From Salinilacihabitans rarus (GTDB lineage: Archaea > Halobacteriota > Halobacteria > Halobacteriales > Natrialbaceae), in contig NZ_CP100762.1 of NCBI RefSeq assembly GCF_024296665.1, positions 1,240,001 through 1,304,000 of the forward strand: 64,000 nt of DNA, read 5' to 3'. The notes under the pieces are model-generated. The model worked only from the letters and a program-made list of their open reading frames with translations, was not told where the DNA came from and searched no databases. Both the position numbers and the translations under genes were made by a program. Below, in pieces: positions 1 to 64,000 of the stretch. How positions within the stretch are numbered: position 1 is the first letter of the stretch; every line of letters begins with the position of its first letter.

Positions 1-1
1 C

Positions 2-721
2 GACCTCACGGTCGACCAGGAGGTGCGACTGCCGATCGACGCCACGTTCGTCCTCGACCGGTCGGGGTCGATGGGACCGCATTGCACTCAATACGGCCCA
101 TTTGGCGGGTGCTGGAACCAGCACCCCGGAAACGACCCGGACGAACGCCGCCTCGACGCGACCCGGGATTTCATCGGCGTGCTCAACGAATCGCAAGGCG
201 ACAAGGTCGGCGTGTACGAGTTCAACAATTACGGACACGAGATCCACCATCTGAGCAACGACTTCGACTCGGTCAACGCGTCCCTCGACACCGAGGCCGA
301 CGGCGGAACGAACATGGCGGCCGGGATGGACATCGCACTCGACGCCTACGACGAGGACGGCGACGACAGAGAGCGGGTCATGGTACTGTTGAGCGACGGC
401 GAGAACAATAACGAATATCTCGACCAACAGACGAGACAGCGGGCGGAGGACGCGGCGGAAGACGGCGTCACCGTCTACACGGTCGGCCTCGGGAGCGACA
501 TCAACGACGACCTGCTCGAGGAGGTCGCCAATACCACCGGCGGCAAGTACTTCCACGTCGACGACGCCGACGACCTCGCGGAGATCTTCGAGGAGGAGAT
601 CGCCACCGACGTGATCGAGGCGGCCGAGGTGGAGTTCGAGACGGTCACCTACAGCGTGACGAGTTCCCCGGACGAGTACGTGATCAAAGTCGACGAGTCG
701 GAGGTCGAAATCGAGGACTGA
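2..721 (+). CDS. von Willebrand factor A domain protein, 5'-truncated by the window edge
   Basis: The frame is open from the first complete codon, so the N-terminus lies outside the window; an internal GTG at 23 is probably not the true start. The metal-ion-dependent adhesion site is intact: DRSGSMG near residue 19, a Thr in GGTNMAAG, and an Asp in LLSDGEN. VWA domains bind a divalent cation and mediate protein-protein contacts, often at the cell surface in haloarchaea. An insertion right after the first MIDAS strand carries two Cys (HCTQYGPFGGC) that could pair extracellularly. The protein ends in an acidic beta-rich tail. The next gene is a pilin-like secreted protein in the same direction, so the two may act together at the envelope. 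The partner is unknown. Confidence 0.85.
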   Translation, partial: DLTVDQEVRLPIDATFVLDRSGSMGPHCTQYGPFGGCWNQHPGNDPDERRLDATRDFIGVLNESQGDKVGVYEFNNYGHEIHHLSNDFDSVNASLDTEADGGTNMAAGMDIALDAYDEDGDDRERVMVLLSDGENNNEYLDQQTRQRAEDAAEDGVTVYTVGLGSDINDDLLEEVANTTGGKYFHVDDADDLAEIFEEEIATDVIEAAEVEFETVTYSVTSSPDEYVIKVDESEVEIED

Positions 722-874
722 GGTCAGGTTGGAGTAGCACCGACTCGAACGCCGGCACCGGGATACGCCGGCCGGCAGGGTTCCGTACCGACGTTTCGTT
801 CAGTTTCGCGACGCCTCGTTTCGTTCCCCGTCGGCAGCTAATTACAACCTAACACGCATCTAACACAAGTCGAA

Positions 875-884
875 TACTTTATCG
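875..884 (+). promoter_or_regulatory. TATA-like box for the pilin-like gene at 909
   Basis: An A/T-rich box reading TACTTTAT lies about 28 nt before the ATG at 909, the usual spacing for leaderless haloarchaeal transcripts. It is too close (about 18 nt) to the ATG at 897, so it favours the 909 start. Confidence 0.5.
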
Positions 885-908
885 TACTGGTTACTCATGC
901 ACACGGAT

Positions 909-2429
909 ATGAGCGCGTGTCGGGACGATCCGTTGTCACCTCTTTCACAGGTCCGCGGACAGTCCGCGGTGCTCGGCATCGTACTCCTCATCGGCATCGT
1001 CGCGATCGGCAGTTTCAGCATCTTCGTCGTCGCGGGCGGGTCGATCGACGAGGCACAGCGAAACGCCGAACAGGAGCGCATCGAACAGGCGTTCGTCGAA
1101 CTGAGCCAGAACATGGCCACGGCGTCGGTCGACAACGACTCGGTCCGGACGATGGACTTCGAGGCGGGCGAACACGGCGCGGTGACGAAGACCAACGCGG
1201 GGAACATCACGCTCGAGTACGGGGGAGAAACGGAGAACGTCAGTCTCGGGGCCGTCGAGTACGAGGGCGACGACGGCAGCATCGTCGCCTACCAGGCCGG
1301 TGGCGTCTGGCGCGAACGGGGCAACGAGACGCACATGCTCTCGGCGCCGCAGGTCCACTACGAGGACGAGACGCTTACGCTCCCGATCGCGACCGTCAGC
1401 GGCGAGCAGAACCTCGACTCCGGTACGGTTACGATCGCGCACAATAACACGACCTCGCACGAGTCGCTGTCGGTCGAGAACGAGTCGGTGACGATGGTTA
1501 TCGAGAGTGAATACTACCGGGGCTGGGAGGAGTACGTTAGGACGCAGGCCGGTGACATGGCGGTTCGCGAAGTCGATCACGAGAATAACTCAGTTACCGT
1601 GCTACTCGGCTACGACGAGGTCGAGAACGCGTTCTCGTCTGGTGCAATGTACGGGAGCAAGAACGGTCTCGACGACGATAAAGACCATTTCGAAAACGCG
1701 ACTCGCGCGCCCATGCCGGAACTCGACGACGTAATACACGAGATGGCAGAGGACGCGCGAAACGAGGGTGAAGTCGGGGACGAACCGGTCGATATAAACT
1801 TAACTGGGAAAGATCTCTCCAGTGATATTTCCCAACCACTGTCGGACGGAATATACTATATTGACGAATTCGAGAACGGGGACGAACTCAACTTCGATAT
1901 CAGCGGAGGGAATGCAACGCTGATCGTCGACGGGAATATATCGGTGTCCGATAGTGGCGGGATCAATGTCGTGAACAAGGCGGACGAGAACACGTTAAAG
2001 ATCTACTCGACTGGCGAAGTGTTCAGGGTAGACGGTGAGGTTTGCGTCGAAGCCTGTGACGACGGCGGTGCGAAACACCTTCAGGTGTACGGAACGTCCG
2101 AAATGGGAAGCGATCTCGGCCCGAACAGCGGTGGTGCCTTCGAAGGCGTGATTTATTCGGCGGCCGACGATGATAACGGCTGGTGGGACCACGAAAATGG
2201 CAATGGAGCGTGCCAAGACGCTCAGGCAAGGTTCCAAGGAAACAGTTTTGAGTTCAATGGTTCGATCGTTGCGCACTCCATCTGTGCCCAGGACGCTAGC
2301 CTGAATATAGATTACGACGAAGGGCTCGAAGATGCCAATATTGACATCTACCCCGAAGAGTACTCGCTTCCCCCGCAGATTCACTACCTCAACATCGCCG
2401 AGTACGAGATCGACGTCGAGAACGAGTAA
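909..2429 (+). CDS. Pilin-like secreted protein (DUF7289-like), beta-rich C-terminus
   Basis: This is a 506-residue protein with a short polar N-terminus and one hydrophobic segment (QSAVLGIVLLIGIVAIGSF) of the class III/type IV pilin-like kind. It is probably anchored or exported with the rest outside the cell. The remainder is acidic, with many N-x-S/T sites. The last ~200 residues look like a repetitive beta fold and contain several Cys (CVEAC, GACQ, SICAQ) that could form disulfides. Base composition changes inside the gene: from about 1790 onward it is clearly AT-richer than the first half. An in-frame ATG at 897 is the alternative start, but TATA spacing favours 909. It is convergent with adk, with only 6 bp between the two stops. 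No enzymatic motif is visible. The family assignment is by overall resemblance. Confidence 0.7.
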   Translation: MSACRDDPLSPLSQVRGQSAVLGIVLLIGIVAIGSFSIFVVAGGSIDEAQRNAEQERIEQAFVELSQNMATASVDNDSVRTMDFEAGEHGAVTKTNAGNITLEYGGETENVSLGAVEYEGDDGSIVAYQAGGVWRERGNETHMLSAPQVHYEDETLTLPIATVSGEQNLDSGTVTIAHNNTTSHESLSVENESVTMVIESEYYRGWEEYVRTQAGDMAVREVDHENNSVTVLLGYDEVENAFSSGAMYGSKNGLDDDKDHFENATRAPMPELDDVIHEMAEDARNEGEVGDEPVDINLTGKDLSSDISQPLSDGIYYIDEFENGDELNFDISGGNATLIVDGNISVSDSGGINVVNKADENTLKIYSTGEVFRVDGEVCVEACDDGGAKHLQVYGTSEMGSDLGPNSGGAFEGVIYSAADDDNGWWDHENGNGACQDAQARFQGNSFEFNGSIVAHSICAQDASLNIDYDEGLEDANIDIYPEEYSLPPQIHYLNIAEYEIDVENE

Positions 2430-2435
2430 GCCGGA

Positions 2436-3071
2436 TCAGGCCGCGTCTTCGATCGTCTCCTTGACGTCCGCCCAGACCTCGTCGGGCGATTGCTCGCCGT
2501 CGATCCGTTCGAGGTCGCCGCGTTCCTCGTAGTGTTCGATCACGGGTTCGGTGTTCTCGCGGTAGACGCGCAGGCGCTCTTTTACGGTCTCTTCGGTGTC
2601 GTCGTCGCGCTGGACGAGGCGGTCCTCGACCGCGGGGTCCTCGGGCGGGTTGTACTCCAGGTGGTAGATCTCGCCCGTCTCGGGGTCCATCCGGCGGCCG
2701 GTGAGCCGGTGGACGAGTTCGTCCTCGCTCACGTCGAGATAGAGCACGACGTCGAGGTCGGTCATCCCTTCGAGTTCCTCGGCCTGTTCCAGGTTGCGCG
2801 GGTAGCCGTCGAGGACGAAGCCGTCGGCCTGCGAGAGCGCCTCGTCGACGATGGCGTTGACGACCGCGTCGGGGACGAGTTCGCCCCGGTCCATGTACTC
2901 ACGGGGAGTGTCGTACTCCAGATCGAGGTGGGAGATGTCCATCTCCTTGTTCCCACGGAGGGCGTCACCGGTGGTGACGTGGTCGACGTCGAAGCGGTCG
3001 GCGATCTTCGCGCTCTGGGTTCCCTTGCCTGCCCCGGGCGCCCCGAGGATCAGAATTCGTGGCTGTACCAT
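2436..3071 (-). CDS. adk: Adenylate kinase
   Basis: This cytoplasmic enzyme interconverts ATP + AMP and 2 ADP to balance the adenylate pool. It has 211 residues, normal for the long bacterial-type enzyme. The P-loop GAPGAGKGT is at residues 10-18, followed by the AMP-binding TTGDALR and the conserved [14 protein letters not shown] segment. The LID region ([15 protein letters not shown]) has no zinc cysteines. In several archaea adk lies next to secY; here about 10 kb of oxidase and permease genes separate them. It is divergent from the gene at 3131 with overlapping TATA boxes between them. Confidence 0.97.
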
Positions 3072-3091
3072 ACGCTGGCGTTCATCCCCGT

Positions 3092-3109
3092 CGCATAAAG
3101 GCTTAAAGA
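3092..3109. promoter_or_regulatory. Overlapping divergent TATA boxes (adk and 3131 gene)
   Basis: CATAAAGG at 3093-3100 reads as a TATA box on the minus strand about 25 nt before the adk ATG at 3071. CTTAAAGA at 3102-3109 reads on the plus strand about 25 nt before the ATG at 3131. The two boxes are adjacent, so the promoters probably compete for TBP/TFB. Confidence 0.55.
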
Positions 3110-3130
3110 ATGGCGCACGTCCCGCCGACT

Positions 3131-3541
3131 ATGACGCGATTCGACGCGGCGACGCCGGCGGAGCGACGAAAACTGTTCGTCGACGCGATCACGGCCCACC
3201 GTCGGCGGGCCAGCCCCTACCTCACGATCGAGGTCGACGAGGCCGACCTCGGGGACGATGCGGGACCGGATCCCGAACTGGGCGTCCCCTGGGTGCAGTT
3301 CGCCGACGGCGTCGTCAACCTCGACTGCACGGACGCGGAACTCGAACGCCTGAAGTCGCTGCTCGCCGAGTTCCCGGCGTTCAAGATCGACGAGTTGACC
3401 CGCCCCGAGGACGCTGAGGGGACGAACGCGCGCGTGAGCGCGAAGGCGGACCCGAACCGGATCGCGCAGTTTCTCGACGGCGTCCTCCGCCGGGTGTTCG
3501 AACTCCCCGAGGACGTCACGGCGTGGGTCGTCGAAATCTGA
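3131..3541 (+). CDS. Conserved haloarchaeal protein of unknown function
   Basis: This acidic 136-residue cytoplasmic protein has no membrane segment or signal peptide. It starts MTRFDAATPAERRKLF and ends LPEDVTAWVVEI. I do not recognise a catalytic motif; the strand-rich middle (WVQFADGVVNLDCTDAELERLKSLL) suggests a small alpha/beta fold. An upstream in-frame ATG at 3110 would add seven residues, but the TATA box at 3102-3109 would then overlap the start, so 3131 is chosen as a leaderless start. Codon use matches its neighbours. No function is assigned. Confidence 0.75.
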   Translation: MTRFDAATPAERRKLFVDAITAHRRRASPYLTIEVDEADLGDDAGPDPELGVPWVQFADGVVNLDCTDAELERLKSLLAEFPAFKIDELTRPEDAEGTNARVSAKADPNRIAQFLDGVLRRVFELPEDVTAWVVEI

Positions 3542-3547
3542 ACGGCG

Positions 3548-3838
3548 TCACTCGACGGTGAGGCTGCCGTCGCCGGTCCCGTCGTCCGATTCGCCCTCGG
3601 TCCACTCGAGTTCGAACTCGACGCTGAGTTCGGCCGGGCCCCCGGAACTCGACGTCTCGCGCTCGGCTTTGACCTCGAAGGTCGGCCGCGACGGCGGGGA
3701 CATCGTCACCGAGTCGCCGCCGGCCTCGAGGGTGATCGCCTCGCCCGCTTCGAGGTTGTCGGCGACGGCACGGAGGGAAGCGGCGATTTCGGCGGCGTCG
3801 GTGCGGCGCTCGAACGCGAAGAGAACTTCTTCCGGCAT
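3548..3838 (-). CDS. Amphi-Trp domain protein
   Basis: This 96-residue acidic protein has the family pattern: an N-terminal helix (EIAASLRAVADNLEAGEAITL), a short hairpin (AGGDSVTMSPP) and a C-terminal strand rich in charged residues with a final Trp (AELSVEFELEWTEG). These small domains are widespread in haloarchaea and have no established biochemical role. The gene has its own TATA box at about 3862-3869 and is divergent from the permease operon. The stop lies 6 bp from the stop of the 3131 gene, which is convergent. Confidence 0.85.
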   Translation of the reverse strand: MPEEVLFAFERRTDAAEIAASLRAVADNLEAGEAITLEAGGDSVTMSPPSRPTFEVKAERETSSSGGPAELSVEFELEWTEGESDDGTGDGSLTVE

Positions 3839-3860
3839 ACCGACGCATTCGGTCGCCGAC

Positions 3861-3870
3861 GTATAGTAGC
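3861..3870 (-). promoter_or_regulatory. TATA box for amphi-Trp gene
   Basis: On the minus strand the sequence reads CTACTATAC, centred about 27 nt before the ATG at 3838, consistent with a leaderless transcript. Confidence 0.5.
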
Positions 3871-3900
3871 TGTCGGCGGCGGACCGTCACCGATTTCATT

Positions 3901-3910
3901 CAATTTATGG
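3901..3910 (+). promoter_or_regulatory. TATA box for the leader ORF/permease transcript
   Basis: CAATTTATGG is centred about 28 nt before the ATG at 3934. Transcription would begin at or near that ATG, making the leader ORF a leaderless first cistron. Confidence 0.5.
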
Positions 3911-3933
3911 CTCTCCGGTAGGTTTTCCTTCGT

Positions 3934-4020
3934 ATGACTCCTCTCACCGCGACCGACGGGAACGACTCGGCCCCGCCGAGAACGAACGGCCCGCCGTACC
4001 ACCGAACCGGGGTGACGTGA
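3934..4020 (+). CDS. 28-residue leader ORF coupled to the permease gene
   Basis: This short ORF starts MTPLTATDGNDSAP and ends YHRTGVT. Its TGA stop overlaps the permease ATG in a TGATG arrangement, so a ribosome finishing the leader could restart on the permease. A TATA box about 28 nt upstream places the transcript start at its ATG. Third positions are mostly G or C, as in real genes here, but in high-GC DNA that is weak support. There is no hydrophobic segment and no run of one amino acid that would suggest classical attenuation. Its coding status is an inference. Confidence 0.45.
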   Translation: MTPLTATDGNDSAPPRTNGPPYHRTGVT

Positions 4021-6266
4021 TGTCGGGCGACGAGGAACTCGCGAAGGACCTCGGGCCGCTCGCCGCGCTGACCATCGGGGTCGGGACGATGATCGGCGCG
4101 GGGATCTTCGTCCTCCCCGGCGAGGCTGTCGCGAGAGCCGGACCGCTCGCGGCCGCCGCGTTCGTTCTCGGGGGCGGGATCGCCATTCTGACGGCGTTTT
4201 CCGCGAGCGAACTCGGGACGGCGATGCCCAGATCCGGCGGCGCGTACTTCTACGTCAACCGCGCGCTGGGGCCGCTGTTCGGCTCGATCGCAGGCTGGGG
4301 GAACTGGATCGGACTGGCGTTCGCCTCCGCGTTCTACGTCTTCGGCTTCGGCGAGTACATCGTCCGGATGGCGGGACTCTCGTTCGGCCCCATCGACCTC
4401 TACGTCGTTTCGCTGTCGGCGGCGCAACTGATCGGGCTCGTGGCCGCGGTCGCGTTCATCGCGGTAAACTACGTCGGCGCGAAGGAGACCGGTCGCCTCC
4501 AGAACGCCATCGTCATAACCCTCGTCGGGATTCTCGCGGTCTTCACCGCCTTCGGCGCGTGGAACGCCGACCTCTCGACGCTCCGACCGATCGTCCCGCC
4601 GGACAAGGGCATCACGCCGCTGTTACCGGTGACCGCGCTCATCTTCGTCTCGTACCTCGGGTTCGTCCAGATCACCTCCGTCGCCGAGGAGATCAAAGAA
4701 CCCGGGAAGAACCTCCCGCGTGCGGTGATCGGCAGCGTCGTGCTGGTCACCGCGATCTACGCGCTCGTACTGCTGGCCGTGCTCGCGGCCGTTCCCAACG
4801 AGCTCGTGGCCAACAACGACACGGCGGTCGTCGACGTGGCCAGCCGGCTCATCGGCCCGATCGGTGCGGGCGCGCTCCTGGTCGGCGGGCTGCTGGCGAC
4901 CGCGTCGAGCGCGAACGCCTCCATTCTCGCGTCCTCGCGGATCAACTTCGCGATGGGCCGAGACCGGATCGTCAGCCCGGAACTCAACGCGATCCACCCG
5001 CGGTTCGGCACGCCGTACCGGTCGATCGCCGTGACGGGCGCGTTCATCGTCCTCTTCCTGCTGTTCGGCGACATCCAGACGCTCGCGACCGCCGGAAGCG
5101 TGTTGCACCTGATCATCTACGGGCTGTTGAACGTCGCGCTGATCGTCATGCGCGAGGCCGACGTCGAGGGCTACGAGCCGTCCTACCGCGTCCCGCTGTA
5201 TCCGGTCACGCCGATCCTGGGGGCGATTCTCTCGTTCGCGCTCATCGGGTTCATCGAACCGATCGTCATCGTGCTGTCCGTCCTGTTCGTCCTGGGTGCC
5301 GCGCTGTGGTACCTCCTGTACGCCCGCGGCAAGACCGAAAAGCAGGGCGTCCTCGGCGAGTACGTCCTTCGTCGCGCCGACGAGATGCCCGAACCCGCGG
5401 TGACCGCCGCGACGAGCGTCAAGCCCGACGGCGGCACCTATCGGGTGATGGTGCCGCTCGCGAACCCCGACCACGAGAAGGATCTGATCACGCTCGGCAG
5501 CGCCATCGCCAACCGGCGAGACGGGACGGTGATCGCGACCCACATCGTTCAGGTACCCGACCAGACGCCGCTCGAAAAGGGCGCCGAGCACGTCGACCAG
5601 TTGAGCGCCGAGTCCGAGCGGTTACTCGAGGACGCCCGCGAGGACGCCGAGACGTTCGACGTCGACGTCGAGACGAAGACGATCCTCTCGCACCGCTCGT
5701 TCGAGGAGATCTTCGACGCCGCGCGGACGAACGACGTCGACATCGTCGTGATGGGCTGGGGCCCGGGCACCCACGGACGGGCCGAGAGCCGAGTGGACGA
5801 ACTGACACAGAACCTCCCGTGCGACGTCCTCGTACTCAAGGACCGCGGATTCGACGCCTCGCGGATTCTCCTCCCGACGGCCGGCGGGCCCGACTCCGAA
5901 CTCGGGGCCGCCGTCGCGGCGATGCTTCGCGAGGAGTACGACTCCGACGTGTCGGTACTGTACGTCCGCGACGAGGACGAGTCCGCGGACGAGGCGGAGC
6001 GGTTCCTCGAGGAGTGGGCCGCGGAGAACGGCCTCGAGGGGGCGACGCTGCTGGTCGAGTCCGGCGATCCGGAGGCCGCGATCGAACGCGCCGCGGCGGA
6101 TCACACCACGATCATCGTCGGCGCGACCGAGCGGGGCCTGTTGACCCGGCTGTTGCGCGATTCGCTCGTTCTCGACGTCATCGAGGACGTCGACTGCTCG
6201 GTGTTGCTCGCCGAGAAAGCCAGACCCCGCTCGCTCCGGGAACGGCTGTTCGGGTGGCGCGAGTAA
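4020..6266 (+). CDS. APC-family amino-acid permease fused to two UspA domains
   Basis: This is a 748-residue fusion. Residues 1-440 form a 12-helix amino acid/polyamine/organocation transporter beginning LGPLAALTIGVGTMIGAGIFVLPG, the substrate-site helix 1 signature with the unwound GAGIF. Residues about 476-618 and 622-735 are two universal stress protein domains, which probably sense nucleotide or energy state on the cytoplasmic side. In the second domain IIVGATERGL resembles the nucleotide-binding stretch, while the first is more divergent. The substrate cannot be named. ATG 4020 is preferred over GTG 4017 because GGTGA at 4011-4015 gives a proper ribosome-binding spacing. The gene follows a short coupled leader ORF. 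Confidence 0.9.
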   Translation: MSGDEELAKDLGPLAALTIGVGTMIGAGIFVLPGEAVARAGPLAAAAFVLGGGIAILTAFSASELGTAMPRSGGAYFYVNRALGPLFGSIAGWGNWIGLAFASAFYVFGFGEYIVRMAGLSFGPIDLYVVSLSAAQLIGLVAAVAFIAVNYVGAKETGRLQNAIVITLVGILAVFTAFGAWNADLSTLRPIVPPDKGITPLLPVTALIFVSYLGFVQITSVAEEIKEPGKNLPRAVIGSVVLVTAIYALVLLAVLAAVPNELVANNDTAVVDVASRLIGPIGAGALLVGGLLATASSANASILASSRINFAMGRDRIVSPELNAIHPRFGTPYRSIAVTGAFIVLFLLFGDIQTLATAGSVLHLIIYGLLNVALIVMREADVEGYEPSYRVPLYPVTPILGAILSFALIGFIEPIVIVLSVLFVLGAALWYLLYARGKTEKQGVLGEYVLRRADEMPEPAVTAATSVKPDGGTYRVMVPLANPDHEKDLITLGSAIANRRDGTVIATHIVQVPDQTPLEKGAEHVDQLSAESERLLEDAREDAETFDVDVETKTILSHRSFEEIFDAARTNDVDIVVMGWGPGTHGRAESRVDELTQNLPCDVLVLKDRGFDASRILLPTAGGPDSELGAAVAAMLREEYDSDVSVLYVRDEDESADEAERFLEEWAAENGLEGATLLVESGDPEAAIERAAADHTTIIVGATERGLLTRLLRDSLVLDVIEDVDCSVLLAEKARPRSLRERLFGWRE

Positions 6267-6707
6267 CGCGCCCGCCGGAGCAGGGGACCCGGGTATCGTC
6301 CACGGATTTTTGTTTGCCATCTGCCGTGTGCTGTATAACTACCCAGCGATAACGGCCGGGAATGGACCGGACCGACGCGACCGTCGATCGACGCTCGCCA
6401 CACTCGACGTACGACCGACCGCCGAAGAGGGGATTCGGATGAACGAGCGTCGTGAGGGCCGACTCCGCGACTCGCCGCTCGCGACCGGGACGAACATATG
6501 CGGCAGCGGAGTGATACTTCTCCGGGAGGACTCAGTTACGGAACGATAGACAAAAGATGGTCGGGCCAAAGTGGAGGGTGAAGGACCCGGCTCCGGGGTG
6601 CCGAGAGCGTCGTTGCTGCTGGTGTGGCGTCGTCGCCGTTCGGTTCGTTCCCAAACAGATAAGTAACCCCGTGAGTCATCGTCCGTCATAAAACCCGCAA
6701 AATCGAG
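6267..6707 (+). other. Intergenic region before coxB
   Basis: About 440 nt without a convincing gene. A T-rich tract near 6304-6316 could end the permease transcript. TCATAAAACC at 6686-6695 is the best TATA candidate for coxB. Short ORFs here have Arg/Ser-rich translations with no recognisable pattern. Confidence 0.5.
6304..6316 (+). terminator. Possible U-tract terminator after the permease gene
   Basis: A T-rich stretch (GGATTTTTGTTT) lies about 40 nt after the permease stop. Archaeal intrinsic terminators are often simple U-tracts without a strong hairpin. Confidence 0.35.
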
Positions 6708-7406
6708 GTGAATACAATCTTCGCACCACACCTGCCCCCGATGCAGACCCGCGTCGACGTGTTCGAGGAAATTTTCGTCTTCTTCCTCGGACTCGGCACG
6801 CTCGTCGGCATCATCGTCGTGGCGTACACGCTGTACAACGCGTACAAGTACCGTGACGATGGGAGCCGCGAGCCCGACGAGGGGCTGCCCACCCTCGGGG
6901 AGTTACCGACAGGCGGAGGTAGCGGCAAGAAACTGTTCGTCTCGTTCGGCCTGAGCGCGATCATCGTCATCTCGCTGGTCGTCTGGACGTACGGGATGTT
7001 ACTGTACGTCGAGGACGGCCCCGGCGGCGAGCCCGGCGAGGACGCCATCGAAGTCGACGTCGTCGGCCAGACGTACATCTGGAACTTCGAGTACGAGAAC
7101 GGCGTGAGCACGACCGGCGAACTGGTCGTGCCGGCCGGCGAGACCGTCTGGATCGACGTGACGTCGAACGACGTCTGGCACACGTTCGGCATCTCCGAGT
7201 TACGGGTGAAAGCCGACGCCATCCCCGGCGAACACGACCAGACGTGGTTCGTCGCCGAGGAGGAAGGCGAGTACCGGATCGAGTGCTTCGAACTCTGCGG
7301 CCCCGGTCACTCGAGCATGGAGAGTACGCTGACGGTGCTCCCCGAGGAGGAGTACGAGGAGTGGATGGCCAATCAGGAAGCCGAACTCGAAGGAGGTGAC
7401 GAGTGA
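6708..7406 (+). CDS. coxB: Cytochrome c oxidase subunit II
   Basis: Subunit II of the heme-copper oxidase receives electrons at the CuA centre and passes them to subunit I. It has 232 residues with two transmembrane helices (about residues 21-46 and 71-95), then an outward cupredoxin domain. The CuA ligands are complete: the His in WHTFGI and the C-terminal ECFELCGPGHSSM, matching C-x3-C-x3-H-x2-M. The start is uncertain: GTG 6708 gives a short lead before helix 1, while ATG 6741 gives MQTRVDVFEE. No lipoprotein signal is seen. The gene overlaps coxA, whose Shine-Dalgarno sequence lies in its 3' end. Confidence 0.95.
   Translation: MNTIFAPHLPPMQTRVDVFEEIFVFFLGLGTLVGIIVVAYTLYNAYKYRDDGSREPDEGLPTLGELPTGGGSGKKLFVSFGLSAIIVISLVVWTYGMLLYVEDGPGGEPGEDAIEVDVVGQTYIWNFEYENGVSTTGELVVPAGETVWIDVTSNDVWHTFGISELRVKADAIPGEHDQTWFVAEEEGEYRIECFELCGPGHSSMESTLTVLPEEEYEEWMANQEAELEGGDE
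7391..7399 (+). promoter_or_regulatory. Strong ribosome-binding site for coxA
   Basis: AGGAGGTGA inside the end of coxB lies 6 nt before ATG 7406. It decides the ATG over the in-frame GTG at 7403. It implies SD-driven, coupled translation of the two oxidase subunits. Confidence 0.75.
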
Positions 7407-9871
7407 TGAGTGATCTCCCCCCGAAGCGGTCGATCAAGCGCTGGCTGGTCACGACCAACCACAAGGACGTCGGGGTCCTCTACCTGAGCACGGCGCTGTT
7501 CTTCCTCGTGTTCGGCGGCGTGCTCGCGTTGCTGTTCCGCGCCCACCTCTGGGAAAGCGGGGGCTCGGGCATTCTCGGCGGCAGCACGTACAACCAGGCC
7601 GTCACCACCCACGGGCTGTTGATGGTGTTCTGGTTCCTCTCGCCGTTCGCGGCGGGCTTTGCAAACTACCTCGTCCCGCTACAGATCGGGGCGAAGGACC
7701 TCGCGTTCCCCCGGCTGAACGCCCTCTCGTACTGGTTCTACCTGTTCTCGGGCATCCTCGTCGGGATCTCGTTCTTCCAGGGCGGCTCGTTCGCCGGCGG
7801 CTGGACGATGTACGCCCCGCTGAACGTCCCGACGTACTCGCCCGCGATGCAGGCGACCACGGGCGGGAACGCGACGATCCTCGCGCTGATCCTCTTTACC
7901 CTCTCGATCACGATCGGGACGGTGAACTTCCTGACGACGATCCACCGGTCGCGCGCGGAGGGGCTCGGCCTCTGGAACGTTCCGATGTTCACGTGGTCGT
8001 GGCTGCTGACGGTGTGGATGATGCTGTTCGCGTTCGCGGCGCTGCTCGCCGCGCTGTTGCTGCTCGCGACCGACCGGGTGTTCCTGACCCAGTACTTCGC
8101 GACCGATCAGGGCTCGGGCCTGTTGTGGGGCCACCTGTTCTGGTTCTTCGGGCACCCGGAGGTGTACATCGTCTTCTTCCCGGCGCTGGGGATCATGTTC
8201 GAGACGTTCCAGACGTTCACCGGTCGGCGCCTCGTCGGCCGGAAGTGGGTCATCATCGCGATGGTGCTGGTGGCGGTCCAGTCGTTCCTCGTCTGGATGC
8301 ACCACATGTTCCTGACGACGATCAACCTGCCCATCAAGACGCTGTTCATGGCGACGACCATCGGCATCTCCCTGCCGTTCGACCTCATGGTCTTCGCCCT
8401 GATCTACACGATGGTGAAAGGGCGGATCCGCTTTACCACGCCCTTCCTGTTCAGCCTCGGCGCGCTCGTGCTGTTCATCCTCGGCGGGATCACCGGGGTG
8501 TTCCTCGGCGCGGTCGTGCTCGACTACGAGTTCCGGGGCACCTACTGGGTCGTCGCCCACTTCCACTACGTGATGGTCGCGGGCGTCACCGCGATGATCG
8601 GCGGCCTCTACTACTGGTGGCCGAAGATCACCGGCAAGATGTACTCCGAGACCCTCGGGAAGGCCAACTTCGCCGTCTACTTCCTCGGGTTCAACCTGCT
8701 TTACTTCCCGATGTTCCTCGCCTGGGAGACCCCCCGCCGGGTCTTCCACTACGGCGAGGGCCTCGAACTCTACCACCAGATCGCGACCGTCGGGGCGTTC
8801 GTCCTCGGCGCGTCGTTCCTGATCATGTTCTACACGCTGGGCAAGAGCCTCGTCTCCGGCCCCGACGCGCCCGACAACCCGTGGGAGTTCTCCCGCACGG
8901 CCGAGTGGGCGATCCCCTCGCCGCCGCCGCTTGACAACTGGTCCGGCCGGCCGAGTTACGCCAGCGGCCGTCTCGAGTTCGTCGACGCCGCGACCGACGG
9001 CGGCGCCGTCGCCGCCGGCGAGACCGCCACGGCCGACGTCGAGGACGGCGGCCACGAGGCCCACGCCGACCACGCGAGCATCTGGCCGTTCGGAATCGGG
9101 CTTGGCACCTTCGTGTTCTTCCTCGGACTGGGCGGGCTGACCCCGTACATCGGGGAGTTCGCCGAGGCCAACGGCGGCGACATCGGCGCGACCGCCGACC
9201 CGAGCGTCGTCTACCCCGTGCTGACCGGGCTCGGCGTGGCCATCCTCGCGTACGTCCTGTTCCAGTTCGGCCGCGAGCAGTTCGAGGCGCCCGAGATGGC
9301 GATCGCCGAGCGCTGGCCGTTCGGCGGCGTCGACAACACGAAGTTCGGCGTCTGGGTGTTCCTCGCGTCGGACGTCGTCGTCTTCGGCGCGTTCATCGGC
9401 GCGTACGTCTTCATGCGCATCCACGCCGGGTGGTTCGAGTGGTCGACGGTGCCGCCGTCGGCGCTGCCCGGACTGATCAACACCTACGTCCTGCTCACGT
9501 CGAGTTTCACGGTCATCCTCGCGCTCGTGATGGCCGAACGCGGGAACAAGAAGGGGCTGCTCGGTGCGCTGGGCGCGACGGTCCTGCTGGGGCTGACGTT
9601 CATGGGCATCAAGGCCTGGGAGTGGAGCGGGAAGTTCGCCCACGGCGACTTCTGGTTCAGCGGTCTCGAGTACTCGATCTACTACGTGACAACCGGCCTC
9701 CACGGCCTGCACGTCCTGCTCGGGCTGTTCGTCGCCGGCTTCATGATCTACCGCGTGCTGACGGTCGACGCCTACCTCGACGACGAACGGCCGGTCGAGT
9801 ACTTCGGCCTCTACTGGCACTTCGTCGACATCGTCTGGGTCTTCCTCTTCCCGCTTTTCTACCTGATGTAG
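7406..9871 (+). CDS. coxA: Cytochrome c oxidase subunit I-III fusion
   Basis: This 821-residue protein joins the catalytic subunit I (about residues 1-580) to a subunit III domain (about 640-821). It reduces O2 to water and pumps protons across the cytoplasmic membrane. Seen motifs: TTHGLLM with the low-spin heme His near 69, GHPEVYI with the CuB His and cross-linked Tyr near 251-255, the paired CuB His (MHHMF) near 299, and AHFHYVM with the remaining heme His. The subunit III part carries GLHGLHVLLG and YWHFVDIVWVFLFPLFYL. A His/Asp/Ala-rich linker near 545 joins the two. Translation is coupled to coxB by a TGATG-type overlap. I-III fusions are known in other prokaryotes, so this is unusual rather than new. 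Confidence 0.96.
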   Translation: MSDLPPKRSIKRWLVTTNHKDVGVLYLSTALFFLVFGGVLALLFRAHLWESGGSGILGGSTYNQAVTTHGLLMVFWFLSPFAAGFANYLVPLQIGAKDLAFPRLNALSYWFYLFSGILVGISFFQGGSFAGGWTMYAPLNVPTYSPAMQATTGGNATILALILFTLSITIGTVNFLTTIHRSRAEGLGLWNVPMFTWSWLLTVWMMLFAFAALLAALLLLATDRVFLTQYFATDQGSGLLWGHLFWFFGHPEVYIVFFPALGIMFETFQTFTGRRLVGRKWVIIAMVLVAVQSFLVWMHHMFLTTINLPIKTLFMATTIGISLPFDLMVFALIYTMVKGRIRFTTPFLFSLGALVLFILGGITGVFLGAVVLDYEFRGTYWVVAHFHYVMVAGVTAMIGGLYYWWPKITGKMYSETLGKANFAVYFLGFNLLYFPMFLAWETPRRVFHYGEGLELYHQIATVGAFVLGASFLIMFYTLGKSLVSGPDAPDNPWEFSRTAEWAIPSPPPLDNWSGRPSYASGRLEFVDAATDGGAVAAGETATADVEDGGHEAHADHASIWPFGIGLGTFVFFLGLGGLTPYIGEFAEANGGDIGATADPSVVYPVLTGLGVAILAYVLFQFGREQFEAPEMAIAERWPFGGVDNTKFGVWVFLASDVVVFGAFIGAYVFMRIHAGWFEWSTVPPSALPGLINTYVLLTSSFTVILALVMAERGNKKGLLGALGATVLLGLTFMGIKAWEWSGKFAHGDFWFSGLEYSIYYVTTGLHGLHVLLGLFVAGFMIYRVLTVDAYLDDERPVEYFGLYWHFVDIVWVFLFPLFYLM

Positions 9872-10228
9872 CGGCTCTCCGCCGCTGATCGCCGTTTTCG
9901 GCTCCGCTTCGTACCGTCCTTTCGTCCAGTCCGTTCACGTCTCGTCCTCGTTTGCCGCCTCGACGCTCCCGAGCGACGAGCGCGGTCACTCCGCGGTCGG
10001 TACCGGACCGCGGCCGCCGCGAGGTCGGCGTCGTCGCCGCCGCGGTCGTCGCTGTCAGTCGCGTCGCCCGGAGCGAGCGCCGCCGCCGGCGCGGGCTGGA
10101 GGAGACGGAGGAGAAGCGCCAGCGCCGCGAGCGGCGCGGCCGCTCGCCGACGTCGGCGCGGGTGCGAGAACCGAACATCGTACCGCCATCCGGGAAGTCA
10201 CCGGGCAAAGAAGTTCCGGGCCGGCGAC
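9872..10228. other. Gene-free stretch after coxA, possible gene remnant
   Basis: About 357 nt. On the minus strand, near 10070-10150, one frame reads a signal-peptide-like stretch (RRRRRAAAPLAALALLLRLL) followed by an acidic segment. That frame has no ATG, GTG or TTG in front of it and continues into Arg/Ser-rich sequence. It may be a decayed small secreted protein or chance. No other gene is apparent. Confidence 0.4.
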
Positions 10229-10516
10229 TCAGCCGGACCAGACGAGCGCGTAGACGAACGTGAACACGAAGTAGACGAAGAATACCGAGACGGCGGCCTT
10301 GAGGTGGAACGTGAACAGTTCGTACTCCTCGTCGTCGCGCTCGTCCTCGAACGCCTCGCGCTCGGCGTCGGAACACGCCGCGGCGTGTTCGGCCCCGACG
10401 TGGAAGGTGGCGTACCGTTCCTCGCGGAAGGGGCGGCCGCAGTAGGGACAGGTCGCCGCCGGCTCCTCGCCGGGGGGGACGTCGTACTCGGCGGCCGGAG
10501 CCTCGTCGACGGACAT
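10229..10516 (-). CDS. Small zinc-finger membrane protein of the oxidase locus
   Basis: This 95-residue protein has a treble-clef/C2H2-like finger (CPYCGRPFREERYATFHVGAEH) in the N-terminal half. A linker rich in Asp/Glu follows, then one or two C-terminal membrane segments (LKAAVSVFFVYFVFTFVYALVW). It resembles haloarchaeal families found beside cox genes (possibly DUF7410). It lies downstream of, and on the same strand as, the multispanning protein at 10589. A role in copper or heme delivery is possible but not shown: the finger residues fit zinc better than a copper shuttle. Confidence 0.7.
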   Translation of the reverse strand: MSVDEAPAAEYDVPPGEEPAATCPYCGRPFREERYATFHVGAEHAAACSDAEREAFEDERDDEEYELFTFHLKAAVSVFFVYFVFTFVYALVWSG

Positions 10517-10588
10517 TCGGTACCGGAGGTTGGGGCGGCGTCCACTAGTGTGTACCGGTCCGAGTCCCCGACCGCCGGCCCCGCGCGC

Positions 10589-11992
10589 TCACGCGGGCAC
10601 GTAGGGCGGACTCGCCGTCGGCAACGAGACGAGATAGAGGCTCAGCATCGTGAAGAAGACCATGACGGCGACGAACGGGTACTGGCTGCGGATCGCCTGC
10701 AGTTTGCCGGGGAACAGCTCGAACGAGACCGCGTGGGCGACCCAGACCGCGAGGACGTGCCCGAGCAGGATGCCCGCGATTTCGACGTAGCCGAACCACG
10801 ACGTGAGCGCGAGCTGGGTCGGGTTCGGGTCCGGGGCGAGCGGCGCGACGAGCGTGTCGAGCAACTGGGGCCACAGCGCGATGGTGAAGCCGACGTAGTG
10901 GGCGAAGTGATAGCCCGCGGCGATCGCCAGCAGCGGCGGGGCGAACCTGACCGCGAGGTACCGCCGGGAGAGGTACGTCTCGGCGCGCTCGCGCGAGCGG
11001 CTCGCCGCGAACCAGTAGACCCGCCAGAAGCCGGCGAAGCCGGCGACGAGCAACGCGAGGTAGACCAGTTCCGCAGGCAGGCCGAGGCCGACGAAGAACT
11101 CGACCGTCGCCGCGCCGGGGGGCGTGACGACGAAGCCGTTGTACGTCAGTTCCCAGACCAGCGCGAGGACGAACGCGACCGCCGAGCGGTCGGTCACCAC
11201 GTCGCCGTCGGTCAGGCGCGCGGCCGGGAAGCGGAATTCGAGGCCGTCGTCGGTCCGCTGGATCGGCGCGACCGCGCCGTAGAGGCGGAACCAGACCGAC
11301 AGCGGGTCCCCCCGGCGGAACCACTCCTCGGGGGAAAAGCTGGCCGCGGCCGCGAGCGTGACCGCCGTGTAGCCGAGGAGTACCGCCACGAGCATCCGCG
11401 GCGCGGAACTCAGGGGGGCGACCACCTCGAGCCAGACGAACAGCAACAGACCGCCGACGGCGGGCCACGAGCCCAGCCGTTCGGGGTAGGGCTCGTTCCG
11501 GCTGGGGAGGACCGCGGCGATGCGTCGCCACGGGTTGATCGCGCGCCACGGGTTGCCGACGCCGTAGGCGACCATCGTCAGCAGCGCCCGGACGCCGACG
11601 AACGTCAGCAGGACGGTCGCGCTGGTGAGCCCGATCCCTTGCGGGCCCGCGACGCCGACCGCCAGCGCGAACAGCAGGCCGACGACCCCGACCGCGCCGA
11701 GCAACAGCGACCCGGCCCGGAGGAGCGTCTCGCTCGGGAAGCCGAGCGACCGCCCGTGGTAGTCGTCGAGGACCGTCCGGTCGGTGACGAGCATCGTCAG
11801 CACCGCGGCCGCGCCGACGACGCCGCCGCCGGTCGCGAGGTAGAGCCACGTCGGCACCGTGACCTCCCCCGTGTCCGAGAGCCCGACGACGACGTTGCTC
11901 GCCGCCGCGACGCCCGCGCCGACCCCGAGCGCCGCCAGCGAGAGCGCGACGGCGATGCCGATCCGACGGCGAAGTGACGACCGCAGCGTCAT
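10589..11992 (-). CDS. Conserved multispanning membrane protein next to cox genes
   Basis: This 467-residue protein has roughly ten to twelve hydrophobic segments, beginning IGIAVALSLAALGVGAGVAAASN. A conserved-looking cytoplasmic or loop segment (VGNPWRAINPWRRIAAVLP) contains paired NPW motifs. Several His lie near membrane borders (YHFAHYVGFTIALWPQL). No transporter signature or cofactor motif is recognised. Its position between coxA and the subunit IV-like gene, opposite in direction, suggests a respiratory assembly or transport role, but this is inference from context only. Confidence 0.65.
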   Translation of the reverse strand: MTLRSSLRRRIGIAVALSLAALGVGAGVAAASNVVVGLSDTGEVTVPTWLYLATGGGVVGAAAVLTMLVTDRTVLDDYHGRSLGFPSETLLRAGSLLLGAVGVVGLLFALAVGVAGPQGIGLTSATVLLTFVGVRALLTMVAYGVGNPWRAINPWRRIAAVLPSRNEPYPERLGSWPAVGGLLLFVWLEVVAPLSSAPRMLVAVLLGYTAVTLAAAASFSPEEWFRRGDPLSVWFRLYGAVAPIQRTDDGLEFRFPAARLTDGDVVTDRSAVAFVLALVWELTYNGFVVTPPGAATVEFFVGLGLPAELVYLALLVAGFAGFWRVYWFAASRSRERAETYLSRRYLAVRFAPPLLAIAAGYHFAHYVGFTIALWPQLLDTLVAPLAPDPNPTQLALTSWFGYVEIAGILLGHVLAVWVAHAVSFELFPGKLQAIRSQYPFVAVMVFFTMLSLYLVSLPTASPPYVPA

Positions 11993-12133
11993 CGTTCGGG
12001 CAGTGGGACTCGCCGTTCATCTAGGTGTCGCTCGACCCGCGCGTCGCGGCGGCCGCGGGTCACCGACCGCGACGTCGCCGGGTCGCCACCCCGGGGTCGA
12101 CAAGCGACCGCCCGACACCGCAACAATAAGGAA

Positions 12134-12143
12134 GCTATAAGTG
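12134..12143 (+). promoter_or_regulatory. TATA box for the subunit IV-like gene
   Basis: GCTATAAGTG is centred about 28 nt before ATG 12167, fitting a leaderless start. Confidence 0.6.
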
Positions 12144-12166
12144 GCAGTCGCCCGGATAGGAAACCG

Positions 12167-12427
12167 ATGTCGAAGGTCCGAACGTACGCGATCATCTACG
12201 TCGCGCTGCTGGCGCTCGGGACGGGGAAGTTCATCTTCTTCGAGTTCGACTTTGACTACCAACTGGCGATGGCCGGCACGCTCGCGCTCGCGACGACGAA
12301 GTCGCTGCTGATCGCCGGCTACTACCAGCACCTCATCGAGGAGCCACGCTCGATCGCGTACCTGATGGCCAGTGCCGTCTTCGCGGTGTTCCTGCTGACC
12401 ATCGCCGCGGGCTACTCGATCCAGTAA
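12167..12427 (+). CDS. coxD: Cytochrome c oxidase subunit IV-like protein
   Basis: This 86-residue membrane protein has three predicted helices: TYAIIYVALLALGTGKFIFF, LAMAGTLALATTKSLLIAGYY and YLMASAVFAVFLLTIAAG. The middle helix ends in ATTKSLLIAGYYQHL, the family signature (A-x-x-K-x-x-L/I-x-x-x-Y-x-M/H-H) of small subunit IV proteins that stabilise bacterial and archaeal heme-copper oxidases. It sits 2.3 kb from coxA, separated by minus-strand genes, and has its own leaderless promoter. Confidence 0.85.
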   Translation: MSKVRTYAIIYVALLALGTGKFIFFEFDFDYQLAMAGTLALATTKSLLIAGYYQHLIEEPRSIAYLMASAVFAVFLLTIAAGYSIQ

Positions 12428-12472
12428 CGTCCCGAACCGACCTCGCGTCCCGCGCCGGCGCCTTCTCCGCTC

Positions 12473-12486
12473 CGTTTTCCGCTTTT
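12473..12486 (+). terminator. T-rich tracts after the subunit IV-like gene
   Basis: Two T-tracts (CGTTTTCC and GCTTTTAC) lie 45-60 nt after the stop and before a convergent gene. They are a plausible U-tract terminator. Confidence 0.35.
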
Positions 12487-12506
12487 ACACGGGCACCCGC
12501 TCGCAG

Positions 12507-12956
12507 TTAGGCCGTCACGAGCACCACGGTCACCGCGATCAACAGGAGCAGCCCCAGCGCGCCCGCGGCGACGGCCGCGGCGGCGGCCGACCCGCCGGTC
12601 CGGTTGCGGGCCGCGTAGAAGGTCCCGACGACGGCGTAGCCGAGCAGGATCGCGGCGCCGAGCCCGAGCAACCCCGTCTGGAGCCCGAGGTCGGGACTCT
12701 CCAGCAAGAGGACGGCCCCGACGAGGACGGCGATGGCGAGCGCGAGGAAGCCGACCACCCAGGCCGCCGGTTCGGTCGCGAGCCGCGTGACGCGAACCGA
12801 GTCGTCGCCGACCTCGTCGGACCAGTCGGCGTACTCCCGCTGGCCGCCCGCGTAGCCGCTCGGATTGGCGCGCTGGCCGGAGCGTGCGACCGCGACCGCG
12901 ATAGCGACCAGCAACAGCCCCATCAGGACCGTGCTCACGAGATAGACCTCGGACAT
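12507..12956 (-). CDS. Small four-helix membrane protein, unknown function
   Basis: This 149-residue protein has four hydrophobic segments: VYLVSTVLMGLLLVAIAVAV, AWVVGFLALAIAVLVGAVLL, LLGLGAAILLGYAVVGTFY and the C-terminal alanine/leucine-rich helix. A soluble loop of about 40 residues follows helix 1 (SGYAGGQREYADWSDE). ATG 12956 is chosen because a TATA box (GGATATATAC on the minus strand, 12986-12995) lies about 30 nt upstream; longer in-frame starts would cross that promoter. The gene follows secY on the same strand with its own promoter. No function is recognised. Confidence 0.7.
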   Translation of the reverse strand: MSEVYLVSTVLMGLLLVAIAVAVARSGQRANPSGYAGGQREYADWSDEVGDDSVRVTRLATEPAAWVVGFLALAIAVLVGAVLLLESPDLGLQTGLLGLGAAILLGYAVVGTFYAARNRTGGSAAAAAVAAGALGLLLLIAVTVVLVTA

Positions 12957-12985
12957 CCGATCGCACTGAGGTAACCGCTTCGGAC

Positions 12986-12995
12986 GTATATATCC
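12986..12995 (-). promoter_or_regulatory. TATA box for the membrane protein at 12956
   Basis: GGATATATAC on the minus strand would place transcription start 5-10 nt before ATG 12956. Confidence 0.55.
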
Positions 12996-13225
12996 AGGGC
13001 AGGATTTCGCCGTTAACCGGCCGAAAGGCGACCCTACCGCTCCTCTCTGCCGGCCGTCCCCGCCGCTCGGGGCTCGCGGGTCGGCCACCAAATCGCGGTC
13101 GCGCGTGCTCGTATCTCCCACGCACGCCTCGACGACGGGCGTGCGACTCGGGGGCGGAGTCGGCGCGTACACCCGACGCTCGGCGCTGGGATCGGAGAAA
13201 AGAACGAGGCGAGAGCGACCGGCCG

Positions 13226-14704
13226 TCAGCGACCGAACATCTGGCGCATCATCGGGTGCATCTCCATCAACTGCTCCTCGGCGATCTCCTCGTACAGCTT
13301 GTACGTGATCGAGACCGCCAGCAGCAGACCGGTGCCCCCGACGCTACCGATCGTGCCGAGCATGTTGGCCATGACGGCCAGCAGGCCGACGAGCGCGCCG
13401 CCGATGACGGTCACCTGCGGGATGTATCGCTCCATGACCTTCTCGACGACGCCGACGTTCTGTCGGAAGCCGGGGATCTGCATCCCGGAGTTCTGGATCT
13501 GTTTGGCCGTCGATTCGGGGCCCATGTTGGTGGTCTCGACCCAGAAGATAGCGAACACCGCGCCGCCGACGATCATCACCGTCAGGTCGATGGCGATCCG
13601 GACCATCACCATCCACGGCTCCTGGGAGAGACCGGTCCACCACATCCAGTCCTGTGGCGCGTAGATCGGCGCGGTGTAGTAGAAGAACCCGCTGACCGGC
13701 TGGCCGGCGTCGTAGACGCCCAGCCACGGCATCTCGTAGCCAAACGGCGCGATGATGCCCTGTTCGCCGGTCTGCGAGGCGAGGATCTGGCCGAGGAACT
13801 GCACGTTCGCCTGCACCGCGCGAACGAGGATCATCGGCAGGACGCTCGCGTAGATGAGCTTCACGGGGAAGCGACCACGTGCGCCCTTGACCCGGGCGTG
13901 ACTCAGCGGGATCTCGACCCGCACCGACTCCGCGTAGACGACGATCGCGAAGATCAGCAGCGTCGTCGCCAGCGGGACGAGCATCCCGGCGTCGACGAAC
14001 AGCGTGTACAGGCCGCTCCCGGAGACCAGCGAGCCGATCTCCGTCTGCCCGGTGAGGATCAGGTACCAGCTGTAGAAGAACCCGTCGGGGTTCAACGAGA
14101 GGAACCCGGCGACGAGACGCTGGCTCACTCCGGCGATGATGAACAGCCCGACGCCGCTCCCGACGCCCCACTTGCTGACGACCTCGTCCATGTAGAGGAT
14201 GAGGACGCCACCGGCGAAGATCTGGGCGAACAGCAGGGTCTGGACCCCGGTCTGGTCGAGCGTGAACCCGCCGAGGGTCAGCGAGGCCTGTGCCGGAAGG
14301 AAGCCGCTGGCGAACACCATCGGGAGCGCCGTCAGCGCCGTCATGATGACGACGAGCAGCTTCTGCAGGCCCTGGTAGAGCACCTGGTCCCGCGGGTCGT
14401 CGGTGTCGAGGCCGAGCAGGTTGGCCCCGCCGAGCAACTGCAAGACGATGCTCGCCGTGACGATCGGACCGATACCGACCTGGAGCAGCGAGCCGAACTC
14501 GCCGGCCAGCACCGAGCGGAACTGACTGTAGAAGTCACTCCCGCCCGACTGGAGGCCCAGCAGCGAGATGTTCGTCAGGAAGAAGTACAACACGAGGATG
14601 CCGGCCGTCCACGCCAGCTTGCGCTTGAAGGGGACGTGCCCCTCGGGGCGACGGACGGCGGGCATCCGCGTCAAGACCGGTTCGGCGGCTTCCTTCCATC
14701 CCAT
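13226..14704 (-). CDS. secY: Preprotein translocase subunit SecY
   Basis: This 492-residue, ten-helix protein forms the Sec protein-conducting channel with SecE and Sec-beta. Helix 1 (LAWTAGILVLYFFLTNISLLGL) is followed by the plug region. The loop between helices 8 and 9 carries the ribosome/SecA-contact region, and the C-terminus (LMEMHPMMRQMFGR) is short, as in archaea. It is the last gene of the ribosomal superoperon, 3 nt after rpl15, the usual spc-operon position. Adenylate kinase does not follow it here. Confidence 0.97.
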   Translation of the reverse strand: MGWKEAAEPVLTRMPAVRRPEGHVPFKRKLAWTAGILVLYFFLTNISLLGLQSGGSDFYSQFRSVLAGEFGSLLQVGIGPIVTASIVLQLLGGANLLGLDTDDPRDQVLYQGLQKLLVVIMTALTALPMVFASGFLPAQASLTLGGFTLDQTGVQTLLFAQIFAGGVLILYMDEVVSKWGVGSGVGLFIIAGVSQRLVAGFLSLNPDGFFYSWYLILTGQTEIGSLVSGSGLYTLFVDAGMLVPLATTLLIFAIVVYAESVRVEIPLSHARVKGARGRFPVKLIYASVLPMILVRAVQANVQFLGQILASQTGEQGIIAPFGYEMPWLGVYDAGQPVSGFFYYTAPIYAPQDWMWWTGLSQEPWMVMVRIAIDLTVMIVGGAVFAIFWVETTNMGPESTAKQIQNSGMQIPGFRQNVGVVEKVMERYIPQVTVIGGALVGLLAVMANMLGTIGSVGGTGLLLAVSITYKLYEEIAEEQLMEMHPMMRQMFGR

Positions 14705-14707
14705 GGG

Positions 14708-15190
14708 TTACTCCTCGTCGGTTTCGTCGGTTTCGTCGGCGTCGTCCTCGGCGCGCTCGGTGAGGACGGCGGCGCCGCCCGCGGCCTCGAGTTTCTCGCG
14801 GGCCGCGTCGGTGAACGCGTCCGCGGTGACCTCCAGCGCGTTGCGGACCTGCCCGCTCCCGAGGACCTTCACGGCGTCGGCCTCGTGGCCGTCCTCGACG
14901 ACGTCGCGGGCGTCGACCGCGTACCCGTCGTCGGTCTCCTCGGCCAGCCCCTCGGCGGCGTAGAGGAGCGCGTCCTCGTCGAGCGTCTTCACGTCGACTT
15001 CGAGGACCTCCGCGCGGATGTCCTGGGGCCGCTTGAAGCCGTGTTTCTCCCGCGATTCGTAGTTGTGGAACTCGTGTTTGCTGCGCCCGGCGCGGCCGCG
15101 GCCGCCTCGGTGGCCGGCCCCGCGACGGTTCTTGTGTGTCCCACCGCCGTGGGTTCGCGAGCCGCGCTGGCGTCGTTTCTTGCTCGTCAT
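14708..15190 (-). CDS. rpl15: 50S ribosomal protein L15 (uL15)
   Basis: This 160-residue protein has the Gly/Arg/Lys-rich N-terminal RNA-binding extension (RRQRGSRTHGGGTHKNRRGAGHRGGRGRAG), which threads into 23S rRNA, and a C-terminal globular domain. The last residues (DDADETDETDEE) are acidic and encoded by a short 9-nt tandem repeat near 14711-14740. It is flanked by rpl30 (2 nt) and secY (3 nt). Confidence 0.97.
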   Translation of the reverse strand: MTSKKRRQRGSRTHGGGTHKNRRGAGHRGGRGRAGRSKHEFHNYESREKHGFKRPQDIRAEVLEVDVKTLDEDALLYAAEGLAEETDDGYAVDARDVVEDGHEADAVKVLGSGQVRNALEVTADAFTDAAREKLEAAGGAAVLTERAEDDADETDETDEE

Positions 15191-15192
15191 GG

Positions 15193-15660
15193 TTAGCGCA
15201 TCGAGATGAGGAGTTCGTTAATCTCCTCCGTTGTATGTTTTCCGAGTTGGCCGCCCTCGACCGTCGGGTGCTTGACGCCGTCGTGGCCGCCCCGCGGGGG
15301 GTGCAGCCGCAGCGTCGGCGACAGTCCCTGCTCGCGCAGCGTCGTCTCCTCGTCGAGCAGCGCCGCGGCCAGCCCGGCGAAGCCGTCGTAGTCGGTGTGC
15401 TCGGCGATCCACGCCTCGTCCACGTCGGACTGCTTGCCCTCGAGGGGTTCCGCGCGCTTCTCGAGCAGCGTTTCGAGGACGTCCGCGTCGGGTTCACCGT
15501 AGGCGACGTAGTCGTTGACCTTGGTGACCATGCCGCGGTAGGCGTCCGTGTCGGGGACGAGCGTGCAGTGGTTCACCTTGTGGACGTTGAGCATCGACAG
15601 CGTGTCCTCGACGTCGCCGCGGCGGTCGACCTCGCCGCGAATCTGGACGACCGCCTTCAT
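15193..15660 (-). CDS. rpl30: 50S ribosomal protein L30 (uL30)
   Basis: This 155-residue archaeal-length L30 begins [35 protein letters not shown]. The longer C-terminal part ([20 protein letters not shown]) is typical of archaeal and eukaryotic L7/L30 forms that contact 5S and 23S rRNA. Its start overlaps the rps5 stop by 4 nt (ATGA), indicating coupled translation. Confidence 0.97.
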
Positions 15661-16295
15661 CGTTCGACCACCTCACGTCCACGGGGCCGGCGCGACTGCG
15701 AGGCGTTCTCCAGCGCGTTGAACGTCGCCTTCGCGAGGTTCACCGTGGTCCGGGTGTTGCCGTGGCTCTTCGTCCAGGCGTTCTCGATGCCGGCGAGTTC
15801 GAGCACCGCGCGGACCGTGTCGCTGGCCGCGAGGCCCAGCCCCTCGGGGGCCGGGATCAGCTCGACCTCGACCGAGCCCGCCTTCCCTTTCGTGCGCCGG
15901 GTCAGCGAGTGGGGCCGGTCCGAGCGGTCCTCCCACGAGCCGGAGCCCCGGGGGACCTTGATCATGTTCAGCTTCGCGATACCGATCGCCTTCTGGATGG
16001 CAGCGCCGACCTGGTCCTCGCGGCCCTCGGCGTAGCCGACGAAGCCGTCGCGGTTGCCGACGGCGACGACACAGCGGAACTTCACCCGCCGGCCGGAGTC
16101 GGTCATCCGCTGGACCATGTTGATGTCCAGCACCTCGTCGTCCAGCCCCGGCAGGAGCTGGTCGACGATCTCGGGCTCTTTCAGCGGCAGGCCCGAGTTG
16201 AGGGCGCCCTCCATCGTGTCGATCTCGCCCTCCTGGACCATCGTGCCGAGTCGCGTAACGGGCTGCCACCCGTCGTCGTAGTCGTTTCCGCTCAT
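15657..16295 (-). CDS. rps5: 30S ribosomal protein S5 (uS5)
   Basis: This 212-residue protein has an archaeal N-terminal extension, then the S5 dsRNA-binding-like fold with [23 protein letters not shown] and [21 protein letters not shown], near the mRNA entry and the decoding centre. The C-terminal domain has [21 protein letters not shown]. It overlaps both neighbours by 4 nt (rpl18 upstream, rpl30 downstream). Confidence 0.97.
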
Positions 16296-16837
16296 TCTAG
16301 GATCGCCTCTCGTACCTCGTCGAAGTGTTCCGGTAGTTCCGTGGCGTCGAACTCCGCGTACAGCGGCTCGTCGAGCTGTTCGGCGTACTCGGCGATGTGC
16401 TCGCCGCGCGTGCGCGACCAGTCCGCGAGCACGCTGTCGTTGTGCGGAATCTCGAGGCCGGCGTCGATCGCTCCTTCCTGTACCGCGAACACCTTGTTGC
16501 CGGGCGTCGCCGCGTTGAGGCCGATGTCGAGGACGGCCTCCTCGACGCCCGCTTCGAGCGCTCGCTGGCCGGCCAGCAGGCCGGTGAGGTAGGCGGCGGG
16601 GAGGTTACCCGTGGGGGCCTCCCAGCCGTAGTCGGCGAGGTCGCTCGAGTGTGCGCTCGCGATCGTCTCGTCGCCCTGGGGTCCGGGGACGATCAGCTGC
16701 GCCGTAGTGTGCTTGTTGCTCTTTCGAGCGACGAGCCGGGGCTTGCCCGATTTCAGCAGGCGCAACCTCTGGTGGTAGTCCGTCCGGACCTCGCGGCGAC
16801 GCCGCATCGGTACCTTGTATCGTGGTCCTGTCGCCAT
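16292..16837 (-). CDS. rpl18: 50S ribosomal protein L18 (uL18)
   Basis: This 181-residue 5S rRNA-binding protein begins [36 protein letters not shown], the archaeal L18/eukaryotic L5 signature. The C-terminal tail ([27 protein letters not shown]) is acidic. It shares one nucleotide with the rpl19e stop and overlaps rps5 by 4 nt. Confidence 0.97.
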
Positions 16838-17286
16838 TATTGGTCACCGTAGTGGTTGTCGATGTAGTTCAGCAGGTACCGGACGCTGCGGAACTCCCCG
16901 CCGCTTGCCTTGCGATAGAGCTCGCGGTACTGCGCGGGCGTCAGTTCGCCCTTGTCGCGGAGTTCGCGCAGTTTCCGGCGCTGCGCGCGGATCTGGTCCT
17001 GCCACTGTTCCTTCTCGTTCTGGCGCGCGCCCTTCTTGCCGCGGCGCTTGCCCTGGCCCTTCCGGTGGCCGTAGGAGCGCTTGGCGTTGCGTTCGCGGGC
17101 GCGACCGCGGGAGTTACCCGTGGCGTCTTTCGCCCGGATGATGCCGTCGTCGACGAGTTCGCGGATCTCCTCGCGGGTGATCGCCTGGGCGATGTCGCCC
17201 TGGGCGTCGGGGTCGAACCAGACGCGGTTCTTGCCGACGTCGAGCACGTCCGCGGCGAGTCGTTTCTGTGCGCTCAGGTCCGTCAT
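16837..17286 (-). CDS. rpl19e: 50S ribosomal protein L19e (eL19)
   Basis: This 149-residue archaeal/eukaryotic-specific protein has N-terminal [23 protein letters not shown], a very basic central helix ([27 protein letters not shown]) and a C-terminal helix ending YIDNHYGDQ. It helps form an inter-subunit bridge. Overlap with rpl32e upstream is 4 nt. Confidence 0.97.
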
Positions 17287-18026
17287 TCGTCCACCTCAAC
17301 TTCGACGTAGGTCGGGTTCAGGACGCGAACGCCCGCGTCCTCGCACTTCTCCTCGATTCGTTCGCGCTTGCGGGCGCCGACGGAGGAGGCGATGCGGACC
17401 GCCTGCGTGTCGCCGTCGACGCCTTCGAGGTCGTCGACGTTCTCCACGCGGACCTCCTCGAAGCCGCTGGGGTGTTTGCCCCGGACGGCCTTCGGCGAGC
17501 CGTAGCCGGCCTCGACCTTCGGGCCCTTGCCCTTGACGCCGCGGCGCTGCTTCGAGAGCCCGCCGCGGGGTCGACGCCACGACTCCGGCGTCCGCTTTTT
17601 CTTGTGGTAGTCCTGGCGGTTGAACTGCGGCTTGCCCTCGCCGTTGCGCTGGGCGAGCAGCCGTTCTTCCTCCTCGGAGAGCTCCGGGGTCTTCTCGGTC
17701 AGCCCCCGGGGCTGCAGTTCGGTCTCGACGTCCTCCGCGGCCTCCTCGGCTTCCTCCTCGGCGGCTTCGTCTTCGATCTCCGCCTCGGTCTCCTCGGAGA
17801 CTTCGAGGTCGCCGACGTCGGCCTTGATTCGGGCGGCGAGCGCGTTGCCGATACCGTCGGCCTCGGAGAGGTCGTCCTGGGAGGCCTCCCTGACGTCCTC
17901 GATGGACTCGAAGCCGGCCTCGCGTAACGCCCCGGCCTTGCTCTCGCCGACGCCGCTGATGTCCTCCAGTTCCTGCGGGCCGGACTCCTCGGCGGAGTCG
18001 GCCTCGTCGTGTTCGTCGTCAGCCAT
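17283..18026 (-). CDS. rpl32e: 50S ribosomal protein L32e (eL32) with N-terminal HhH extension
   Basis: The 247-residue product is long for the family (about 130 in most archaea). The C-terminal half is L32e ([44 protein letters not shown]). The first ~90 residues hold helix-hairpin-helix elements ([26 protein letters not shown] and [15 protein letters not shown]), then an acidic Glu/Ala linker. Haloarchaeal L32e proteins are known to carry such an extension. Its exact role on the ribosome is not settled. Confidence 0.96.
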
Positions 18027-18029
18027 CTA

Positions 18030-18563
18030 TCAGGCACCTCCTTTCCCGGGCTTGCGGGTGATGTAGACGCCGTCCTGGAAGACGCGGGTGTCCTTGCCTT
18101 TCACCTTCGTCAACTGCTCGATGTCGGCGGCGGTCTGGCCCACGTCCTCCTTGTCCGGCCCGGAGAGGGTAATCGTCTCGCCGTCCACGGAGACGTCGGT
18201 GTCGCCGTGGACGGGGGTGCGTCGCTCGGCTCGCTCGCCGAGGAAGTTCTCGATGACCACCTCGTCGCCCTCCGCGCGGACCTGCATCGGGAAGTGAGAG
18301 TAGAAGACTTCCATCTCGTACTCCCAGCCCTCGGTCACGCCGTGGAAGGCGTTGCGGACGTGGCTCTCGAAGGTGCCGACGGTCGCGTTCGTCTTCGCGT
18401 CCTCGGACTCGCTCTCGATTACCACGTGGTCGTCCTCGACCTCGACGGAGACGTCGGGGTACCAGAGCCGGCGCGTGACGCTGCCGTTCGGGCCCTCGAT
18501 CGTCGCGTCGAGGTGGTCGACCTCGGCGGTTACGTCGTCGGGGATTTCCAGTTCGACTCGCAT
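18030..18563 (-). CDS. rpl6: 50S ribosomal protein L6 (uL6)
   Basis: This 177-residue protein begins MRVELEIPDDVTAEVDHLDATIEGPNGSVTRRL. The two L6 domains end with the conserved VFQDGVYITRKPGKGG near the sarcin-ricin loop and factor-binding site. ATG 18563 is used because it gives the family N-terminus 2 nt after the rps8 stop. A longer in-frame extension upstream is an Arg-rich shadow of rps8. Confidence 0.97.
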   Translation of the reverse strand: MRVELEIPDDVTAEVDHLDATIEGPNGSVTRRLWYPDVSVEVEDDHVVIESESEDAKTNATVGTFESHVRNAFHGVTEGWEYEMEVFYSHFPMQVRAEGDEVVIENFLGERAERRTPVHGDTDVSVDGETITLSGPDKEDVGQTAADIEQLTKVKGKDTRVFQDGVYITRKPGKGGA

Positions 18564-18565
18564 TG

Positions 18566-18958
18566 TTAGTAGACGTACGCGATCACCTGGCCCCCGATGC
18601 CCTGCTCGCGAGCCTCGTAGTGGCTCATGATGCCGCGGCTCGTCGTGACGACGAGCGCGCCGAAGTCCCGAGCGGGGAGGTATCGCTTCTCCCACTTCTC
18701 GAACTCGTCGGCTTTCGCGGCGTAGCGGGGCTTGACGGGGCCACACTCGTTGATCGCTCCCTTCAGTTCGACCTCGAACCGACCGGCCTTGCCGTCGTCG
18801 ACGAACTCGAAGCCGTCGATGTACCCGCGGTCGTAGAAGACCTCGAGCACCTGGCCGATCTCGTTCGAGGCGGGTCGTACCTCGTGGCTCAGATGTCCCA
18901 CGCTCTCGGCGTTGTCGATGCCCGACAGCGCGTTGCTGAGTGGATCGTTCCCGGTCAT
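18566..18958 (-). CDS. rps8: 30S ribosomal protein S8 (uS8)
   Basis: This 130-residue 16S rRNA central-domain protein begins [34 protein letters not shown] and ends with the S8 signature [24 protein letters not shown]. The 18958 ATG gives the normal family length; the longer frame upstream runs antiparallel to nothing recognisable and overlaps rps14. Confidence 0.97.
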
Positions 18959-18959
18959 G

Positions 18960-19136
18960 TTATCGGTACTTCTTGAATCCCATGTCGCGGGCGATCTCGC
19001 GGAAGCACTGCCGGCAGAGGTTGATGTCGTACTTGCCGACGAGCCCCTGCTCGCGGCCACAGCGCTGGCAGGATTCCAGCTGCCCGGTGCGCTTTGCCGC
19101 GTGTTCGCCCGTCGCGTCGTTTTCGCTTTCACTCAT
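18960..19136 (-). CDS. rps14: 30S ribosomal protein S14 (uS14), zinc form
   Basis: This is a 58-residue gene that is easy to miss. It begins [18 protein letters not shown] and contains [17 protein letters not shown] followed by [21 protein letters not shown]. The two C-x2-C pairs make the zinc site of the short (C+) S14 form, and the C-terminus is the family hallmark. It overlaps the end of rpl5 by 8 nt and ends one base before rps8. Confidence 0.97.
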
Positions 19137-19668
19137 CGTCCGTGACCTCCACGTCGAAGTTCGCCTCGAGGAACGCGACGGCGTCCTCGGGGGTCAGTCG
19201 GTGTCGCGACGGGATCGACCGGGTGGCCTTGTCGCGCTTGGAGACGCGGTAGCCCGGACGCACCAGGTTGACGGTGACGTCCAGCCCGTAGATCCCGACG
19301 GTCGGGTCGTACTCCTGGCTCGGGAACTCGGTGTGTTCCTCGACCCCGAAGCTGAAGTTCCCCGTCTGGTCGAACTGCTTGCGCGAGACGTCCGCGAGCG
19401 GCAGCGCCGTCTCGAGGAACTCGTAGGCGTCGTCGCCGCGGAGGGTGACCTTCGTGCCGATGGGGTCGCCCTGACGGATGCCGAAGTCGGGTTCGGTCGA
19501 CTTCGCCTGCGTGCGGACGCTCTCCTGGCCGGTGACCTCCTCGATGATGTCCTCGGCGTGGCCGAGGTCCCGGCCGCCCTGACCGACGCCCATGTGGACG
19601 ACGACCTTCTCGACGCGGGGTTCGCGCATCTCGTGGAAGTCGCCGCCGGACTCGGACTCGGAGCTCAT
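19129..19668 (-). CDS. rpl5: 50S ribosomal protein L5 (uL5)
   Basis: This 179-residue 5S rRNA-binding protein contains [52 protein letters not shown] and [27 protein letters not shown], the L5 core. A short Ser/Glu-rich N-terminal tail precedes it. It overlaps rps4e by 4 nt. Confidence 0.97.
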
Positions 19669-20426
19669 TCGCCCTCACCTCCGTCGGTTTCGACGTCTTC
19701 GTCCCCGCCGGTGAACTTCTCGTCGATGACGACGACGTACTCCTCGACGGTCTCGAACTCGCCGTCGTCGTCTTCTCGTTGCGTCTCCGACGCAACGCTG
19801 GTTTCGACGGTGACGATGTTCGATCCGCTGCCGTAGGTCACCTCGATGTCGACGAGTTCGCCGATCTTGCCGCCGTGGTTGCCGCGGACGGCGGTGACGA
19901 GCGCGCCCTCCTCGTAGGGGAAGTGCGCGACGATCGAGGTGTCCTCGTTGTCGACGACGATCGAGTCGTTGGTGCTGTACTCGGTCTCGTCGTCGACGGT
20001 GACGTTCGTCCCGTCGTGCAGCGTCAGCTGCGTGACGCCGCCGGCGACCTGCTGCTTGCCGACGATCTTGCCGAGGCGGCTGTCGGCCGCGTCGGCGTCG
20101 ATCGGCGTCAGCGCGAGGCGGCCGCCCTCGTCGGGGAAGACGCGATAGTACTCCTCGCGACCCGTAAACGAGATGATGTCGAACATCCCGATGGGCCGTT
20201 GCTCGTCGTTGATCGGCTCGCCGTTGACGAGGATGGCGTCCTCGCTGAGCGCGTAGCGCGCTTCCTTCTTCGAGTCCACGTAGCCGAGGACGTCCCGCAG
20301 CAGGATGAGCAGCGGAACGCCGTCCTCGCCGTGGGGGCCGGCGCCGGCCTTCACGGTGAAGACGTCGGTCTTGCGCTCGACCGGCCAGGACTTCGGTACC
20401 GAGAGTCGTTTCTGGTGGTTGCTCAT
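19665..20426 (-). CDS. rps4e: 30S ribosomal protein S4e (eS4)
   Basis: This 253-residue archaeal/eukaryotic S4 begins [31 protein letters not shown]. It has the S4-like RNA-binding segment ([24 protein letters not shown]), then central and KOW-like domains ([15 protein letters not shown]). About 40 acidic residues extend the C-terminus ([18 protein letters not shown]). It overlaps rpl24 and rpl5 by 4 nt each. Confidence 0.97.
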
Positions 20427-20782
20427 TCGTTGTCACCTCCTTCGAGGCGCGCCTCGCGGCGGTCGTCCTCGAGGTCGAGGTCCGTGATCCGGACGTTCGA
20501 GGGTTCGAGCGGCCGCGCCACCTCCTCGCCGTCGGCCGTCTCGACCGTGACGTCCTCGACGTGGATCACGGCCTCTTTGAGGTCGACCTGCACGACCTCG
20601 CCTTCCTCGCCGGCGAAGTCGCCGCGCATGATCTCGACCGTATCGCCCGCGTTGACGCGGGCGCGACGGGTGTCGTACTCCTCGCGGAGGTCGTCGGCGA
20701 GGGTGGCGTGCAGCTGCTTCTGTCGCCGGTGCAGCGGGGCACGCTCCGTTCGGTTTCGCTGTTTGCGTGGTTGTCGGCTCAT
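20423..20782 (-). CDS. rpl24: 50S ribosomal protein L24 (uL24)
   Basis: This 119-residue protein has the archaeal N-terminal [32 protein letters not shown], and the KOW motif [25 protein letters not shown] that initiates 50S assembly. It lies one base after rpl14 and overlaps rps4e. Confidence 0.97.
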
Positions 20783-20783
20783 G

Positions 20784-21182
20784 CTAGACGATCATCGTGG
20801 CGGTGCTCGCGATCGCGCCGAAGCGTTCCGCGACTTCGCGCGCGATCGGGCCCTTGATCTCCGTTCCGCGGGGCTCTTCGTTCTCGTCGACGATGACCGC
20901 CGCGTTGTCCTCGAACTTCACGCGCGTCCCGTCCGGCCGGCGGATCGGCTTCCGCTGGCGGACGACGACGGCCTCGAGGACCTGGCGGCGCATCTCCGGC
21001 GTCCCTTTGGTGACCGAGACGGTCACCTTGTCGCCGAGACCCGCCTTCGGCTGGCGGTTCTTCGTGCCGTGGTAGCCGGAGACGCTGATGACCTTCAGTT
21101 CGCGCGCGCCGGTGTTGTCGGCGCAGGTCACGAGCGAGCCCTTCTTCAGGCCCTGCGTGACGTCGGCTTTCATCGCCTCCAT
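20784..21182 (-). CDS. rpl14: 50S ribosomal protein L14 (uL14)
   Basis: This 132-residue protein starts [18 protein letters not shown] and contains [18 protein letters not shown] and [22 protein letters not shown], the L14 core at the subunit interface. The ATG at 21182 shares its first base with the rps17 stop (TGATG), so it is preferred over the GTG three bases upstream. Confidence 0.97.
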
Positions 21183-21637
21183 CACTGATCACCCGCTTCG
21201 GCTTCGGCTTCGGCTTCGGCGCCCTCCGTGACGTCGCCGCTCGACAGCTCCCGCTCGGGTTCGGCCTGGCGGGTGAGTTCGGCGACGTCCTCGGCGGTCG
21301 CTTCTTCGGTTACTTCGACGACCACGTGCGATTTCGTCTTCGACAGTGGTCGGCACTCTGCGATCTTGACCGTGTCACCGACCGAGAGCGGCTCGAGCAC
21401 GCCCGGCACGTGCGCCGGGATGCGCGAGCGACGCTTCATCTGGCGGTCGTACTTCGGGACCGCCACGTCGTACTCTCGCTCGACGACCACGGTCTTGTCC
21501 ATGTCCGTCGAGACGACCGTCCCTTCGAGGACCTGACCTCGAACGGACAGCTCGCCGTAGAACGGACACTTCTCGTAGTCGTATTCCTCCGGATTCTCTG
21601 GTTCCGGAGGGGTGGGTACGTCCAGTCCTATTGCCAT
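21182..21637 (-). CDS. rps17: 30S ribosomal protein S17 (uS17) with acidic tail
   Basis: The 151-residue protein is longer than the usual ~110. The OB-fold S17 core is present ([33 protein letters not shown] and [25 protein letters not shown]). A C-terminal extension of about 35 residues ends [13 protein letters not shown], encoded by a hexanucleotide tandem repeat at about 21195-21220. It overlaps rnp1 by 10 nt. Confidence 0.96.
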
Positions 21638-22092
21638 GGTGAGTCACCTCTGGTTTCGGTGCGTCGGGCGGGTCGTGAGAGCAGCCGCGATCCATCGACC
21701 GTAACGTAGGCCACGCCCTCGCCAGCGCTGTCCGCAGCGGTCGAGGATCGATCCTCGGGAGCCGCCGCGGGTTCAGTGTCGGCCAGTTCGGACGCGGTCC
21801 CCGACCCCTTTGCGAGGTCGGCGGCGTCATCTGTGATCGCGAACTCGAACGTCGAGCCCGATTTCGGCACCGTGACGACCCGAGACTCGCAGTCTTCGCG
21901 CTGGTCGGCGGTTTCATCGCCGCGCCATCGCTCCGCCTCCGGCGGAGCGCACACCTCGATCGAGAGGGTGTTCGTCGTCTCGACGACGACGCGCCCCTCG
22001 ATCCCCTCCCGTCCGGGGTCGTCGCTCTCGACGACGCGGACGGGCAGGCCGTTGAGTTCGTGTCGCGGCAGCGTCTCGGGTGTCAGTGCCAT
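21628..22092 (-). CDS. rnp1: Ribonuclease P protein component 1 (Rpp29/Pop4)
   Basis: This 154-residue RNase P protein subunit supports tRNA 5' maturation with the RNA subunit. The Sm-like core shows LPRHELNGLPVRVVESDDP, GIEGRVVVETTNTLSIE, VVTVPKSGSTFEFAI and YVTVDGSRLLSRPARR. A low-complexity acidic/Ala insertion of about 35 residues (after FEFAITDDAA) separates the last two strands and makes it longer than the family norm. It lies in its normal archaeal place between rpl29 and rps17. Confidence 0.95.
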   Translation of the reverse strand: MALTPETLPRHELNGLPVRVVESDDPGREGIEGRVVVETTNTLSIEVCAPPEAERWRGDETADQREDCESRVVTVPKSGSTFEFAITDDAADLAKGSGTASELADTEPAAAPEDRSSTAADSAGEGVAYVTVDGSRLLSRPARRTETRGDSPWQ

Positions 22093-22096
22093 CGTG

Positions 22097-22315
22097 TTAC
22101 GCCTCGTCTTCGTCGAGGTCGCCTTCCTCGCGCTGGATCGTCTTGACCCGCGCGATCGTACGCTTCAGCTCGCCGATCTCGCCGGGGTTCTCCGGCGCGC
22201 CGCCGGCCGCGAGCACGGCCTTCGCGTTGAGCAGCTCGGTCTCGAGCTCCTCGAGTTCGGCCTGTCGCTCGGCGGGGGTCATGTCGCGAATCTCCTCGGT
22301 GTGCAGGATCGCCAT
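22097..22315 (-). CDS. rpl29: 50S ribosomal protein L29 (uL29)
   Basis: This 72-residue two-helix hairpin protein reads [32 protein letters not shown], then [17 protein letters not shown]. It sits at the exit of the nascent-peptide tunnel near the SRP site. It shares one base with the rps3 stop. Confidence 0.97.
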
Positions 22316-23256
22316 CAGGCGTCACCCCCCTCGTCGTCCATCTCCTCGAGGAGTTCCTCGGCTTCGGCCTCGACGTCCTCGTCGAGTTCCTCGAGGGCCT
22401 CCTCGTCGGCGTCGGCCTCGGCCACTTCGGCCTCCGGCTCTTCAGCCGGCTCCTCGTCGGCCTCGAGTTCCTCCTCGATGACCTCCTCGACGACCTCCTC
22501 GTCGACGTCGGTCTCGGCGGGTTCGGCGGCCTCGGCTTCGGCTTCGGCTTCGGCCTCGACTTCGGCCTCCTCGGCCTCGGGCTCGCCTTCGAGGAGTTCC
22601 TCGACGCCGCCCTCGCCCTCGTTGTACTCGACGGCTTCGGGGACGACCTCCTCGGGATCCATGTCTTCGTAGATCTGGAAGTCGTCGGGCAGTTCGGCGC
22701 CCGGCGGGATGATCTTGACCGTGACGCCGATGGTGCCGAGTTTCATGACGGCGACGCCCTGGCCCTCGTCGACGATCTCCTCGGCGGGTTCGCCGTTGTG
22801 CTTGATGTAGCCGCGGTTGAACTTCTCGACGCGCGAGCGCGCGCCGGTGACCTTCCCCGCGAGGACGATCTCGGCGCCCAGCGCGCCGGCGTCCATGATG
22901 CGGTCGATCGTCGTGTGACCGGCCTTCCGGAAGTACCAGCCGCGTTCGAGCGCGTTCGCCAGCCGATCCGCGACGATCCGCGCGTTCAGGTCGGGTTCGT
23001 CGACCTCCTGCACGTCGATCTGCGGGTCGTCGAGGTCGAACCGGCGCTCGAGTTCGGCCGTGACCTTCCGGATGTTCTCGCCGCCCTTGCCGATGACCAT
23101 CCCCGGCTTCTCGGCCTTGAGGACGATCTGGGTGCCCATCGGCGTCTTGGCGACCTCCATACCGCCGTAGCCCGCGCGGCCGAGCTCTTCGGCGAAGAAC
23201 TCGTCGATCTGGGACCGCTGCAGGCCGTTCTCGATGAACTGGTGTTCGTCTGCCAT
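22315..23256 (-). CDS. rps3: 30S ribosomal protein S3 (uS3) with long acidic tail
   Basis: The 313-residue protein has an N-terminal KH domain ([30 protein letters not shown]) and the S3 C-terminal domain ([34 protein letters not shown]), lining the mRNA entry tunnel. The last ~110 residues are almost entirely Glu/Ala/Asp/Val. Part of this tail is encoded by a GGCTTC-type tandem repeat near 22530-22556. Long acidic S3 tails occur in other haloarchaea. It shares one base with rpl22. Confidence 0.97.
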
Positions 23257-23732
23257 TAGGTATCAGCCTCCTCCTCGTCGACCTCTTCGACGACGATCTC
23301 GACGTCGACCTGCGGCGTGTTCCACGACGTCGCCCGTCCCATCGCGCGGGGCTTGCGGCCGACCGACTCGCCGACCTTGTGGGCGGCGCAGTGGACGATC
23401 TCCATCGACTCGCCGTCGAACCCCTGGTGGTCGGCGTTGGCCGCGACGTTCTCGAGCAGGTCGAGGAACGCCTCGGAGGCCTTCTCGGGGTAGCGGCCGG
23501 CGTCCCAGCCCTCGACGTCCGAGCGGTGGCCGACGCCGCTGTTGTGCGACTTGAACGGCACGGAGCGCTCGCCGGCGATGACCGCTTCGAGGTACTCGCG
23601 AGCGTCGCCGACGGTTCGTCCCTTGACCTCGCGGGCGATCTCCTTGCTGTGCTTGTGGCTCATGTGACGCTCCCGGAGCATCGCTTTCGCGGTGGCGTCC
23701 GGGTCCGCGTCGACCGAGTAGTTGATTCCCAT
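23256..23732 (-). CDS. rpl22: 50S ribosomal protein L22 (uL22)
   Basis: This 158-residue protein contains HMSHKHSKEIAREVKGRTVGDAREYLEAVIAGERSVPF and the beta-hairpin that lines the exit tunnel, ending ATSWNTPQVDVEIVVEE. There is a 7-nt gap after rps19. Confidence 0.97.
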   Translation of the reverse strand: MGINYSVDADPDATAKAMLRERHMSHKHSKEIAREVKGRTVGDAREYLEAVIAGERSVPFKSHNSGVGHRSDVEGWDAGRYPEKASEAFLDLLENVAANADHQGFDGESMEIVHCAAHKVGESVGRKPRAMGRATSWNTPQVDVEIVVEEVDEEEADT

Positions 23733-23739
23733 GCGTGGA

Positions 23740-24165
23740 TCACTTCAGTGGGACGAACTTCGAGGAGCGAGTCGCGCCGATACCCGCCTGTCCGTGCTCG
23801 ACGGACTTGCGCGTCAGCTGGAACTCGCCCAGGTAGTGGCCGATCATCTCGGGCTCTACCCGGACGCGCTCGAAGCTCTGGCCGGTGTAGACGGCGAACG
23901 TCAGGCCGACGAACTCCGGCAGCACCGGCATGTCCCGCAGGTGCGTCCGGATCGGCGAGTTGGCGGTCTCCTGCTCGTCTTTCTCGCGGGCCTCCTCGAG
24001 CAGCTTGCGCTTCTCGACGGAGAGGCCGCGTTCGATGCTTCGCCGCTGGCGTGCGGGCAGCAGTTCCGCGACGTCCTCGAGCTCCATTTCCTGTAGCTCG
24101 TCGAGCGTGTAGCCGCGGTAGGTGAACTCGTCACCTTCGCGGCCGGTTCTGTACTCCTGGCTCAT
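23740..24165 (-). CDS. rps19: 30S ribosomal protein S19 (uS19)
   Basis: This 141-residue archaeal-length S19 has [35 protein letters not shown], the S15/S19 archaeal N-terminal domain. The head-binding core follows ([44 protein letters not shown]). It overlaps rpl2 by 4 nt. Confidence 0.97.
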
Positions 24166-24884
24166 TTGTTACCACCTCGGCCGGTACGGCGCGAGGAGAT
24201 GTCGCCCACCTTCCGTCCCGGCGGAGCGTTCCGCGAGACGGACTTGGGGCGACCCGGGTGCTGGCGGCCGCCGCCGCCGAACGGGTGGTCGACGGCGTTC
24301 ATGGCGACCCCGCGAACGCGCGGCCACTTCGTGCCGCGTGCGCGCATCTTGTGGTGCTTCTTGCCCGCCTTGACGAACGGCTTCTCGGTCCGTCCGCCGC
24401 CGGCGACGACCCCGATGGTCGCGCGACACTGCGGGTCGAGGCGCTTGACCTCGCCGCTGGGCAGTTGAACGACCGCGGCGTTGCGGTCGTGGGTGATCAG
24501 GTCCGCGTTGACGCCGGAGGCGCGGGCGAACTTGCCGCCGTCGCCCGGCTTGGCCTCGACGTTACAGATCGGCACGCCCTCCGGGATCTCGGCGAGCGGG
24601 AGCGTGTTGCCCGGCTCGATCTCCGCGGAGACGCCGACCTGAATCTCGTCGCCGACCGCGACCCCCTCGGGCGCGAGGACGAGTCGCTGCTCGCCGTCCT
24701 CGAACTCGACGGCCGCGACCGGCGCCGAGCGGGCGGGGTCGTGCTCGATGTCGACCACGGCGCCGGAGACGACGTCGCCGTCTTCGGCCTTCTTGTGGTC
24801 GAGCTGCGCCTTGTAGCGGTGCGACGGCGCCCGGAAGGTGGGCGTGCCGCGACCGCGCCGTTGTCCGAGAATGCGCCGTCCCAT
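24162..24884 (-). CDS. rpl2: 50S ribosomal protein L2 (uL2)
   Basis: This 240-residue peptidyl-transferase-associated protein begins [25 protein letters not shown]. It keeps the essential His region ([37 protein letters not shown]). It abuts rpl23 with no spacer. Confidence 0.97.
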
Positions 24885-25136
24885 CTAGAACACCCCGATT
24901 CGCGAGGCGACTTCCTGGGCGTCGTCGTCCTCGGACAGCGTCACTGTCGCTTTCTTCTTGCCTTGCATGGTCACCTGCGTGTTGACCGTGACGACGTCGA
25001 CTTCGAAGCGCTCCTCGACCTCGTCGCGGATCTCGGGTTTGGTGGCGTCGACGTCGACGACGAACTGGAGCTTGTTCTCGAAGTCCATGTCGTTCATCGC
25101 CTTCTCCGTCACGAGCGGGAAGTCGATCACGCTCAT
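24885..25136 (-). CDS. rpl23: 50S ribosomal protein L23 (uL23)
   Basis: This 83-residue tunnel-exit protein docks SRP and chaperones. It shows IDFPLVTEKAMNDMDFENKLQFVVDVDATKPEIRDEVEERFEVDVVTVNT. GGAGGTGA lies 6 nt before its ATG, inside the upstream mini-ORF, and its ATG overlaps that ORF's stop. Confidence 0.97.
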   Translation of the reverse strand: MSVIDFPLVTEKAMNDMDFENKLQFVVDVDATKPEIRDEVEERFEVDVVTVNTQVTMQGKKKATVTLSEDDDAQEVASRIGVF

Positions 25137-25198
25137 TTGCTCTCACCTCCGGTGAGACCGACGAGGTCGTTGCGCGCGGAGCGTGCAACGGAACTCAT
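25133..25198 (-). CDS. 21-residue mini-ORF between rpl4 and rpl23
   Basis: An ATG overlaps the rpl4 stop (ATGA) and its TGA overlaps the rpl23 start (ATGA). The 62-nt gap between two ribosomal genes is therefore filled exactly by a coupled cistron. The peptide starts MSSVARSARNDLVGL and ends TGGESK: basic, soluble, unrecognised. It contains the rpl23 Shine-Dalgarno sequence. It may encode a peptide, or may simply keep ribosomes moving from rpl4 to rpl23. No homology is claimed. Confidence 0.4.
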   Translation of the reverse strand: MSSVARSARNDLVGLTGGESK

Positions 25199-25947
25199 CG
25201 GTCGGCCACCTCCTCGAGTGCGCTCTCGGTCCAGATCGTCAGCCGGCCGGGCTGGGCGCCCGGCGCGAGGTCCTCCGCGCACACCTCGGCGGCGGTCGCG
25301 ACGTCGGCGCCCGCGAGGTTGCGGGCGGCCTTCGACGGGCCGGTCTCGCTCGAGGTGACGAAGAGGATCGACTTCGGCTGCTTGTACTTGCGCCCGCGGG
25401 TCTTGCCGCGGCCCGCGCGGACGCTGCGACCCTCGTCGGCGCGCTCGACGTCCGCGTGGACGCCGACCTCCTCGAGGAACGCGACGACCTCCTTCGTCTT
25501 GACGAGGTCCTCGAACTCGTCGCTTACGACCAGCGGCAGGTCGAGGCCGTCGTCGAAGGCGTGGCCGCGCTCGGCCACTAGCTCGGCGTCCGCGGTCGCC
25601 GCGACGGCGCTGCGGACGGCCAGCTTCCGTTCTTTCTTGTTGATCGATTCGGTCCAGTCCTTCTCGGCCTTCGGCGGGTGGGCCTTGCGACCCTTGACGG
25701 TCTGGGGAACGCGGCGGCCGCGCCCGTTCTGTCGCGGGACGTGGGCCATGCCCCGACCGCTCCCGAACGACTCCGCGGGCGTGCGCATGCCCGCGAACTC
25801 GTCGGCGCCGTAGTCCTGTTTCCGGTTGGCCTGGGCGGCGCGAACGGCTCGGGCGATCAGGTCCGGGCGGTACTCCGTGTCGAAGACCGCCGGGAGATCG
25901 ACCGAGTCCGCCTCGGCGCCGTCCAGGTCTCGTACTGTTGCCTCCAT
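25195..25947 (-). CDS. rpl4: 50S ribosomal protein L4 (uL4)
   Basis: This 250-residue archaeal L4/L1e protein begins EATVRDLDGAEADSVDLPAVFDTEYRPDLIARAV. It carries the tunnel-lining loop (FGSGRGMAHVPRQNGRGRRVPQTVKGRKAHPPKAEKDW) and a C-terminal RNA-binding domain. It lies 3 nt after rpl3. Confidence 0.97.
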   Translation of the reverse strand: MEATVRDLDGAEADSVDLPAVFDTEYRPDLIARAVRAAQANRKQDYGADEFAGMRTPAESFGSGRGMAHVPRQNGRGRRVPQTVKGRKAHPPKAEKDWTESINKKERKLAVRSAVAATADAELVAERGHAFDDGLDLPLVVSDEFEDLVKTKEVVAFLEEVGVHADVERADEGRSVRAGRGKTRGRKYKQPKSILFVTSSETGPSKAARNLAGADVATAAEVCAEDLAPGAQPGRLTIWTESALEEVADR

Positions 25948-25950
25948 GGA

Positions 25951-26970
25951 TTATCCCTGGTTGGATGCGGTGGAGACGTAGCGCACCTCGGGATCGAGGC
26001 GCGGCTGGTCTCCGGGTCGGATCGCCGGGCGGAAGCGCACGAGGCGCTTGTTCGGCCCGGGGAGCGAGCCCTTGATCAGCGCGTACGGCCCGTCGACCTC
26101 GCCGTAGTTGACGAAGCCGCCGTCGACCGTCACGTCGTCGCCGTCGCCGAAGTCGACGAGGCGCTTGTTCAGTTCGGTCCGCTGGTGGTAGCCGGTCTGG
26201 CCCTGCTGGGGGACCGTCGAGCGGACGCGGCTCGGGTTCCAGGGGCCGAGGTTCCCGATGCGGCGGCGCCATCCCTGCCGGGCGTGCTTGCCCTTGCGCT
26301 TCTGGACGCCCCAGCGCTTGACGGGCCCCTGGGTCCCTTTCCCCTTGGTGACGCCGGCGGCGTCGACGTACTCGCCGGCGCGGAAGACGTCGTTCATGAC
26401 GTGCTCGCCGCCCTCGTCGAGCAGGCCGAGCGCGTACTCGAAGCGGTCCGCGACCGAACCGCCGCCGACGCGCGTCTCCATGACGTCGGGTTTCTTCTTC
26501 GGAACCGACGGGACGTCGGCGGGCACCGTGTGGGTGATGACCCGGACGTCCGCGACGCGACCGGCGTCGACGGCCTCCCGAAGGTCGGCTTCGGTGGCCT
26601 CGCGGTCGTAATCGTCGCCGGGGAAGTCGAGGACGCGGTCGAGTTCGGGAACGAACTCGTCGGTCCAGACCTCGCCGATCGGTTTCTGTCCGTACGGCGT
26701 CTCTTCGTACGCACGCAGGGCGACGGCGCGCATCGGCGGCGTCTCCACGATGGTGACGGGAACGGTCGTCTCCATTCCCTCGGTCGGCGAGTTAGCCGCG
26801 TCGTCGACCATCACCACGTGGGTCATACCGGCCTTGTAGCCCGCGAAACCCTGGAGCGTCGGCTGTCCGTCGTCGTCCGGCCACGACGAGAAGCGGGGGA
26901 CCTCGCTGGTCGCCCGCTTTCGTGGGCCGAACCCGAGTGAGCCTTTGCGTGGTGCGTGTTTTTGTGGCAT
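25951..26970 (-). CDS. rpl3: 50S ribosomal protein L3 (uL3)
   Basis: This 339-residue archaeal L3 begins PQKHAPRKGSLGFGPRKRATSEVPRF. It contains FAGYKAGMTHVVMVDD and the central extension reaching the peptidyl-transferase centre (KGKGTQGPVKRWGVQKRKGKHARQGWRRRIGNLGPWNPSRV). It is the first ribosomal gene of the operon, 4 nt after the SPOUT gene. Confidence 0.97.
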   Translation of the reverse strand: MPQKHAPRKGSLGFGPRKRATSEVPRFSSWPDDDGQPTLQGFAGYKAGMTHVVMVDDAANSPTEGMETTVPVTIVETPPMRAVALRAYEETPYGQKPIGEVWTDEFVPELDRVLDFPGDDYDREATEADLREAVDAGRVADVRVITHTVPADVPSVPKKKPDVMETRVGGGSVADRFEYALGLLDEGGEHVMNDVFRAGEYVDAAGVTKGKGTQGPVKRWGVQKRKGKHARQGWRRRIGNLGPWNPSRVRSTVPQQGQTGYHQRTELNKRLVDFGDGDDVTVDGGFVNYGEVDGPYALIKGSLPGPNKRLVRFRPAIRPGDQPRLDPEVRYVSTASNQG

Positions 26971-26974
26971 TCTA

Positions 26975-27847
26975 TCACGCTCTCAGTGAGAGGGGTGCGA
27001 GGGTGGCGAACATCGCTTCCTCCGTTCGCACGACCTCGCTCCCCTGGTTCGGAACCGTGTTCAGCCAGAGGTCGAACCCTGGATCGGTGTCTGTGGGCTC
27101 GACTCCGCCGCCGTCACCGGTCTCCGCCGACGCGGTGACGTCGGACGCCTCGATTCCGAGGATGTCCGGCAGCCCTCGCTCGGGTGCGCCGAACGCGACG
27201 GTCATGCCGTCACGGTCGACGCGCCCGGCCAGCGTCTCCAGCCGCCCGACGGTGAGTTCTGCACCGAATCGGGAGGCTGCGATGCGAACGCCGGCGTCCT
27301 CACGGCCGAGCGCCGCCGGAAGGTCCGTCCGCTCGACCGACAGCCCCGGGAGGGGCTCGTCGACGAGTTTCGCCCGGACCGGTCGTCGCGAAGAGATCCT
27401 GACGGTCACGCGCTCCCCCTCTCCGGCCGCCATTTTCGGCGGCACGTTGAGGGAGATCGGGTGTTGCAGTCCGCAATTGACCCGAACGCGGTCATCAGGT
27501 CCGACCTCGGTCACGATCCCTTGTCTTGACGACCCCGAACCGTCCGATTCGGAGCCGGTCTGTGACGCCGCGCGGAGCGGCGGCAAGACGCCCGCGTACT
27601 CCAGTTCGTCCCGCGTGCCCCACACCTCCTTTCGGAGGTACGGCGGCGTCGCGGCGTACCGCAGTACGGTGCTTACGAACCCGCCGTCGAACCGCCCCGT
27701 CTCGCCCTCCCGATCGGGGAAGACGACGAGGCGGTCGGCCCGGAAGATCGTCGCCGCGCGGGCGACGTAGCCGAGTTTGCGAGTCGCCTCGCGTTTGTCC
27801 TCGGCCTCCCGGGTGAGCGACGACGGCACGAGTACGCTGACGGTCAT
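26975..27847 (-). CDS. SPOUT-class RNA methyltransferase (C9orf114/RNA_Me_trans-like)
   Basis: This 290-residue protein resembles the archaeal/eukaryotic putative RNA uridine methyltransferase family. It opens VSVLVPSSLTREAEDKREATRKLGYVARAATIFRADRL, has a beta-barrel insertion (QGIVTEVGPDDRVRVNCGLQHPI), and ends with the trefoil-knot signature FDLWLNTVPNQGSEVVRTEEAMFATLAPL. The SAM-binding knot is expected at this C-terminus. It is the first gene of the superoperon, 4 nt before rpl3, suggesting a target in rRNA or ribosome assembly. The exact substrate is not known from the sequence. Confidence 0.88.
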   Translation of the reverse strand: MTVSVLVPSSLTREAEDKREATRKLGYVARAATIFRADRLVVFPDREGETGRFDGGFVSTVLRYAATPPYLRKEVWGTRDELEYAGVLPPLRAASQTGSESDGSGSSRQGIVTEVGPDDRVRVNCGLQHPISLNVPPKMAAGEGERVTVRISSRRPVRAKLVDEPLPGLSVERTDLPAALGREDAGVRIAASRFGAELTVGRLETLAGRVDRDGMTVAFGAPERGLPDILGIEASDVTASAETGDGGGVEPTDTDPGFDLWLNTVPNQGSEVVRTEEAMFATLAPLSLRA

Positions 27848-27901
27848 GCCGTGACGCTTCGGCGCCGCGTCACTAGACTGTAGCGATGTGTTGCGTACAG
27901 G

Positions 27902-27912
27902 GTCTTAAAAGG
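27902..27912 (-). promoter_or_regulatory. Probable promoter of the ribosomal superoperon
   Basis: The minus strand reads CCTTTTAAGAC, a TATA-like box. The transcript would start near 27881 with a leader of roughly 34 nt before ATG 27847. No other strong box was seen within the dense gene cluster downstream. The rest of 27848-28157 holds this box and the tRNA promoter but no gene. Confidence 0.5.
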
Positions 27913-28117
27913 GTAGCGGTCTCCGTTCTCCGCTGTGAAGGCTTCACAGGGCCCGATTCCTGACGATTCGTGCGATACTCGCCTCCGAGTGAACGAGTCC
28001 CACACCGGTCCGTCGCGTCGGGAGAACGGTCGCCCGATTTCGGCCGGGAGGAACGGAGTCGGACGGAAAGCCGCCGACGGCGTGTCGGTCAGTGACGAAG
28101 CGGCTCCGATTCGCAAC

Positions 28118-28127
28118 CCTTATACAC
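28118..28127 (+). promoter_or_regulatory. TATA box for tRNA-Gly
   Basis: CCTTATACAC lies about 36-40 nt before the mature tRNA 5' end, leaving a short 5' leader for RNase P removal. Confidence 0.55.
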
Positions 28128-28157
28128 CTCTCCCGGAGTAGTTGAGAGTGCAGCAGG

Positions 28158-28228
28158 GCGCTGGTAGTGTAGTGGTATCACGTGACCTTGCCATGGTCAC
28201 AACCTGGGTTCAAATCCCAGCCAGCGCA
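28158..28228 (+). tRNA. tRNA-Gly (anticodon GCC)
   Basis: The cloverleaf is visible. The acceptor stem GCGCTGG (28158-28164) pairs with CCAGCGC (28221-28227), with discriminator A. The anticodon stem TGACC/GGTCA encloses TTGCCAT with GCC. The T-arm is CTGGG-TTCAAAT-CCCAG. The CCA end is not encoded. A T-rich stretch just after the 3' end may terminate transcription. No intron is seen. Confidence 0.95.
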
Positions 28229-28514
28229 TTTTCGCTGAACGACGCCGACGAGCGCCGCGTGGCGTGTGCCCGTTTTCCGTGAGCGCGAACTCGGCGGACC
28301 GCCGGCCGGTAACCCCGTATTTCCGCACGATTCTGCCCGCCTCCGAGCCGCGCTCACGTCGGTCGAGGCGACTGTCGGCCGGGGACGTAACTCGATCGGC
28401 TGCGACGGTTAGTCGGATCGAAATGACACGTTCGTCGACCGATTATGTCGGCGATTAACTTTTGTACCGTCCGGTACTACGGGTCAACCGACGATTGAAC
28501 ATCGCCGTACCGCA

Positions 28515-28865
28515 ATGCAAACGAAACTGAATTCCCCCAACGACCCCCACGAGCCCCAGTACGACCCGGCGAGCGATCGCTACGTCCTCCGGTACGATCA
28601 CGACGGAAGCGCCACGTTAACGGCGACGATCGTGCACGCGCTCGCGAGCGTCGCCGACGTCGACGTCTCGCAGGGCGAGTTCTCGCTGTACGACAGCGTC
28701 GATCCGGACGCCCTGGAGCGCATCTTCGGGTCGAAAACCGACGGCAGTCCGCGCGACGGCGGCCACGTCTGCTTTACCGCCCTCGATCACGAGGTCTACG
28801 TCTTCGCCAACGGCGACATCTTCATCTACCCGCCCGCGGAGACGGCCCGTCCGACGACCCACTGA
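28515..28865 (+). CDS. HalOD1 output-domain protein
   Basis: This acidic 116-residue protein is made of one HalOD1 domain. The signs are LTATIVHALASVADVDVSQGEFSLYDSVDPDALERIF, then VCFTALDHEVYVFANGDIFIYPP. Such domains occur alone or as output modules of haloarchaeal response regulators and are thought to act in signalling. No receiver domain or partner kinase is nearby. The preceding 286 nt contain no convincing gene. Confidence 0.85.
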   Translation: MQTKLNSPNDPHEPQYDPASDRYVLRYDHDGSATLTATIVHALASVADVDVSQGEFSLYDSVDPDALERIFGSKTDGSPRDGGHVCFTALDHEVYVFANGDIFIYPPAETARPTTH

Positions 28866-28925
28866 CCGCCGGGCGCACGCGCGCCGCGACGCCCGCCGAC
28901 GCCGGCCCCGCGAACGGGACGGACA

Positions 28926-28935
28926 GCTATTTTCG
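28926..28935 (+). promoter_or_regulatory. TATA box for the thiamine-binding protein gene
   Basis: GCTATTTTCG is centred about 27 nt before ATG 28958, indicating a leaderless transcript. Confidence 0.5.
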
Positions 28936-28957
28936 CTTCGAGCGACATCCTCCGTAC

Positions 28958-29269
28958 ATGACGGTCATCGGATTCCTGAGTACCGCGCCCGTCGTCGAGG
29001 GGAGCATGGCCGGGGAGGTCGCGAAGGCGGTCGACGCCCTCGACGCGTTCGACGTCGAGTACGAGACCGGCCCGATGGGGACGACCATCGAGGCCGCGGA
29101 CGTCGACGAACTGTTCGCGGCCGCGCAGGCGGCCCACGAGGCGATCGACGCCGACCGCGTGAGCACGGTGTTGAAGATCGACGACAAGCGCGCGAGCGAC
29201 GCCCCGGCGGCCGAGAAGGTCGCGTCGGTCGAGGAACACCTCGGGCGGGAGGCCCGCGGCGGCGACTGA
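28958..29269 (+). CDS. MTH1187-family thiamine-binding protein
   Basis: This 103-residue ferredoxin-like small protein begins TVIGFLSTAPVVEGSMAGEVAKAVDAL and has the family stretch YETGPMGTTIEAADVDELFAAAQAAHEAI and VLKIDDKR. Family members bind thiamine-like ligands and form tetramers, and are probably involved in cytoplasmic thiamine salvage or signalling. Its own TATA box suggests monocistronic expression. Confidence 0.88.
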   Translation: MTVIGFLSTAPVVEGSMAGEVAKAVDALDAFDVEYETGPMGTTIEAADVDELFAAAQAAHEAIDADRVSTVLKIDDKRASDAPAAEKVASVEEHLGREARGGD

Positions 29270-29316
29270 CGCCGGGGAGCGATACGTTCAACACGCCGGA
29301 CCCGGTAGGCCCGGGC

Positions 29317-29526
29317 ATGGAACGGACCACACTTCCCGTAGACGGGATGGCCTGTGACGGCTGCGAGCGAAACGTGACGGAGGCGCTCGAATCGCTCGAA
29401 GGCGTCTCGTCGGCGACCGCGGACCACGAGGCGGGCGAGGTGCGCGTCGAGCACGACGAGTCCCTCGTCGACGACGAGACGATCGCGGGCGCGGTCGAGG
29501 ACGCCGGCTACGAGGTCGCGGCGTAG
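29317..29526 (+). CDS. Heavy-metal-associated (copper chaperone-like) protein
   Basis: This 69-residue single HMA domain has the metal site GMACDGC (M-x-C-x2-C) near residues 10-16 and the usual beta-alpha-beta pattern ending VEDAGYEV. It probably carries Cu(I) to a P-type ATPase or oxidase; none of the former is in the window. It is an acidic haloarchaeal version. Confidence 0.9.
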   Translation: MERTTLPVDGMACDGCERNVTEALESLEGVSSATADHEAGEVRVEHDESLVDDETIAGAVEDAGYEVAA

Positions 29527-29550
29527 ACGAGCGCGACGGCGACCGACAAA

Positions 29551-29560
29551 CGGTTTTACC
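29551..29560 (+). promoter_or_regulatory. TATA box for mch
   Basis: CGGTTTTACC is centred about 26 nt before ATG 29582. Confidence 0.5.
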
Positions 29561-29581
29561 GCGGAGGGCGAACCCGGGGGC

Positions 29582-30514
29582 ATGGAAAGTCTCAACCGGA
29601 TGGCCATCGAGCTGGTCGACGAAGCCCTCGAATACGCCGAGGAACTGAACGTCGGGGGCTACGACCTCGACAACGAGGCGACCGTCCTCGACTTCGGCGT
29701 CGAGTTCGACGCCGGCCTCGAGGCGGGGCTGTTGCTCACGGAGATCCAGACCGCCGGGCTGGCGACGCCGAGTCGCCACCTCGCGGAGGTCGCCGGCGCG
29801 TCGCTCCCCCACGTCGAACTGACGACCGACCAGCCCGCGCTCGCGCTGCTGTGCTCGCAGAAGGCCGGCTGGGAGCTCGCCACCGAGGACTTCGAGGGGC
29901 TTGGCAGCGGGCCGGCCCGCGCGCTCGTCGCCGAGGAAGAGGAGTTCCGCCGGATCGGCTACACGGACGTCTTCGACCTGACTGCGCTCGCGGTCGAGAC
30001 CGACGAACTCCCGACCGAAGCGGCGGCCGAACAGGTCGCCGACCTCGCGGACGTCGAACCCAGCGGCGTCTTCCTGCTGGCGTTCCCGACGGCGAGCGTC
30101 GTCGGCAGCGTCACCAACGCCGCCCGCGCGGCCGAACTCGCGACGTTCCGGCTGGCGGAACTCGGCTACGACCCGCTCGATATCGTCTCGGCGACCGGCC
30201 GGGCCCCGGTCGCCCCCGTCGCCGCCGACGAGCGGGCCGCGATCGCCCGGACGAACGACGCGCTGGCCTACGGCGGCCGGGCCCACCTGATCGTCCGCGA
30301 GGACGCCGACTACTTCGACGAGGTGCCCTCGACCGCCGCGGCCGAGCACGGCCGGCCGTTCGCCGACATCTTCGAGGAGCGCGACTGGTCGTTCGACGAC
30401 ACCCCCGCCGAACTGTTCGCGCCCGCGTCGGTGACGATCGACGTGCTCGGCGGCCCGACGTACGTCCACGGCGAGACCGACGAGGAACTGCTCGCCGAGT
30501 CGTTCGGCCTCTAG
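29582..30514 (+). CDS. mch: Methenyltetrahydromethanopterin cyclohydrolase
   Basis: This 310-residue enzyme interconverts 5,10-methenyl- and N5-formyl-H4MPT, a C1-carrier step. Haloarchaea keep it for one-carbon metabolism although they are not methanogens. Diagnostic stretches include LNRMAIELVDEALEYAEELNV, FDAGLEAGLLLTEIQTAGLA and ATGRAPVAPVAADERAAIARTNDALAYGGRAHL. The length matches the family. The following small gene begins one base after the stop. Confidence 0.95.
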   Translation: MESLNRMAIELVDEALEYAEELNVGGYDLDNEATVLDFGVEFDAGLEAGLLLTEIQTAGLATPSRHLAEVAGASLPHVELTTDQPALALLCSQKAGWELATEDFEGLGSGPARALVAEEEEFRRIGYTDVFDLTALAVETDELPTEAAAEQVADLADVEPSGVFLLAFPTASVVGSVTNAARAAELATFRLAELGYDPLDIVSATGRAPVAPVAADERAAIARTNDALAYGGRAHLIVREDADYFDEVPSTAAAEHGRPFADIFEERDWSFDDTPAELFAPASVTIDVLGGPTYVHGETDEELLAESFGL

Positions 30515-30515
30515 C

Positions 30516-31007
30516 GTGCGGTTCAAACTCGTCCCCGCCGCGCCGCCGGACCTCTCGGTCGTCGAGACCGTCCGGGAGGCGGTGCCGCTGGTCCCCGGCA
30601 GCGAGGACGACTGTTGTGCCCGGATCGTCCGGCGGACCCCCGTCGACGCCCGGGACGAGGCGGCGACGTGGCTGACGTTCCTCCGGGCGCTCGACCTCGC
30701 TGCCGAGGGCCCGGCGGGCTTTCGCCGGCGGCGTGACGCCGACCCCGCCCCCGGGGACCTCCGGCGGGCGTTCCGCGAACGGGTCTACGGCGCCGAGGCG
30801 GTCCTCGAAATCCTCGACGCCGCCGCCGACCCCCTCCCGGCCGACGACGTCTACGAGCGGTTCCGAGGGGAGATCCCCGCCTACGAACGCGAGAAGTACG
30901 GCGACCGGCTCGACGAGGTCTGGCGCGAACGCGTCCGCCGGCTGCTCGACTGGGCGGTCCTGCTGGACCTCGCCGAGCGGACGGACGGCGGCTATCGTCG
31001 CGGCTGA
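30516..31007 (+). CDS. Conserved haloarchaeal protein downstream of mch
   Basis: This 163-residue soluble protein starts with GTG one base after the mch stop, so it is probably co-translated. It has two parts: residues 1-75 (FKLVPAAPPDLSVVETVREAVPLVPGSEDDCCARIV) and a helical C-terminus (DDVYERFRGEIPAYEREKYGDRLDEVWRERVRRLLDWAVLLDLAERTDGGYRR) that resembles a winged-helix-like element. No catalytic motif is recognised. Its tight link to mch is the only functional hint. Confidence 0.75.
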   Translation: MRFKLVPAAPPDLSVVETVREAVPLVPGSEDDCCARIVRRTPVDARDEAATWLTFLRALDLAAEGPAGFRRRRDADPAPGDLRRAFRERVYGAEAVLEILDAAADPLPADDVYERFRGEIPAYEREKYGDRLDEVWRERVRRLLDWAVLLDLAERTDGGYRRG

Positions 31008-31046
31008 CCGACCGATTTACCTCGCGCTCTCCCCTCCAGTCGACCG

Positions 31047-31731
31047 ATGGGCGACCGAATCGACGCCGTCCTGTTCGACCTCGACGACACCCTCTGTGCC
31101 TACCGGCGGCCGCCGGGGGAGGTGCTCTCGGCGGCGTTCTCGCGGGCGGACGTCGACCCGTTCTTCTCGGTCGGCGACTACTACGCCCGGTACGACGACT
31201 ACCTGGAGGCGAGTTCCGGGATCGACGACCTCCGGCGGCGGTGTTTCGGCGACCTCGCGGTCGAGTCGGGGTACGACCGCGAGGCGGGCCTCGCCGTCGC
31301 CGACGCCTACTCGCGCGAGCCCCGTCGAGCGGGACGTCGTCCCGCTCGACGGGGCTCGCCGGGCCCTCGACGCGCTGGCCGTCGAGTATCGCCTCGGACT
31401 CGTGACCAACGGCGACCCCCGGATGCAACGCACGAAGCTCTCGGCCGTCGGCCTCGCCGACGCGTTCGAGGCGGTCGTCTTCGCGGGGTTCGACGGTCCG
31501 GCCAAGCCCGCGCCCGACCCGTTCGAGCGCGCGCTGGAGGCGCTCGCCGCGACGCCGGAGCGCGCAGTCCACGTGGGGAACTCGCTCGCGACCGACGTCG
31601 CCGGCGCGCGGGCGGCCGGGGTCGCCGCGGCGTGGGTTCCCGCCGACCCCGCCGCGCAGTCGCCACCCGATCCCGCCCCGACGTACGTCCTCGACTCGCT
31701 CGCGGACCTGACGGAGCCGCCGTGGGCGTGA
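31047..31731 (+). pseudogene. HAD-superfamily hydrolase gene with a +1 frameshift
   Basis: The first ~90 codons read as a normal HAD phosphatase (FDLDDTLCAYRRPP, nucleophile Asp in D-x-D-x-T). The frame then changes at about 31319-31323, in a run of four C. From there the next frame continues the same protein: VERDVVPLDGARRALDALAVEYRLGLVTNGDPR (motif II), the motif III Lys in GPAKPAPDPF, and HVGNSLATDVAGARAAG. One extra C explains the break. The break lies inside a perfect palindrome (31315-31359). It may be a real mutation or a sequencing error at a hairpin. A related intact HAD gene is at 40229. Confidence 0.85.
31315..31359. repeat. Perfect palindrome with 22-bp arms at the frameshift
   Basis: The arms 31315-31336 and 31338-31359 are exact reverse complements around a single central base at 31337. 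The left arm starts GCGAGCCCCGTC and the right arm ends GACGGGGCTCGC. It lies within a coding sequence and contains the C-run of the frameshift. Confidence 0.95.
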
Positions 31732-31732
31732 G

Positions 31733-32290
31733 CTACGCCTCCGCCCACTCGTAGCCGTCGCCGCTCTCGCGGATCGTCCCCTCGTCGAGCCACCGCTCGC
31801 GGACGCGTTCGAGCCCCCGCTCGCCCGCGCCGTGGACGAGGAGTCGCTCGGCGTCGAGCGCCGACCGCGTGGTCCGGTCGGGATTCGGCTCGGCCGTCTC
31901 GTCGAACGGCCGGCCGTCGGGCCGGCGGGCGACCCAGACGACGCTCTGGAGGACGACGCGGTCGGCCCCGACCGCGTCCGCCGCGTCGAGCAGGGTCCGC
32001 GTCCCCTCGATCCGGACCCGGTCGTTTCGCTCCCGGTCCGCGGCCGAGGGCCTGCGGCCGGTCGGAATCGCCGTCGCGGCGTGGACCACGACGTCGGCCC
32101 CCTCGGCGGCCTCCCGCAGGCCGGCGGGTTCGAGGACGTCGCCGTAGCGGGGTCGCCCGCCGCGCTCGCGGACCCGCTCGGCGCCCGCGTCGTCGCGCAC
32201 GAGGCCGACGACGTCGTGACCGCGGTCGGCGAGTCGGTCGACGAGTCGGCGGCCGAGCACGCCGGTCGAGCCTGCGACGAAGACGATCAT
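31733..32290 (-). CDS. Shortened NAD(P)-binding SDR/epimerase-like protein
   Basis: The 185-residue product has a good N-terminal Rossmann fold (VFVAGSTGVLGRRLVDRLADRGHDVVGLVRD, G-x2-G-x2-G) and the next strands (GDVLEPAGLREAAEGADVVVHAATAIP). Extended SDRs are usually about 300 residues, and the substrate domain is missing. Around residue 150 the sequence jumps from ALDAERLLVHGAGERG to a short basic-acidic tail. The Tyr-x3-Lys pair is not apparent. It looks like an internally deleted gene, so catalysis is doubtful. It is convergent with the HAD gene and preceded directly by a 20-bp palindrome. Confidence 0.65.
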   Translation of the reverse strand: MIVFVAGSTGVLGRRLVDRLADRGHDVVGLVRDDAGAERVRERGGRPRYGDVLEPAGLREAAEGADVVVHAATAIPTGRRPSAADRERNDRVRIEGTRTLLDAADAVGADRVVLQSVVWVARRPDGRPFDETAEPNPDRTTRSALDAERLLVHGAGERGLERVRERWLDEGTIRESGDGYEWAEA

Positions 32291-32310
32291 ACGCGCCCGT
32301 ACGGGCGCGT
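32291..32310. repeat. 20-bp perfect palindrome abutting the SDR start codon
   Basis: Two 10-bp half sites (ACGCGCCCGT and its reverse complement) meet without a spacer. The palindrome touches the ATG at 32290 with no gap. A weak TATA-like stretch (about 32316-32324, minus strand) lies just beyond it. This is the position where a repressor would block leaderless transcription. Confidence 0.85.
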
Positions 32311-32354
32311 TCGTGTAGAAACTCGGCCCGCCGCTTCAACGGCCGTGAGAGCGG

Positions 32355-33956
32355 TCAGTCCTCGGGGTGGACCTCGGTCACGGTACCGACGCCCTTGCTC
32401 CGGCCCTCGCGGAAGACGAACTTCTGGCCCTCCTCGACGAGGTACGGGCGGAACTTGAACCGGACGGTGGTCTTGCCGGTGTCGCCGGGGAGCAGGCGGC
32501 CGTCCTCGGGGTAGAACGCCGCCGCTTCGCCGATCGTCTCGAGGTGGACGACGGGTTCGTAGCCGTCGCCGATGCGGGTCGGGTGGTTGAGCACCATCAC
32601 CTCGGCCTCGAACTCGCGGACGGGGTCGGGGTCGGCGTCGGCCGGCAGGAGCACCATCCCGCGCTCGATGACGCTCTCCTTGACGCCCTTGAGCGCGATG
32701 CCGACGATCCGGCCGGCCCGCGCGCGGTCGACGCGGTGGTAGTGCATCTCGATCGAGCGCACCTCGACCTCCCGGAACCGGCCGTCGGGCAGCGGCCCGA
32801 TCAGGAGTTCGTCGCCGGCTTCCACCTCGCCGGACATGACGGTGCCGGAGGCGACGGCGCCGACGCCGGTCACCGAGTAGCTGCGGTCGACGTACATCCG
32901 GAACTCGCCCTCGCCGCTGCCGGTCTTCGGGAGGCGGTCGAACAGTTCGTCGAGGACGTCGAGGCCCTCCATCGTGACGGCGCTGGTCTCGACGATGGGG
33001 ACGACCGTCTCGCTGATCTCCCTGATCGCGGCGTCGACGCCGTGGCGCTCGATCCGGAGGGGGGACTTGCCGGCCTCCCGGAGGAGGCGCTCGACCTCGC
33101 GTTCGACCTCCTCGACGCGCTCGTCGTCGACGACGTCGGTCTTGGTGATCGCGACGATGGTCGGGAGTTCCGTGGCGAGCAGGACGCCGAGGTGCTCGCG
33201 GGTGGTCCGGGTGGGGCCGTCGTCGGCCGCGACGACCAGCAGGCCGTAGTCGAGTTTCTGGCCGACCAGCCCCCGGATGGTGGTCCGCAGCCATGGTTCG
33301 TGGCCGACGGTGTCGACGAACGAGACGAGGCGGTCGGCCTCCTCGACGACCTTCGCGCGGTCGGCCTTGCGGTCGGGGTTGCGAACCCGGACGGGGCCGT
33401 CGTCGTCGAAGCCGTAGACCGCGTAGGAGAGGTCCGCCGAGAGGCCGCGCTCGACCTCGTGGGGCTGGACGTCGAGGAACGCCCGGGTCGCGCCGTCGCC
33501 GTCGTCCGCGTTCCCCGTGACGAGCGAGCCGACGAGCGTGCTCTTGCCGTGGTCGACGTGGCCGGCGGTCCCGACGACGACGTGTTCGTCGTCCGTCTCG
33601 AGGACGGCGCCCTCGCGGATCGTCGCGAGACCGACGAGGCCGTCCTTGACGCCCCACGTCTGGACCTCGTCGATGTGGGCGCCGGCCTCTTCGGCCAGCA
33701 GCGAGAGGACGTCCATCGACTCCGAGAACGCGTCCTGATCGATGCCGGCAAGGCCGCCGTCGTCGGTCACGCCGACGACGTACGTCGCCTCGCCGTCGCC
33801 CGAGAGCACCCGGTGGCGAAGCTGCGCGGCGAGACTCTCCCGGCGCCCCCCGTCGAGGTGGACGTCGCGCAGCAATCGTTCCTTGAACTCCACGTTCCCG
33901 CCGTCCTGTTCGCCACGTTCCAGGGCCCGCTCCAGAAGGGCCCGGTCACGGCTCAT
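32355..33956 (-). CDS. GTPBP1-family translational GTPase
   Basis: This 533-residue protein has an N-terminal domain of about 125 residues (ERGEQDGGNVEFKERLL ... DVLSLLAEEAGAHIDEVQTWGV). An EF-Tu-type G domain follows, with G1 GTAGHVDHGKST, G3 DTVGHEPW (the usual DxPG is altered to DTVGH) and G4 TKTD. Two beta-barrel domains come last (FRMYVDRSYSVTGVGAVASGTVMSG). This order matches eukaryotic GTPBP1/2 and their archaeal relatives, linked to rescue of stalled ribosomes and mRNA surveillance. ATG 33956 is supported by a TATA box 28 nt upstream. The exact archaeal role is inferred. Confidence 0.88.
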   Translation of the reverse strand: MSRDRALLERALERGEQDGGNVEFKERLLRDVHLDGGRRESLAAQLRHRVLSGDGEATYVVGVTDDGGLAGIDQDAFSESMDVLSLLAEEAGAHIDEVQTWGVKDGLVGLATIREGAVLETDDEHVVVGTAGHVDHGKSTLVGSLVTGNADDGDGATRAFLDVQPHEVERGLSADLSYAVYGFDDDGPVRVRNPDRKADRAKVVEEADRLVSFVDTVGHEPWLRTTIRGLVGQKLDYGLLVVAADDGPTRTTREHLGVLLATELPTIVAITKTDVVDDERVEEVEREVERLLREAGKSPLRIERHGVDAAIREISETVVPIVETSAVTMEGLDVLDELFDRLPKTGSGEGEFRMYVDRSYSVTGVGAVASGTVMSGEVEAGDELLIGPLPDGRFREVEVRSIEMHYHRVDRARAGRIVGIALKGVKESVIERGMVLLPADADPDPVREFEAEVMVLNHPTRIGDGYEPVVHLETIGEAAAFYPEDGRLLPGDTGKTTVRFKFRPYLVEEGQKFVFREGRSKGVGTVTEVHPED

Positions 33957-33979
33957 GTGCCCCGTTAGAGGGCCACACG

Positions 33980-33990
33980 GCAAAAGACTT
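33980..33990 (-). promoter_or_regulatory. TATA box for the GTPBP1-like gene
   Basis: The minus strand reads AGTCTTTTGCC, centred about 28 nt before ATG 33956. Confidence 0.5.
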
Positions 33991-34049
33991 CCCGTCGGAT
34001 GCCAACGGTTATCACCCCTCCGATCCCGACGCGACCGGGCCGCGAGGAC

Positions 34050-34517
34050 TCACTCGCGTAGCCGTTCGTACGCCGCGGTCGTCCGCCGGAACGTCGCCCG
34101 GTCGCCGCCGCGGTCGGGGTGGACCTCCTTGACCCGCTCGCGGTAGGCTCGCCGGATCTCGTCGCCGTCGGCGTCGGCACCGACGCCGAGTTCGCGGCGG
34201 GCGCTGGCCGCCGACGGGCCGTCCGGGTCCGGCTTCGAACGGCCGGTCGAGCCCCCGGTTCGCGCCCCGCCGCGGGTCCGCGGTCCGGCGCCGAAGCCGC
34301 CCCCGTCGCGGCGCCGACGTCGACCGGCCTCGCCGCGCGAGACCGCCCGTTCGAGCCGGCCGCTGCCGTGGTAGTACATGACGTAGCTCGTCACCCCGAG
34401 CGGCGCGGCCACGGCGAGCGCGACCGGCGACCCGCTGACGACGGCGCCGATCGCCGAGACCGCGGCGAGGCCGGCGAACGTCGCGGCGAGTCCGAGGATC
34501 AGCCGGGAACGGGTCAC
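34050..34517 (-). CDS. Membrane-anchored J-domain protein
   Basis: This 155-residue protein has two N-terminal hydrophobic helices (SRLILGLAATFAGLAAVSAIGAV and GSPVALAVAAPLGVTSYVMYY). An Arg/Gly-rich linker comes next, then a C-terminal J domain (RRELGVGADADGDEIRRAYRERVKEVHPDRGGDRATFRRTTAAYERLRE) with the HPD tripeptide. It should recruit and stimulate DnaK at the inner face of the membrane. A GTG at 34517 is chosen over an upstream ATG because a TATA-like TTTAGG lies about 28 nt before it (34542-34549). Confidence 0.85.
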   Translation of the reverse strand: MTRSRLILGLAATFAGLAAVSAIGAVVSGSPVALAVAAPLGVTSYVMYYHGSGRLERAVSRGEAGRRRRRDGGGFGAGPRTRGGARTGGSTGRSKPDPDGPSAASARRELGVGADADGDEIRRAYRERVKEVHPDRGGDRATFRRTTAAYERLRE

Positions 34518-34604
34518 TGCGTGTGGTACGGTATCGAGCGGCCTAAACCCCACGGCCGCGGCTTCCGGCCCCGGATTCAAGCCGGTCGAGCCCGTAGGCC
34601 GCGT

Positions 34605-34784
34605 ATGAGCGTCAGCGGCCTCTGTCAGATCTGCGAGTCACGTCAGGCCCAGCACCGGTGTCCCAACTGCGGCACGCTCGCCTGCGAGGTCCACTACGAT
34701 ACCGAACTGGGACTGTGCGCCGACTGCGCGGCGCAGGCACGGCCCGGCGAGTCCGACGACGTGGACGTCCACCGATTCCCATGA
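34605..34784 (+). CDS. Small zinc-finger protein (HIT/B-box-like)
   Basis: This 59-residue protein is easy to miss. It begins SVSGLCQICESRQAQHRCPNCGTLACEVHY and continues with CADCAAQ. The Cys/His spacing (C-x2-C, C-x2-C, C-x3-H, C-x2-C) is that of a two-zinc cross-brace finger like HIT or B-box. It probably mediates protein or nucleic-acid contacts. Its stop overlaps the next gene by 4 nt (ATGA), so the two are coupled. Confidence 0.8.
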   Translation: MSVSGLCQICESRQAQHRCPNCGTLACEVHYDTELGLCADCAAQARPGESDDVDVHRFP

Positions 34785-35065
34785 CCTCGATCCGCGACCT
34801 CGCCGCGGAGTCGCTCGGCGTCGGCGAGCGGTTCTGCCTCGCCGTCGAGGAGCGCGACGGCCGCCTGCTCGCCGACCACCCGTACGACGCGAGCCCGCTC
34901 GACGTCGTCGTCCTCGAAGGGCTTGACCGGCTGGACGAGTCGCCGCCGACGGGTCCGGTCGAGGTCGAGGTAATCGCCCGGGTCGTCGACGACCGGCTCG
35001 TGGGGCGCGTCGTCGACGCCGAGTGTTCCGAGCCGGCGAACCGCGAGCCGACGGCCGGCGCCTGA
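34781..35065 (+). CDS. Conserved haloarchaeal protein coupled to zinc-finger gene
   Basis: This 94-residue acidic protein begins TSIRDLAAESLGVGERFCLAVEERDGRLLADHPYDASPLDVVVLE and ends NREPTAGA. It is predicted to be a small beta-rich, possibly OB-like domain (FCLAVEERD, VEVEVIARVVDDRLVGRVVD). No motif is recognised. It overlaps the zinc-finger gene, suggesting a shared role. Confidence 0.7.
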   Translation: MTSIRDLAAESLGVGERFCLAVEERDGRLLADHPYDASPLDVVVLEGLDRLDESPPTGPVEVEVIARVVDDRLVGRVVDAECSEPANREPTAGA

Positions 35066-35095
35066 CTCGCCGGCCCGCCACGCCGTCCCACGGGG

Positions 35096-35104
35096 CCTTT
35101 ATTG
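35096..35104 (+). promoter_or_regulatory. TATA box for the HtrA-like protease gene
   Basis: CCTTTATTG lies about 28 nt before GTG 35128, supporting a leaderless GTG start. Confidence 0.5.
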
Positions 35105-35127
35105 CGCTCGTGCTGGTGGGACGCCCC

Positions 35128-36264
35128 GTGACTCGAACGCGGACCACACGCAGAGGCCTCCTCGGAGCGGCGGGCGGGCTCCTCGCGGCGGGGACGGCCG
35201 GTCGCCTCGCCGTCCGATCGAGGCCGAACGCGGACGGGACGGGCGCGCGCCTGCAGGAGAACGACACCCAAAACGAGAGCGACGACGCCGAGGCGGCGGG
35301 CGAGGACCGGTACGCGTCGGTCTACGACGACGCGATCGATTCGGTCGTCCTCGTCAGCGTCGGGCCGACGGAGGGCCGGGGGCCGGGTCGGGGCGCGACG
35401 GGATCGGGGTTCGTCTACGACGAGGAGCACGTCCTCACGAACGCCCACGTCGTCGGCGGTGCCGAGGAGGTCTCGGTGCAGTTCGTCGACGAGGAGTGGC
35501 GCGCCGGGACCGTCGTCGGGACCGACCCCCACGGCGACCTCGCGGTCGTCCGCGTCGCGGACCTCCCCGACGACGCGACGCCCCTGCCGCTGGTGGAGGG
35601 GACGCCCGACGTCGGCGAGGAGGTCGTCGCGCTCGGGAGCCCGCTGGGGCTCGACGCCTCGATCTCGGCGGGGATCGTCAGCGGCCTCGACCGCTCGCTG
35701 CCGAGTCCCGCGGGCTTTTCGATTCCGGCGACGATCCAGACCGACGCGCCGGTCAATCCGGGCAACAGCGGCGGCCCGCTCGTGAACCTCGACGGCGAGG
35801 TCGTCGGCATCGTCTTCGCCGGCGCGGGACAGAACATCGGCTTTGCCATCCCCGCGGCGCTCGTCCGCCGGGTCGTCCCCGCCCTGATCGAGGACGGCGA
35901 GTACGCCCACCCCTACCTCGGCGTGGGCGTCGTCCCGATCACGCCGCCGGTCGCCGAGGCGAACGACCTCGATCGAACCCGGGGCGTCCTCGTCAGCGAG
36001 GTCGCGCCGGGGTCGCCGGCCGACGGCACCATCGAACCGGCCGGCGAGGTCGAGGTGGTCGACGGCGAACCCGTCCCCGTCGGCGGCGACGTCATCGTCG
36101 ACGTCGAGGGCGAGTCGATCCCGAACCAGGACCGGCTGGCGTCGTACCTCGCGCTGGAGACCGCCCCCGGGGAGGCAGTCGAGATCGGCGTCCGACGAGA
36201 CGGCGAACGCGAGACGCTCGAAGTGACCCTCGGGGAGCGGCCGGACGGCGGCGAACCGCGGTAG
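35128..36264 (+). CDS. Tat-exported HtrA/DegP-like serine protease with PDZ domain
   Basis: This 378-residue protein has a twin-arginine signal (TRRGLLGAAGGLLAAGTAG), an acidic linker, a trypsin-like protease domain and a C-terminal PDZ domain. The catalytic triad is complete: His107 in LTNAHVVGG, Asp137 in DPHGDLAVV and Ser214 in NPGNSGGP. The PDZ part starts near YLGVGVVPI and includes GSPADG and NQDRLASYL. It should degrade or hold misfolded proteins on the outer side of the membrane. No lipobox Cys is present. It is convergent with pyrF, 4 nt apart. Confidence 0.94.
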   Translation: MTRTRTTRRGLLGAAGGLLAAGTAGRLAVRSRPNADGTGARLQENDTQNESDDAEAAGEDRYASVYDDAIDSVVLVSVGPTEGRGPGRGATGSGFVYDEEHVLTNAHVVGGAEEVSVQFVDEEWRAGTVVGTDPHGDLAVVRVADLPDDATPLPLVEGTPDVGEEVVALGSPLGLDASISAGIVSGLDRSLPSPAGFSIPATIQTDAPVNPGNSGGPLVNLDGEVVGIVFAGAGQNIGFAIPAALVRRVVPALIEDGEYAHPYLGVGVVPITPPVAEANDLDRTRGVLVSEVAPGSPADGTIEPAGEVEVVDGEPVPVGGDVIVDVEGESIPNQDRLASYLALETAPGEAVEIGVRRDGERETLEVTLGERPDGGEPR

Positions 36265-36268
36265 CGGG

Positions 36269-37084
36269 TCAGTCCCGGTACCGGTTCAGTCGCTTCTTGA
36301 GCCGCTTTGCGGCCTGTCCCGCGGCCGCGTCGAAGGTCTCGGCGGCGTCCCGCGCCGTGCCGTCGACCCCGGCGAAGATGATCCCGCGCGAGGAGTTGAC
36401 GAGGCCGACGCCGTCGGCGAGGCCGTACTCGACGGCCGCCTCGGCGTCCCCGCCCTGCGCGCCGACGCCGGGGACGAGGAAGGGGAGGGCGGGCACCTGC
36501 TCGCGCAGCGCTTCGAGTTCCTCGGGTTCGGTCGCGCCCACCACGAGCCCCACGTTGTCGTTCTCGTTCCACAGGTCGGCGAGGGCGGCGACCCGCTCGT
36601 AGAGACGCTCGCCCGTCTCGAGTTCGAGGTCCTGCAGGTCCGCGCCGCCGGGGTTCGAGGTGCGACAGAGGACGAAGACGCCGGCCTCCTCGTCCGCGAG
36701 GAACGGCTGCAGCGAGTCCCGGCCCATGTAGGGGCTGACGGTGATCGCGTCGACCGTATCGAGGACCCGGGCGTACTGGCGGGTCGTGTTCCCGATGTCC
36801 GCGCGCTTGGCGTCGAGCAACACCGGCACGCCCTTCCCGTGGGCGTAGGCGACGGTCTCTTCGAGGGCGGTCCAGCCGTCGGGGTCCTCGTAGAAGGCGG
36901 CGTTGGGCTTGAAAGCCGCGGCGTGTTCGTGGGTGGCGTCGATGATCCGCCGGTTGAACGCCCAGCGGGGGAGGTCGTGGTCCGCGAGGTGGGCGGGGAT
37001 GCGGTCCGGGTCCGGATCGAGGCCGACGCTCACGACGCTGTCGACCGTCCGGATGCGGTCGTGCAGTCGGTCGAAGAAGTTCAT
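36269..37084 (-). CDS. pyrF: Orotidine 5'-phosphate decarboxylase
   Basis: This 271-residue enzyme converts OMP to UMP in pyrimidine synthesis. It belongs to the long PyrF class (about 270 residues): NFFDRLHDRIRTVDSVVSVGLDPD, KPNAAFYED, the catalytic VLLDAKRADIGNT, and the phosphate-binding VPGVGAQGGD and SSRGIIFAG at the end. The ATG at 37084 gives the family start; an upstream Met adds only Arg/Pro residues. Confidence 0.95.
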   Translation of the reverse strand: MNFFDRLHDRIRTVDSVVSVGLDPDPDRIPAHLADHDLPRWAFNRRIIDATHEHAAAFKPNAAFYEDPDGWTALEETVAYAHGKGVPVLLDAKRADIGNTTRQYARVLDTVDAITVSPYMGRDSLQPFLADEEAGVFVLCRTSNPGGADLQDLELETGERLYERVAALADLWNENDNVGLVVGATEPEELEALREQVPALPFLVPGVGAQGGDAEAAVEYGLADGVGLVNSSRGIIFAGVDGTARDAAETFDAAAGQAAKRLKKRLNRYRD

Positions 37085-37116
37085 CGGCGGTTCTGGGACG
37101 CGTCGTCGCAAGTAGG

Positions 37117-37317
37117 TTACGAGTCCCGCTCGCCCGCGCGCGCCCGACGCCCCGCGGAGAGGCGCTCGATCGGGAGGAGTGCGATCAGCGAGACGAACGC
37201 GCCGGCGATCACGAGGGGGACCCGGTCGAACGCGAGGCCGAGAATCCCCAGTTGCACGGCGACGAGGGCGATCCGGAGGGCGGTCAGCACGTCCCCCGGC
37301 GTCGGTTCGACGTCCAT
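37117..37317 (-). CDS. Small two-helix membrane protein
   Basis: This 66-residue product has two hydrophobic helices (LTALRIALVAVQLGILGLAF and PLVIAGAFVSLIALLPI) and a basic C-terminal tail. The codon pattern is consistent with a gene, and the position upstream of pyrF on the same strand (32 nt gap) is compatible with an operon. No family is recognised. Confidence 0.6.
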   Translation of the reverse strand: MDVEPTPGDVLTALRIALVAVQLGILGLAFDRVPLVIAGAFVSLIALLPIERLSAGRRARAGERDS

Positions 37318-37404
37318 GGTGCTCGATTCGGCCCGCGGAAGGAAACGGTATCGCCGGCCTCGCGTGACAGTAGGATTATCCCGTCCCCCCGAGAACTCAC
37401 GCCC

Positions 37405-37779
37405 ATGACGCGCCTCGCGCTGATCGCCCACGACGAGAAGAAACCCGACCTGATCGAGTTCGCGCGGAGCCACGAGGAGCAACTGCGCGAGTACGACCTG
37501 ATCGCGACCGGCACCACCGGCAAGCGCCTGACGGCGGAGACCGACCTGGAGATCGAGCGCAAGCAGTCGGGACCGCTCGGCGGCGACCTGGAGATCGGCG
37601 CGGAGGTCGCCCGGGACCGCCTCGACGGCATCGTCTTCCTGCGCGATCCGCTCACGGCCCAGCCCCACGAGCCGGACATCTCGGCGCTGTTGCGGATCTG
37701 TGACGTCCACGACACCGCGCTGGCGACGAACCGCGCGTCGGCGGAACTGCTCGTCGAGGGGTTCGCCGACGAGGAGTGA
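37405..37779 (+). CDS. mgsA: Methylglyoxal synthase
   Basis: This 124-residue enzyme converts dihydroxyacetone phosphate to methylglyoxal and phosphate, a bypass of lower glycolysis when phosphate is short. Motifs: LALIAHDEKKPDLIEFA, ATGTTGKRL (phosphate site), KQSGPLGGDLEIGAEVA, the catalytic Asp in IVFLRDPL, and QPHEPDISALLRICDVHDTALATN. It is complete and of normal length. Confidence 0.95.
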   Translation: MTRLALIAHDEKKPDLIEFARSHEEQLREYDLIATGTTGKRLTAETDLEIERKQSGPLGGDLEIGAEVARDRLDGIVFLRDPLTAQPHEPDISALLRICDVHDTALATNRASAELLVEGFADEE

Positions 37780-37822
37780 GCGGCGGAGAAACGCTTTGAT
37801 CCCGGCGCCCCTTCTCGGGGGT

Positions 37823-38272
37823 ATGCCGAAGTACTTCGAGGAGTACGCGGTCGGCGACGTCAGCGAGTTCGGCGAGCGAACCGTCACGCGCGAAGAGATC
37901 GTCTCGTTCGCGGAGCGGTACGACCCCCAGCCGTTCCACGTCGACGAGGAGGCGGCCGCGGAGTCGATGTTCGGCGGCCTCGTCGCCAGCGGCTGGCACA
38001 CCGCGGCGGTCTGCATGCGCATGTTCGTCGAGCACATGGCCGACGAGGCGTGGCTGGGCGCCCGGGGCGTCGACCGACTCCGGTGGATCCAGCCGGTCCG
38101 GCCGGGTGACACGCTGTCGGCGACGGCCGAGGTCGTCGACAGGCGCCCCCACGAGGACGACCCGACCGTCGGCCACGTCGACACGAAGCTCACGGCGTAC
38201 AATCAGGACGGCGAGGCGGTCCTCTCGTGGGTCGGCCTCGGGATTGTCCGGCGTCGGCCCGGGGACGACTGA
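37823..38272 (+). CDS. MaoC-like (R)-hydratase family protein
   Basis: This 149-residue hot-dog-fold protein has the hydratase-type catalytic stretch YDPQPFHVDEEAA (Asp and His) and FGGLVASGWHTAAVCMRMF. It likely acts on an acyl-CoA or similar thioester, hydrating or dehydrating a beta-carbon. The substrate is unknown. Only 43 nt separate it from mgsA upstream. Confidence 0.9.
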   Translation: MPKYFEEYAVGDVSEFGERTVTREEIVSFAERYDPQPFHVDEEAAAESMFGGLVASGWHTAAVCMRMFVEHMADEAWLGARGVDRLRWIQPVRPGDTLSATAEVVDRRPHEDDPTVGHVDTKLTAYNQDGEAVLSWVGLGIVRRRPGDD

Positions 38273-38305
38273 CGGGCGGCCGTCGACGGCCCGCACCCGT
38301 CACGC

Positions 38306-38316
38306 GTTTTTATTAG
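38306..38316 (+). promoter_or_regulatory. TATA box for the antiporter operon
   Basis: GTTTTTATTAG is centred 27 nt before ATG 38338, a strong leaderless-type promoter. Confidence 0.6.
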
Positions 38317-38337
38317 CCTCCGTTCGCTCGTTACCGT

Positions 38338-38832
38338 ATGGCAATCTACGAGAGCGACCTCCCCGGCGTCGGCAAGAAGTTCGAGGTCGAACTCGACGGC
38401 GAGGAGCGACTCATCATCGTCACCCACAACACCGGCAAGCGGGAGGTGTTCCTGAAGCCGGATGCGGACGCCGACGGCGAGAAACTGTTCGAGGTCTCGG
38501 ATCGGCTCGCGCGGACCATCGGCACCATCCTCGAAGGGGCGTACTTCCAGCCGGTCCAGACCGAGCGCGTCGAGACGATGCTCTCGGACGAGACGTTCAT
38601 CGAGTGGTACGGCGTCTCCGAGGACGCTGAACTGGCGGGCCGGACGCTCGCCGAGGCGCGGGTCCGCGAGCGCACCGGCGTCTCGATCGTCGCGATTCAG
38701 CGCGACGACGAGGTCGTCCCCGCGCCGTCGCCGGACACCGTCATCGAGGCCGGCGACACGCTCGTCGTCGTCGGCGACCGGGAGGACTGCAGGGAGTTCG
38801 AGACGCTGCTCGGGACCGTCGACGAGCCGTGA
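38338..38832 (+). CDS. Cation/proton antiporter regulatory subunit (TrkA-C domain, KhtT-like)
   Basis: This 164-residue cytoplasmic protein has an N-terminal domain (IYESDLPGVGKKFEVELDGEERLIIVTHNTGKREVF) and a C-terminal TrkA-C/RCK-C domain (GRTLAEARVRERTGVSIVAIQRDDEVVPAPSPDTVIEAGDTLVVVGDRED) that binds a small ligand. Its arrangement with the next gene matches KhtT-KhtU type K+/H+ antiporters, where this subunit gates the membrane protein. The ligand (nucleotide or c-di-AMP in relatives) cannot be deduced here. Confidence 0.9.
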   Translation: MAIYESDLPGVGKKFEVELDGEERLIIVTHNTGKREVFLKPDADADGEKLFEVSDRLARTIGTILEGAYFQPVQTERVETMLSDETFIEWYGVSEDAELAGRTLAEARVRERTGVSIVAIQRDDEVVPAPSPDTVIEAGDTLVVVGDREDCREFETLLGTVDEP

Positions 38833-38904
38833 CGGGACGGATGCACGCGGTGCCGGTGCCGGGGACGGAGCGGCGGCAGAATCCGGGTCGAGGGGTGACA
38901 CCCG

Positions 38905-40176
38905 GTGGCTGAGACCGCGCTGATCGACGTCGGCGTGCTCTTCGCGACCGTCGCGGTCGCGGGCCTCGTCGCGAACCGGCTCGACCAGTCGGTCATTCCG
39001 TTCTACATCGTCGCGGGAATCCTCCTGAGCCCGTACGTCCTCGGCTCGCTCGACCTCCCCGCGTTGCTCGGGACGGGAGCCGTCCCCCACGGCGAGGCGC
39101 TGGCGCTCTCGGGCGAGTCCGAGTTCGTCCACCTCGGGGCGGAACTCGGGATCGTCTTCCTGCTGTTCTTTCTCGGCCTCGAGTTCAACCTCGACCGCCT
39201 GCTCGACGCCCGCGAGCGCATCGGCAAGGCCGGGACCGTCGACCTCGCGATCAACTTCGGGATCGGCCTGCTGCTTGGCTACGCGCTGTTCGGCGCGTTC
39301 GTCCCGGCGTTTTTCGTCGCCGGGATCGTCTACATCTCTTCGAGCGCGATCATCACGAAGTCGCTGCTCGACCTCGGCTGGATCGCCAACGACGAGGCCG
39401 ACCCCATGCTGGGGACGCTCGTCTACGAGGACCTGTTCATCGCCGTCTACCTCGCCGTCGCCGCCGCGCTCGCGGTCGGCGGCGGCGACCTCGGCGCGGC
39501 CGCGCGCTCGATCGGCCTCGCGATCGGGTTCATCCTCGCGTTGCTCCTGCTGGTCTCGCTCGGCACCGCGTGGTTCCAGCGCAGCCTCGACACCGATACC
39601 AACGAGTTCGTCGTCCTCCGGGCGATCGGGATCACCGTCCTGATCGCCGGCGCGGCGCTCGCGCTGGGGGTCAGCGAGGCCGTCGCCGCCTTCTTCGTCG
39701 GGATGGCGTTCTCCTCGACCGACCACGTCCACGACCTCGAACGGCTGCTCGAACCCGTCCGCGACACGTTCGCGGCGATCTTCTTCTTCTGGATCGGCCT
39801 CGAAACGGACCCGCGGCTGTTCCTCGGCGTCGCCGGTCTGGTCGCGGTCGCCGCCGCGCTCACGACCCCCTCGAAACTCGTCAGCGGCTACCTCGGCGGC
39901 CGGATCTACGGCCTCGACGAGCGCCGGTCGCTCCGGGTCGGCCTCGGGATGACCACCCGCGGCGAGTTCTCGCTGATCATCGCGAGCGTGGCACTCGCCG
40001 GCGCCGACGCCGCCCTCGCGGAGGTCGCGGGAACGATCTACGCCTTCGCCGTCGGTTACGTGCTGGTGATGAGCGTGCTGGGGACCTCCCTGATGGGCTA
40101 CTCCGACCGGATCGAGTCGGTCGTCGTCCCGCGCCTCGAGTCGCCCCGCGGCGGCGCCGCGCCGACGGACGACTGA
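38905..40176 (+). CDS. Cation/proton antiporter membrane subunit (CPA2 family)
   Basis: This 423-residue protein has about 12-13 transmembrane helices of the KefB/KhtU type. It starts LIDVGVLFATVAVAGLVANRLDQSVIPFYIVAGILLSPYVLG. Signatures are LGIVFLLFFLGLEFNLDRLL, the GIVYISSSAIITKSLLDLGW unwound-helix region, and MTTRGEFSLIIAS. It exchanges K+ or Na+ for H+. A GTG start at 38905 is preceded by GGTGA. No RCK domain is fused, so the separate upstream subunit is its regulator. Confidence 0.92.
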   Translation: MAETALIDVGVLFATVAVAGLVANRLDQSVIPFYIVAGILLSPYVLGSLDLPALLGTGAVPHGEALALSGESEFVHLGAELGIVFLLFFLGLEFNLDRLLDARERIGKAGTVDLAINFGIGLLLGYALFGAFVPAFFVAGIVYISSSAIITKSLLDLGWIANDEADPMLGTLVYEDLFIAVYLAVAAALAVGGGDLGAAARSIGLAIGFILALLLLVSLGTAWFQRSLDTDTNEFVVLRAIGITVLIAGAALALGVSEAVAAFFVGMAFSSTDHVHDLERLLEPVRDTFAAIFFFWIGLETDPRLFLGVAGLVAVAAALTTPSKLVSGYLGGRIYGLDERRSLRVGLGMTTRGEFSLIIASVALAGADAALAEVAGTIYAFAVGYVLVMSVLGTSLMGYSDRIESVVVPRLESPRGGAAPTDD

Positions 40177-40228
40177 CCGCGGCGCCGAGATGGACACCTT
40201 CAAATCGACTCGCGCCCTGTCCGGGCGT

Positions 40229-40888
40229 ATGCCACGGGCGGTCGTCTTCGACCTCGATTACACCCTGGCGGTCCCCGAGCGCGACCGGGCGACGATCCTC
40301 GCCGAGGCCGCGGAGGAAGCCGGCGCCCCGCCGCTCTCGCGCGAGGCGTACCTCGACGCCCACCGGCGCAACCTCACCCGCGAGACGCGCGAACCGATCT
40401 TCGCCGACCTGCTCGACGGCCGCGACACCGACGCCGACCCCGCCGCGGTGGCCGCCGCCTACCGCGAGACGATCGCCGACTCGCTGGCTCCCCTGCCCGG
40501 CGTCGAGGGGATGCTCGACGACCTCCGGTCGGCGTACCGGGTCGGCCTGCTCACCAACGGCCCGGTGCTGGCCCAGCGGGACAAACTCGCCACGCTCGGC
40601 TGGGAGCGGGCGTTCGACGCCGTGCTCGTCACCGGCGAACTCGCGGCCGGCAAGCCCGACGAGCGGGCGTTCGCGGCGGTCCTCGACGAACTGTCGGTCG
40701 CCTCAGACGAGGCGGTCTACGTCGGCGACGAGGTCGAGGCCGACGTCGCCGGCGCGACGAACGCCGGGATGGACGCCGTGCAGGTGCTGCTGCCTGACGG
40801 CCCCGGCCCGGACCCGCGTGCGGTCGCCTACGTCGAACAGGCCGACATCGCGACCGAACTGCCGGGGATCGTCGCCGACCTGAACTGA
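40229..40888 (+). CDS. HAD-superfamily hydrolase (phosphatase-like), intact
   Basis: This 219-residue protein has motif I (VVFDLDYTLAVPE), motif II (LLTNGPVLAQ), a Lys in ELAAGKPDERAF and motif IV (VYVGDEVEADVAGATNAGMD), so all HAD catalytic elements are in place. The substrate is unknown; relatives act as phosphoglycolate or haloacid-type enzymes. ATG 40229 is favoured by a CTTCAAATC box about 28 nt upstream. It serves as the intact comparison for the broken gene at 31047. Confidence 0.9.
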   Translation: MPRAVVFDLDYTLAVPERDRATILAEAAEEAGAPPLSREAYLDAHRRNLTRETREPIFADLLDGRDTDADPAAVAAAYRETIADSLAPLPGVEGMLDDLRSAYRVGLLTNGPVLAQRDKLATLGWERAFDAVLVTGELAAGKPDERAFAAVLDELSVASDEAVYVGDEVEADVAGATNAGMDAVQVLLPDGPGPDPRAVAYVEQADIATELPGIVADLN

Positions 40889-40924
40889 GCGACGCAGGCG
40901 GCGAGCCACGTGGATCATAAATGA

Positions 40925-40958
40925 CCACGTTATTAGTGGGGTTCACGCAAATATTGCG
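40925..40958 (+). promoter_or_regulatory. Promoter with two inverted repeats before the amino-acid dehydrogenase
   Basis: A TATA-like GTTATTAG (40929-40936) lies inside CCAC/GTGG half sites (40925-40928 and 40936-40939). A second hyphenated palindrome, CGCAA-ATA-TTGCG (40946-40958), covers the expected transcription start just before ATG 40961. This layout suits regulation by a dimeric regulator such as an Lrp/AsnC protein. The regulator is an inference. Confidence 0.5.
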
Positions 40959-40960
40959 AC

Positions 40961-42013
40961 ATGGTCCACGACGCGATGCTCGAGTCCGGCCACGAGCAGG
41001 TAACCCACTTCGTCGACGAGGAGACCGGCTTGCGAGCGATCGTCGCGATCCACGACACGACCCTCGGCCCGGCGCTCGGGGGGACGCGCCTGCTGCCGTA
41101 CGAAACCGAGGCCGACGCGCTCCGGGACGTGATGCGCCTCTCGCGGGCGATGACGTACAAGGCCGCGGCGGCCGACCTCGAACTCGGCGGCGGGAAGGCC
41201 GTGATCGTCGACGACCCCGACGAGAAGACCGAGGCGAAGTTCCGCGCCTACGGCCGGATGGTCGACCGCCTCGGCGGCCACTACATCACCTCCGTCGACG
41301 TGAACACGGGCGTCGCGGAGATGGACGTCGTCGCCGAGGGGACCGACCACGTCGTCGGAACGAGCGACGGCCTCGGTGACCCCTCGCCGGTCACCGCGCG
41401 GGGCATCTTCTCGGGGATCCGCGCCAGCGTCGAGACCGTCTACGGGACCGACGACTTCGACGACCGCACCGTGGTCGTCCAGGGCGTCGGCAAGGTCGGA
41501 CAGAACCTCGTCGGCCTGCTGCGCGAGGCGGGTGCGACGGTGAAAGTGAGCGACGTCGACGAGGCGGCCGTCGAGTCGGTCGTCGCCGAGTACGGCGTCG
41601 AGTCGGTCGCGCCCGAGGACGTCTACGACGAACCCTGCGACGTCTTCGCGCCGTGTGCCGTCGGCGGCGTCATCAACGACGAGACGATCCCGCGACTCGA
41701 CTGCGACGTCGTCGCCGGCGGCGCGAACAACGTTCTGGCGGAGCGACGCCACGCCGCGGATCTGCACGAGCGCGGCATCCTCTACGCGCCGGACTACGTC
41801 ATCAACGCCGGCGGCCTGATCACCGTCGCGAAGGAACACGAGGGCGGGACGATGGCCGACGCCATGGCGGAGGCCGAGGCGATCGGCGACCGCCTGCTCG
41901 ACCTGATCGGACGCGCCGAGGACCACGAGACGACCGTCCTCGACGCCGCCGAACGGTACGCGAGAGAGCGCATCGGCGGCGCCGACGAGGCCCGCGTCGC
42001 CTCGCCGCAGTAG
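40961..42013 (+). CDS. Leucine/phenylalanine-type amino-acid dehydrogenase
   Basis: This 350-residue Glu/Leu/Phe/Val dehydrogenase family enzyme oxidatively deaminates an amino acid with NAD(P). Conserved Lys67 (AMTYKAAAA) and Lys79 (LGGGKAV) match the two catalytic lysines of leucine dehydrogenase. The dinucleotide site is VVVQGVGKVGQNLV, and PCAVGGVIND plus GGANNVL follow. The size is that of leucine dehydrogenases rather than glutamate dehydrogenases (about 430). Substrate choice is not certain. Confidence 0.92.
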   Translation: MVHDAMLESGHEQVTHFVDEETGLRAIVAIHDTTLGPALGGTRLLPYETEADALRDVMRLSRAMTYKAAAADLELGGGKAVIVDDPDEKTEAKFRAYGRMVDRLGGHYITSVDVNTGVAEMDVVAEGTDHVVGTSDGLGDPSPVTARGIFSGIRASVETVYGTDDFDDRTVVVQGVGKVGQNLVGLLREAGATVKVSDVDEAAVESVVAEYGVESVAPEDVYDEPCDVFAPCAVGGVINDETIPRLDCDVVAGGANNVLAERRHAADLHERGILYAPDYVINAGGLITVAKEHEGGTMADAMAEAEAIGDRLLDLIGRAEDHETTVLDAAERYARERIGGADEARVASPQ

Positions 42014-42020
42014 CCGACTC

Positions 42021-42401
42021 TCACTCCGCCGCCCGACTCGCCGCCTGCAGGACGTCCGTCGCCCGTTTGACCGCCGCGCCGCTCTCGACGAACACGAGCG
42101 TCTTCGGCGGCCGCGTCGCCTTCGGCCGGGCGCGCAACGCGGCGGCCTCCGCGGCGTCGACGGCCGCCTCGCGCCCGCCCTCGAACTCGAGGTGGACGCG
42201 CTCGGGGTGGACGAACGCGCGGGCGAAGCGCTCGCCGTCGCGTTCGAGGTCGTACGCCCGGGCGCCGTCGGCGGTCGGTTCGACGTCCCGGTCGGCGTTC
42301 GTCACGGCGAAGCGGGCGAGTTCGCCGTCCTCGCGGCCGTCGACTTCCGAGGCGAGCAGTTCCGCGATGCGCCGGCCGTCGGTGGTCCGATCCTCGACCA
42401 T
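42021..42401 (-). CDS. rnhA-operon protein, conserved haloarchaeal
   Basis: This 126-residue acidic protein contains AELLASEVDGREDGELARFAVTNADRDVEPTADGARAYDLERDGERFARAFVHPERVHLEFEGG. It belongs to a small haloarchaeal family usually found beside rnhA (sometimes listed as DUF7108). No catalytic motif is recognised. It is the last gene of a three-gene minus-strand cluster. Confidence 0.75.
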   Translation of the reverse strand: MVEDRTTDGRRIAELLASEVDGREDGELARFAVTNADRDVEPTADGARAYDLERDGERFARAFVHPERVHLEFEGGREAAVDAAEAAALRARPKATRPPKTLVFVESGAAVKRATDVLQAASRAAE

Positions 42402-42424
42402 GGTCGGGAGTCGGTGACGCGCGG

Positions 42425-42901
42425 TTAATCCCCTTCGCCTTCGCTTTCGCCTTCGCCCTCGGTCAGCGCCGCGCGCGCGACCGGGACGAGGTCCGAGACG
42501 TCGACCCCCTCGCGGCGGGCGTGGACGACCGCCGCGGCCTCGATGGTGATCCCCAGTTCCCGCTGGCGGGCGTTGATCGCGCCGACGGCCTCGTGTTTCT
42601 CCGCGCCGTCGGCCACCAGCGCGTCGAGGACGCGCTCGAACGTCGAGCGCTCGCGCAGCAGGTCCTCGTCGGGGACGAACCCGTCGGGGACGGCCGTCTC
42701 CGCGGGGTCGAACGTCGCCGCGAGTTCGTCGCCGTCGCGGTCGAGCAGGCCCTGCTCGGTGGCGACGTCGACCAGTCGTTTGGCCTGATCGGGCGAGAAC
42801 CAGTCGCGGTCGAGCGAGAGCGCGACGACGAACTCGTTCTCCCGGAGCGTCCGGGTTCCGTTCCGTTTGAAGGGCGCGGCGACGGCGACGCGGAGGCTCA
42901 T
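42425..42901 (-). CDS. DUF2240 family protein
   Basis: This 158-residue protein begins SLRVAVAAPFKRNGTRTLRENEFVVALSLDRDWFSPDQAKRLVDVATEQGLLDRDGDELAATF, a winged-helix-like N-terminus common to the DUF2240 family. The helical second half is VFERVLDALVADGAEKHEAVGAINARQRELGITIEAAAVVHAR. Its acidic end (EGEGESEGEGD) is encoded by a short repeat at about 42431-42461. It lies between rnhA and the 42021 gene, so a DNA/RNA-related role is plausible. Confidence 0.8.
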   Translation of the reverse strand: MSLRVAVAAPFKRNGTRTLRENEFVVALSLDRDWFSPDQAKRLVDVATEQGLLDRDGDELAATFDPAETAVPDGFVPDEDLLRERSTFERVLDALVADGAEKHEAVGAINARQRELGITIEAAAVVHARREGVDVSDLVPVARAALTEGEGESEGEGD

Positions 42902-42947
42902 CGGCGCGGGACTCTCTCGGGCGGGAGAATAACCGTGGCGGTTCGGT

Positions 42948-43583
42948 TCAGTCGGAGGCCCGACCGCCGTCGTGGCGGTTCGCCCGCGACGGCGGCGGGA
43001 ACCGGCCGGCCGTCGACTCCGGCGGTTCCGGGAGGACACAGCGGTCGAGTTCGCGGTTGACGTGTGCGTACCGGTCGGGGGCGTTCGCGAGGGGGTGAGC
43101 GGGGTTCTGGTCGCTGTCGATGCGGGCGGCACGGACCTCGTCGAACCCGTTGAGTCGCGCGCGGATGCCCCGCCAGTGGTTGGTGCTCGCCGGCGGCACC
43201 GAGAACGGCCGCGGGGGGCGGCCGTCGGGGTGGCTCGCGGCGAGGACCGCCGCGTTGACGTTGCTGGCGAGGTCGTCGTGGTCGACGAGGACGCCGACGC
43301 GGGCGTCCGGCGGCGCCCGCGCCGCCAACACGTCGAGGCCGAGGTGGAGCGCCCGGTACTCGGCGACGTTGTTGTCCGGCGGGGCGTCCGTCGTCGCGAC
43401 GCGGCCGACGCGGGCGCCGTCGCGCGTCTCGATCACCGCGCCGAGACCACCGCCGGACTCCCTGAACGATCCGTCGGTGGCGACGTAGAAGTCACGGTGG
43501 TGAGTGCGGGGAGGGTGAGCGATGTGCGGCGTCGGCGACTCGTCGAACAGGTTCCGCAGTGCGGGCCGGCCGTGAGCGGCCAT
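42948..43583 (-). CDS. rnhA: Ribonuclease HI (archaeal type)
   Basis: This 211-residue enzyme cleaves RNA in RNA-DNA hybrids. The metal-binding acids are visible: Asp37 in VATDGSF, Glu75 in NVAEYRALHLGL and Asp101 in VLVDHDDLAS. A final acid is plausible in the C-terminal part (RIDSDQNPAHPLANAPDRYAHVNRELD). About 30 N-terminal residues precede the RNase H fold. A TATA box about 27 nt upstream (43605-43614) supports ATG 43583. Confidence 0.92.
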   Translation of the reverse strand: MAAHGRPALRNLFDESPTPHIAHPPRTHHRDFYVATDGSFRESGGGLGAVIETRDGARVGRVATTDAPPDNNVAEYRALHLGLDVLAARAPPDARVGVLVDHDDLASNVNAAVLAASHPDGRPPRPFSVPPASTNHWRGIRARLNGFDEVRAARIDSDQNPAHPLANAPDRYAHVNRELDRCVLPEPPESTAGRFPPPSRANRHDGGRASD

Positions 43584-43933
43584 GGTCGGTATTGCTCGGT
43601 CACCGACTTAACTGTGTTGTCGACTCGCAACGGGACTCGAAACTTCGGGCGGACCGTCGACCAACCGGCGGGCCGCGATCCGTCCCGCCGCCGGCATCCC
43701 GTCCCCGCATCGATCGGTGCGCGAACCGTTTCGGTCGTTTACGCGCTGGTTCGCGCGCGGTCGAGGGCCGCGCCCGTCCGGACCGTCGTGGATGATCGTA
43801 GACCAACTATGCCCGACGTTACGCCTTTGTACAGTAATACCTTTCTGCGTTAATCTAATAGTATGTTATCCTTACTATTCATTCCTAACTATCAATACGT
43901 ATATTGCCGGCCTTGCTCCTTCATGCGACTGGT
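43584..43933. other. Regulatory region between rnhA and the peptide importer
   Basis: About 350 nt without a gene. The half next to rnhA is GC-rich; the half next to the importer (43815-43910) is strikingly AT-rich. It contains AATAGTA (43857-43863) and its reverse complement TACTATT (43873-43879), 9 nt apart. A TATA box, ACGTATATTG (43897-43906), lies about 30 nt before ATG 43934. The rnhA TATA box sits at its left end. Confidence 0.55.
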
Positions 43934-45526
43934 ATGGCGGATGCTACCAAGACATGGGTGACACGCCGATCGCTGCTCCGGTATACCGGGTCGGCGACGG
44001 CGATGGCGGGACTCGCGTCGATGGCAGGGGTCACAGGGGCTCGAATGCAGGAACTCGACGAACTCACGATCACGCTGTCGCAGTTTCCGGACACGATCGA
44101 TCCGCTCGATCACATCACCGGGGACTACTTCGACGTGTACGACCACATCTACGAGCCGCTGTTCGACTTCGAACCGGGGGAGGGCATCTTCCCGCGGGTC
44201 GCCGAAGAGTGGGAAGCACAGGGTGACGGGACGACGCTCGTCCAGTTGCGAGACGACGTCGTCTTCCACAACGGCGATTCGCTCACCGCCGAGGACGTCG
44301 CGTGGACGATCGATCGGACGGTCGATCCGGACATCGGCGTCCCGAGTCCGATCGGGACGTTCGGGCTCGGCTCGATCACGGGAGCGGAGGCGGTCGACGA
44401 TACCGTCGTCGAGATCAGCTACAGCGCCGCACCGGGGCTCGCGGAGTTCGAGTACGGCAATTACGCCCGCGCGATAGACAGGGAGTGGGCGATCGAGAAC
44501 CACAACGCCGAGGAGGACGCGATCTCCGGCGCCAATCCCGAGGACTTCAACGGTACCGGACCGTACGAAGTCGTCAGCTTCACGCCGGGCGAGGAGATCG
44601 TCGTCGAGCGGTTCGACGACTACTGGGGCGAGGAGGTGCCGTTCGAACGCGTGACGTTCAACGCCTCGGGGGAGTCGGCCAGTCGGGTGGCGGCCCTCGA
44701 GACGGGCGAGGCGGACCTCACCATCAACGTCCTGCCCGAGGACGTCGCCACGGTACAGGAGACGCCGGGCATCGAGATCCGGAACGTGACGAGCTTCCGG
44801 AACATCTTCTGCCCGATGAAAAACACCGTCGAGCCCTTCGACAGCCTGGAGTTCCGACAGGCGATGAACTACGCCGTCGACAACGAGGAGATCGTCGACA
44901 CGATCCTCAGCGGCTTCGGCGAACCGCGAGGACAGCCGGTCGCGCCCGGGATCAACGGCTTCAACCCCGACATCGAGCCGTACGAGCAGGACGTCGGCAC
45001 GGCCGAGAGCCTCGTCGAGGAGAGCGGCTACGGCGGCGTGGAGATCGAACTCTACGCGCCGTCGGGGCGGTACCTCGCCGACGCCGAGGTCGGGGAGACC
45101 GTCGCCGACATGATCGACCAGCTCGACAACGTCAGTTGTCAGGCCAACATCGTCGACTTCGGCGTCGTCTCCGACGCGAACCAGGCGGGCGTCGATCCCG
45201 ACGAGATCGACATCGCCTTCTACATGATCGGCTGGGGGACCATCACCGGAGACACCGACTACGGCGTCCAGGGCTTCTTTACGATCCCGGACAACCCGGA
45301 CCGGACGTTCGACGACGAAGAACTCAGCGACGCGATCCTGGAGAGCCAGCAGATCGAAGACCCGGAAGAACGCGAACAGGCACTTCAGGAGGTCAACCGA
45401 CTCGCCCACGAGAAGGCGCCGTTCGTGTTCCTCCACACCCAGGAGAGCATCTACGGCGTCAGAGAGGAGATCCAGTGGGAGCCCCGTCCGGACGAGACCA
45501 TCTACATCTGGGACATGGAGGTGTGA
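43934..45526 (+). CDS. ABC transporter substrate-binding protein, family 5 (peptide/nickel type), Tat-exported
   Basis: This 530-residue extracytoplasmic receptor has a Tat signal at the N-terminus (VTRRSLLRYTGSATAMAGLASMAGV). The SBP family 5 fold is evident: ITLSQFPDTIDPLDHITGDYFDVYDHIYEPLF, LRDDVVFHNGDSLTAEDVAWTIDRTVDP, and FRQAMNYAVDNEEIVDTILSGFGEP. No lipobox Cys follows the signal (AGVTGARMQE), unlike many haloarchaeal receptors. It heads a five-gene importer operon. The ligand could be oligopeptide, dipeptide or a metal-chelate; it cannot be chosen from the sequence. Confidence 0.92.
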   Translation: MADATKTWVTRRSLLRYTGSATAMAGLASMAGVTGARMQELDELTITLSQFPDTIDPLDHITGDYFDVYDHIYEPLFDFEPGEGIFPRVAEEWEAQGDGTTLVQLRDDVVFHNGDSLTAEDVAWTIDRTVDPDIGVPSPIGTFGLGSITGAEAVDDTVVEISYSAAPGLAEFEYGNYARAIDREWAIENHNAEEDAISGANPEDFNGTGPYEVVSFTPGEEIVVERFDDYWGEEVPFERVTFNASGESASRVAALETGEADLTINVLPEDVATVQETPGIEIRNVTSFRNIFCPMKNTVEPFDSLEFRQAMNYAVDNEEIVDTILSGFGEPRGQPVAPGINGFNPDIEPYEQDVGTAESLVEESGYGGVEIELYAPSGRYLADAEVGETVADMIDQLDNVSCQANIVDFGVVSDANQAGVDPDEIDIAFYMIGWGTITGDTDYGVQGFFTIPDNPDRTFDDEELSDAILESQQIEDPEEREQALQEVNRLAHEKAPFVFLHTQESIYGVREEIQWEPRPDETIYIWDMEV

Positions 45527-45638
45527 GTAATTAGCTCCAGTGTAAGAGATCGACAAGCGAGCGGGAGAGAGCCACTCCCCGCACGACGCGACGGCCCCGT
45601 AGACGGCCGCCCGAGCGTACCGACAGCCTGATCGATCG

Positions 45639-46628
45639 ATGTCCCTCGGAAAATTCCTGGCCCGACGAATTCTCCAGGGGGTGTTCGTCCTCTGGGGCGT
45701 CGTCACGATTCTGTTCGCGCTCCGGGCGGTCTCACCCGGTGACCCGGCGACGCTGATGCTCGGCGAGGGCGCGAGCCAGGACCTCATCGAGCACGTCCGG
45801 CGAGAGGAGGGGCTGAACGAGCCGATGTACGTTCAGTACCTCGAGTACCTGCGGGGGATCGTCGTCGGCGACTTCGGCTACTCCTGGCAGTCGAGGCGGG
45901 ACGTCGAGGCGATGGTGATAGAGCGCATCCCGGCGACGATCGAACTCGCGGTGGCCGCGACGATCGTCGCGATCGTCATCGCGATCCCGCTCGGCGTCGT
46001 CTCGGCGACCCGCCGGAACCAGCCCTCCGACTACGGGGCGACGCTGTTCTCGCTTCTGGGGATCAGCACGCCGAACTTCTGGCTGGGACTGATGTTGATC
46101 CTCGTCCTCGGCGTCTGGGCGGGGATCTTCCCGACCGGCCGGCGAGGCGTCGGGTTCGCCGACGCCGTCAGGATGTTCGTCGAGACCGGATCGGCCGCCG
46201 AACTGGCCACCTGGGTGAAATACATCACGTTGCCGGCGCTCACGCTCGGGACGTACTTCACGGCGCTTATCACACGGCTCACCAGAAGCGGGATGATCGA
46301 CGAACTCGGCAAGCCCTACGTCACGGCGACCCAGGCGAAGGGGCTGCCGAACGTCCTCGTCCGGTACAAGCACGTGTTGCGCAACACGATGATCCCGATC
46401 ATCACCGTCCTGGGACTGCAGATGGGGACGCTCATGGGCGGGGCGGTCATCACCGAGACCGTCTTCAACTGGCCGGGACTCGGCCTCCGTCTCGTCGACG
46501 CGCTGCACGCGCGTGACTGGCCGCTCATGCAGGGGATCATCCTCTTCGTCGCCGGCGCGTTCGTGATCATCAACATCGTCGTCGACGCGCTGTACGCCTA
46601 CCTGAACCCACGGGTGACCGAGGAATGA
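45639..46628 (+). CDS. ABC transporter permease, DppB/OppB type
   Basis: This 329-residue permease has six helices, beginning KFLARRILQGVFVLWGVVTILFALRAVSPGDP. The conserved N-terminal loop is RREEGLNEPMYVQYLEYLRGIVVGDFGYS. The EAA loop (AKGLPNVLVRYKHVLRNTMIPIITVLG) contacts the ATPase. The 112 nt after the receptor gene hold no gene. It overlaps the next permease by 4 nt (ATGA). Confidence 0.94.
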   Translation: MSLGKFLARRILQGVFVLWGVVTILFALRAVSPGDPATLMLGEGASQDLIEHVRREEGLNEPMYVQYLEYLRGIVVGDFGYSWQSRRDVEAMVIERIPATIELAVAATIVAIVIAIPLGVVSATRRNQPSDYGATLFSLLGISTPNFWLGLMLILVLGVWAGIFPTGRRGVGFADAVRMFVETGSAAELATWVKYITLPALTLGTYFTALITRLTRSGMIDELGKPYVTATQAKGLPNVLVRYKHVLRNTMIPIITVLGLQMGTLMGGAVITETVFNWPGLGLRLVDALHARDWPLMQGIILFVAGAFVIINIVVDALYAYLNPRVTEE

Positions 46629-47626
46629 TTTCGGATCGAACCAGATCGAACCTGAAACGCACGTTCACCGAGAGTCTGCTGCCGAAGGTCGGCCTGCTCT
46701 TGCTGGTCGCTATCGTCCTGATGGCGATCTTCGCGCCGCTTCTTGCCACCCACGACCCGTCGCGGACGGGCTACTACACCGAGGAGGGGACGGAGTACCC
46801 GCCGCTTGGCCACGAGTTATCGACGACCGTCGCCCAGGAAGGCGAGTTCGCCGAGGTGACGGTCGAACCGAGCCGCGAGCACGTCCTCGGGACGAACAAC
46901 GTCGGTCAGGACGTCTACTCGCGGTTCGTCTACGGCGCTCGCGTCTCGGTCCTCGTCGGACTCCTGGCGACGGCGCTCGCGATGGCCATCGGGGTTCCGG
47001 TCGGACTCGTCGCGGGCTACTACGGCGGCCGCGTCGACGACGCGCTGATGCGCGCGGCCGACGTCATGCTGGCGTTCCCCTCGCTCGTGCTCGCGCTGGC
47101 GCTGATCGGGGTCTTCGGCACCTCGCCGGTCTACGTCCCCGATCCGATCGTGACGGCCGGCTTCGCCGAGGGGATGCCCGAGCGGATCCCGATACCGGGG
47201 TCGGTCACGGTCGTCGGGGCGCTTGTCATCTGGGTCTGGTTCGCCCGCGTCGCCCGCGGGGAGGCACTGGCCCTGCGCAACCAGGAGTACGTCAAAGCCA
47301 GCAAGAGCTTCGGCATGCGCGATAGCGCGATCCTGTTCAAACACGTGCTGCCGAACAGCCTCACCCCGATCATCGTGCTGGCGACGATCCAGGTGGCGGT
47401 GATCATCCTGCTCGAGGCGTCGCTCGCGTACCTCGGATTCTCCGGGACGACGCTCTCGTGGGGCTACGAGATAGAGCGCGGTCAGGACGTCCTCCGGACC
47501 CGCCCGTGGGTCTCGATCGTGCCGGGGATCGGGATCATGCTGACGGTGATCGCCGTCAACCTGCTGGGTGACTGGTTCCGCGACGCGTTCGATCCGAACA
47601 TCGGGGGAGGTGAGCGCGGTGCCTGA
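46625..47626 (+). CDS. ABC transporter permease, DppC/OppC type
   Basis: This 333-residue second permease has an N-terminal helix (PKVGLLLLVAIVLMAIFAPLLA), an outward segment, then FRDVYSRFVYGAR-like VGQDVYSRFVYGARVSVLVGLLATALAMAIGVPVGLVAGYYGG and the EAA loop (KASKSFGMRDSAILFKHVLPNSLTPIIVL). Its first four bases overlap the stop of the partner permease. The outward segment after helix 1 is longer than usual. Confidence 0.94.
   Translation: MISDRTRSNLKRTFTESLLPKVGLLLLVAIVLMAIFAPLLATHDPSRTGYYTEEGTEYPPLGHELSTTVAQEGEFAEVTVEPSREHVLGTNNVGQDVYSRFVYGARVSVLVGLLATALAMAIGVPVGLVAGYYGGRVDDALMRAADVMLAFPSLVLALALIGVFGTSPVYVPDPIVTAGFAEGMPERIPIPGSVTVVGALVIWVWFARVARGEALALRNQEYVKASKSFGMRDSAILFKHVLPNSLTPIIVLATIQVAVIILLEASLAYLGFSGTTLSWGYEIERGQDVLRTRPWVSIVPGIGIMLTVIAVNLLGDWFRDAFDPNIGGGERGA
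47607..47614 (+). promoter_or_regulatory. Ribosome-binding site deciding the first importer ATPase start
   Basis: GGAGGTGA inside the end of the permease gene lies 4 nt before GTG 47619, which selects this start over in-frame GTGs upstream. Confidence 0.6.
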
Positions 47627-48929
47627 CGACGTCCTCCGCGTCGAGGGCCTCTCGACGCGGTATTTCACCGAGGAAGGACGGGTAAACGCCGTCCACGACG
47701 TCGACCTGCGACTCGAGCGCGGCGAGGTGTTCGGCATCGTCGGCGAGTCCGGGTCGGGCAAGAGCGTCACCGCCCGATCGGTGATGGACCTGATCGAGTC
47801 GCCCGGCCGGATCACCGACGGCGAGATCTGGTACCGGAACGAGGAGTTCGCCGAGGCCGTCGCCGGTCGCCATCCCGACGCCGTCGAGGGAGACGCGGTC
47901 GAACTCCGGTCGATCCCGGAAGAGGCCAGACGCTCGCTGCGCGGGAGTTCGTTCAGCATGATCTTCCAGGACCCCGAGAGCAGCTTCAACCCCAGTCTCA
48001 CCGTCGGCGAACAGCTAGCCGAGGCCGTCGAGGTCCAGCGCCGGGCGAGTGCACGACCCCGTTCGGGGGTCGCCCGGACGCGCGGATCGGAGTACTCGCT
48101 GGGATCGTACGTGGTCTCCTGGGGCGTCCCGTCGAAGCGGTACGTGAGCCACGAGAGCCGGGAGCGGGCGGTCGAGTTGCTCGAACTGGTCGGCATCCCC
48201 GACCCCGCCGAGCGCGCCGCGGAGTACCCCCACGAGTACTCCGGCGGGATGCTCCAGCGGGCGATGATCGCCCAGGCACTCGCCGGCGAACCCGACGTGC
48301 TCATCGCCGACGAACCCACCACCGCGCTGGACGTCACCATCCAGGCCCAGATCCTCGAGTTGCTCGCCGATCTTCAGGCGGAGACGGGGATGACGATCCT
48401 GCTGATCACGCACAACCTCGGGGTCATCGCCCGGATGTGCGACCGCGTCGGCGTCATGTACGCCGGCGAAATCGTCGAACGCGGCACCCTCGAAGACGTC
48501 TTCGCTCGCTCGACCCACCCGTACACTAGGGGCCTCCTCGGAAGCGTTCCGGACCTCGAAGCGGCCGGCGGTCGACTCCAGCCGATCCCGGGGAACGTCC
48601 CGAGTCTCCTCGACCACGAGATGTCCGATCGGTGTTACTTCGCCGACCGCTGTCCGAAGGCGATGGACGACTGCCTCGACCACCCACCGGAGTTCGACGC
48701 CGACGGGAGCGCCGACCACGAGGTGCGCTGTGTCCTCGCCGAGGTGGAGTACGACGAGTCCCGGGCGCTCCCCGAGGACTACTTCGAACGGGCGGACGCG
48801 AGCGAAACCGGGACGCGTCCCGTCGCCGCCGCGGACGAGGAACCGCACCGGGCCGGCCCGGGGACGGGCCGGGAGGCCGAGACGACGCCGGCCGGCGACG
48901 GCTCGCCCGACGGGGGTGACACCCGATGA
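47619..48929 (+). CDS. ABC transporter ATP-binding protein, DppD/OppD type
   Basis: This 436-residue ATPase has Walker [11 protein letters not shown]-loop [14 protein letters not shown], signature [15 protein letters not shown] and Walker [13 protein letters not shown]. The C-terminal oligopeptide-transporter domain has [21 protein letters not shown], whose Cys pattern may hold an iron-sulphur cluster as in other OppD/DppD proteins. A linker ([20 protein letters not shown]) interrupts the helical domain. The acidic/Gly tail after about 390 is low-complexity. The start overlaps the permease stop. Confidence 0.94.
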
Positions 48930-50263
48930 GCGGCGACGAGCTGCTGGTCCGCGTCGAGGAGCTGAAAAAGTACTTCTGGGAGCAGGACTCGCTGCTCGAC
49001 CGCCTGCTGGGCGCCGAGCCGACGGCGGTCCGCGCGGTCGACGGGGTGAGTTTCGAGGTCTACTCCGGGGAGACCCTCGGGCTGGTCGGCGAGTCCGGCT
49101 GTGGAAAGTCGACGACCGGCGAGACGCTGTTGCGCCTCCTGTCGCCCACCGACGGCCGCGTCGAGTTCCGCGGTCGGGACGTGTACGGCCTCGCGGGCGA
49201 GGCGCTGGAGACGTTCCGCCGGGAGGCGGCGATCGTCTTTCAGGACCCGTTCTCCAGTCTCGACCCACGGATGACGATCGGCCAGATCGTCAAACAGCCC
49301 CTGGACGTCCACGACGTCGGCACCGAGGCCGACCGACTCGAACGCGTCGAGGAACTGCTCGAACGCGTCGGGCTCTCGGCCGACCAGTTCGACCGCTACC
49401 CCCACGAGTTCTCCGGCGGCCAGCGCCAGCGGATCGCGATCGCGCGGGCGCTCGCGCTCGAACCCGAGTTCGTCGTCCTCGACGAACCGACGAGCGCCCT
49501 CGACGTCTCCGTGCAGGCCCAGATCCTCAACCTGCTCGCGGACCTCCAAGAGGAGTTCGGCCTCACCTACCTGCTGATCAGCCACGACCTCTCGGTGGTC
49601 CGCCACGTCTGTGACCGCGTCGCCGTCATGTACCTCGGCGAACTCGTCGAGGTCGGTCCCGCCGCGGAGTTCTTCGCCGATCCCAAACACCCCTACTCCC
49701 GGGCGCTGTTACAGAGCGTCCCGCGGGCGTCGATCGAGGAGCGAGAGCGGGAGGTCGACCCGCTGGCCGGCGACGTGCCGTCGCCGCGGAACCCGCCCTC
49801 GGGCTGTCGGTTCCGGACCCGGTGTCCGGTGATCATCCCGCCGGAGGAGATGGCTATCGACCAGCAGGCGTTCCGTCTGGTGACCGACGTCCGCCAGCGG
49901 ATCGCCGATCGCGAACTCAGCGTCGAGGAGATCTGGGCCGACCTCGGCGTCGACGACCCCGACGGAGACGTCCGCGCCCGGCGCGCGGACGAGTTCGCCG
50001 CCGCCACCCGCCAGCGGATCGCCGGCGACGCGCTCCCGCCCGCTCACGAAGCCCGCGTCGAGGACGCCCTGACCGCCCTCGCGACCGGCGACTGGACCCG
50101 GGCGGCCGACGACCTCCGCGAGCGCTACGAGAGCGTCTGCGAACGCGACCACCCCGCGCTGGGCGACACCGAACACCCCGTGGCCTGCCACCACTACGAC
50201 GACCGCGGTCGGGGATCGGTTCCGGACGTCGGCGCGGCCAGCGAGGAAGGGGTCGCGGACTGA
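48926..50263 (+). CDS. ABC transporter ATP-binding protein, DppF/OppF type
   Basis: This 445-residue ATPase has Walker [11 protein letters not shown], signature [15 protein letters not shown] and Walker [12 protein letters not shown]. The oligopeptide-transporter C-terminal motif ([12 protein letters not shown]) is present. A further ~120 residues follow, ending in [11 protein letters not shown], longer than the usual ~330-residue OppF and partly helical. It overlaps the previous gene by 4 nt and completes the importer. Confidence 0.93.
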
Positions 50264-50380
50264 GCGGCCCCGGCCGAGTCGAGGGACCCGACTCGCGGGC
50301 GATACGCGGCGGCGACCGCGCCGACGAGGGCGAGCGTACGCGCGGACGGTGGACGAGCCCCGCGCTCCATTTCGAAGCGA

Positions 50381-50390
50381 AACCTATAGG
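50381..50390 (+). promoter_or_regulatory. TATA box for the DMT transporter gene
   Basis: AACCTATAGG is centred about 27 nt before GTG 50414, supporting that start. Confidence 0.5.
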
Positions 50391-50413
50391 CCGGATCGGC
50401 GGGGAGTCCAACC

Positions 50414-51346
50414 GTGAGCCGGTACCGAAACCTCGCGCTCTTCCTCACGCTCGCCGCCGTCTGGGGGACGGCGTTCGTCGCAATCAGCGCCGGCCTCGCG
50501 CACTTCCCGCCCGTGCTGTTCGCGGCGTTGCGCTACGACGTCGCCGGGGTGGTGATGCTGACGTACGCGGCCGCGGTCGTCGACGACCCGCTGCCGCGCG
50601 GGCGCGGCCAGTGGCTGCTCGTGCTCGTGGGGGCGACCCTGCTGATCGCCGCCTACCACGCGTTCCTGTTCGTCGGCCAGCAGAACACGACGGCGGCCGC
50701 CGCGGCGATCCTCGTGAGCCTCTCGCCGGTGCTCACGACCGGCTACGCGCACGTACTCGTCCCGTCGGACGCGCTCTCGCCGGTCGGCGTCGTCGGCGTC
50801 GTCCTCGGCCTGCTCGGCGTCGTCGTCATCGCCCGACCGACGCCGTCGGACCTGCTCGCGACGGACGTCGTCGCGACGCTGCTGGTCTTCCTCGCGGCCG
50901 CGTCGTTCGCGCTGGGGAGCGTCCTGACCCGCCGGATCGGCGCGACGATGCCGATCGAGTCGATGGAGGCGTGGTCGATGCTCGGCGGGGCGGCGCTGTT
51001 GCACGCGGCGAGCGTCGGCCTCGGCGAACCGATCGACCCCGCCGTCTGGACCCACCCCACGGCGCTCGGCGCGCTCGTGTACCTCGCGCTGGTCTCGAGT
51101 GCCCTCGGCTTCCTCATCTACTTCGACCTGCTCGAACGGCTGGGCGCCGTCGAGATCAACATGGTCTCGTACGTCGCGCCGGTGTTCGCCGCGGTCTTCG
51201 GCTGGCTCCTGCTCGACGAGGTGATCGACGCGCCGACCGTGCTCGGCTTCGGCCTGATCGTGGCCGGCTTCGTCCTCGTCAAGCGCCGCGCGCTCCGCGA
51301 CGAGGTCGGCTACCTCCGGCGGGCGTACTCGGAGTCGGGGGACTGA
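50414..51346 (+). CDS. DMT-superfamily (EamA) transporter
   Basis: This 310-residue protein has ten predicted helices in two EamA repeats. The first begins LALFLTLAAVWGTAFVAISAGLAHFPPVLFAALRYDVAG, the second near ATLLVFLAAASFALGSVLTRRIG. Drug/metabolite transporters of this size usually export amino acids or related metabolites; the substrate is unknown. The basic tail (VKRRALRDEVGYLRRAYSE) is cytoplasmic. Confidence 0.9.
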   Translation: MSRYRNLALFLTLAAVWGTAFVAISAGLAHFPPVLFAALRYDVAGVVMLTYAAAVVDDPLPRGRGQWLLVLVGATLLIAAYHAFLFVGQQNTTAAAAAILVSLSPVLTTGYAHVLVPSDALSPVGVVGVVLGLLGVVVIARPTPSDLLATDVVATLLVFLAAASFALGSVLTRRIGATMPIESMEAWSMLGGAALLHAASVGLGEPIDPAVWTHPTALGALVYLALVSSALGFLIYFDLLERLGAVEINMVSYVAPVFAAVFGWLLLDEVIDAPTVLGFGLIVAGFVLVKRRALRDEVGYLRRAYSESGD

Positions 51347-51412
51347 CCGGGAGCCGTCGCGCTCGGCGTCGGGAGAACGAAGGGAAAGCGGCGAGGCGAG
51401 TGAACCGCCCGG

Positions 51413-51691
51413 TTAGCGCCGGTGTGAGTGGCCGACGTAGAGCGCGAGGAGGTTCAACGCGAGGAGACCGAGAAACGTCGCCGTCTCGGTCGAGTTCGAG
51501 AGGCCGGTAGCGAGCACGGGGACGTGCAGGAACGGCAGGACGATAGCCGTCCAGAAACTCGCCACGCGAATCGGTTTCGCGAGCGAGGGGACGCGTCGCT
51601 CGAGCGCGCCCTGATTTGTGTGCTGTTCGTCGGAGCCGACGTCGCGGGCCGACGTCGCGCGCCGGTCGTGGGTTGCGGGGGGACTCGACAT
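51413..51691 (-). CDS. Small two-helix membrane protein, unknown function
   Basis: This 92-residue protein has a polar ~45-residue N-terminus and two helices (ASFWTAIVLPFLHVPVLATGL and TATFLGLLALNLLALYVGHS). ATG 51691 is chosen because a TATA box (AATATATGAG on the minus strand, 51731-51740) lies about 46 nt upstream, giving a leader of some 20 nt; longer in-frame starts cross that box. It resembles small haloarchaeal membrane proteins without known role. Confidence 0.65.
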   Translation of the reverse strand: MSSPPATHDRRATSARDVGSDEQHTNQGALERRVPSLAKPIRVASFWTAIVLPFLHVPVLATGLSNSTETATFLGLLALNLLALYVGHSHRR

Positions 51692-51730
51692 TCGGTGCAC
51701 CTGCGGCGTCACCCACCTACCTCGAACTCG

Positions 51731-51740
51731 CTCATATATT
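51731..51740 (-). promoter_or_regulatory. TATA box for the small membrane protein gene
   Basis: AATATATGAG on the minus strand is one of the clearest TATA boxes in the window. Confidence 0.55.
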
Positions 51741-51926
51741 CCGCCGTGCGTTTCGCGATCTTGAGAACAGTTCACGCGATTAGCCACAGTTAACCGGAGT
51801 TCCGATCGACGGCGCGGCGACCGGGGCGGCGTTAGGTACCGGTTTACGGCCGCGAGCGGGCGTCGAGCGTGGCCGACACCGGCGACGCGAACCGGCGAGA
51901 AAAACGAGACCGAGCGGGACGGAGCG

Positions 51927-54155
51927 TTACTGGAAGCCGATCCGGCTGCCGCGACGGCCGGTCGGTTCGGCCGCGTTCGTACCGCCCTTGAACTCCTCTT
52001 TGATCTGCTCGTAGTAGTCGAGGATGTCGTCGGTGATCGTCGGGCGGACGTTCTCCATCGCCTTGCGGAAGTGACGCATCTCGACGATGTCCGCGTCGGG
52101 GTCCTCGCGCAGCGCCTCGATGGCCGCCTCGCGGGCGATCGATTCGAGGTCGCTACCGACGTAGCCGTCGGTGATCTCGGCGATCTCGCGCAGGCTGACG
52201 TCGGCGGCAAGCGGCGTGTTCTCGGTGTGGATCTCGAGGATACGCTCGCGGCCGTCGGTGTCCGGCTCGCCGATCATCACCAGCCGGTCGAACCGCCCCG
52301 AGCGCAACAGCGCGGGGTCGATCATGTCCGGCCGGTTGGTCGCGCCGATCACCATCACGTCCTCCATCTCCTCTAGCCCGTCGAGTTCGGTCAGCAGCTG
52401 GTTGACGACGCGCTCGGAGACGTTCGAGCCGACGTCGCCGCCGCGGCCGGGCGCCAGCGAGTCGAGTTCGTCGAAGAAGACGACCGTCGGCGAGACCTGC
52501 CGCGCCTTGCGGAAGGTCTGGCGGATCGCCTTCTCGGACTCGCCGACCCACTTGCTGAGCAGTTGCGGGCCGCGCACCGAGATGAAGTTGGCGTTGGTCT
52601 CGTTGGCGACCGCTTTCGCCATCAGCGTCTTGCCGGTGCCCGGCGGGCCGTACAGCAGGACGCCTGCCGGCGGGTCGATCCCCATCCGCTGGAACTTCTC
52701 GGGGTTGGCCAGCGGCCACTCGACGGACTCCTGGACCTGCTGTTTGGCCTCGTTGAGGCCGCCGACGTCGTCCCAGCTCACCTTGGGGAGTTCGACCAGC
52801 ACCTCCCGCATCGCCGAGGGCTCGACCTCGCTGAGCGCGCCGCGGAAGTCCTCGCGCTTGACGATCATCCGGTCGATGAGACTCGGCGGGATGTCCTCCT
52901 CGTCGAGGTCGATCTCCGGCAGGTACCGCCGCAGCGCCTTCATCGCGGCCTCCTTCGTCAGGCTCTCGATGTCGGCGCCGACGAAGCCGTGGGTCTCGTC
53001 GGCCAGATGCGAGAGGTCGACGTCGTCCGACAGGGGCATCCCGCGGGTGTGGATCTGGAGGATCTCCTCGCGGCCCGTCTCGTCGGGGACGCCGATCTCG
53101 ATCTCGCGGTCGAACCGGCCCGGCCGACGGAGGGCGGGGTCGACGCTGTCGACCCGGTTCGTGGCGGCGATGACGATGACCTGTCCCCGCGCTTCCAGCC
53201 CGTCCATCATCGTCAGCAGTTGCGCGACGACGCGCCGTTCGACCTCACCCGTGACGTCCTCCCGTTTCGGCGCGATGGAGTCGAGTTCGTCGATGAAGAT
53301 GATGGAGGGCGACTCCTCGCTGGCGTCCTCGAAGATCTCCCGGAGTTGCTGTTCGGACTCGCCGTAGTACTTCGAGATGATCTCCGGGCCGGCGATGGAG
53401 AAGAAACTCGCGGAGGTCTCGTTGGCGACCGCCTTGGCGAGCAGCGTCTTGCCCGTCCCGGGCGGGCCGTGCAGCAGGACGCCCTGTGGCGGCTCGATCC
53501 CCAGTTTCTTGAAGATCTGGGGGTGTTTCATCGGCAGTTCGACCATCTCCCGGACGCGCTGGATCTCGCCTTGCAGGCCCCCGATGTCCTCGTAGGTGAT
53601 GCCGCCGCCGGTCTTCTCGAAGCCCGAGATGGGCTCCTCGCGCAGTTCGACGTCGGTGTCCTCGGTGATGAGGACGACGCCGTCGGGTTCGGTCTCGACG
53701 GCGATCAGCGGGATCGCCTGCCCCGGCGAGCGCATGAACGGGTGGTTCGTCGAGGACATGACGGGGACGATGTCCCGGCCGACCACGGGCCGCTTGAGGA
53801 TCTGGCGTTTGACCATCCCGGCCGCGTCGGAGCCGAACTGGACCGAGGCCTCCTCGGGCGGGGCGAGGGTGAGCTTGTTCGCCTTCGTGGCCTCGGCCTT
53901 GCGGATCGTCACCCGCTCGCCGATGCCGACGTCGGCGTTCTGTCGGGTGAAGCCGTCGATGCGGACCGTGTCGGTGTTCCAGTCCTGCCGGTCCGCCCGC
54001 CACACCTTCGCGGCGGTGGTGTCGGCCCCTTCGATCTCGATTATGTCGCCCGGACTCAACTTGAGATGCAAGAGAGTGTCCGGGTCGAGACGGGCGATTC
54101 CGCGACCCGAATCGTTCGGGTACGCCTTCGCGACCTCCAGTTGGACTTCGTTCAT
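51927..54155 (-). CDS. CDC48/VCP/p97-family AAA+ ATPase (VAT-like)
   Basis: This 742-residue unfoldase has an N domain ([40 protein letters not shown]) and two AAA+ modules. Walker [19 protein letters not shown] is in D1 and [18 protein letters not shown] in D2. Walker B is [12 protein letters not shown] and [12 protein letters not shown]. The pore and arginine-finger regions are present ([20 protein letters not shown]). It extracts and unfolds proteins for the proteasome. The C-terminus (RRGSRIGFQ) lacks an obvious HbYX proteasome-docking motif. It is divergent from larC. Confidence 0.97.
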
Positions 54156-54379
54156 GATTGGGAGAGGGACGGGGTGGTGTTCATTCCGGTTCCGGCTCGG
54201 ATAGGTTTTGTGTTAGCGAGGGTATGCCCCACCATGCTAGCCGCTGCCATGAGAAAGTCGGTCGGGAGCATACATAGATGTACCGGGAGCGACCGCTTCT
54301 TGCGAATTCGACCCGTCGCCGGCGACCCCGACCGCCCCGAGAGGGTGAGTTTTTGGTTCCGCCGACCCCGGTCGTAGGT

Positions 54380-55702
54380 ATGGACACACTCGCGTTCGAC
54401 GGCCGGGCCGGCGCGAGCGGGGACATGATCCTCGCCGCCCTGCTGGCCGTCGGAGCCGACCCCTCGGTCCTCGACCCCGTCGAGGACGCGCTGGACCTCG
54501 AGTACCGGATCGGCCGCACCGAGAAGTGCGGCATCGCCGCGACGGCTGTCGACGTGGTGTTGACGGGGTCGGACGGCGGAGCCGACGGCGAACACGGTCA
54601 CGGAGACGGGGGCGAGGACGGGCACGACGCACACGCCCACGACCACGACGAGGACGGGCACGACCACCACGAGCACGATCACGTCCCCGCCGAGGGTCAC
54701 GGCCCCCACCGGAGCTATCCCGAGGTCCGCGAGATCGTTTCGGAGATGTCCCTCCCCGAGTCGGTCGAGCGCGACGCGCTGGCGACCTTCGAGATCCTCG
54801 GCGAGGCCGAGGCCGCCGTCCACGGGACCGACCTCGAAGCGACCCACTTCCACGAGGTCGGCGCCGACGACGCCATCGCGGACGTCGTGGGTGCGGCGCT
54901 GCTGCTCGACGACCTCGACCCCGACCGCGTCGTGACGACGCCCCTGTCCGCGGGCGGCGGGACCGTCTCCACGAGCCACGGCGAGTACCCCGTTCCGACC
55001 CCCGCGGTCGTCGCGGTCGCCGAGCGCGCCGACTGGTCGCTGCGCGGCGGCCCCGTCGAACGCGAGTTGCTCACCCCCACGGGCGCGGCCATCCTCGCCC
55101 GCGTCGCCGAGGGCGTCGAGACGCTGCCGGCCGTCGACGTCGAGTCGGCCGGCTACGGCGCCGGCGGCTACGACCTCGACCCCCACCCGAACGTCCTCCG
55201 GGCACTCGTCGGCCGGGCGGAAGGCGACCTCGTCCGCGACGAGATCGCGGTCCTCGAGACGAACCTCGACGACGCGACGCCCGAAGTGCTGGGCGGCCTG
55301 CAGGAGCGCCTCGCCGACGCCGGCGCGCGGGACGTCTCGATCCTCCCGGCGACGATGAAGAAGTCCCGGCCGGGACACCTCGTGAAAGTGATCTGCAAGC
55401 CCGCGGACCGCGAGCGGGTCGCCCGTCGGCTGGCCGAGGAGACCGGCACGCTGGGCGTGCGCGACGCGGGCGCCACCCACCGGTGGATCGCCGAGCGGGC
55501 GTTCGAGACGGTCGACCTCGACGTCGACGGCGAGACCTACGCGGTGACGGTGAAGGTCGCGAGCGACGCCGACGGCACAGTGTACGACGTCAGCGCGGAG
55601 TACGACGACGCGGCGGCCGTCGCCCGCGAGACCGGGCTGGCGGTCCGCGAGGTGATTCGGCGGGCCGAACGGTCGGTCAAAGCGAGAGGTTCGTTCGAGT
55701 GA
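54380..55702 (+). CDS. larC: Nickel-pincer cofactor biosynthesis protein LarC
   Basis: This 440-residue protein begins MDTLAFDGRAGASGDMILAALLAVGAD. LarC inserts nickel into the pincer cofactor of lactate racemase-type enzymes (CTP-dependent cyclometallase). The segments THFHEVGADDAIADVVGAALLLDDL and VLETNLDDATPEVLGGLQERL are present. A His-rich loop at about residues 75-115 has 13 His and many Asp (HDAHAHDHDEDGHDHHEHDH) and fits nickel storage or delivery. LarB, LarE and LarA are not in the window, so the target enzyme is unknown. The start is chosen for the family N-terminus. Confidence 0.93.
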   Translation: MDTLAFDGRAGASGDMILAALLAVGADPSVLDPVEDALDLEYRIGRTEKCGIAATAVDVVLTGSDGGADGEHGHGDGGEDGHDAHAHDHDEDGHDHHEHDHVPAEGHGPHRSYPEVREIVSEMSLPESVERDALATFEILGEAEAAVHGTDLEATHFHEVGADDAIADVVGAALLLDDLDPDRVVTTPLSAGGGTVSTSHGEYPVPTPAVVAVAERADWSLRGGPVERELLTPTGAAILARVAEGVETLPAVDVESAGYGAGGYDLDPHPNVLRALVGRAEGDLVRDEIAVLETNLDDATPEVLGGLQERLADAGARDVSILPATMKKSRPGHLVKVICKPADRERVARRLAEETGTLGVRDAGATHRWIAERAFETVDLDVDGETYAVTVKVASDADGTVYDVSAEYDDAAAVARETGLAVREVIRRAERSVKARGSFE

Positions 55703-55811
55703 GGCGACCGGTTCGCGGTTCCGGGGCTACTTCCGACGCGACGTTGTCGATAAAATGAACCGCGAAGAATCGTACCGAGTTACGCTGGATCGTTTTCAAC
55801 GGGGAGGGTAA

Positions 55812-56240
55812 TTATCCCGCGTTGACCGGTTCCAGGTCCAGACTCACGTCGAACTCGACTTCCTGTTCGTTCCCGGTGTCGGCTTCCTGATCGATGTTAG
55901 CGACGTTCACCTGCTCGACGCTCTGTCCCTGGCTCACCGTAGCCGTGGCGCTGGCGCCCGCGGTGGCGCCGTCGCCACTCTTGTGGTGGTCACCGTCACT
56001 AACGGCGGTCGCGGTGGCTTCGGCGCTAGCGGTCCCTATCTGGTTGTTGTTGTTCTCCTGGTTCACCTCGGCGATGTTCACCGCGTCACCGCTCGTCTGG
56101 TCGCCGAAGTCGATGTCGATGAGGCCGTCATCGACGTTGTTCATCGGACCGTCCTGCGCCGCTGCCGTGCCCGCCAGCCCCACGGCCATGAGACTAGCGA
56201 TCATCGCTACTGCCAGTGTGATCGTGATTGTGCGCTTCAT
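55812..56240 (-). CDS. Small secreted protein with curlin-like repeats
   Basis: This 142-residue protein has a Sec signal (KRTITITLAVAMIASLMAVGLAGTAAA) cleaved near AAAQ. The mature part is acidic, Asn/Gln/Ala/Thr-rich and has no Cys. Two related 9-residue units, VNIAEVNQE and VNVANIDQE, are separated by Ala/Thr/Ser-rich stretches. The spacing of Asn, Ala and Gln resembles curlin repeats (N-x-A-x3-Q). A surface or fibril role is inferred only. A TATA box at 56386-56397 implies an unusually long leader of ~125 nt. It is convergent with larC. Confidence 0.7.
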   Translation of the reverse strand: MKRTITITLAVAMIASLMAVGLAGTAAAQDGPMNNVDDGLIDIDFGDQTSGDAVNIAEVNQENNNNQIGTASAEATATAVSDGDHHKSGDGATAGASATATVSQGQSVEQVNVANIDQEADTGNEQEVEFDVSLDLEPVNAG

Positions 56241-57135
56241 AGGTTCTTGAGTCCTCTTCAGGCACGCATCACACGCCCGATGTGTGACCGTCGGACGGAG
56301 CGACGGATTCGTCGCGGACGGGGCCGACCAACTCTCCGCTGGTGGCGCCGTGACGCGTTGCCCGGTCGTAGCTCATCACTGACCGCCACTTATACCCGGA
56401 GAACAGTTTCGAAGGAATAAGCGGATTAGAGGCGCGAAAATCGTCTCTCGGTCGTCGTGGGTGAGTGTCACCGTTCCGTGAGTATCGTTTCGCCGCCGTT
56501 ACACGAGCGCCGTCCTGTCGCTTCCGAATGGGTAGCCCCGGCCCGTCGCCGCCCTCCGACCGCGGAAATCGGCTCTATCACGTGACCGACGGGCCGCGAA
56601 AGTTACCAACGACCGTTTTTCGTGGGCAAAACGACGATGTAATCCGCGCCTCCGACGGCCGGAGTCGTCGTCTGGCGGCCCCGACGCTTCGCTTCTCGGT
56701 CACCCGACCGGTGTCGGCGGACCCGACGGAGACGGCAGTTCACGGACGCCGGAGTGACGCGTGAGCCAGCGCCGCCCTCGGCGGTCGCGGCGACCGAATC
56801 CGGAGTCTCGCGCCGTCGCGTTCGGGCCGAGCAGGCGGCGCCCGGCGCCGTTCGGAGGCCCTCACGAGCGGTTTCGTTCCCTCTCCGGGGAGAAATACCG
56901 ACGTTCGACGCCCGAAACGGAGGTCCCGACCGCGGACCGGCGACGAACCCGTCCGCCCGCGACCGGCGGCCGACCGCCCGCTCGCGTCGGCGGATCGCGC
57001 CGTCCAATCCGTCGGCGGGCAAGACACTGTTTCTGCGAGCGAACCGGCGGCAGTTCACAGCGGTTCGGTATATTGTCTGTTGAACTGACGTGACGATCGC
57101 AGGAGCGAACGACACCCGCGTCGGTACCGCCGGAC
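56241..57135. other. Long gene-free region before the amino-sugar genes
   Basis: About 895 nt, the largest gap in the window. The left end holds the leader and TATA box of the secreted protein, including a TCACAC/GTGTGA hairpin at 56269-56287. The right end holds GGTATATTG (57067-57075), a TATA box about 65 nt before ATG 57136. The middle has only short ORFs whose translations are Arg/Pro-rich and look like non-coding frames. No tRNA or known RNA family was recognised. Confidence 0.5.
56386..56397 (-). promoter_or_regulatory. TATA box for the secreted protein gene
   Basis: GGGTATAAGTGG on the minus strand is a strong match. Transcription would start near 56365, leaving about 125 nt of untranslated leader before ATG 56240. 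Confidence 0.55.
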
Positions 57136-58317
57136 ATGCCCGTCGACACCGCGGTCGTCCTCGCCGCCGGGGAGGGGACCCGCCTCCGGCCGCTCACCCG
57201 GAACCGTCCGAAACCGATGCTCCCGGCGGCGACGAAACCGATCCTCGAACACGTCCTCGATCGCCTCGCGAACGTCGGCGTCGGCGAAATCATCGTTGTC
57301 GTCGGCTACGGACGCGAACGGGTCCAGTCGTACTTCGGGCCCTCCCACCGGAACGTCCCGCTCACGTACGCCACGCAGGAACACCAACTCGGGACGGGAC
57401 ACGCCCTCCTCGCGGCCGAGTCGGCCGTCGACGGGACGTTCCTCGCGATCAACGGCGACCAGATCGCCGACGCCCGGATCGTCCGGGACGTCGTGGACGC
57501 ACACGACGGCGCCGCCGCGACGCTCGCGCTGTTGCGACGGCCGAGCGTCGCCGGCTACGGCGGCGTCCTCGTCGACGACGGGCAGGTGACCGGGATCGTC
57601 GAGAACCCGTCCGACGACGGGGAGTACCTGCTCAACGCGGGCGTCTACGCGCTCGAACCGTCGGTGTTCGACGCCGTCCGCGAGGCCGAGCCACGCGACG
57701 GGGAGCACTCGCTGGTCGACGGGCTGACGCGGCTCGTCGAGGCCGGCGCGGAGGTGCGGGGCGCGGTCTCGGACGGCCTCTGGGTCGACGCCACGTACCC
57801 GTGGGACCTGCTCGACGTCTCCGTCGAACTGCTGGACGAGGGCGTGGTCGACGGGAACCCGCGGGAGGCCAGCCGGCAGACGGCGACCGTACACGAGTCC
57901 GCCGTGATCCGCGACCCGGTCGTCGTCGACCGCGACTGCGCGATCGGGCCGGGCGCCGTCGTCGGCCCGTACGCGTGTCTCGGCGAGAACGCGACCGTCG
58001 GCTCGAACGCCGTCGTCCGGCGGAGCGTCGTCGACGCCGACGCCCACGTCGGGGACAACGCCACGCTGGTCGACTGCGTGACGGGAACCGGCGTCACGGT
58101 CGGACCGGGGTCGACGATCCCGGGCGGCCCGGGCGACGTCCGCGTCGGCGACCGCGTCTTCGAGGACGAGGCGCTGGGCGCGCTGCTGGCCGACCGCGTC
58201 CGCGACCGCGGCGCCGTCGGCTACGTCCCGGGGGCGATCGTCGGTCCCGACGTCGAACTGGAGACGGGGTCGACCGTCCGCGGGACGATCGAGGAGGGAA
58301 CGGAGGTGCGGTCCTGA
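57136..58317 (+). CDS. GlmU-like sugar-1-phosphate nucleotidyltransferase/acetyltransferase
   Basis: This 393-residue protein has an N-terminal nucleotidyltransferase domain (VVLAAGEGTRLRPLTRNRPKPMLPAATKPILEH; NGDQIAD for metal binding). The C-terminal left-handed beta-helix of hexapeptide repeats reads AVIRDPVVVDRDCAIGPGAVVGPYACLGENATVGSNAVVR. This architecture fits archaeal GlmU-type enzymes making UDP-GlcNAc from GlcN-1-P, acetyl-CoA and UTP; glucose-1-P thymidylyltransferases are an alternative. Coupling to glmS by a TGATG overlap strongly favours amino-sugar metabolism. Confidence 0.88.
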   Translation: MPVDTAVVLAAGEGTRLRPLTRNRPKPMLPAATKPILEHVLDRLANVGVGEIIVVVGYGRERVQSYFGPSHRNVPLTYATQEHQLGTGHALLAAESAVDGTFLAINGDQIADARIVRDVVDAHDGAAATLALLRRPSVAGYGGVLVDDGQVTGIVENPSDDGEYLLNAGVYALEPSVFDAVREAEPRDGEHSLVDGLTRLVEAGAEVRGAVSDGLWVDATYPWDLLDVSVELLDEGVVDGNPREASRQTATVHESAVIRDPVVVDRDCAIGPGAVVGPYACLGENATVGSNAVVRRSVVDADAHVGDNATLVDCVTGTGVTVGPGSTIPGGPGDVRVGDRVFEDEALGALLADRVRDRGAVGYVPGAIVGPDVELETGSTVRGTIEEGTEVRS

Positions 58318-60113
58318 TGTGTGGCATCGTGGGCTACGCCGGCGAGCGGACGAACGAGGACGTCGTCGACGTACTGCTAGACGGCCTCTCGCGGCTCGAG
58401 TACCGGGGGTACGACTCGGCGGGTCTCGCGGTCGCGAACTCCTCGATCTCGGTGGTCAAACGCCGGGGCGAACTGTCGGCGCTCGAGGAGGCCGTGCCGG
58501 CGGACGACCTCGAGGGGTTCGCGGGGATCGGCCACACCCGCTGGAGCACCCACGGGCCGCCGACCGACGCGAACGCCCACCCGCACACCGACTGCGACGG
58601 GACGGTCGCCGTCGTCCACAACGGCATCATCGAGAACTACCAACCACTGCGGGACGAACTCGAAGCCGAGGGCCACGAGTTCGACAGCGAGACCGACACC
58701 GAGGTCGTCCCTCACCTGATCGAGCGGGCGCTCGACCGGGGCGACGACGTCGAGACGGCGTTCCGGCGAACGATCGATCGACTGGAGGGGAGTTACGCCG
58801 TCGCGGCGGTCTGTGCCGACCGGGAGACCGTCTACGCCGCCCGCCAGCAGTCCCCGCTGGTCCTCGGGGTCGGCGACGACGGCTACTTCCTCGCGAGCGA
58901 CGTCCCGGCCTTCCTCGAATACACCGACGAGGTCGTCTACCTCGAGGACGGCCAGTTCGCCTCGATCCGCTCCTCGGGCGTCGAGATCACCGACGAGAGC
59001 GGCGCGATCGTCGACGTGCCCGTCGAGACCGTCGACTGGGACCCCGAGGACGCGGGCAAGAGCGGCTACGACCACTACATGCTCAAGGAGATCCACGAAC
59101 AGCCCCGCGCGATCCGCAAGTGCCTCCGGGGCCGTCCGCGGGCGCTCGAAGGCACCGTCTCGATCGACGAACTCGACGACGTGCCCCGCCCGGAGCGCGT
59201 CCACCTCGTCGCCTGCGGGACCTCCTACCACGCCGCGCTGTACGGGGCGCGGCTGTTCCGCGAGCGCGGGATCCCGGCGACGGCCGCCCTCGCGAGCGAG
59301 TACGCCGTCGACGCCTACCCCGTCGACGACGGGACGCTGGTCGTCGGCGTCACCCAGAGCGGCGAGACCGCCGACACGATGCGCGCGCTCCGGGACGCGG
59401 GCGGTCGGGGCGCGCGGACGCTCGCGGTCACCAACGTCGTCGGGAGTTCGGCCGCCCGCGAGTGCGATCACGTCCTCTACATCCGCGCCGGCCCGGAGAT
59501 CAGCGTCGCCGCGACGAAGACGTTCACCTCCCAGCAGGTCGCGCTGGCGATGCTCTCCAGCGCCCTCGCCGACGCCCGCTCCCGGGAGTTCGTCGAGGCG
59601 CTGCGGGCGCTGCCCGACCGGCTCCAGTCGGTGCTCGACGACTCCCGCGCCCGCGAGATCGCAGACGAGTACGTCGACGCCGACGCGTACTTCTTCGTCG
59701 GCCGCGGCTACGCCGCTCCGGTCGCCCGGGAGGGGGCGCTGAAGATGAAAGAGATCAGCTACCGGTACGCCGAGGGGTTCCCCGCCGGCGAGTTCAAACA
59801 CGGCCCGCTGGCGCTGATCACCGACCGGACGCCCGTCTTCGCCGTGATAAACCGGGAGGCGAACGCGGAGAAGATGCTCGGGAACGTAAAGGAAGTCGCG
59901 TCCCGCGGCGCCCCCGTGATCGCAGTGACGGACGCGCCGGAGGCGGTCGGCCACCACGCGGACCACGTGCTGCGGGTGCCCGACACGCACTGGCGGTTCA
60001 CCCCGATCCTGGCGAACGTCCAGTTGCAGTTAGTGGCCTACTGGGTCGCGAACCGCCTCGGACGGTCGATCGACAAGCCGCGGAATCTGGCGAAGAGCGT
60101 CACCGTCGAGTAA
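58317..60113 (+). CDS. glmS: Glutamine-fructose-6-phosphate aminotransferase (isomerizing)
   Basis: This 598-residue enzyme makes glucosamine-6-phosphate from fructose-6-P and glutamine. The nucleophile Cys2 is in MCGIVGYAG; the glutaminase domain shows RLEYRGYDSAGLAV, GHTRWSTHG and HNGIIENY. Two SIS domains follow (ACGTSYHAALYGARLF and GVTQSGETADTMRALR; AATKTFTSQ). The C-terminus (DKPRNLAKSVTVE) is the family end. The length is standard. It feeds the preceding GlmU-like enzyme. Confidence 0.97.
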   Translation: MCGIVGYAGERTNEDVVDVLLDGLSRLEYRGYDSAGLAVANSSISVVKRRGELSALEEAVPADDLEGFAGIGHTRWSTHGPPTDANAHPHTDCDGTVAVVHNGIIENYQPLRDELEAEGHEFDSETDTEVVPHLIERALDRGDDVETAFRRTIDRLEGSYAVAAVCADRETVYAARQQSPLVLGVGDDGYFLASDVPAFLEYTDEVVYLEDGQFASIRSSGVEITDESGAIVDVPVETVDWDPEDAGKSGYDHYMLKEIHEQPRAIRKCLRGRPRALEGTVSIDELDDVPRPERVHLVACGTSYHAALYGARLFRERGIPATAALASEYAVDAYPVDDGTLVVGVTQSGETADTMRALRDAGGRGARTLAVTNVVGSSAARECDHVLYIRAGPEISVAATKTFTSQQVALAMLSSALADARSREFVEALRALPDRLQSVLDDSRAREIADEYVDADAYFFVGRGYAAPVAREGALKMKEISYRYAEGFPAGEFKHGPLALITDRTPVFAVINREANAEKMLGNVKEVASRGAPVIAVTDAPEAVGHHADHVLRVPDTHWRFTPILANVQLQLVAYWVANRLGRSIDKPRNLAKSVTVE

Positions 60114-60300
60114 CGCGGTACTGCGCCGCCGCGGCCCGGTGCCTCGTCGAGCGGGAGCGGCGACGGGATCGTGCCCGCGCGATACGGCCGGAATAACGAT
60201 GAAACCGTGAGATTAGGTCGAGGGAAGCCGACGGGCGGCGCACACCGCAGTCCGCCCGGCGCGGCTAGGAGCACGTTTCCCGACTCGAACGGACGACGCG

Positions 60301-60308
60301 GTTTTATG
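60301..60308 (+). promoter_or_regulatory. TATA box for the ABC exporter gene
   Basis: GTTTTATG lies about 58 nt before ATG 60362, giving a leader of about 30 nt. Confidence 0.4.
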
Positions 60309-60361
60309 CCGGGCGCTGATACCGGTCGAAAAACCGCCGTCGTCGGTTCACTACGTCTACA

Positions 60362-62173
60362 ATGCCCGAAACCGATACGTCCGACTCCGGCCCGACGTGG
60401 CGCGACAAAGGACGCGCACTGTACCGCGTCGCGACGTTCCAGCCGAAGTTCGCCCTCGCGGTGATCGCCTTGAGCGTCGTCGCCGCGCTGCTCGAGGGGG
60501 TCGGGTTGAGCTTCATCATGCCGATCGTCGAGGTCGCACAGACCGACTCGCCGGCCGAGAGCGCAGACGGCCTGCTCGAGGCGTTTCTGACGATCTACGA
60601 ACGACTGGGGGTCCCGTTCACGCTCGGGTATCTGGTCGCGGGGGTGACGGGAGTGATGGCGGTGCGGTTCACTTCGTCGTTTCTGGTCGGGTGGGTGCGG
60701 GCGGCGATCGAGACGAAATACGTCAGACACCTGCAAGAGGAGGCGTTCGACCGGGCGCTGGACGCGAAAGTGGCGTACTTCGACCGGGAGGGGTCCGACG
60801 AAATCCTGAACGTGATCGTAACCCAGGCGGGGTACGCGGGAAGCGTTATCACCTACGTGTTGCGCTCGATCGAACAGGGGTTGCTCGCCGTGATGTACCT
60901 CGCTATCGCACTCTACCTGGCGCCGCTGTTGACGGTACTCGCGGCGGTGTTCCTTGGCGGTGTGACGCTTCTGTTCAAGCACGTACTCGGTACGGGCTAC
61001 TCGATCGGAGAGGAAGTCGCCGACGCGAAAGAGGGCATCCAATCCCGGGCTCAGGCCGGAACCCAGGGCGTCCGGGAGATCAAGCTCTTCGGGATGATCG
61101 ACGAACTTCGGGACGGTTTCAGCGAGTCGGCGGAGAAGTTCGAACGGAACTCCATCAGGGTCGAACGGAACGACTCGGCGATCACGAATTACTATCAGCT
61201 CGTGACCGCCGTGTCCGTCTTCGGCCTGATCTACCTCGCGCTGGCGTTCTCCCCGTTGAGCCTCGCTGAACTCGGCGTGTTCCTGTTCGCGATGTTCAAG
61301 CTCGGCCCCAAGATCAGCAACCTGAACAGGCACCTGTACCGCGTCGACAGCCAACTTCCACACCTCGTGCGAACGCAGGCGTTCATCGACGAGATCGAAC
61401 GGAACCGCGAACCGACCGCCGCGTCGAGGGCGGTCCCGGCTCCCGTCGACCGGATCGAGGTCGACGACGTCCGGTTCAGCTACGACTCGAACGACGAAAC
61501 GGTGCTCCGTGGCGTCTCGTTCGAACTCGAACGGGACGAGTTCGTCGCGTTCGTCGGCCCGTCCGGAGCGGGAAAGTCGACCGTCGCGTCGTTGCTCGCC
61601 AGGATGTACGAACCCGACGGCGGCGAGATCCGGGCCGACGGCGTCCCGGTCGACGAGTGTGACGTACAGGAGTGGCGCTCTCGGGTAACCGTCGTCAGAC
61701 AGGATCCGTATATATTCAACGAGACCCTCCGGCGGAACGTGACCGTCGGGAAGCGAGACGCTACGCGCGCGGAGGTCGAACGGGTGTGCGAGGTCGCGCA
61801 GGTGACCGAGTTCCTTCCCGACTTGCCGAACGGATACGAGACCGTACTCGGCGATCAGGGGGTGAAACTCTCCGGCGGCCAGCGACAGCGGGTCGCGATC
61901 GCGCGGGCGCTGTTGAAAGACGCCGACCTGTTGATCCTCGACGAAGCGACGAGCGATCTGGATACGGCACTCGAACGGCGCGTTCACCGGGGAATCGAAT
62001 CGATGGACCGGGACTACGCGATGCTGGTGATCGCACACCGCCTCTCGACGGTGACGAACGCCGATCGGATCTACACGATGGAGGACGGTGAAATCGTCGA
62101 GGTCGGGCCCCACGAGGAGTTGCTGTCGAACTCGAGTACGTACTCGTCGCTGTACTCGTTGCAGTCCCAGTAA
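60362..62173 (+). CDS. ABC exporter (MsbA/lipid- or glycan-flippase type)
   Basis: This 603-residue half-transporter has an N-terminal six-helix domain (FALAVIALSVVAALLEGVGLSFIMPIVEV ...) and a C-terminal ATPase with Walker A GPSGAGKSTV, Q-loop VVRQDPYIFNET, signature LSGGQRQR, Walker B LLILDEATSDLD and the H-loop His in VIAHRLS. It works as a dimer, exporting or flipping a lipid-linked substrate. Next to sugar-nucleotide and glycosyltransferase genes, a glycolipid or lipid-linked oligosaccharide is a reasonable substrate, but this is context only. Confidence 0.92.
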   Translation: MPETDTSDSGPTWRDKGRALYRVATFQPKFALAVIALSVVAALLEGVGLSFIMPIVEVAQTDSPAESADGLLEAFLTIYERLGVPFTLGYLVAGVTGVMAVRFTSSFLVGWVRAAIETKYVRHLQEEAFDRALDAKVAYFDREGSDEILNVIVTQAGYAGSVITYVLRSIEQGLLAVMYLAIALYLAPLLTVLAAVFLGGVTLLFKHVLGTGYSIGEEVADAKEGIQSRAQAGTQGVREIKLFGMIDELRDGFSESAEKFERNSIRVERNDSAITNYYQLVTAVSVFGLIYLALAFSPLSLAELGVFLFAMFKLGPKISNLNRHLYRVDSQLPHLVRTQAFIDEIERNREPTAASRAVPAPVDRIEVDDVRFSYDSNDETVLRGVSFELERDEFVAFVGPSGAGKSTVASLLARMYEPDGGEIRADGVPVDECDVQEWRSRVTVVRQDPYIFNETLRRNVTVGKRDATRAEVERVCEVAQVTEFLPDLPNGYETVLGDQGVKLSGGQRQRVAIARALLKDADLLILDEATSDLDTALERRVHRGIESMDRDYAMLVIAHRLSTVTNADRIYTMEDGEIVEVGPHEELLSNSSTYSSLYSLQSQ

Positions 62174-62174
62174 C

Positions 62175-63137
62175 CTAGGGACCCGACGCCGACGAGTTCG
62201 ACAGGATCCGTTCGAGCACGGCCGGCCGCTCTACGTACCAGTCCACCGTCTCCTCGATTCCCGCCGAAAACGGATACCGCGGATCGTAGTCGAGGACTCG
62301 TCTCGCCCGTCCGATGTCCGCGACGTACCTGCTCACCTCACCCGTTCTGGTCGACTCCACGACGATCTCCGACTCGTTCGACGTCAGGTCGGCTACCCTC
62401 CGTGCCAGTTCGATCAGCGACGTTCCCTGCCCGGAGGCGATGTTCAACGTCGTGTCCGCGACTTTGTGATGCCGTTCGATACAGCCGTAGAGCCCATCGA
62501 CACAGTCGTCGATGTACGTGAAGTCGAGTACCTTGTTCGCGCCGTAGACGATCAGATCGAGGTCTTCGTGACACCGGGCGACGAACAGGGGGACGACCCG
62601 GTCCGCAGCATCGTATCGCCCGTACACGTTCGAGAGTCGCACGATGGTCGTCGTCAGGTCGTAACACTGACCGTACGCCGTAACCATGGATTCGCCGCCG
62701 ATCTTGCTCGCCGTGTACGGGCTCTCGCTGGTGTCGGCGTAGGTCGCCGACTCGTCGTAGACGACCCGATCGGTGTTCCCGTACACTTCCCTCGAACTGG
62801 CGAAGACGAACTTCGAGATCCCGTTCTCTCGGGCGAACTCGAGCAGGTTGAACGTCATCGTCACGTTCTCCATCGCGAGTTCCGGCCGCTCGACGAGTCG
62901 GTGAACCCGTGCGTGCGCTCCGAGGTGGATTATCGCGTCGAACTCCGACGACAGGTCGTCGAGGCCGCCCCTCTCGCGGAGGTCGACGAGTTCGGTCACC
63001 GCGTCGACCTCGTCCGACCAGCGGTTGGGGGTAACGTCGACGCCGGTCACGTCGTAGCCTTCGGCGTGTAACCGTTCGACGAGCGCCGTTCCTATCATTC
63101 CGCTACTTCCGGTGACGAGGATGGATTCGGGAGTCAT
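62175..63137 (-). CDS. NAD-dependent sugar epimerase/dehydratase
   Basis: This 320-residue extended SDR has the Rossmann motif ILVTGSSGMIGTALVERL (G-x2-G-x2-G). The active-site pair is in PYTASKIGGESM (Tyr-x3-Lys), preceded by FASSREVYG (Ser). It is full length and resembles UDP-glucose 4-epimerase or dTDP-glucose/GDP-mannose dehydratase families; the substrate is not fixed. Its stop is 2 nt from the convergent ABC exporter. It lies 63 nt after the glycosyltransferase on the same strand. Confidence 0.92.
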   Translation of the reverse strand: MTPESILVTGSSGMIGTALVERLHAEGYDVTGVDVTPNRWSDEVDAVTELVDLRERGGLDDLSSEFDAIIHLGAHARVHRLVERPELAMENVTMTFNLLEFARENGISKFVFASSREVYGNTDRVVYDESATYADTSESPYTASKIGGESMVTAYGQCYDLTTTIVRLSNVYGRYDAADRVVPLFVARCHEDLDLIVYGANKVLDFTYIDDCVDGLYGCIERHHKVADTTLNIASGQGTSLIELARRVADLTSNESEIVVESTRTGEVSRYVADIGRARRVLDYDPRYPFSAGIEETVDWYVERPAVLERILSNSSASGP

Positions 63138-63200
63138 GATTCGGTCTCGGGTATCGGTTTCGTTCGCCGGAACCGTCCGCTTGCCCCGTTCTCGAGCGTC

Positions 63201-64000
63201 TCATCCGTCGGCGTACGGGGCCGCCAACCGTTCGCCGACCGGTCCGTCGAACCGATCGAGGAGCAACTCGTCGAGGTACCCCCGCAACCGCCATCGGGAG
63301 GCGCTGTCGTCGTCGAGGACGACCCGTCCGAGTTGCCGCCACACGGGCGTCCCGTACTCCACGTCGACCAGCAAGCGAAACAGCGAACGAGGGTACGTTT
63401 CCGGGAAATTCTTCCGCCGAAATCGCAGGCTGTTGCGCCCGTACCAGTACGATACGCGCTCGCTCTCCGCCTGCGACGCGTTTATGTGGTACACGAGTGC
63501 CCTGGGGTGATAGACGAGCGTCTCGTCGCGTTTCCACAGTTTCGCCATCACGTCCAGTTCCTCGAACTGTGGATGGCCTTCGTAGTCCGGGTCGAACCCG
63601 CCGAGGTCCTCGATCGCGTCGACGCTGAACGACATGTTCGCTCCGACGAGGAAGTCAGTTCTGACGGGTGCCGACGGGATCCACTTGTAGGTACGTTGCG
63701 TGTGTTCGCCGTACTGGTTGATGAAGTTCTGATTCGTCGGCGAGGTCTCGACGTCGTACTGGAACGCGAGGTCTTCGTCCGTGACCGGAGCGGGCCCGCC
63801 CACGGCGACCGCGGAGTCGTCCCACTCGTATCCGCGTTCGATCCCTTCCAGCCACGTCTCCCTGGGAACGACGTCGTCGTCCAGAAAACAGATGACGTCC
63901 CCGTTCGACAACTCGATCGCGTCGTTTCGCCCTCGCTGTAGGCTGGTGTCCTCTCCCCTCGCGTGGTGACGGAGATCGATCGACCGTCGGCCAAAGCGCG
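63201..64000 (-). CDS. Family 2 glycosyltransferase, 5'-truncated by the window edge
   Basis: The frame is open to the window end, so the N-terminus with the first nucleotide-binding strand is missing. The visible part begins near RGRNDAIELSNGDVICFLDDDVVP, where DDD is the metal and UDP-sugar ligand. AVAVGGPAPV and a membrane-proximal core with GANMSFSVDAIEDLGGFDPDYEGHPQFEELDVMAKLWK follow, where EELD supplies the likely catalytic base. It transfers a sugar to a lipid or glycan. With the epimerase it forms the edge of a probable cell-surface or protein N-glycosylation gene group. Confidence 0.9.
   Translation of the reverse strand, partial: RFGRRSIDLRHHARGEDTSLQRGRNDAIELSNGDVICFLDDDVVPRETWLEGIERGYEWDDSAVAVGGPAPVTDEDLAFQYDVETSPTNQNFINQYGEHTQRTYKWIPSAPVRTDFLVGANMSFSVDAIEDLGGFDPDYEGHPQFEELDVMAKLWKRDETLVYHPRALVYHINASQAESERVSYWYGRNSLRFRRKNFPETYPRSLFRLLVDVEYGTPVWRQLGRVVLDDDSASRWRLRGYLDELLLDRFDGPVGERLAAPYADG

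What the first reader, a model, noticed from the sequence alone, without database searches (positions are those of the whole stretch)
31315..31359. Frameshift located inside a perfect palindrome in a HAD hydrolase gene
Seen: one extra C in a CCCC run at about 31319-31323 breaks a HAD reading frame that otherwise continues in the next frame. The break is within two exact 22-bp arms separated by one base. Known: template switching at quasi-palindromes can turn an imperfect inverted repeat into a perfect one and cause frameshifts; hairpins also cause sequencing errors. Inference: this may be a fresh quasi-palindrome mutation, or programmed +1 frameshifting on a proline CCC run with a strong downstream structure.
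Basis: partly seen in the sequence, partly recalled or inferred. Interest (0 to 1): 0.6.

Follow-up and report, generated by a model that had tools for sequence, protein, structure and literature searches.

The report
Hairpin mutation breaks haloarchaeal hydrolase gene
In one salt-loving archaeon, a copying slip in which one side of a small DNA stretch was apparently remade as the mirror image of the other side has knocked a hydrolase gene out of reading frame; this is a known kind of mutation, seen here in an unusually long and clean example.

Summary
A perfect inverted repeat (22-bp arms, 1-nt spacer, 31315-31359) lies inside a HAD-family hydrolase gene (31047-31731, +), and the frame breaks inside its left arm. 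It is the longest hairpin in 464 kb sampled from this genome; composition-matched simulations never exceeded 18 bp. It is also the only gene-internal frame break found in that sample, so the assembly is not generally indel-prone. All 46 aligned relatives, from other genera, read through in one frame, and none of those checked has the palindrome. Conserved gene order shows that many are positional orthologs.

The right arm encodes the conserved V-x-P-L-x-G-A-R segment. The left arm encodes the residues fitting the family worst, including Pro at a site that is Arg in 46 of 46 relatives. Best reading: a replication template switch copied the right arm into the left arm, replacing several bases and adding a net +1. 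Programmed frameshifting is not supported. A hairpin-specific sequencing or assembly error cannot be excluded without reads. Known mutation class; modest interest.

The parts
31047..31731 (+). HAD-superfamily hydrolase gene, broken by a net +1 shift; 5' part in frame of 31047, 3' part in frame of 31324
   Evidence: coding-frame model
31315..31336 (+). left arm of perfect inverted repeat, inferred to be rewritten from the right arm; contains the frame break
31337..31337 (+). 1-nt spacer (T)
31338..31359 (+). right arm; encodes the family-conserved V-x-P-L-x-G-A-R segment, inferred template
31320..31323 (+).
31323..31754 (+). out-of-frame tail read if translation does not shift (ORF 31047-31754, 235 aa); loses HAD motifs II-IV

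Best explanation
A mutation by intra- or inter-strand template switching at a short hairpin. While copying this gene, the polymerase stalled near a short natural palindrome (GGGACG-T-CGTCCC in the present sequence, codons for D-V-V-P). The growing end then used the already copied right arm as its template, and afterwards returned to the proper template near 31314/31315. Result: the left arm became an exact reverse complement of the right arm over 22 bp. Several bases were replaced and the net length changed by +1, putting the catalytic motifs II-IV of the HAD hydrolase out of frame and probably inactivating the gene. Shown: the perfect palindrome, the frame break, intact frame and no palindrome in relatives, left arm discordant and right arm largely concordant with the family. 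Inferred: the direction right to left, the single-step rewrite, loss of function, recency.
For: Perfect 22-bp arms with a 1-nt spacer, beyond 282 matched simulations (max 18). 46 aligned relatives in other genera all keep one frame with no internal stop across this point and the same segment length; the best perfect inverted repeat in any ortholog gene is 13 bp. Upstream mch and a 163-aa gene, and downstream a GTP-binding-protein gene, lie next to the HAD gene in many relatives, so these are positional orthologs. Protein positions 89-96 (left arm) are the worst-fitting segment of the whole protein: P92 against R in 46/46, V93 against D in 41/46, E94 against Q/H in 40/46. The right arm carries the invariant G102 and the conserved V97, L100 and A103. 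Left-arm DNA identity to relatives is 0.47 against 0.67 for the gene, and to the closest relative L043 0.33 against 0.71. Only gene-internal frame break in 464 kb. Precedent: yeast REG2, where a 5-bp arm became a perfect 16-bp arm in one event changing five residues (PMC8604942).
Against: Closest relatives are only about 71-75% identical in DNA and in another genus, so the ancestral left arm is not seen directly. When every relative is tested the same way, the left arm's poor fit is notable but not unique: DNA z = -2.4, second lowest of 47; worst 8-residue segment ranks sixth of 47. Two right-arm residues (V98, D101) are also unusual, so the history may involve more than one event. No reads were available to exclude a technical error.
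Confidence: 0.72

Rival explanations
1. Sequencing or assembly error at a strong hairpin: the real DNA has an intact frame and the consensus carries an extra base, or a fold-back copy of one arm made during library preparation.
For: Perfect hairpin predicted at -55.7 kcal/mol as RNA, z -6.5, the kind of place where polymerases and base callers fail. No reads are available here. The rest of the gene looks intact.
Against: Only one gene-internal frame break in 464 kb of this one-contig genome, so indel errors are not common. Removing one base does not restore the family-conserved Arg-Asp, so a lone extra base would not explain the odd left arm. A fold-back artefact would have to dominate the reads.
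Confidence: 0.15
2. Classical single-base quasi-palindrome correction or C-run slippage: the ancestor already had a 21-pair imperfect palindrome and one C was added (CCC to CCCC).
For: With one C fewer both arms would still be complementary apart from one bulge, and the frame would be open. This is the textbook quasi-palindrome frameshift (Ripley 1982, cited in PMC7202029).
Against: Needs a nearly perfect 22-bp palindrome beforehand. No other one-defect inverted repeat of at least 16 pairs occurs in 464 kb, and about 0.01 of at least 21 pairs is expected (an upper bound, since nested spacers are counted more than once). The shift is not located at CCCC by the family profile.
Confidence: 0.08
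3. Programmed +1 ribosomal frameshift at the CCC-C codon with the hairpin as stimulator, making a full-length enzyme from the shifted gene.
For: CCC-C is a known +1-prone site in bacteria when tRNA-Pro lacks m1G37 (for example PMC4519876, listed), and a strong hairpin is present.
Against: All 46 relatives encode the protein in one frame without the hairpin. The shift site is not conserved and the shifted protein would lack an invariant Arg. The CCC-C itself lies inside the stem, not upstream of it with a spacer.
Confidence: 0.02
4. The palindrome is a functional DNA or RNA element (binding site, terminator or mobile repeat) that happens to interrupt the gene.
For: Very strong and symmetrical hairpin.
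Against: Single copy: the own-genome search finds this repeat only at this place, on both strands, and none of the other fetched loci holds its core. No length change beyond +1 relative to orthologs, so nothing was inserted. No run of T follows it.
Confidence: 0.03

Closest known systems
Quasi-palindrome-associated template-switch mutation (E. coli thyA and lacZ QP hotspots; Ripley model)
   Same: Inverted repeat made perfect, with a frame-changing length difference inside one arm and a short spacer; one arm as template for the other (PMC7202029).
   Different: Here the prior state is not observed. The evidence points to several changed bases rather than one, in a haloarchaeon, with a 22-bp arm.
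Multinucleotide template-switch events in yeast genes (REG2 and others, PMC8604942)
   Same: Short-arm hairpin in a coding gene converted to a longer perfect inverted repeat, replacing several neighbouring residues.
   Different: The yeast REG2 event replaced residues without breaking the frame; this one breaks it, and no strain-level ancestor is available.
HAD-superfamily hydrolases (PF00702; near NCBIfam TIGR02253)
   Same: C-terminal part matches PF00702 and TIGR01549 above the curated cut-offs; motifs DLDDT, TNG, K and GNSLATD present across the two frames.
   Different: Gene is split by the shift; matches to named equivalogs are below their cut-offs, so no substrate can be named.

Membership tests
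Quasi-palindrome / template-switch mutation | Derived sequence forms a more perfect inverted repeat | tested here: met
   22/22 perfect arms here; no inverted repeat over 13 bp in any ortholog gene
Quasi-palindrome / template-switch mutation | Change in one arm is exactly templated by the other arm | tested here: inconclusive
   Left arm is the exact reverse complement and fits the family badly while the right arm fits better; but no close relative shows the prior left arm, and the statistical support is moderate
Quasi-palindrome / template-switch mutation | Ancestral imperfect palindrome seen in a close relative | not testable with these tools
   No other genome of the genus is held; nearest relatives are in other genera of the family
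Programmed +1 frameshifting | Split frame and shift site conserved among orthologs | tested here: not met
   46 of 46 aligned relatives in one frame
Programmed +1 frameshifting | Full-length product made | not testable with these tools
   Needs proteomics or a reporter assay
HAD-superfamily hydrolase | Match to HAD profile and catalytic motifs | tested here: met
   PF00702 E 1.2e-19 for the 3' part; DLDDT in the 5' part
Sequencing error | Reads disagree with consensus | not testable with these tools
   No reads held; indirect evidence only

The most novel reading that the evidence does not exclude
A lineage-specific +1 recoding site has arisen in which the new perfect hairpin and the CCC-C codon let a fraction of ribosomes make full-length hydrolase, so that the gene is not dead but translationally controlled.
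Probability: 0.02. Interest if true: 0.65.

Novelty: new member of a known kind. Interest (0 to 1): 0.3.

Why it matters
If confirmed by reads, it is a clear natural case of template-switch mutagenesis inactivating a gene in a haloarchaeon, a group for which my literature searches found no description of the process (open-access papers only). The size of the rewritten arm argues that such switches can create long hairpins in one step rather than only tidy existing ones. It would not change the understanding of the mechanism.

Tried and rejected
Same-genus search returned only the window's own genome, so no close relative could be compared. I expected that skipping one C would give a family-like protein; it does not fully. 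I expected the left arm to be a unique outlier; leave-one-out controls show it is notable but within the range of other family members, so the multi-base rewrite is stated as likely, not shown. The idea of a genome with many such palindromic breaks was rejected: only one in the sample. A mobile or repeated element was rejected. Programmed frameshifting was rejected on conservation grounds.

Full report
What is there. The window lies in a one-contig, 3.62-Mb, GC-rich genome. Its relatives by protein search are haloarchaea. At 31047-31731 on the + strand is a HAD-superfamily hydrolase gene. The first 92 codons are read in the frame of 31047, and the remaining 135 in the frame of 31324. The 3' part matches PF00702 with E 1.2e-19. 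The frame changes inside a perfect inverted repeat, 31315-31336 and 31338-31359, 22 bp each with one T between. Read without a shift, the gene would give a 235-aa protein ending at 31754 that loses HAD motifs II-IV.

Is it more than chance? In 464 kb of this genome (the window plus twenty 20-kb stretches spread over the chromosome), the next longest perfect inverted repeats with a spacer of at most 10 are 17 and 15 bp. In 282 simulations that keep frame-dependent composition, the longest was 18. A coding-frame model run on the same sample gave 16 frame switches within a strand. Fifteen lie within 21 nt of the stop of the first frame and are ordinary adjacent genes. Only the one at 31320 lies far (432 nt) from a stop. 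So the genome is not generally frame-broken, and the one break found coincides with the longest hairpin.

Relatives. No second genome of the genus is held. In the family, orthologs of about 70-75% DNA identity were found, with further haloarchaeal ones in named genomes. Forty-six were aligned. All keep one frame without stops across this point and have the same segment length as the window protein when a single base is skipped. The longest perfect inverted repeat inside any ortholog gene is 13 bp. Gene order mch - 163-aa gene - HAD - GTP-binding protein is shared with many of them, so these are the same gene.

Which arm changed? The right arm encodes V-V-P-L-D-G-A-R, containing the invariant Gly and the conserved Val, Leu and Ala of the family. 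The left arm encodes S-R-E-P-V-E-R-D, where relatives have x-x-E-R-D-Q/H-x-x. The Pro replaces an Arg present in 46 of 46 relatives, and the Val replaces an Asp present in 41 of 46. This is the worst-fitting four-, six- and eight-residue stretch of the protein. At the DNA level the left arm is 47% identical to relatives on average against 67% for the gene; against the closest relative it is 33% against 71%. When every relative is treated the same way the window is second lowest of 47 (z -2.4), and other members have equally odd segments elsewhere, so this is supportive, not proof. Val98 and Asp101 in the right arm are also unusual, so more than one event is possible.

Single base or whole arm? 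About 0.01 with at least 21 pairs is expected, and that figure is inflated by counting nested spacers. Skipping one C opens the frame but does not give the conserved residues. Scoring every possible skipped base gives a plateau over about 31310-31335 with the best at 31327. A template switch that copies the whole arm from a short starting hairpin explains the perfect symmetry, the odd left arm and the +1 in one step. The same kind of event is described in yeast REG2, where a 5-bp arm became a perfect 16-bp arm with five changed residues (PMC8604942). The general mechanism at quasi-palindromes is established in E. coli (PMC7202029).

Other readings. Programmed +1 frameshifting is disfavoured: no relative has the break or the hairpin. 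CCC-C can shift when tRNA-Pro lacks m1G37 (established work in bacteria, for example PMC4519876, listed), so a trickle of full-length protein cannot be excluded. A sequencing or assembly error at a hairpin of -55.7 kcal/mol remains possible because no reads could be examined; the clean rest of the sample argues against a careless consensus but not against a hairpin-specific fault. A mobile or regulatory repeat is disfavoured: single copy and no insertion beyond +1.

Verdict. Observation confirmed; template-switch interpretation probably right in kind but likely larger than the one-C event proposed; programmed frameshift not supported. Known class of mutation, tidy example.

Noticed in passing
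31733-32290 (-): The convergent neighbour, an SDR/epimerase-family gene (185 aa), lacks about 140 internal residues that its relatives in L048 and L051 have; two adjacent genes at this locus thus look damaged in this lineage.
   Followed up: partly
L103:17648-17681 and L103:11927-11956: Two further perfect spacerless palindromes (17- and 15-bp arms) inside uninterrupted coding frames of this genome, rarer than simulations give (about 0.01 and 0.14 expected in 464 kb).
   Followed up: partly
G080:C1:3196373-3196687 (-): The HAD match in this family member holds one in-frame TAG, so this gene may be broken there too, or the match crosses a gene end.
   Followed up: no
30516-31004 (+): A 163-aa protein between mch and the HAD gene, conserved in position across many relatives, matches no Pfam or NCBIfam family.
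   Followed up: no
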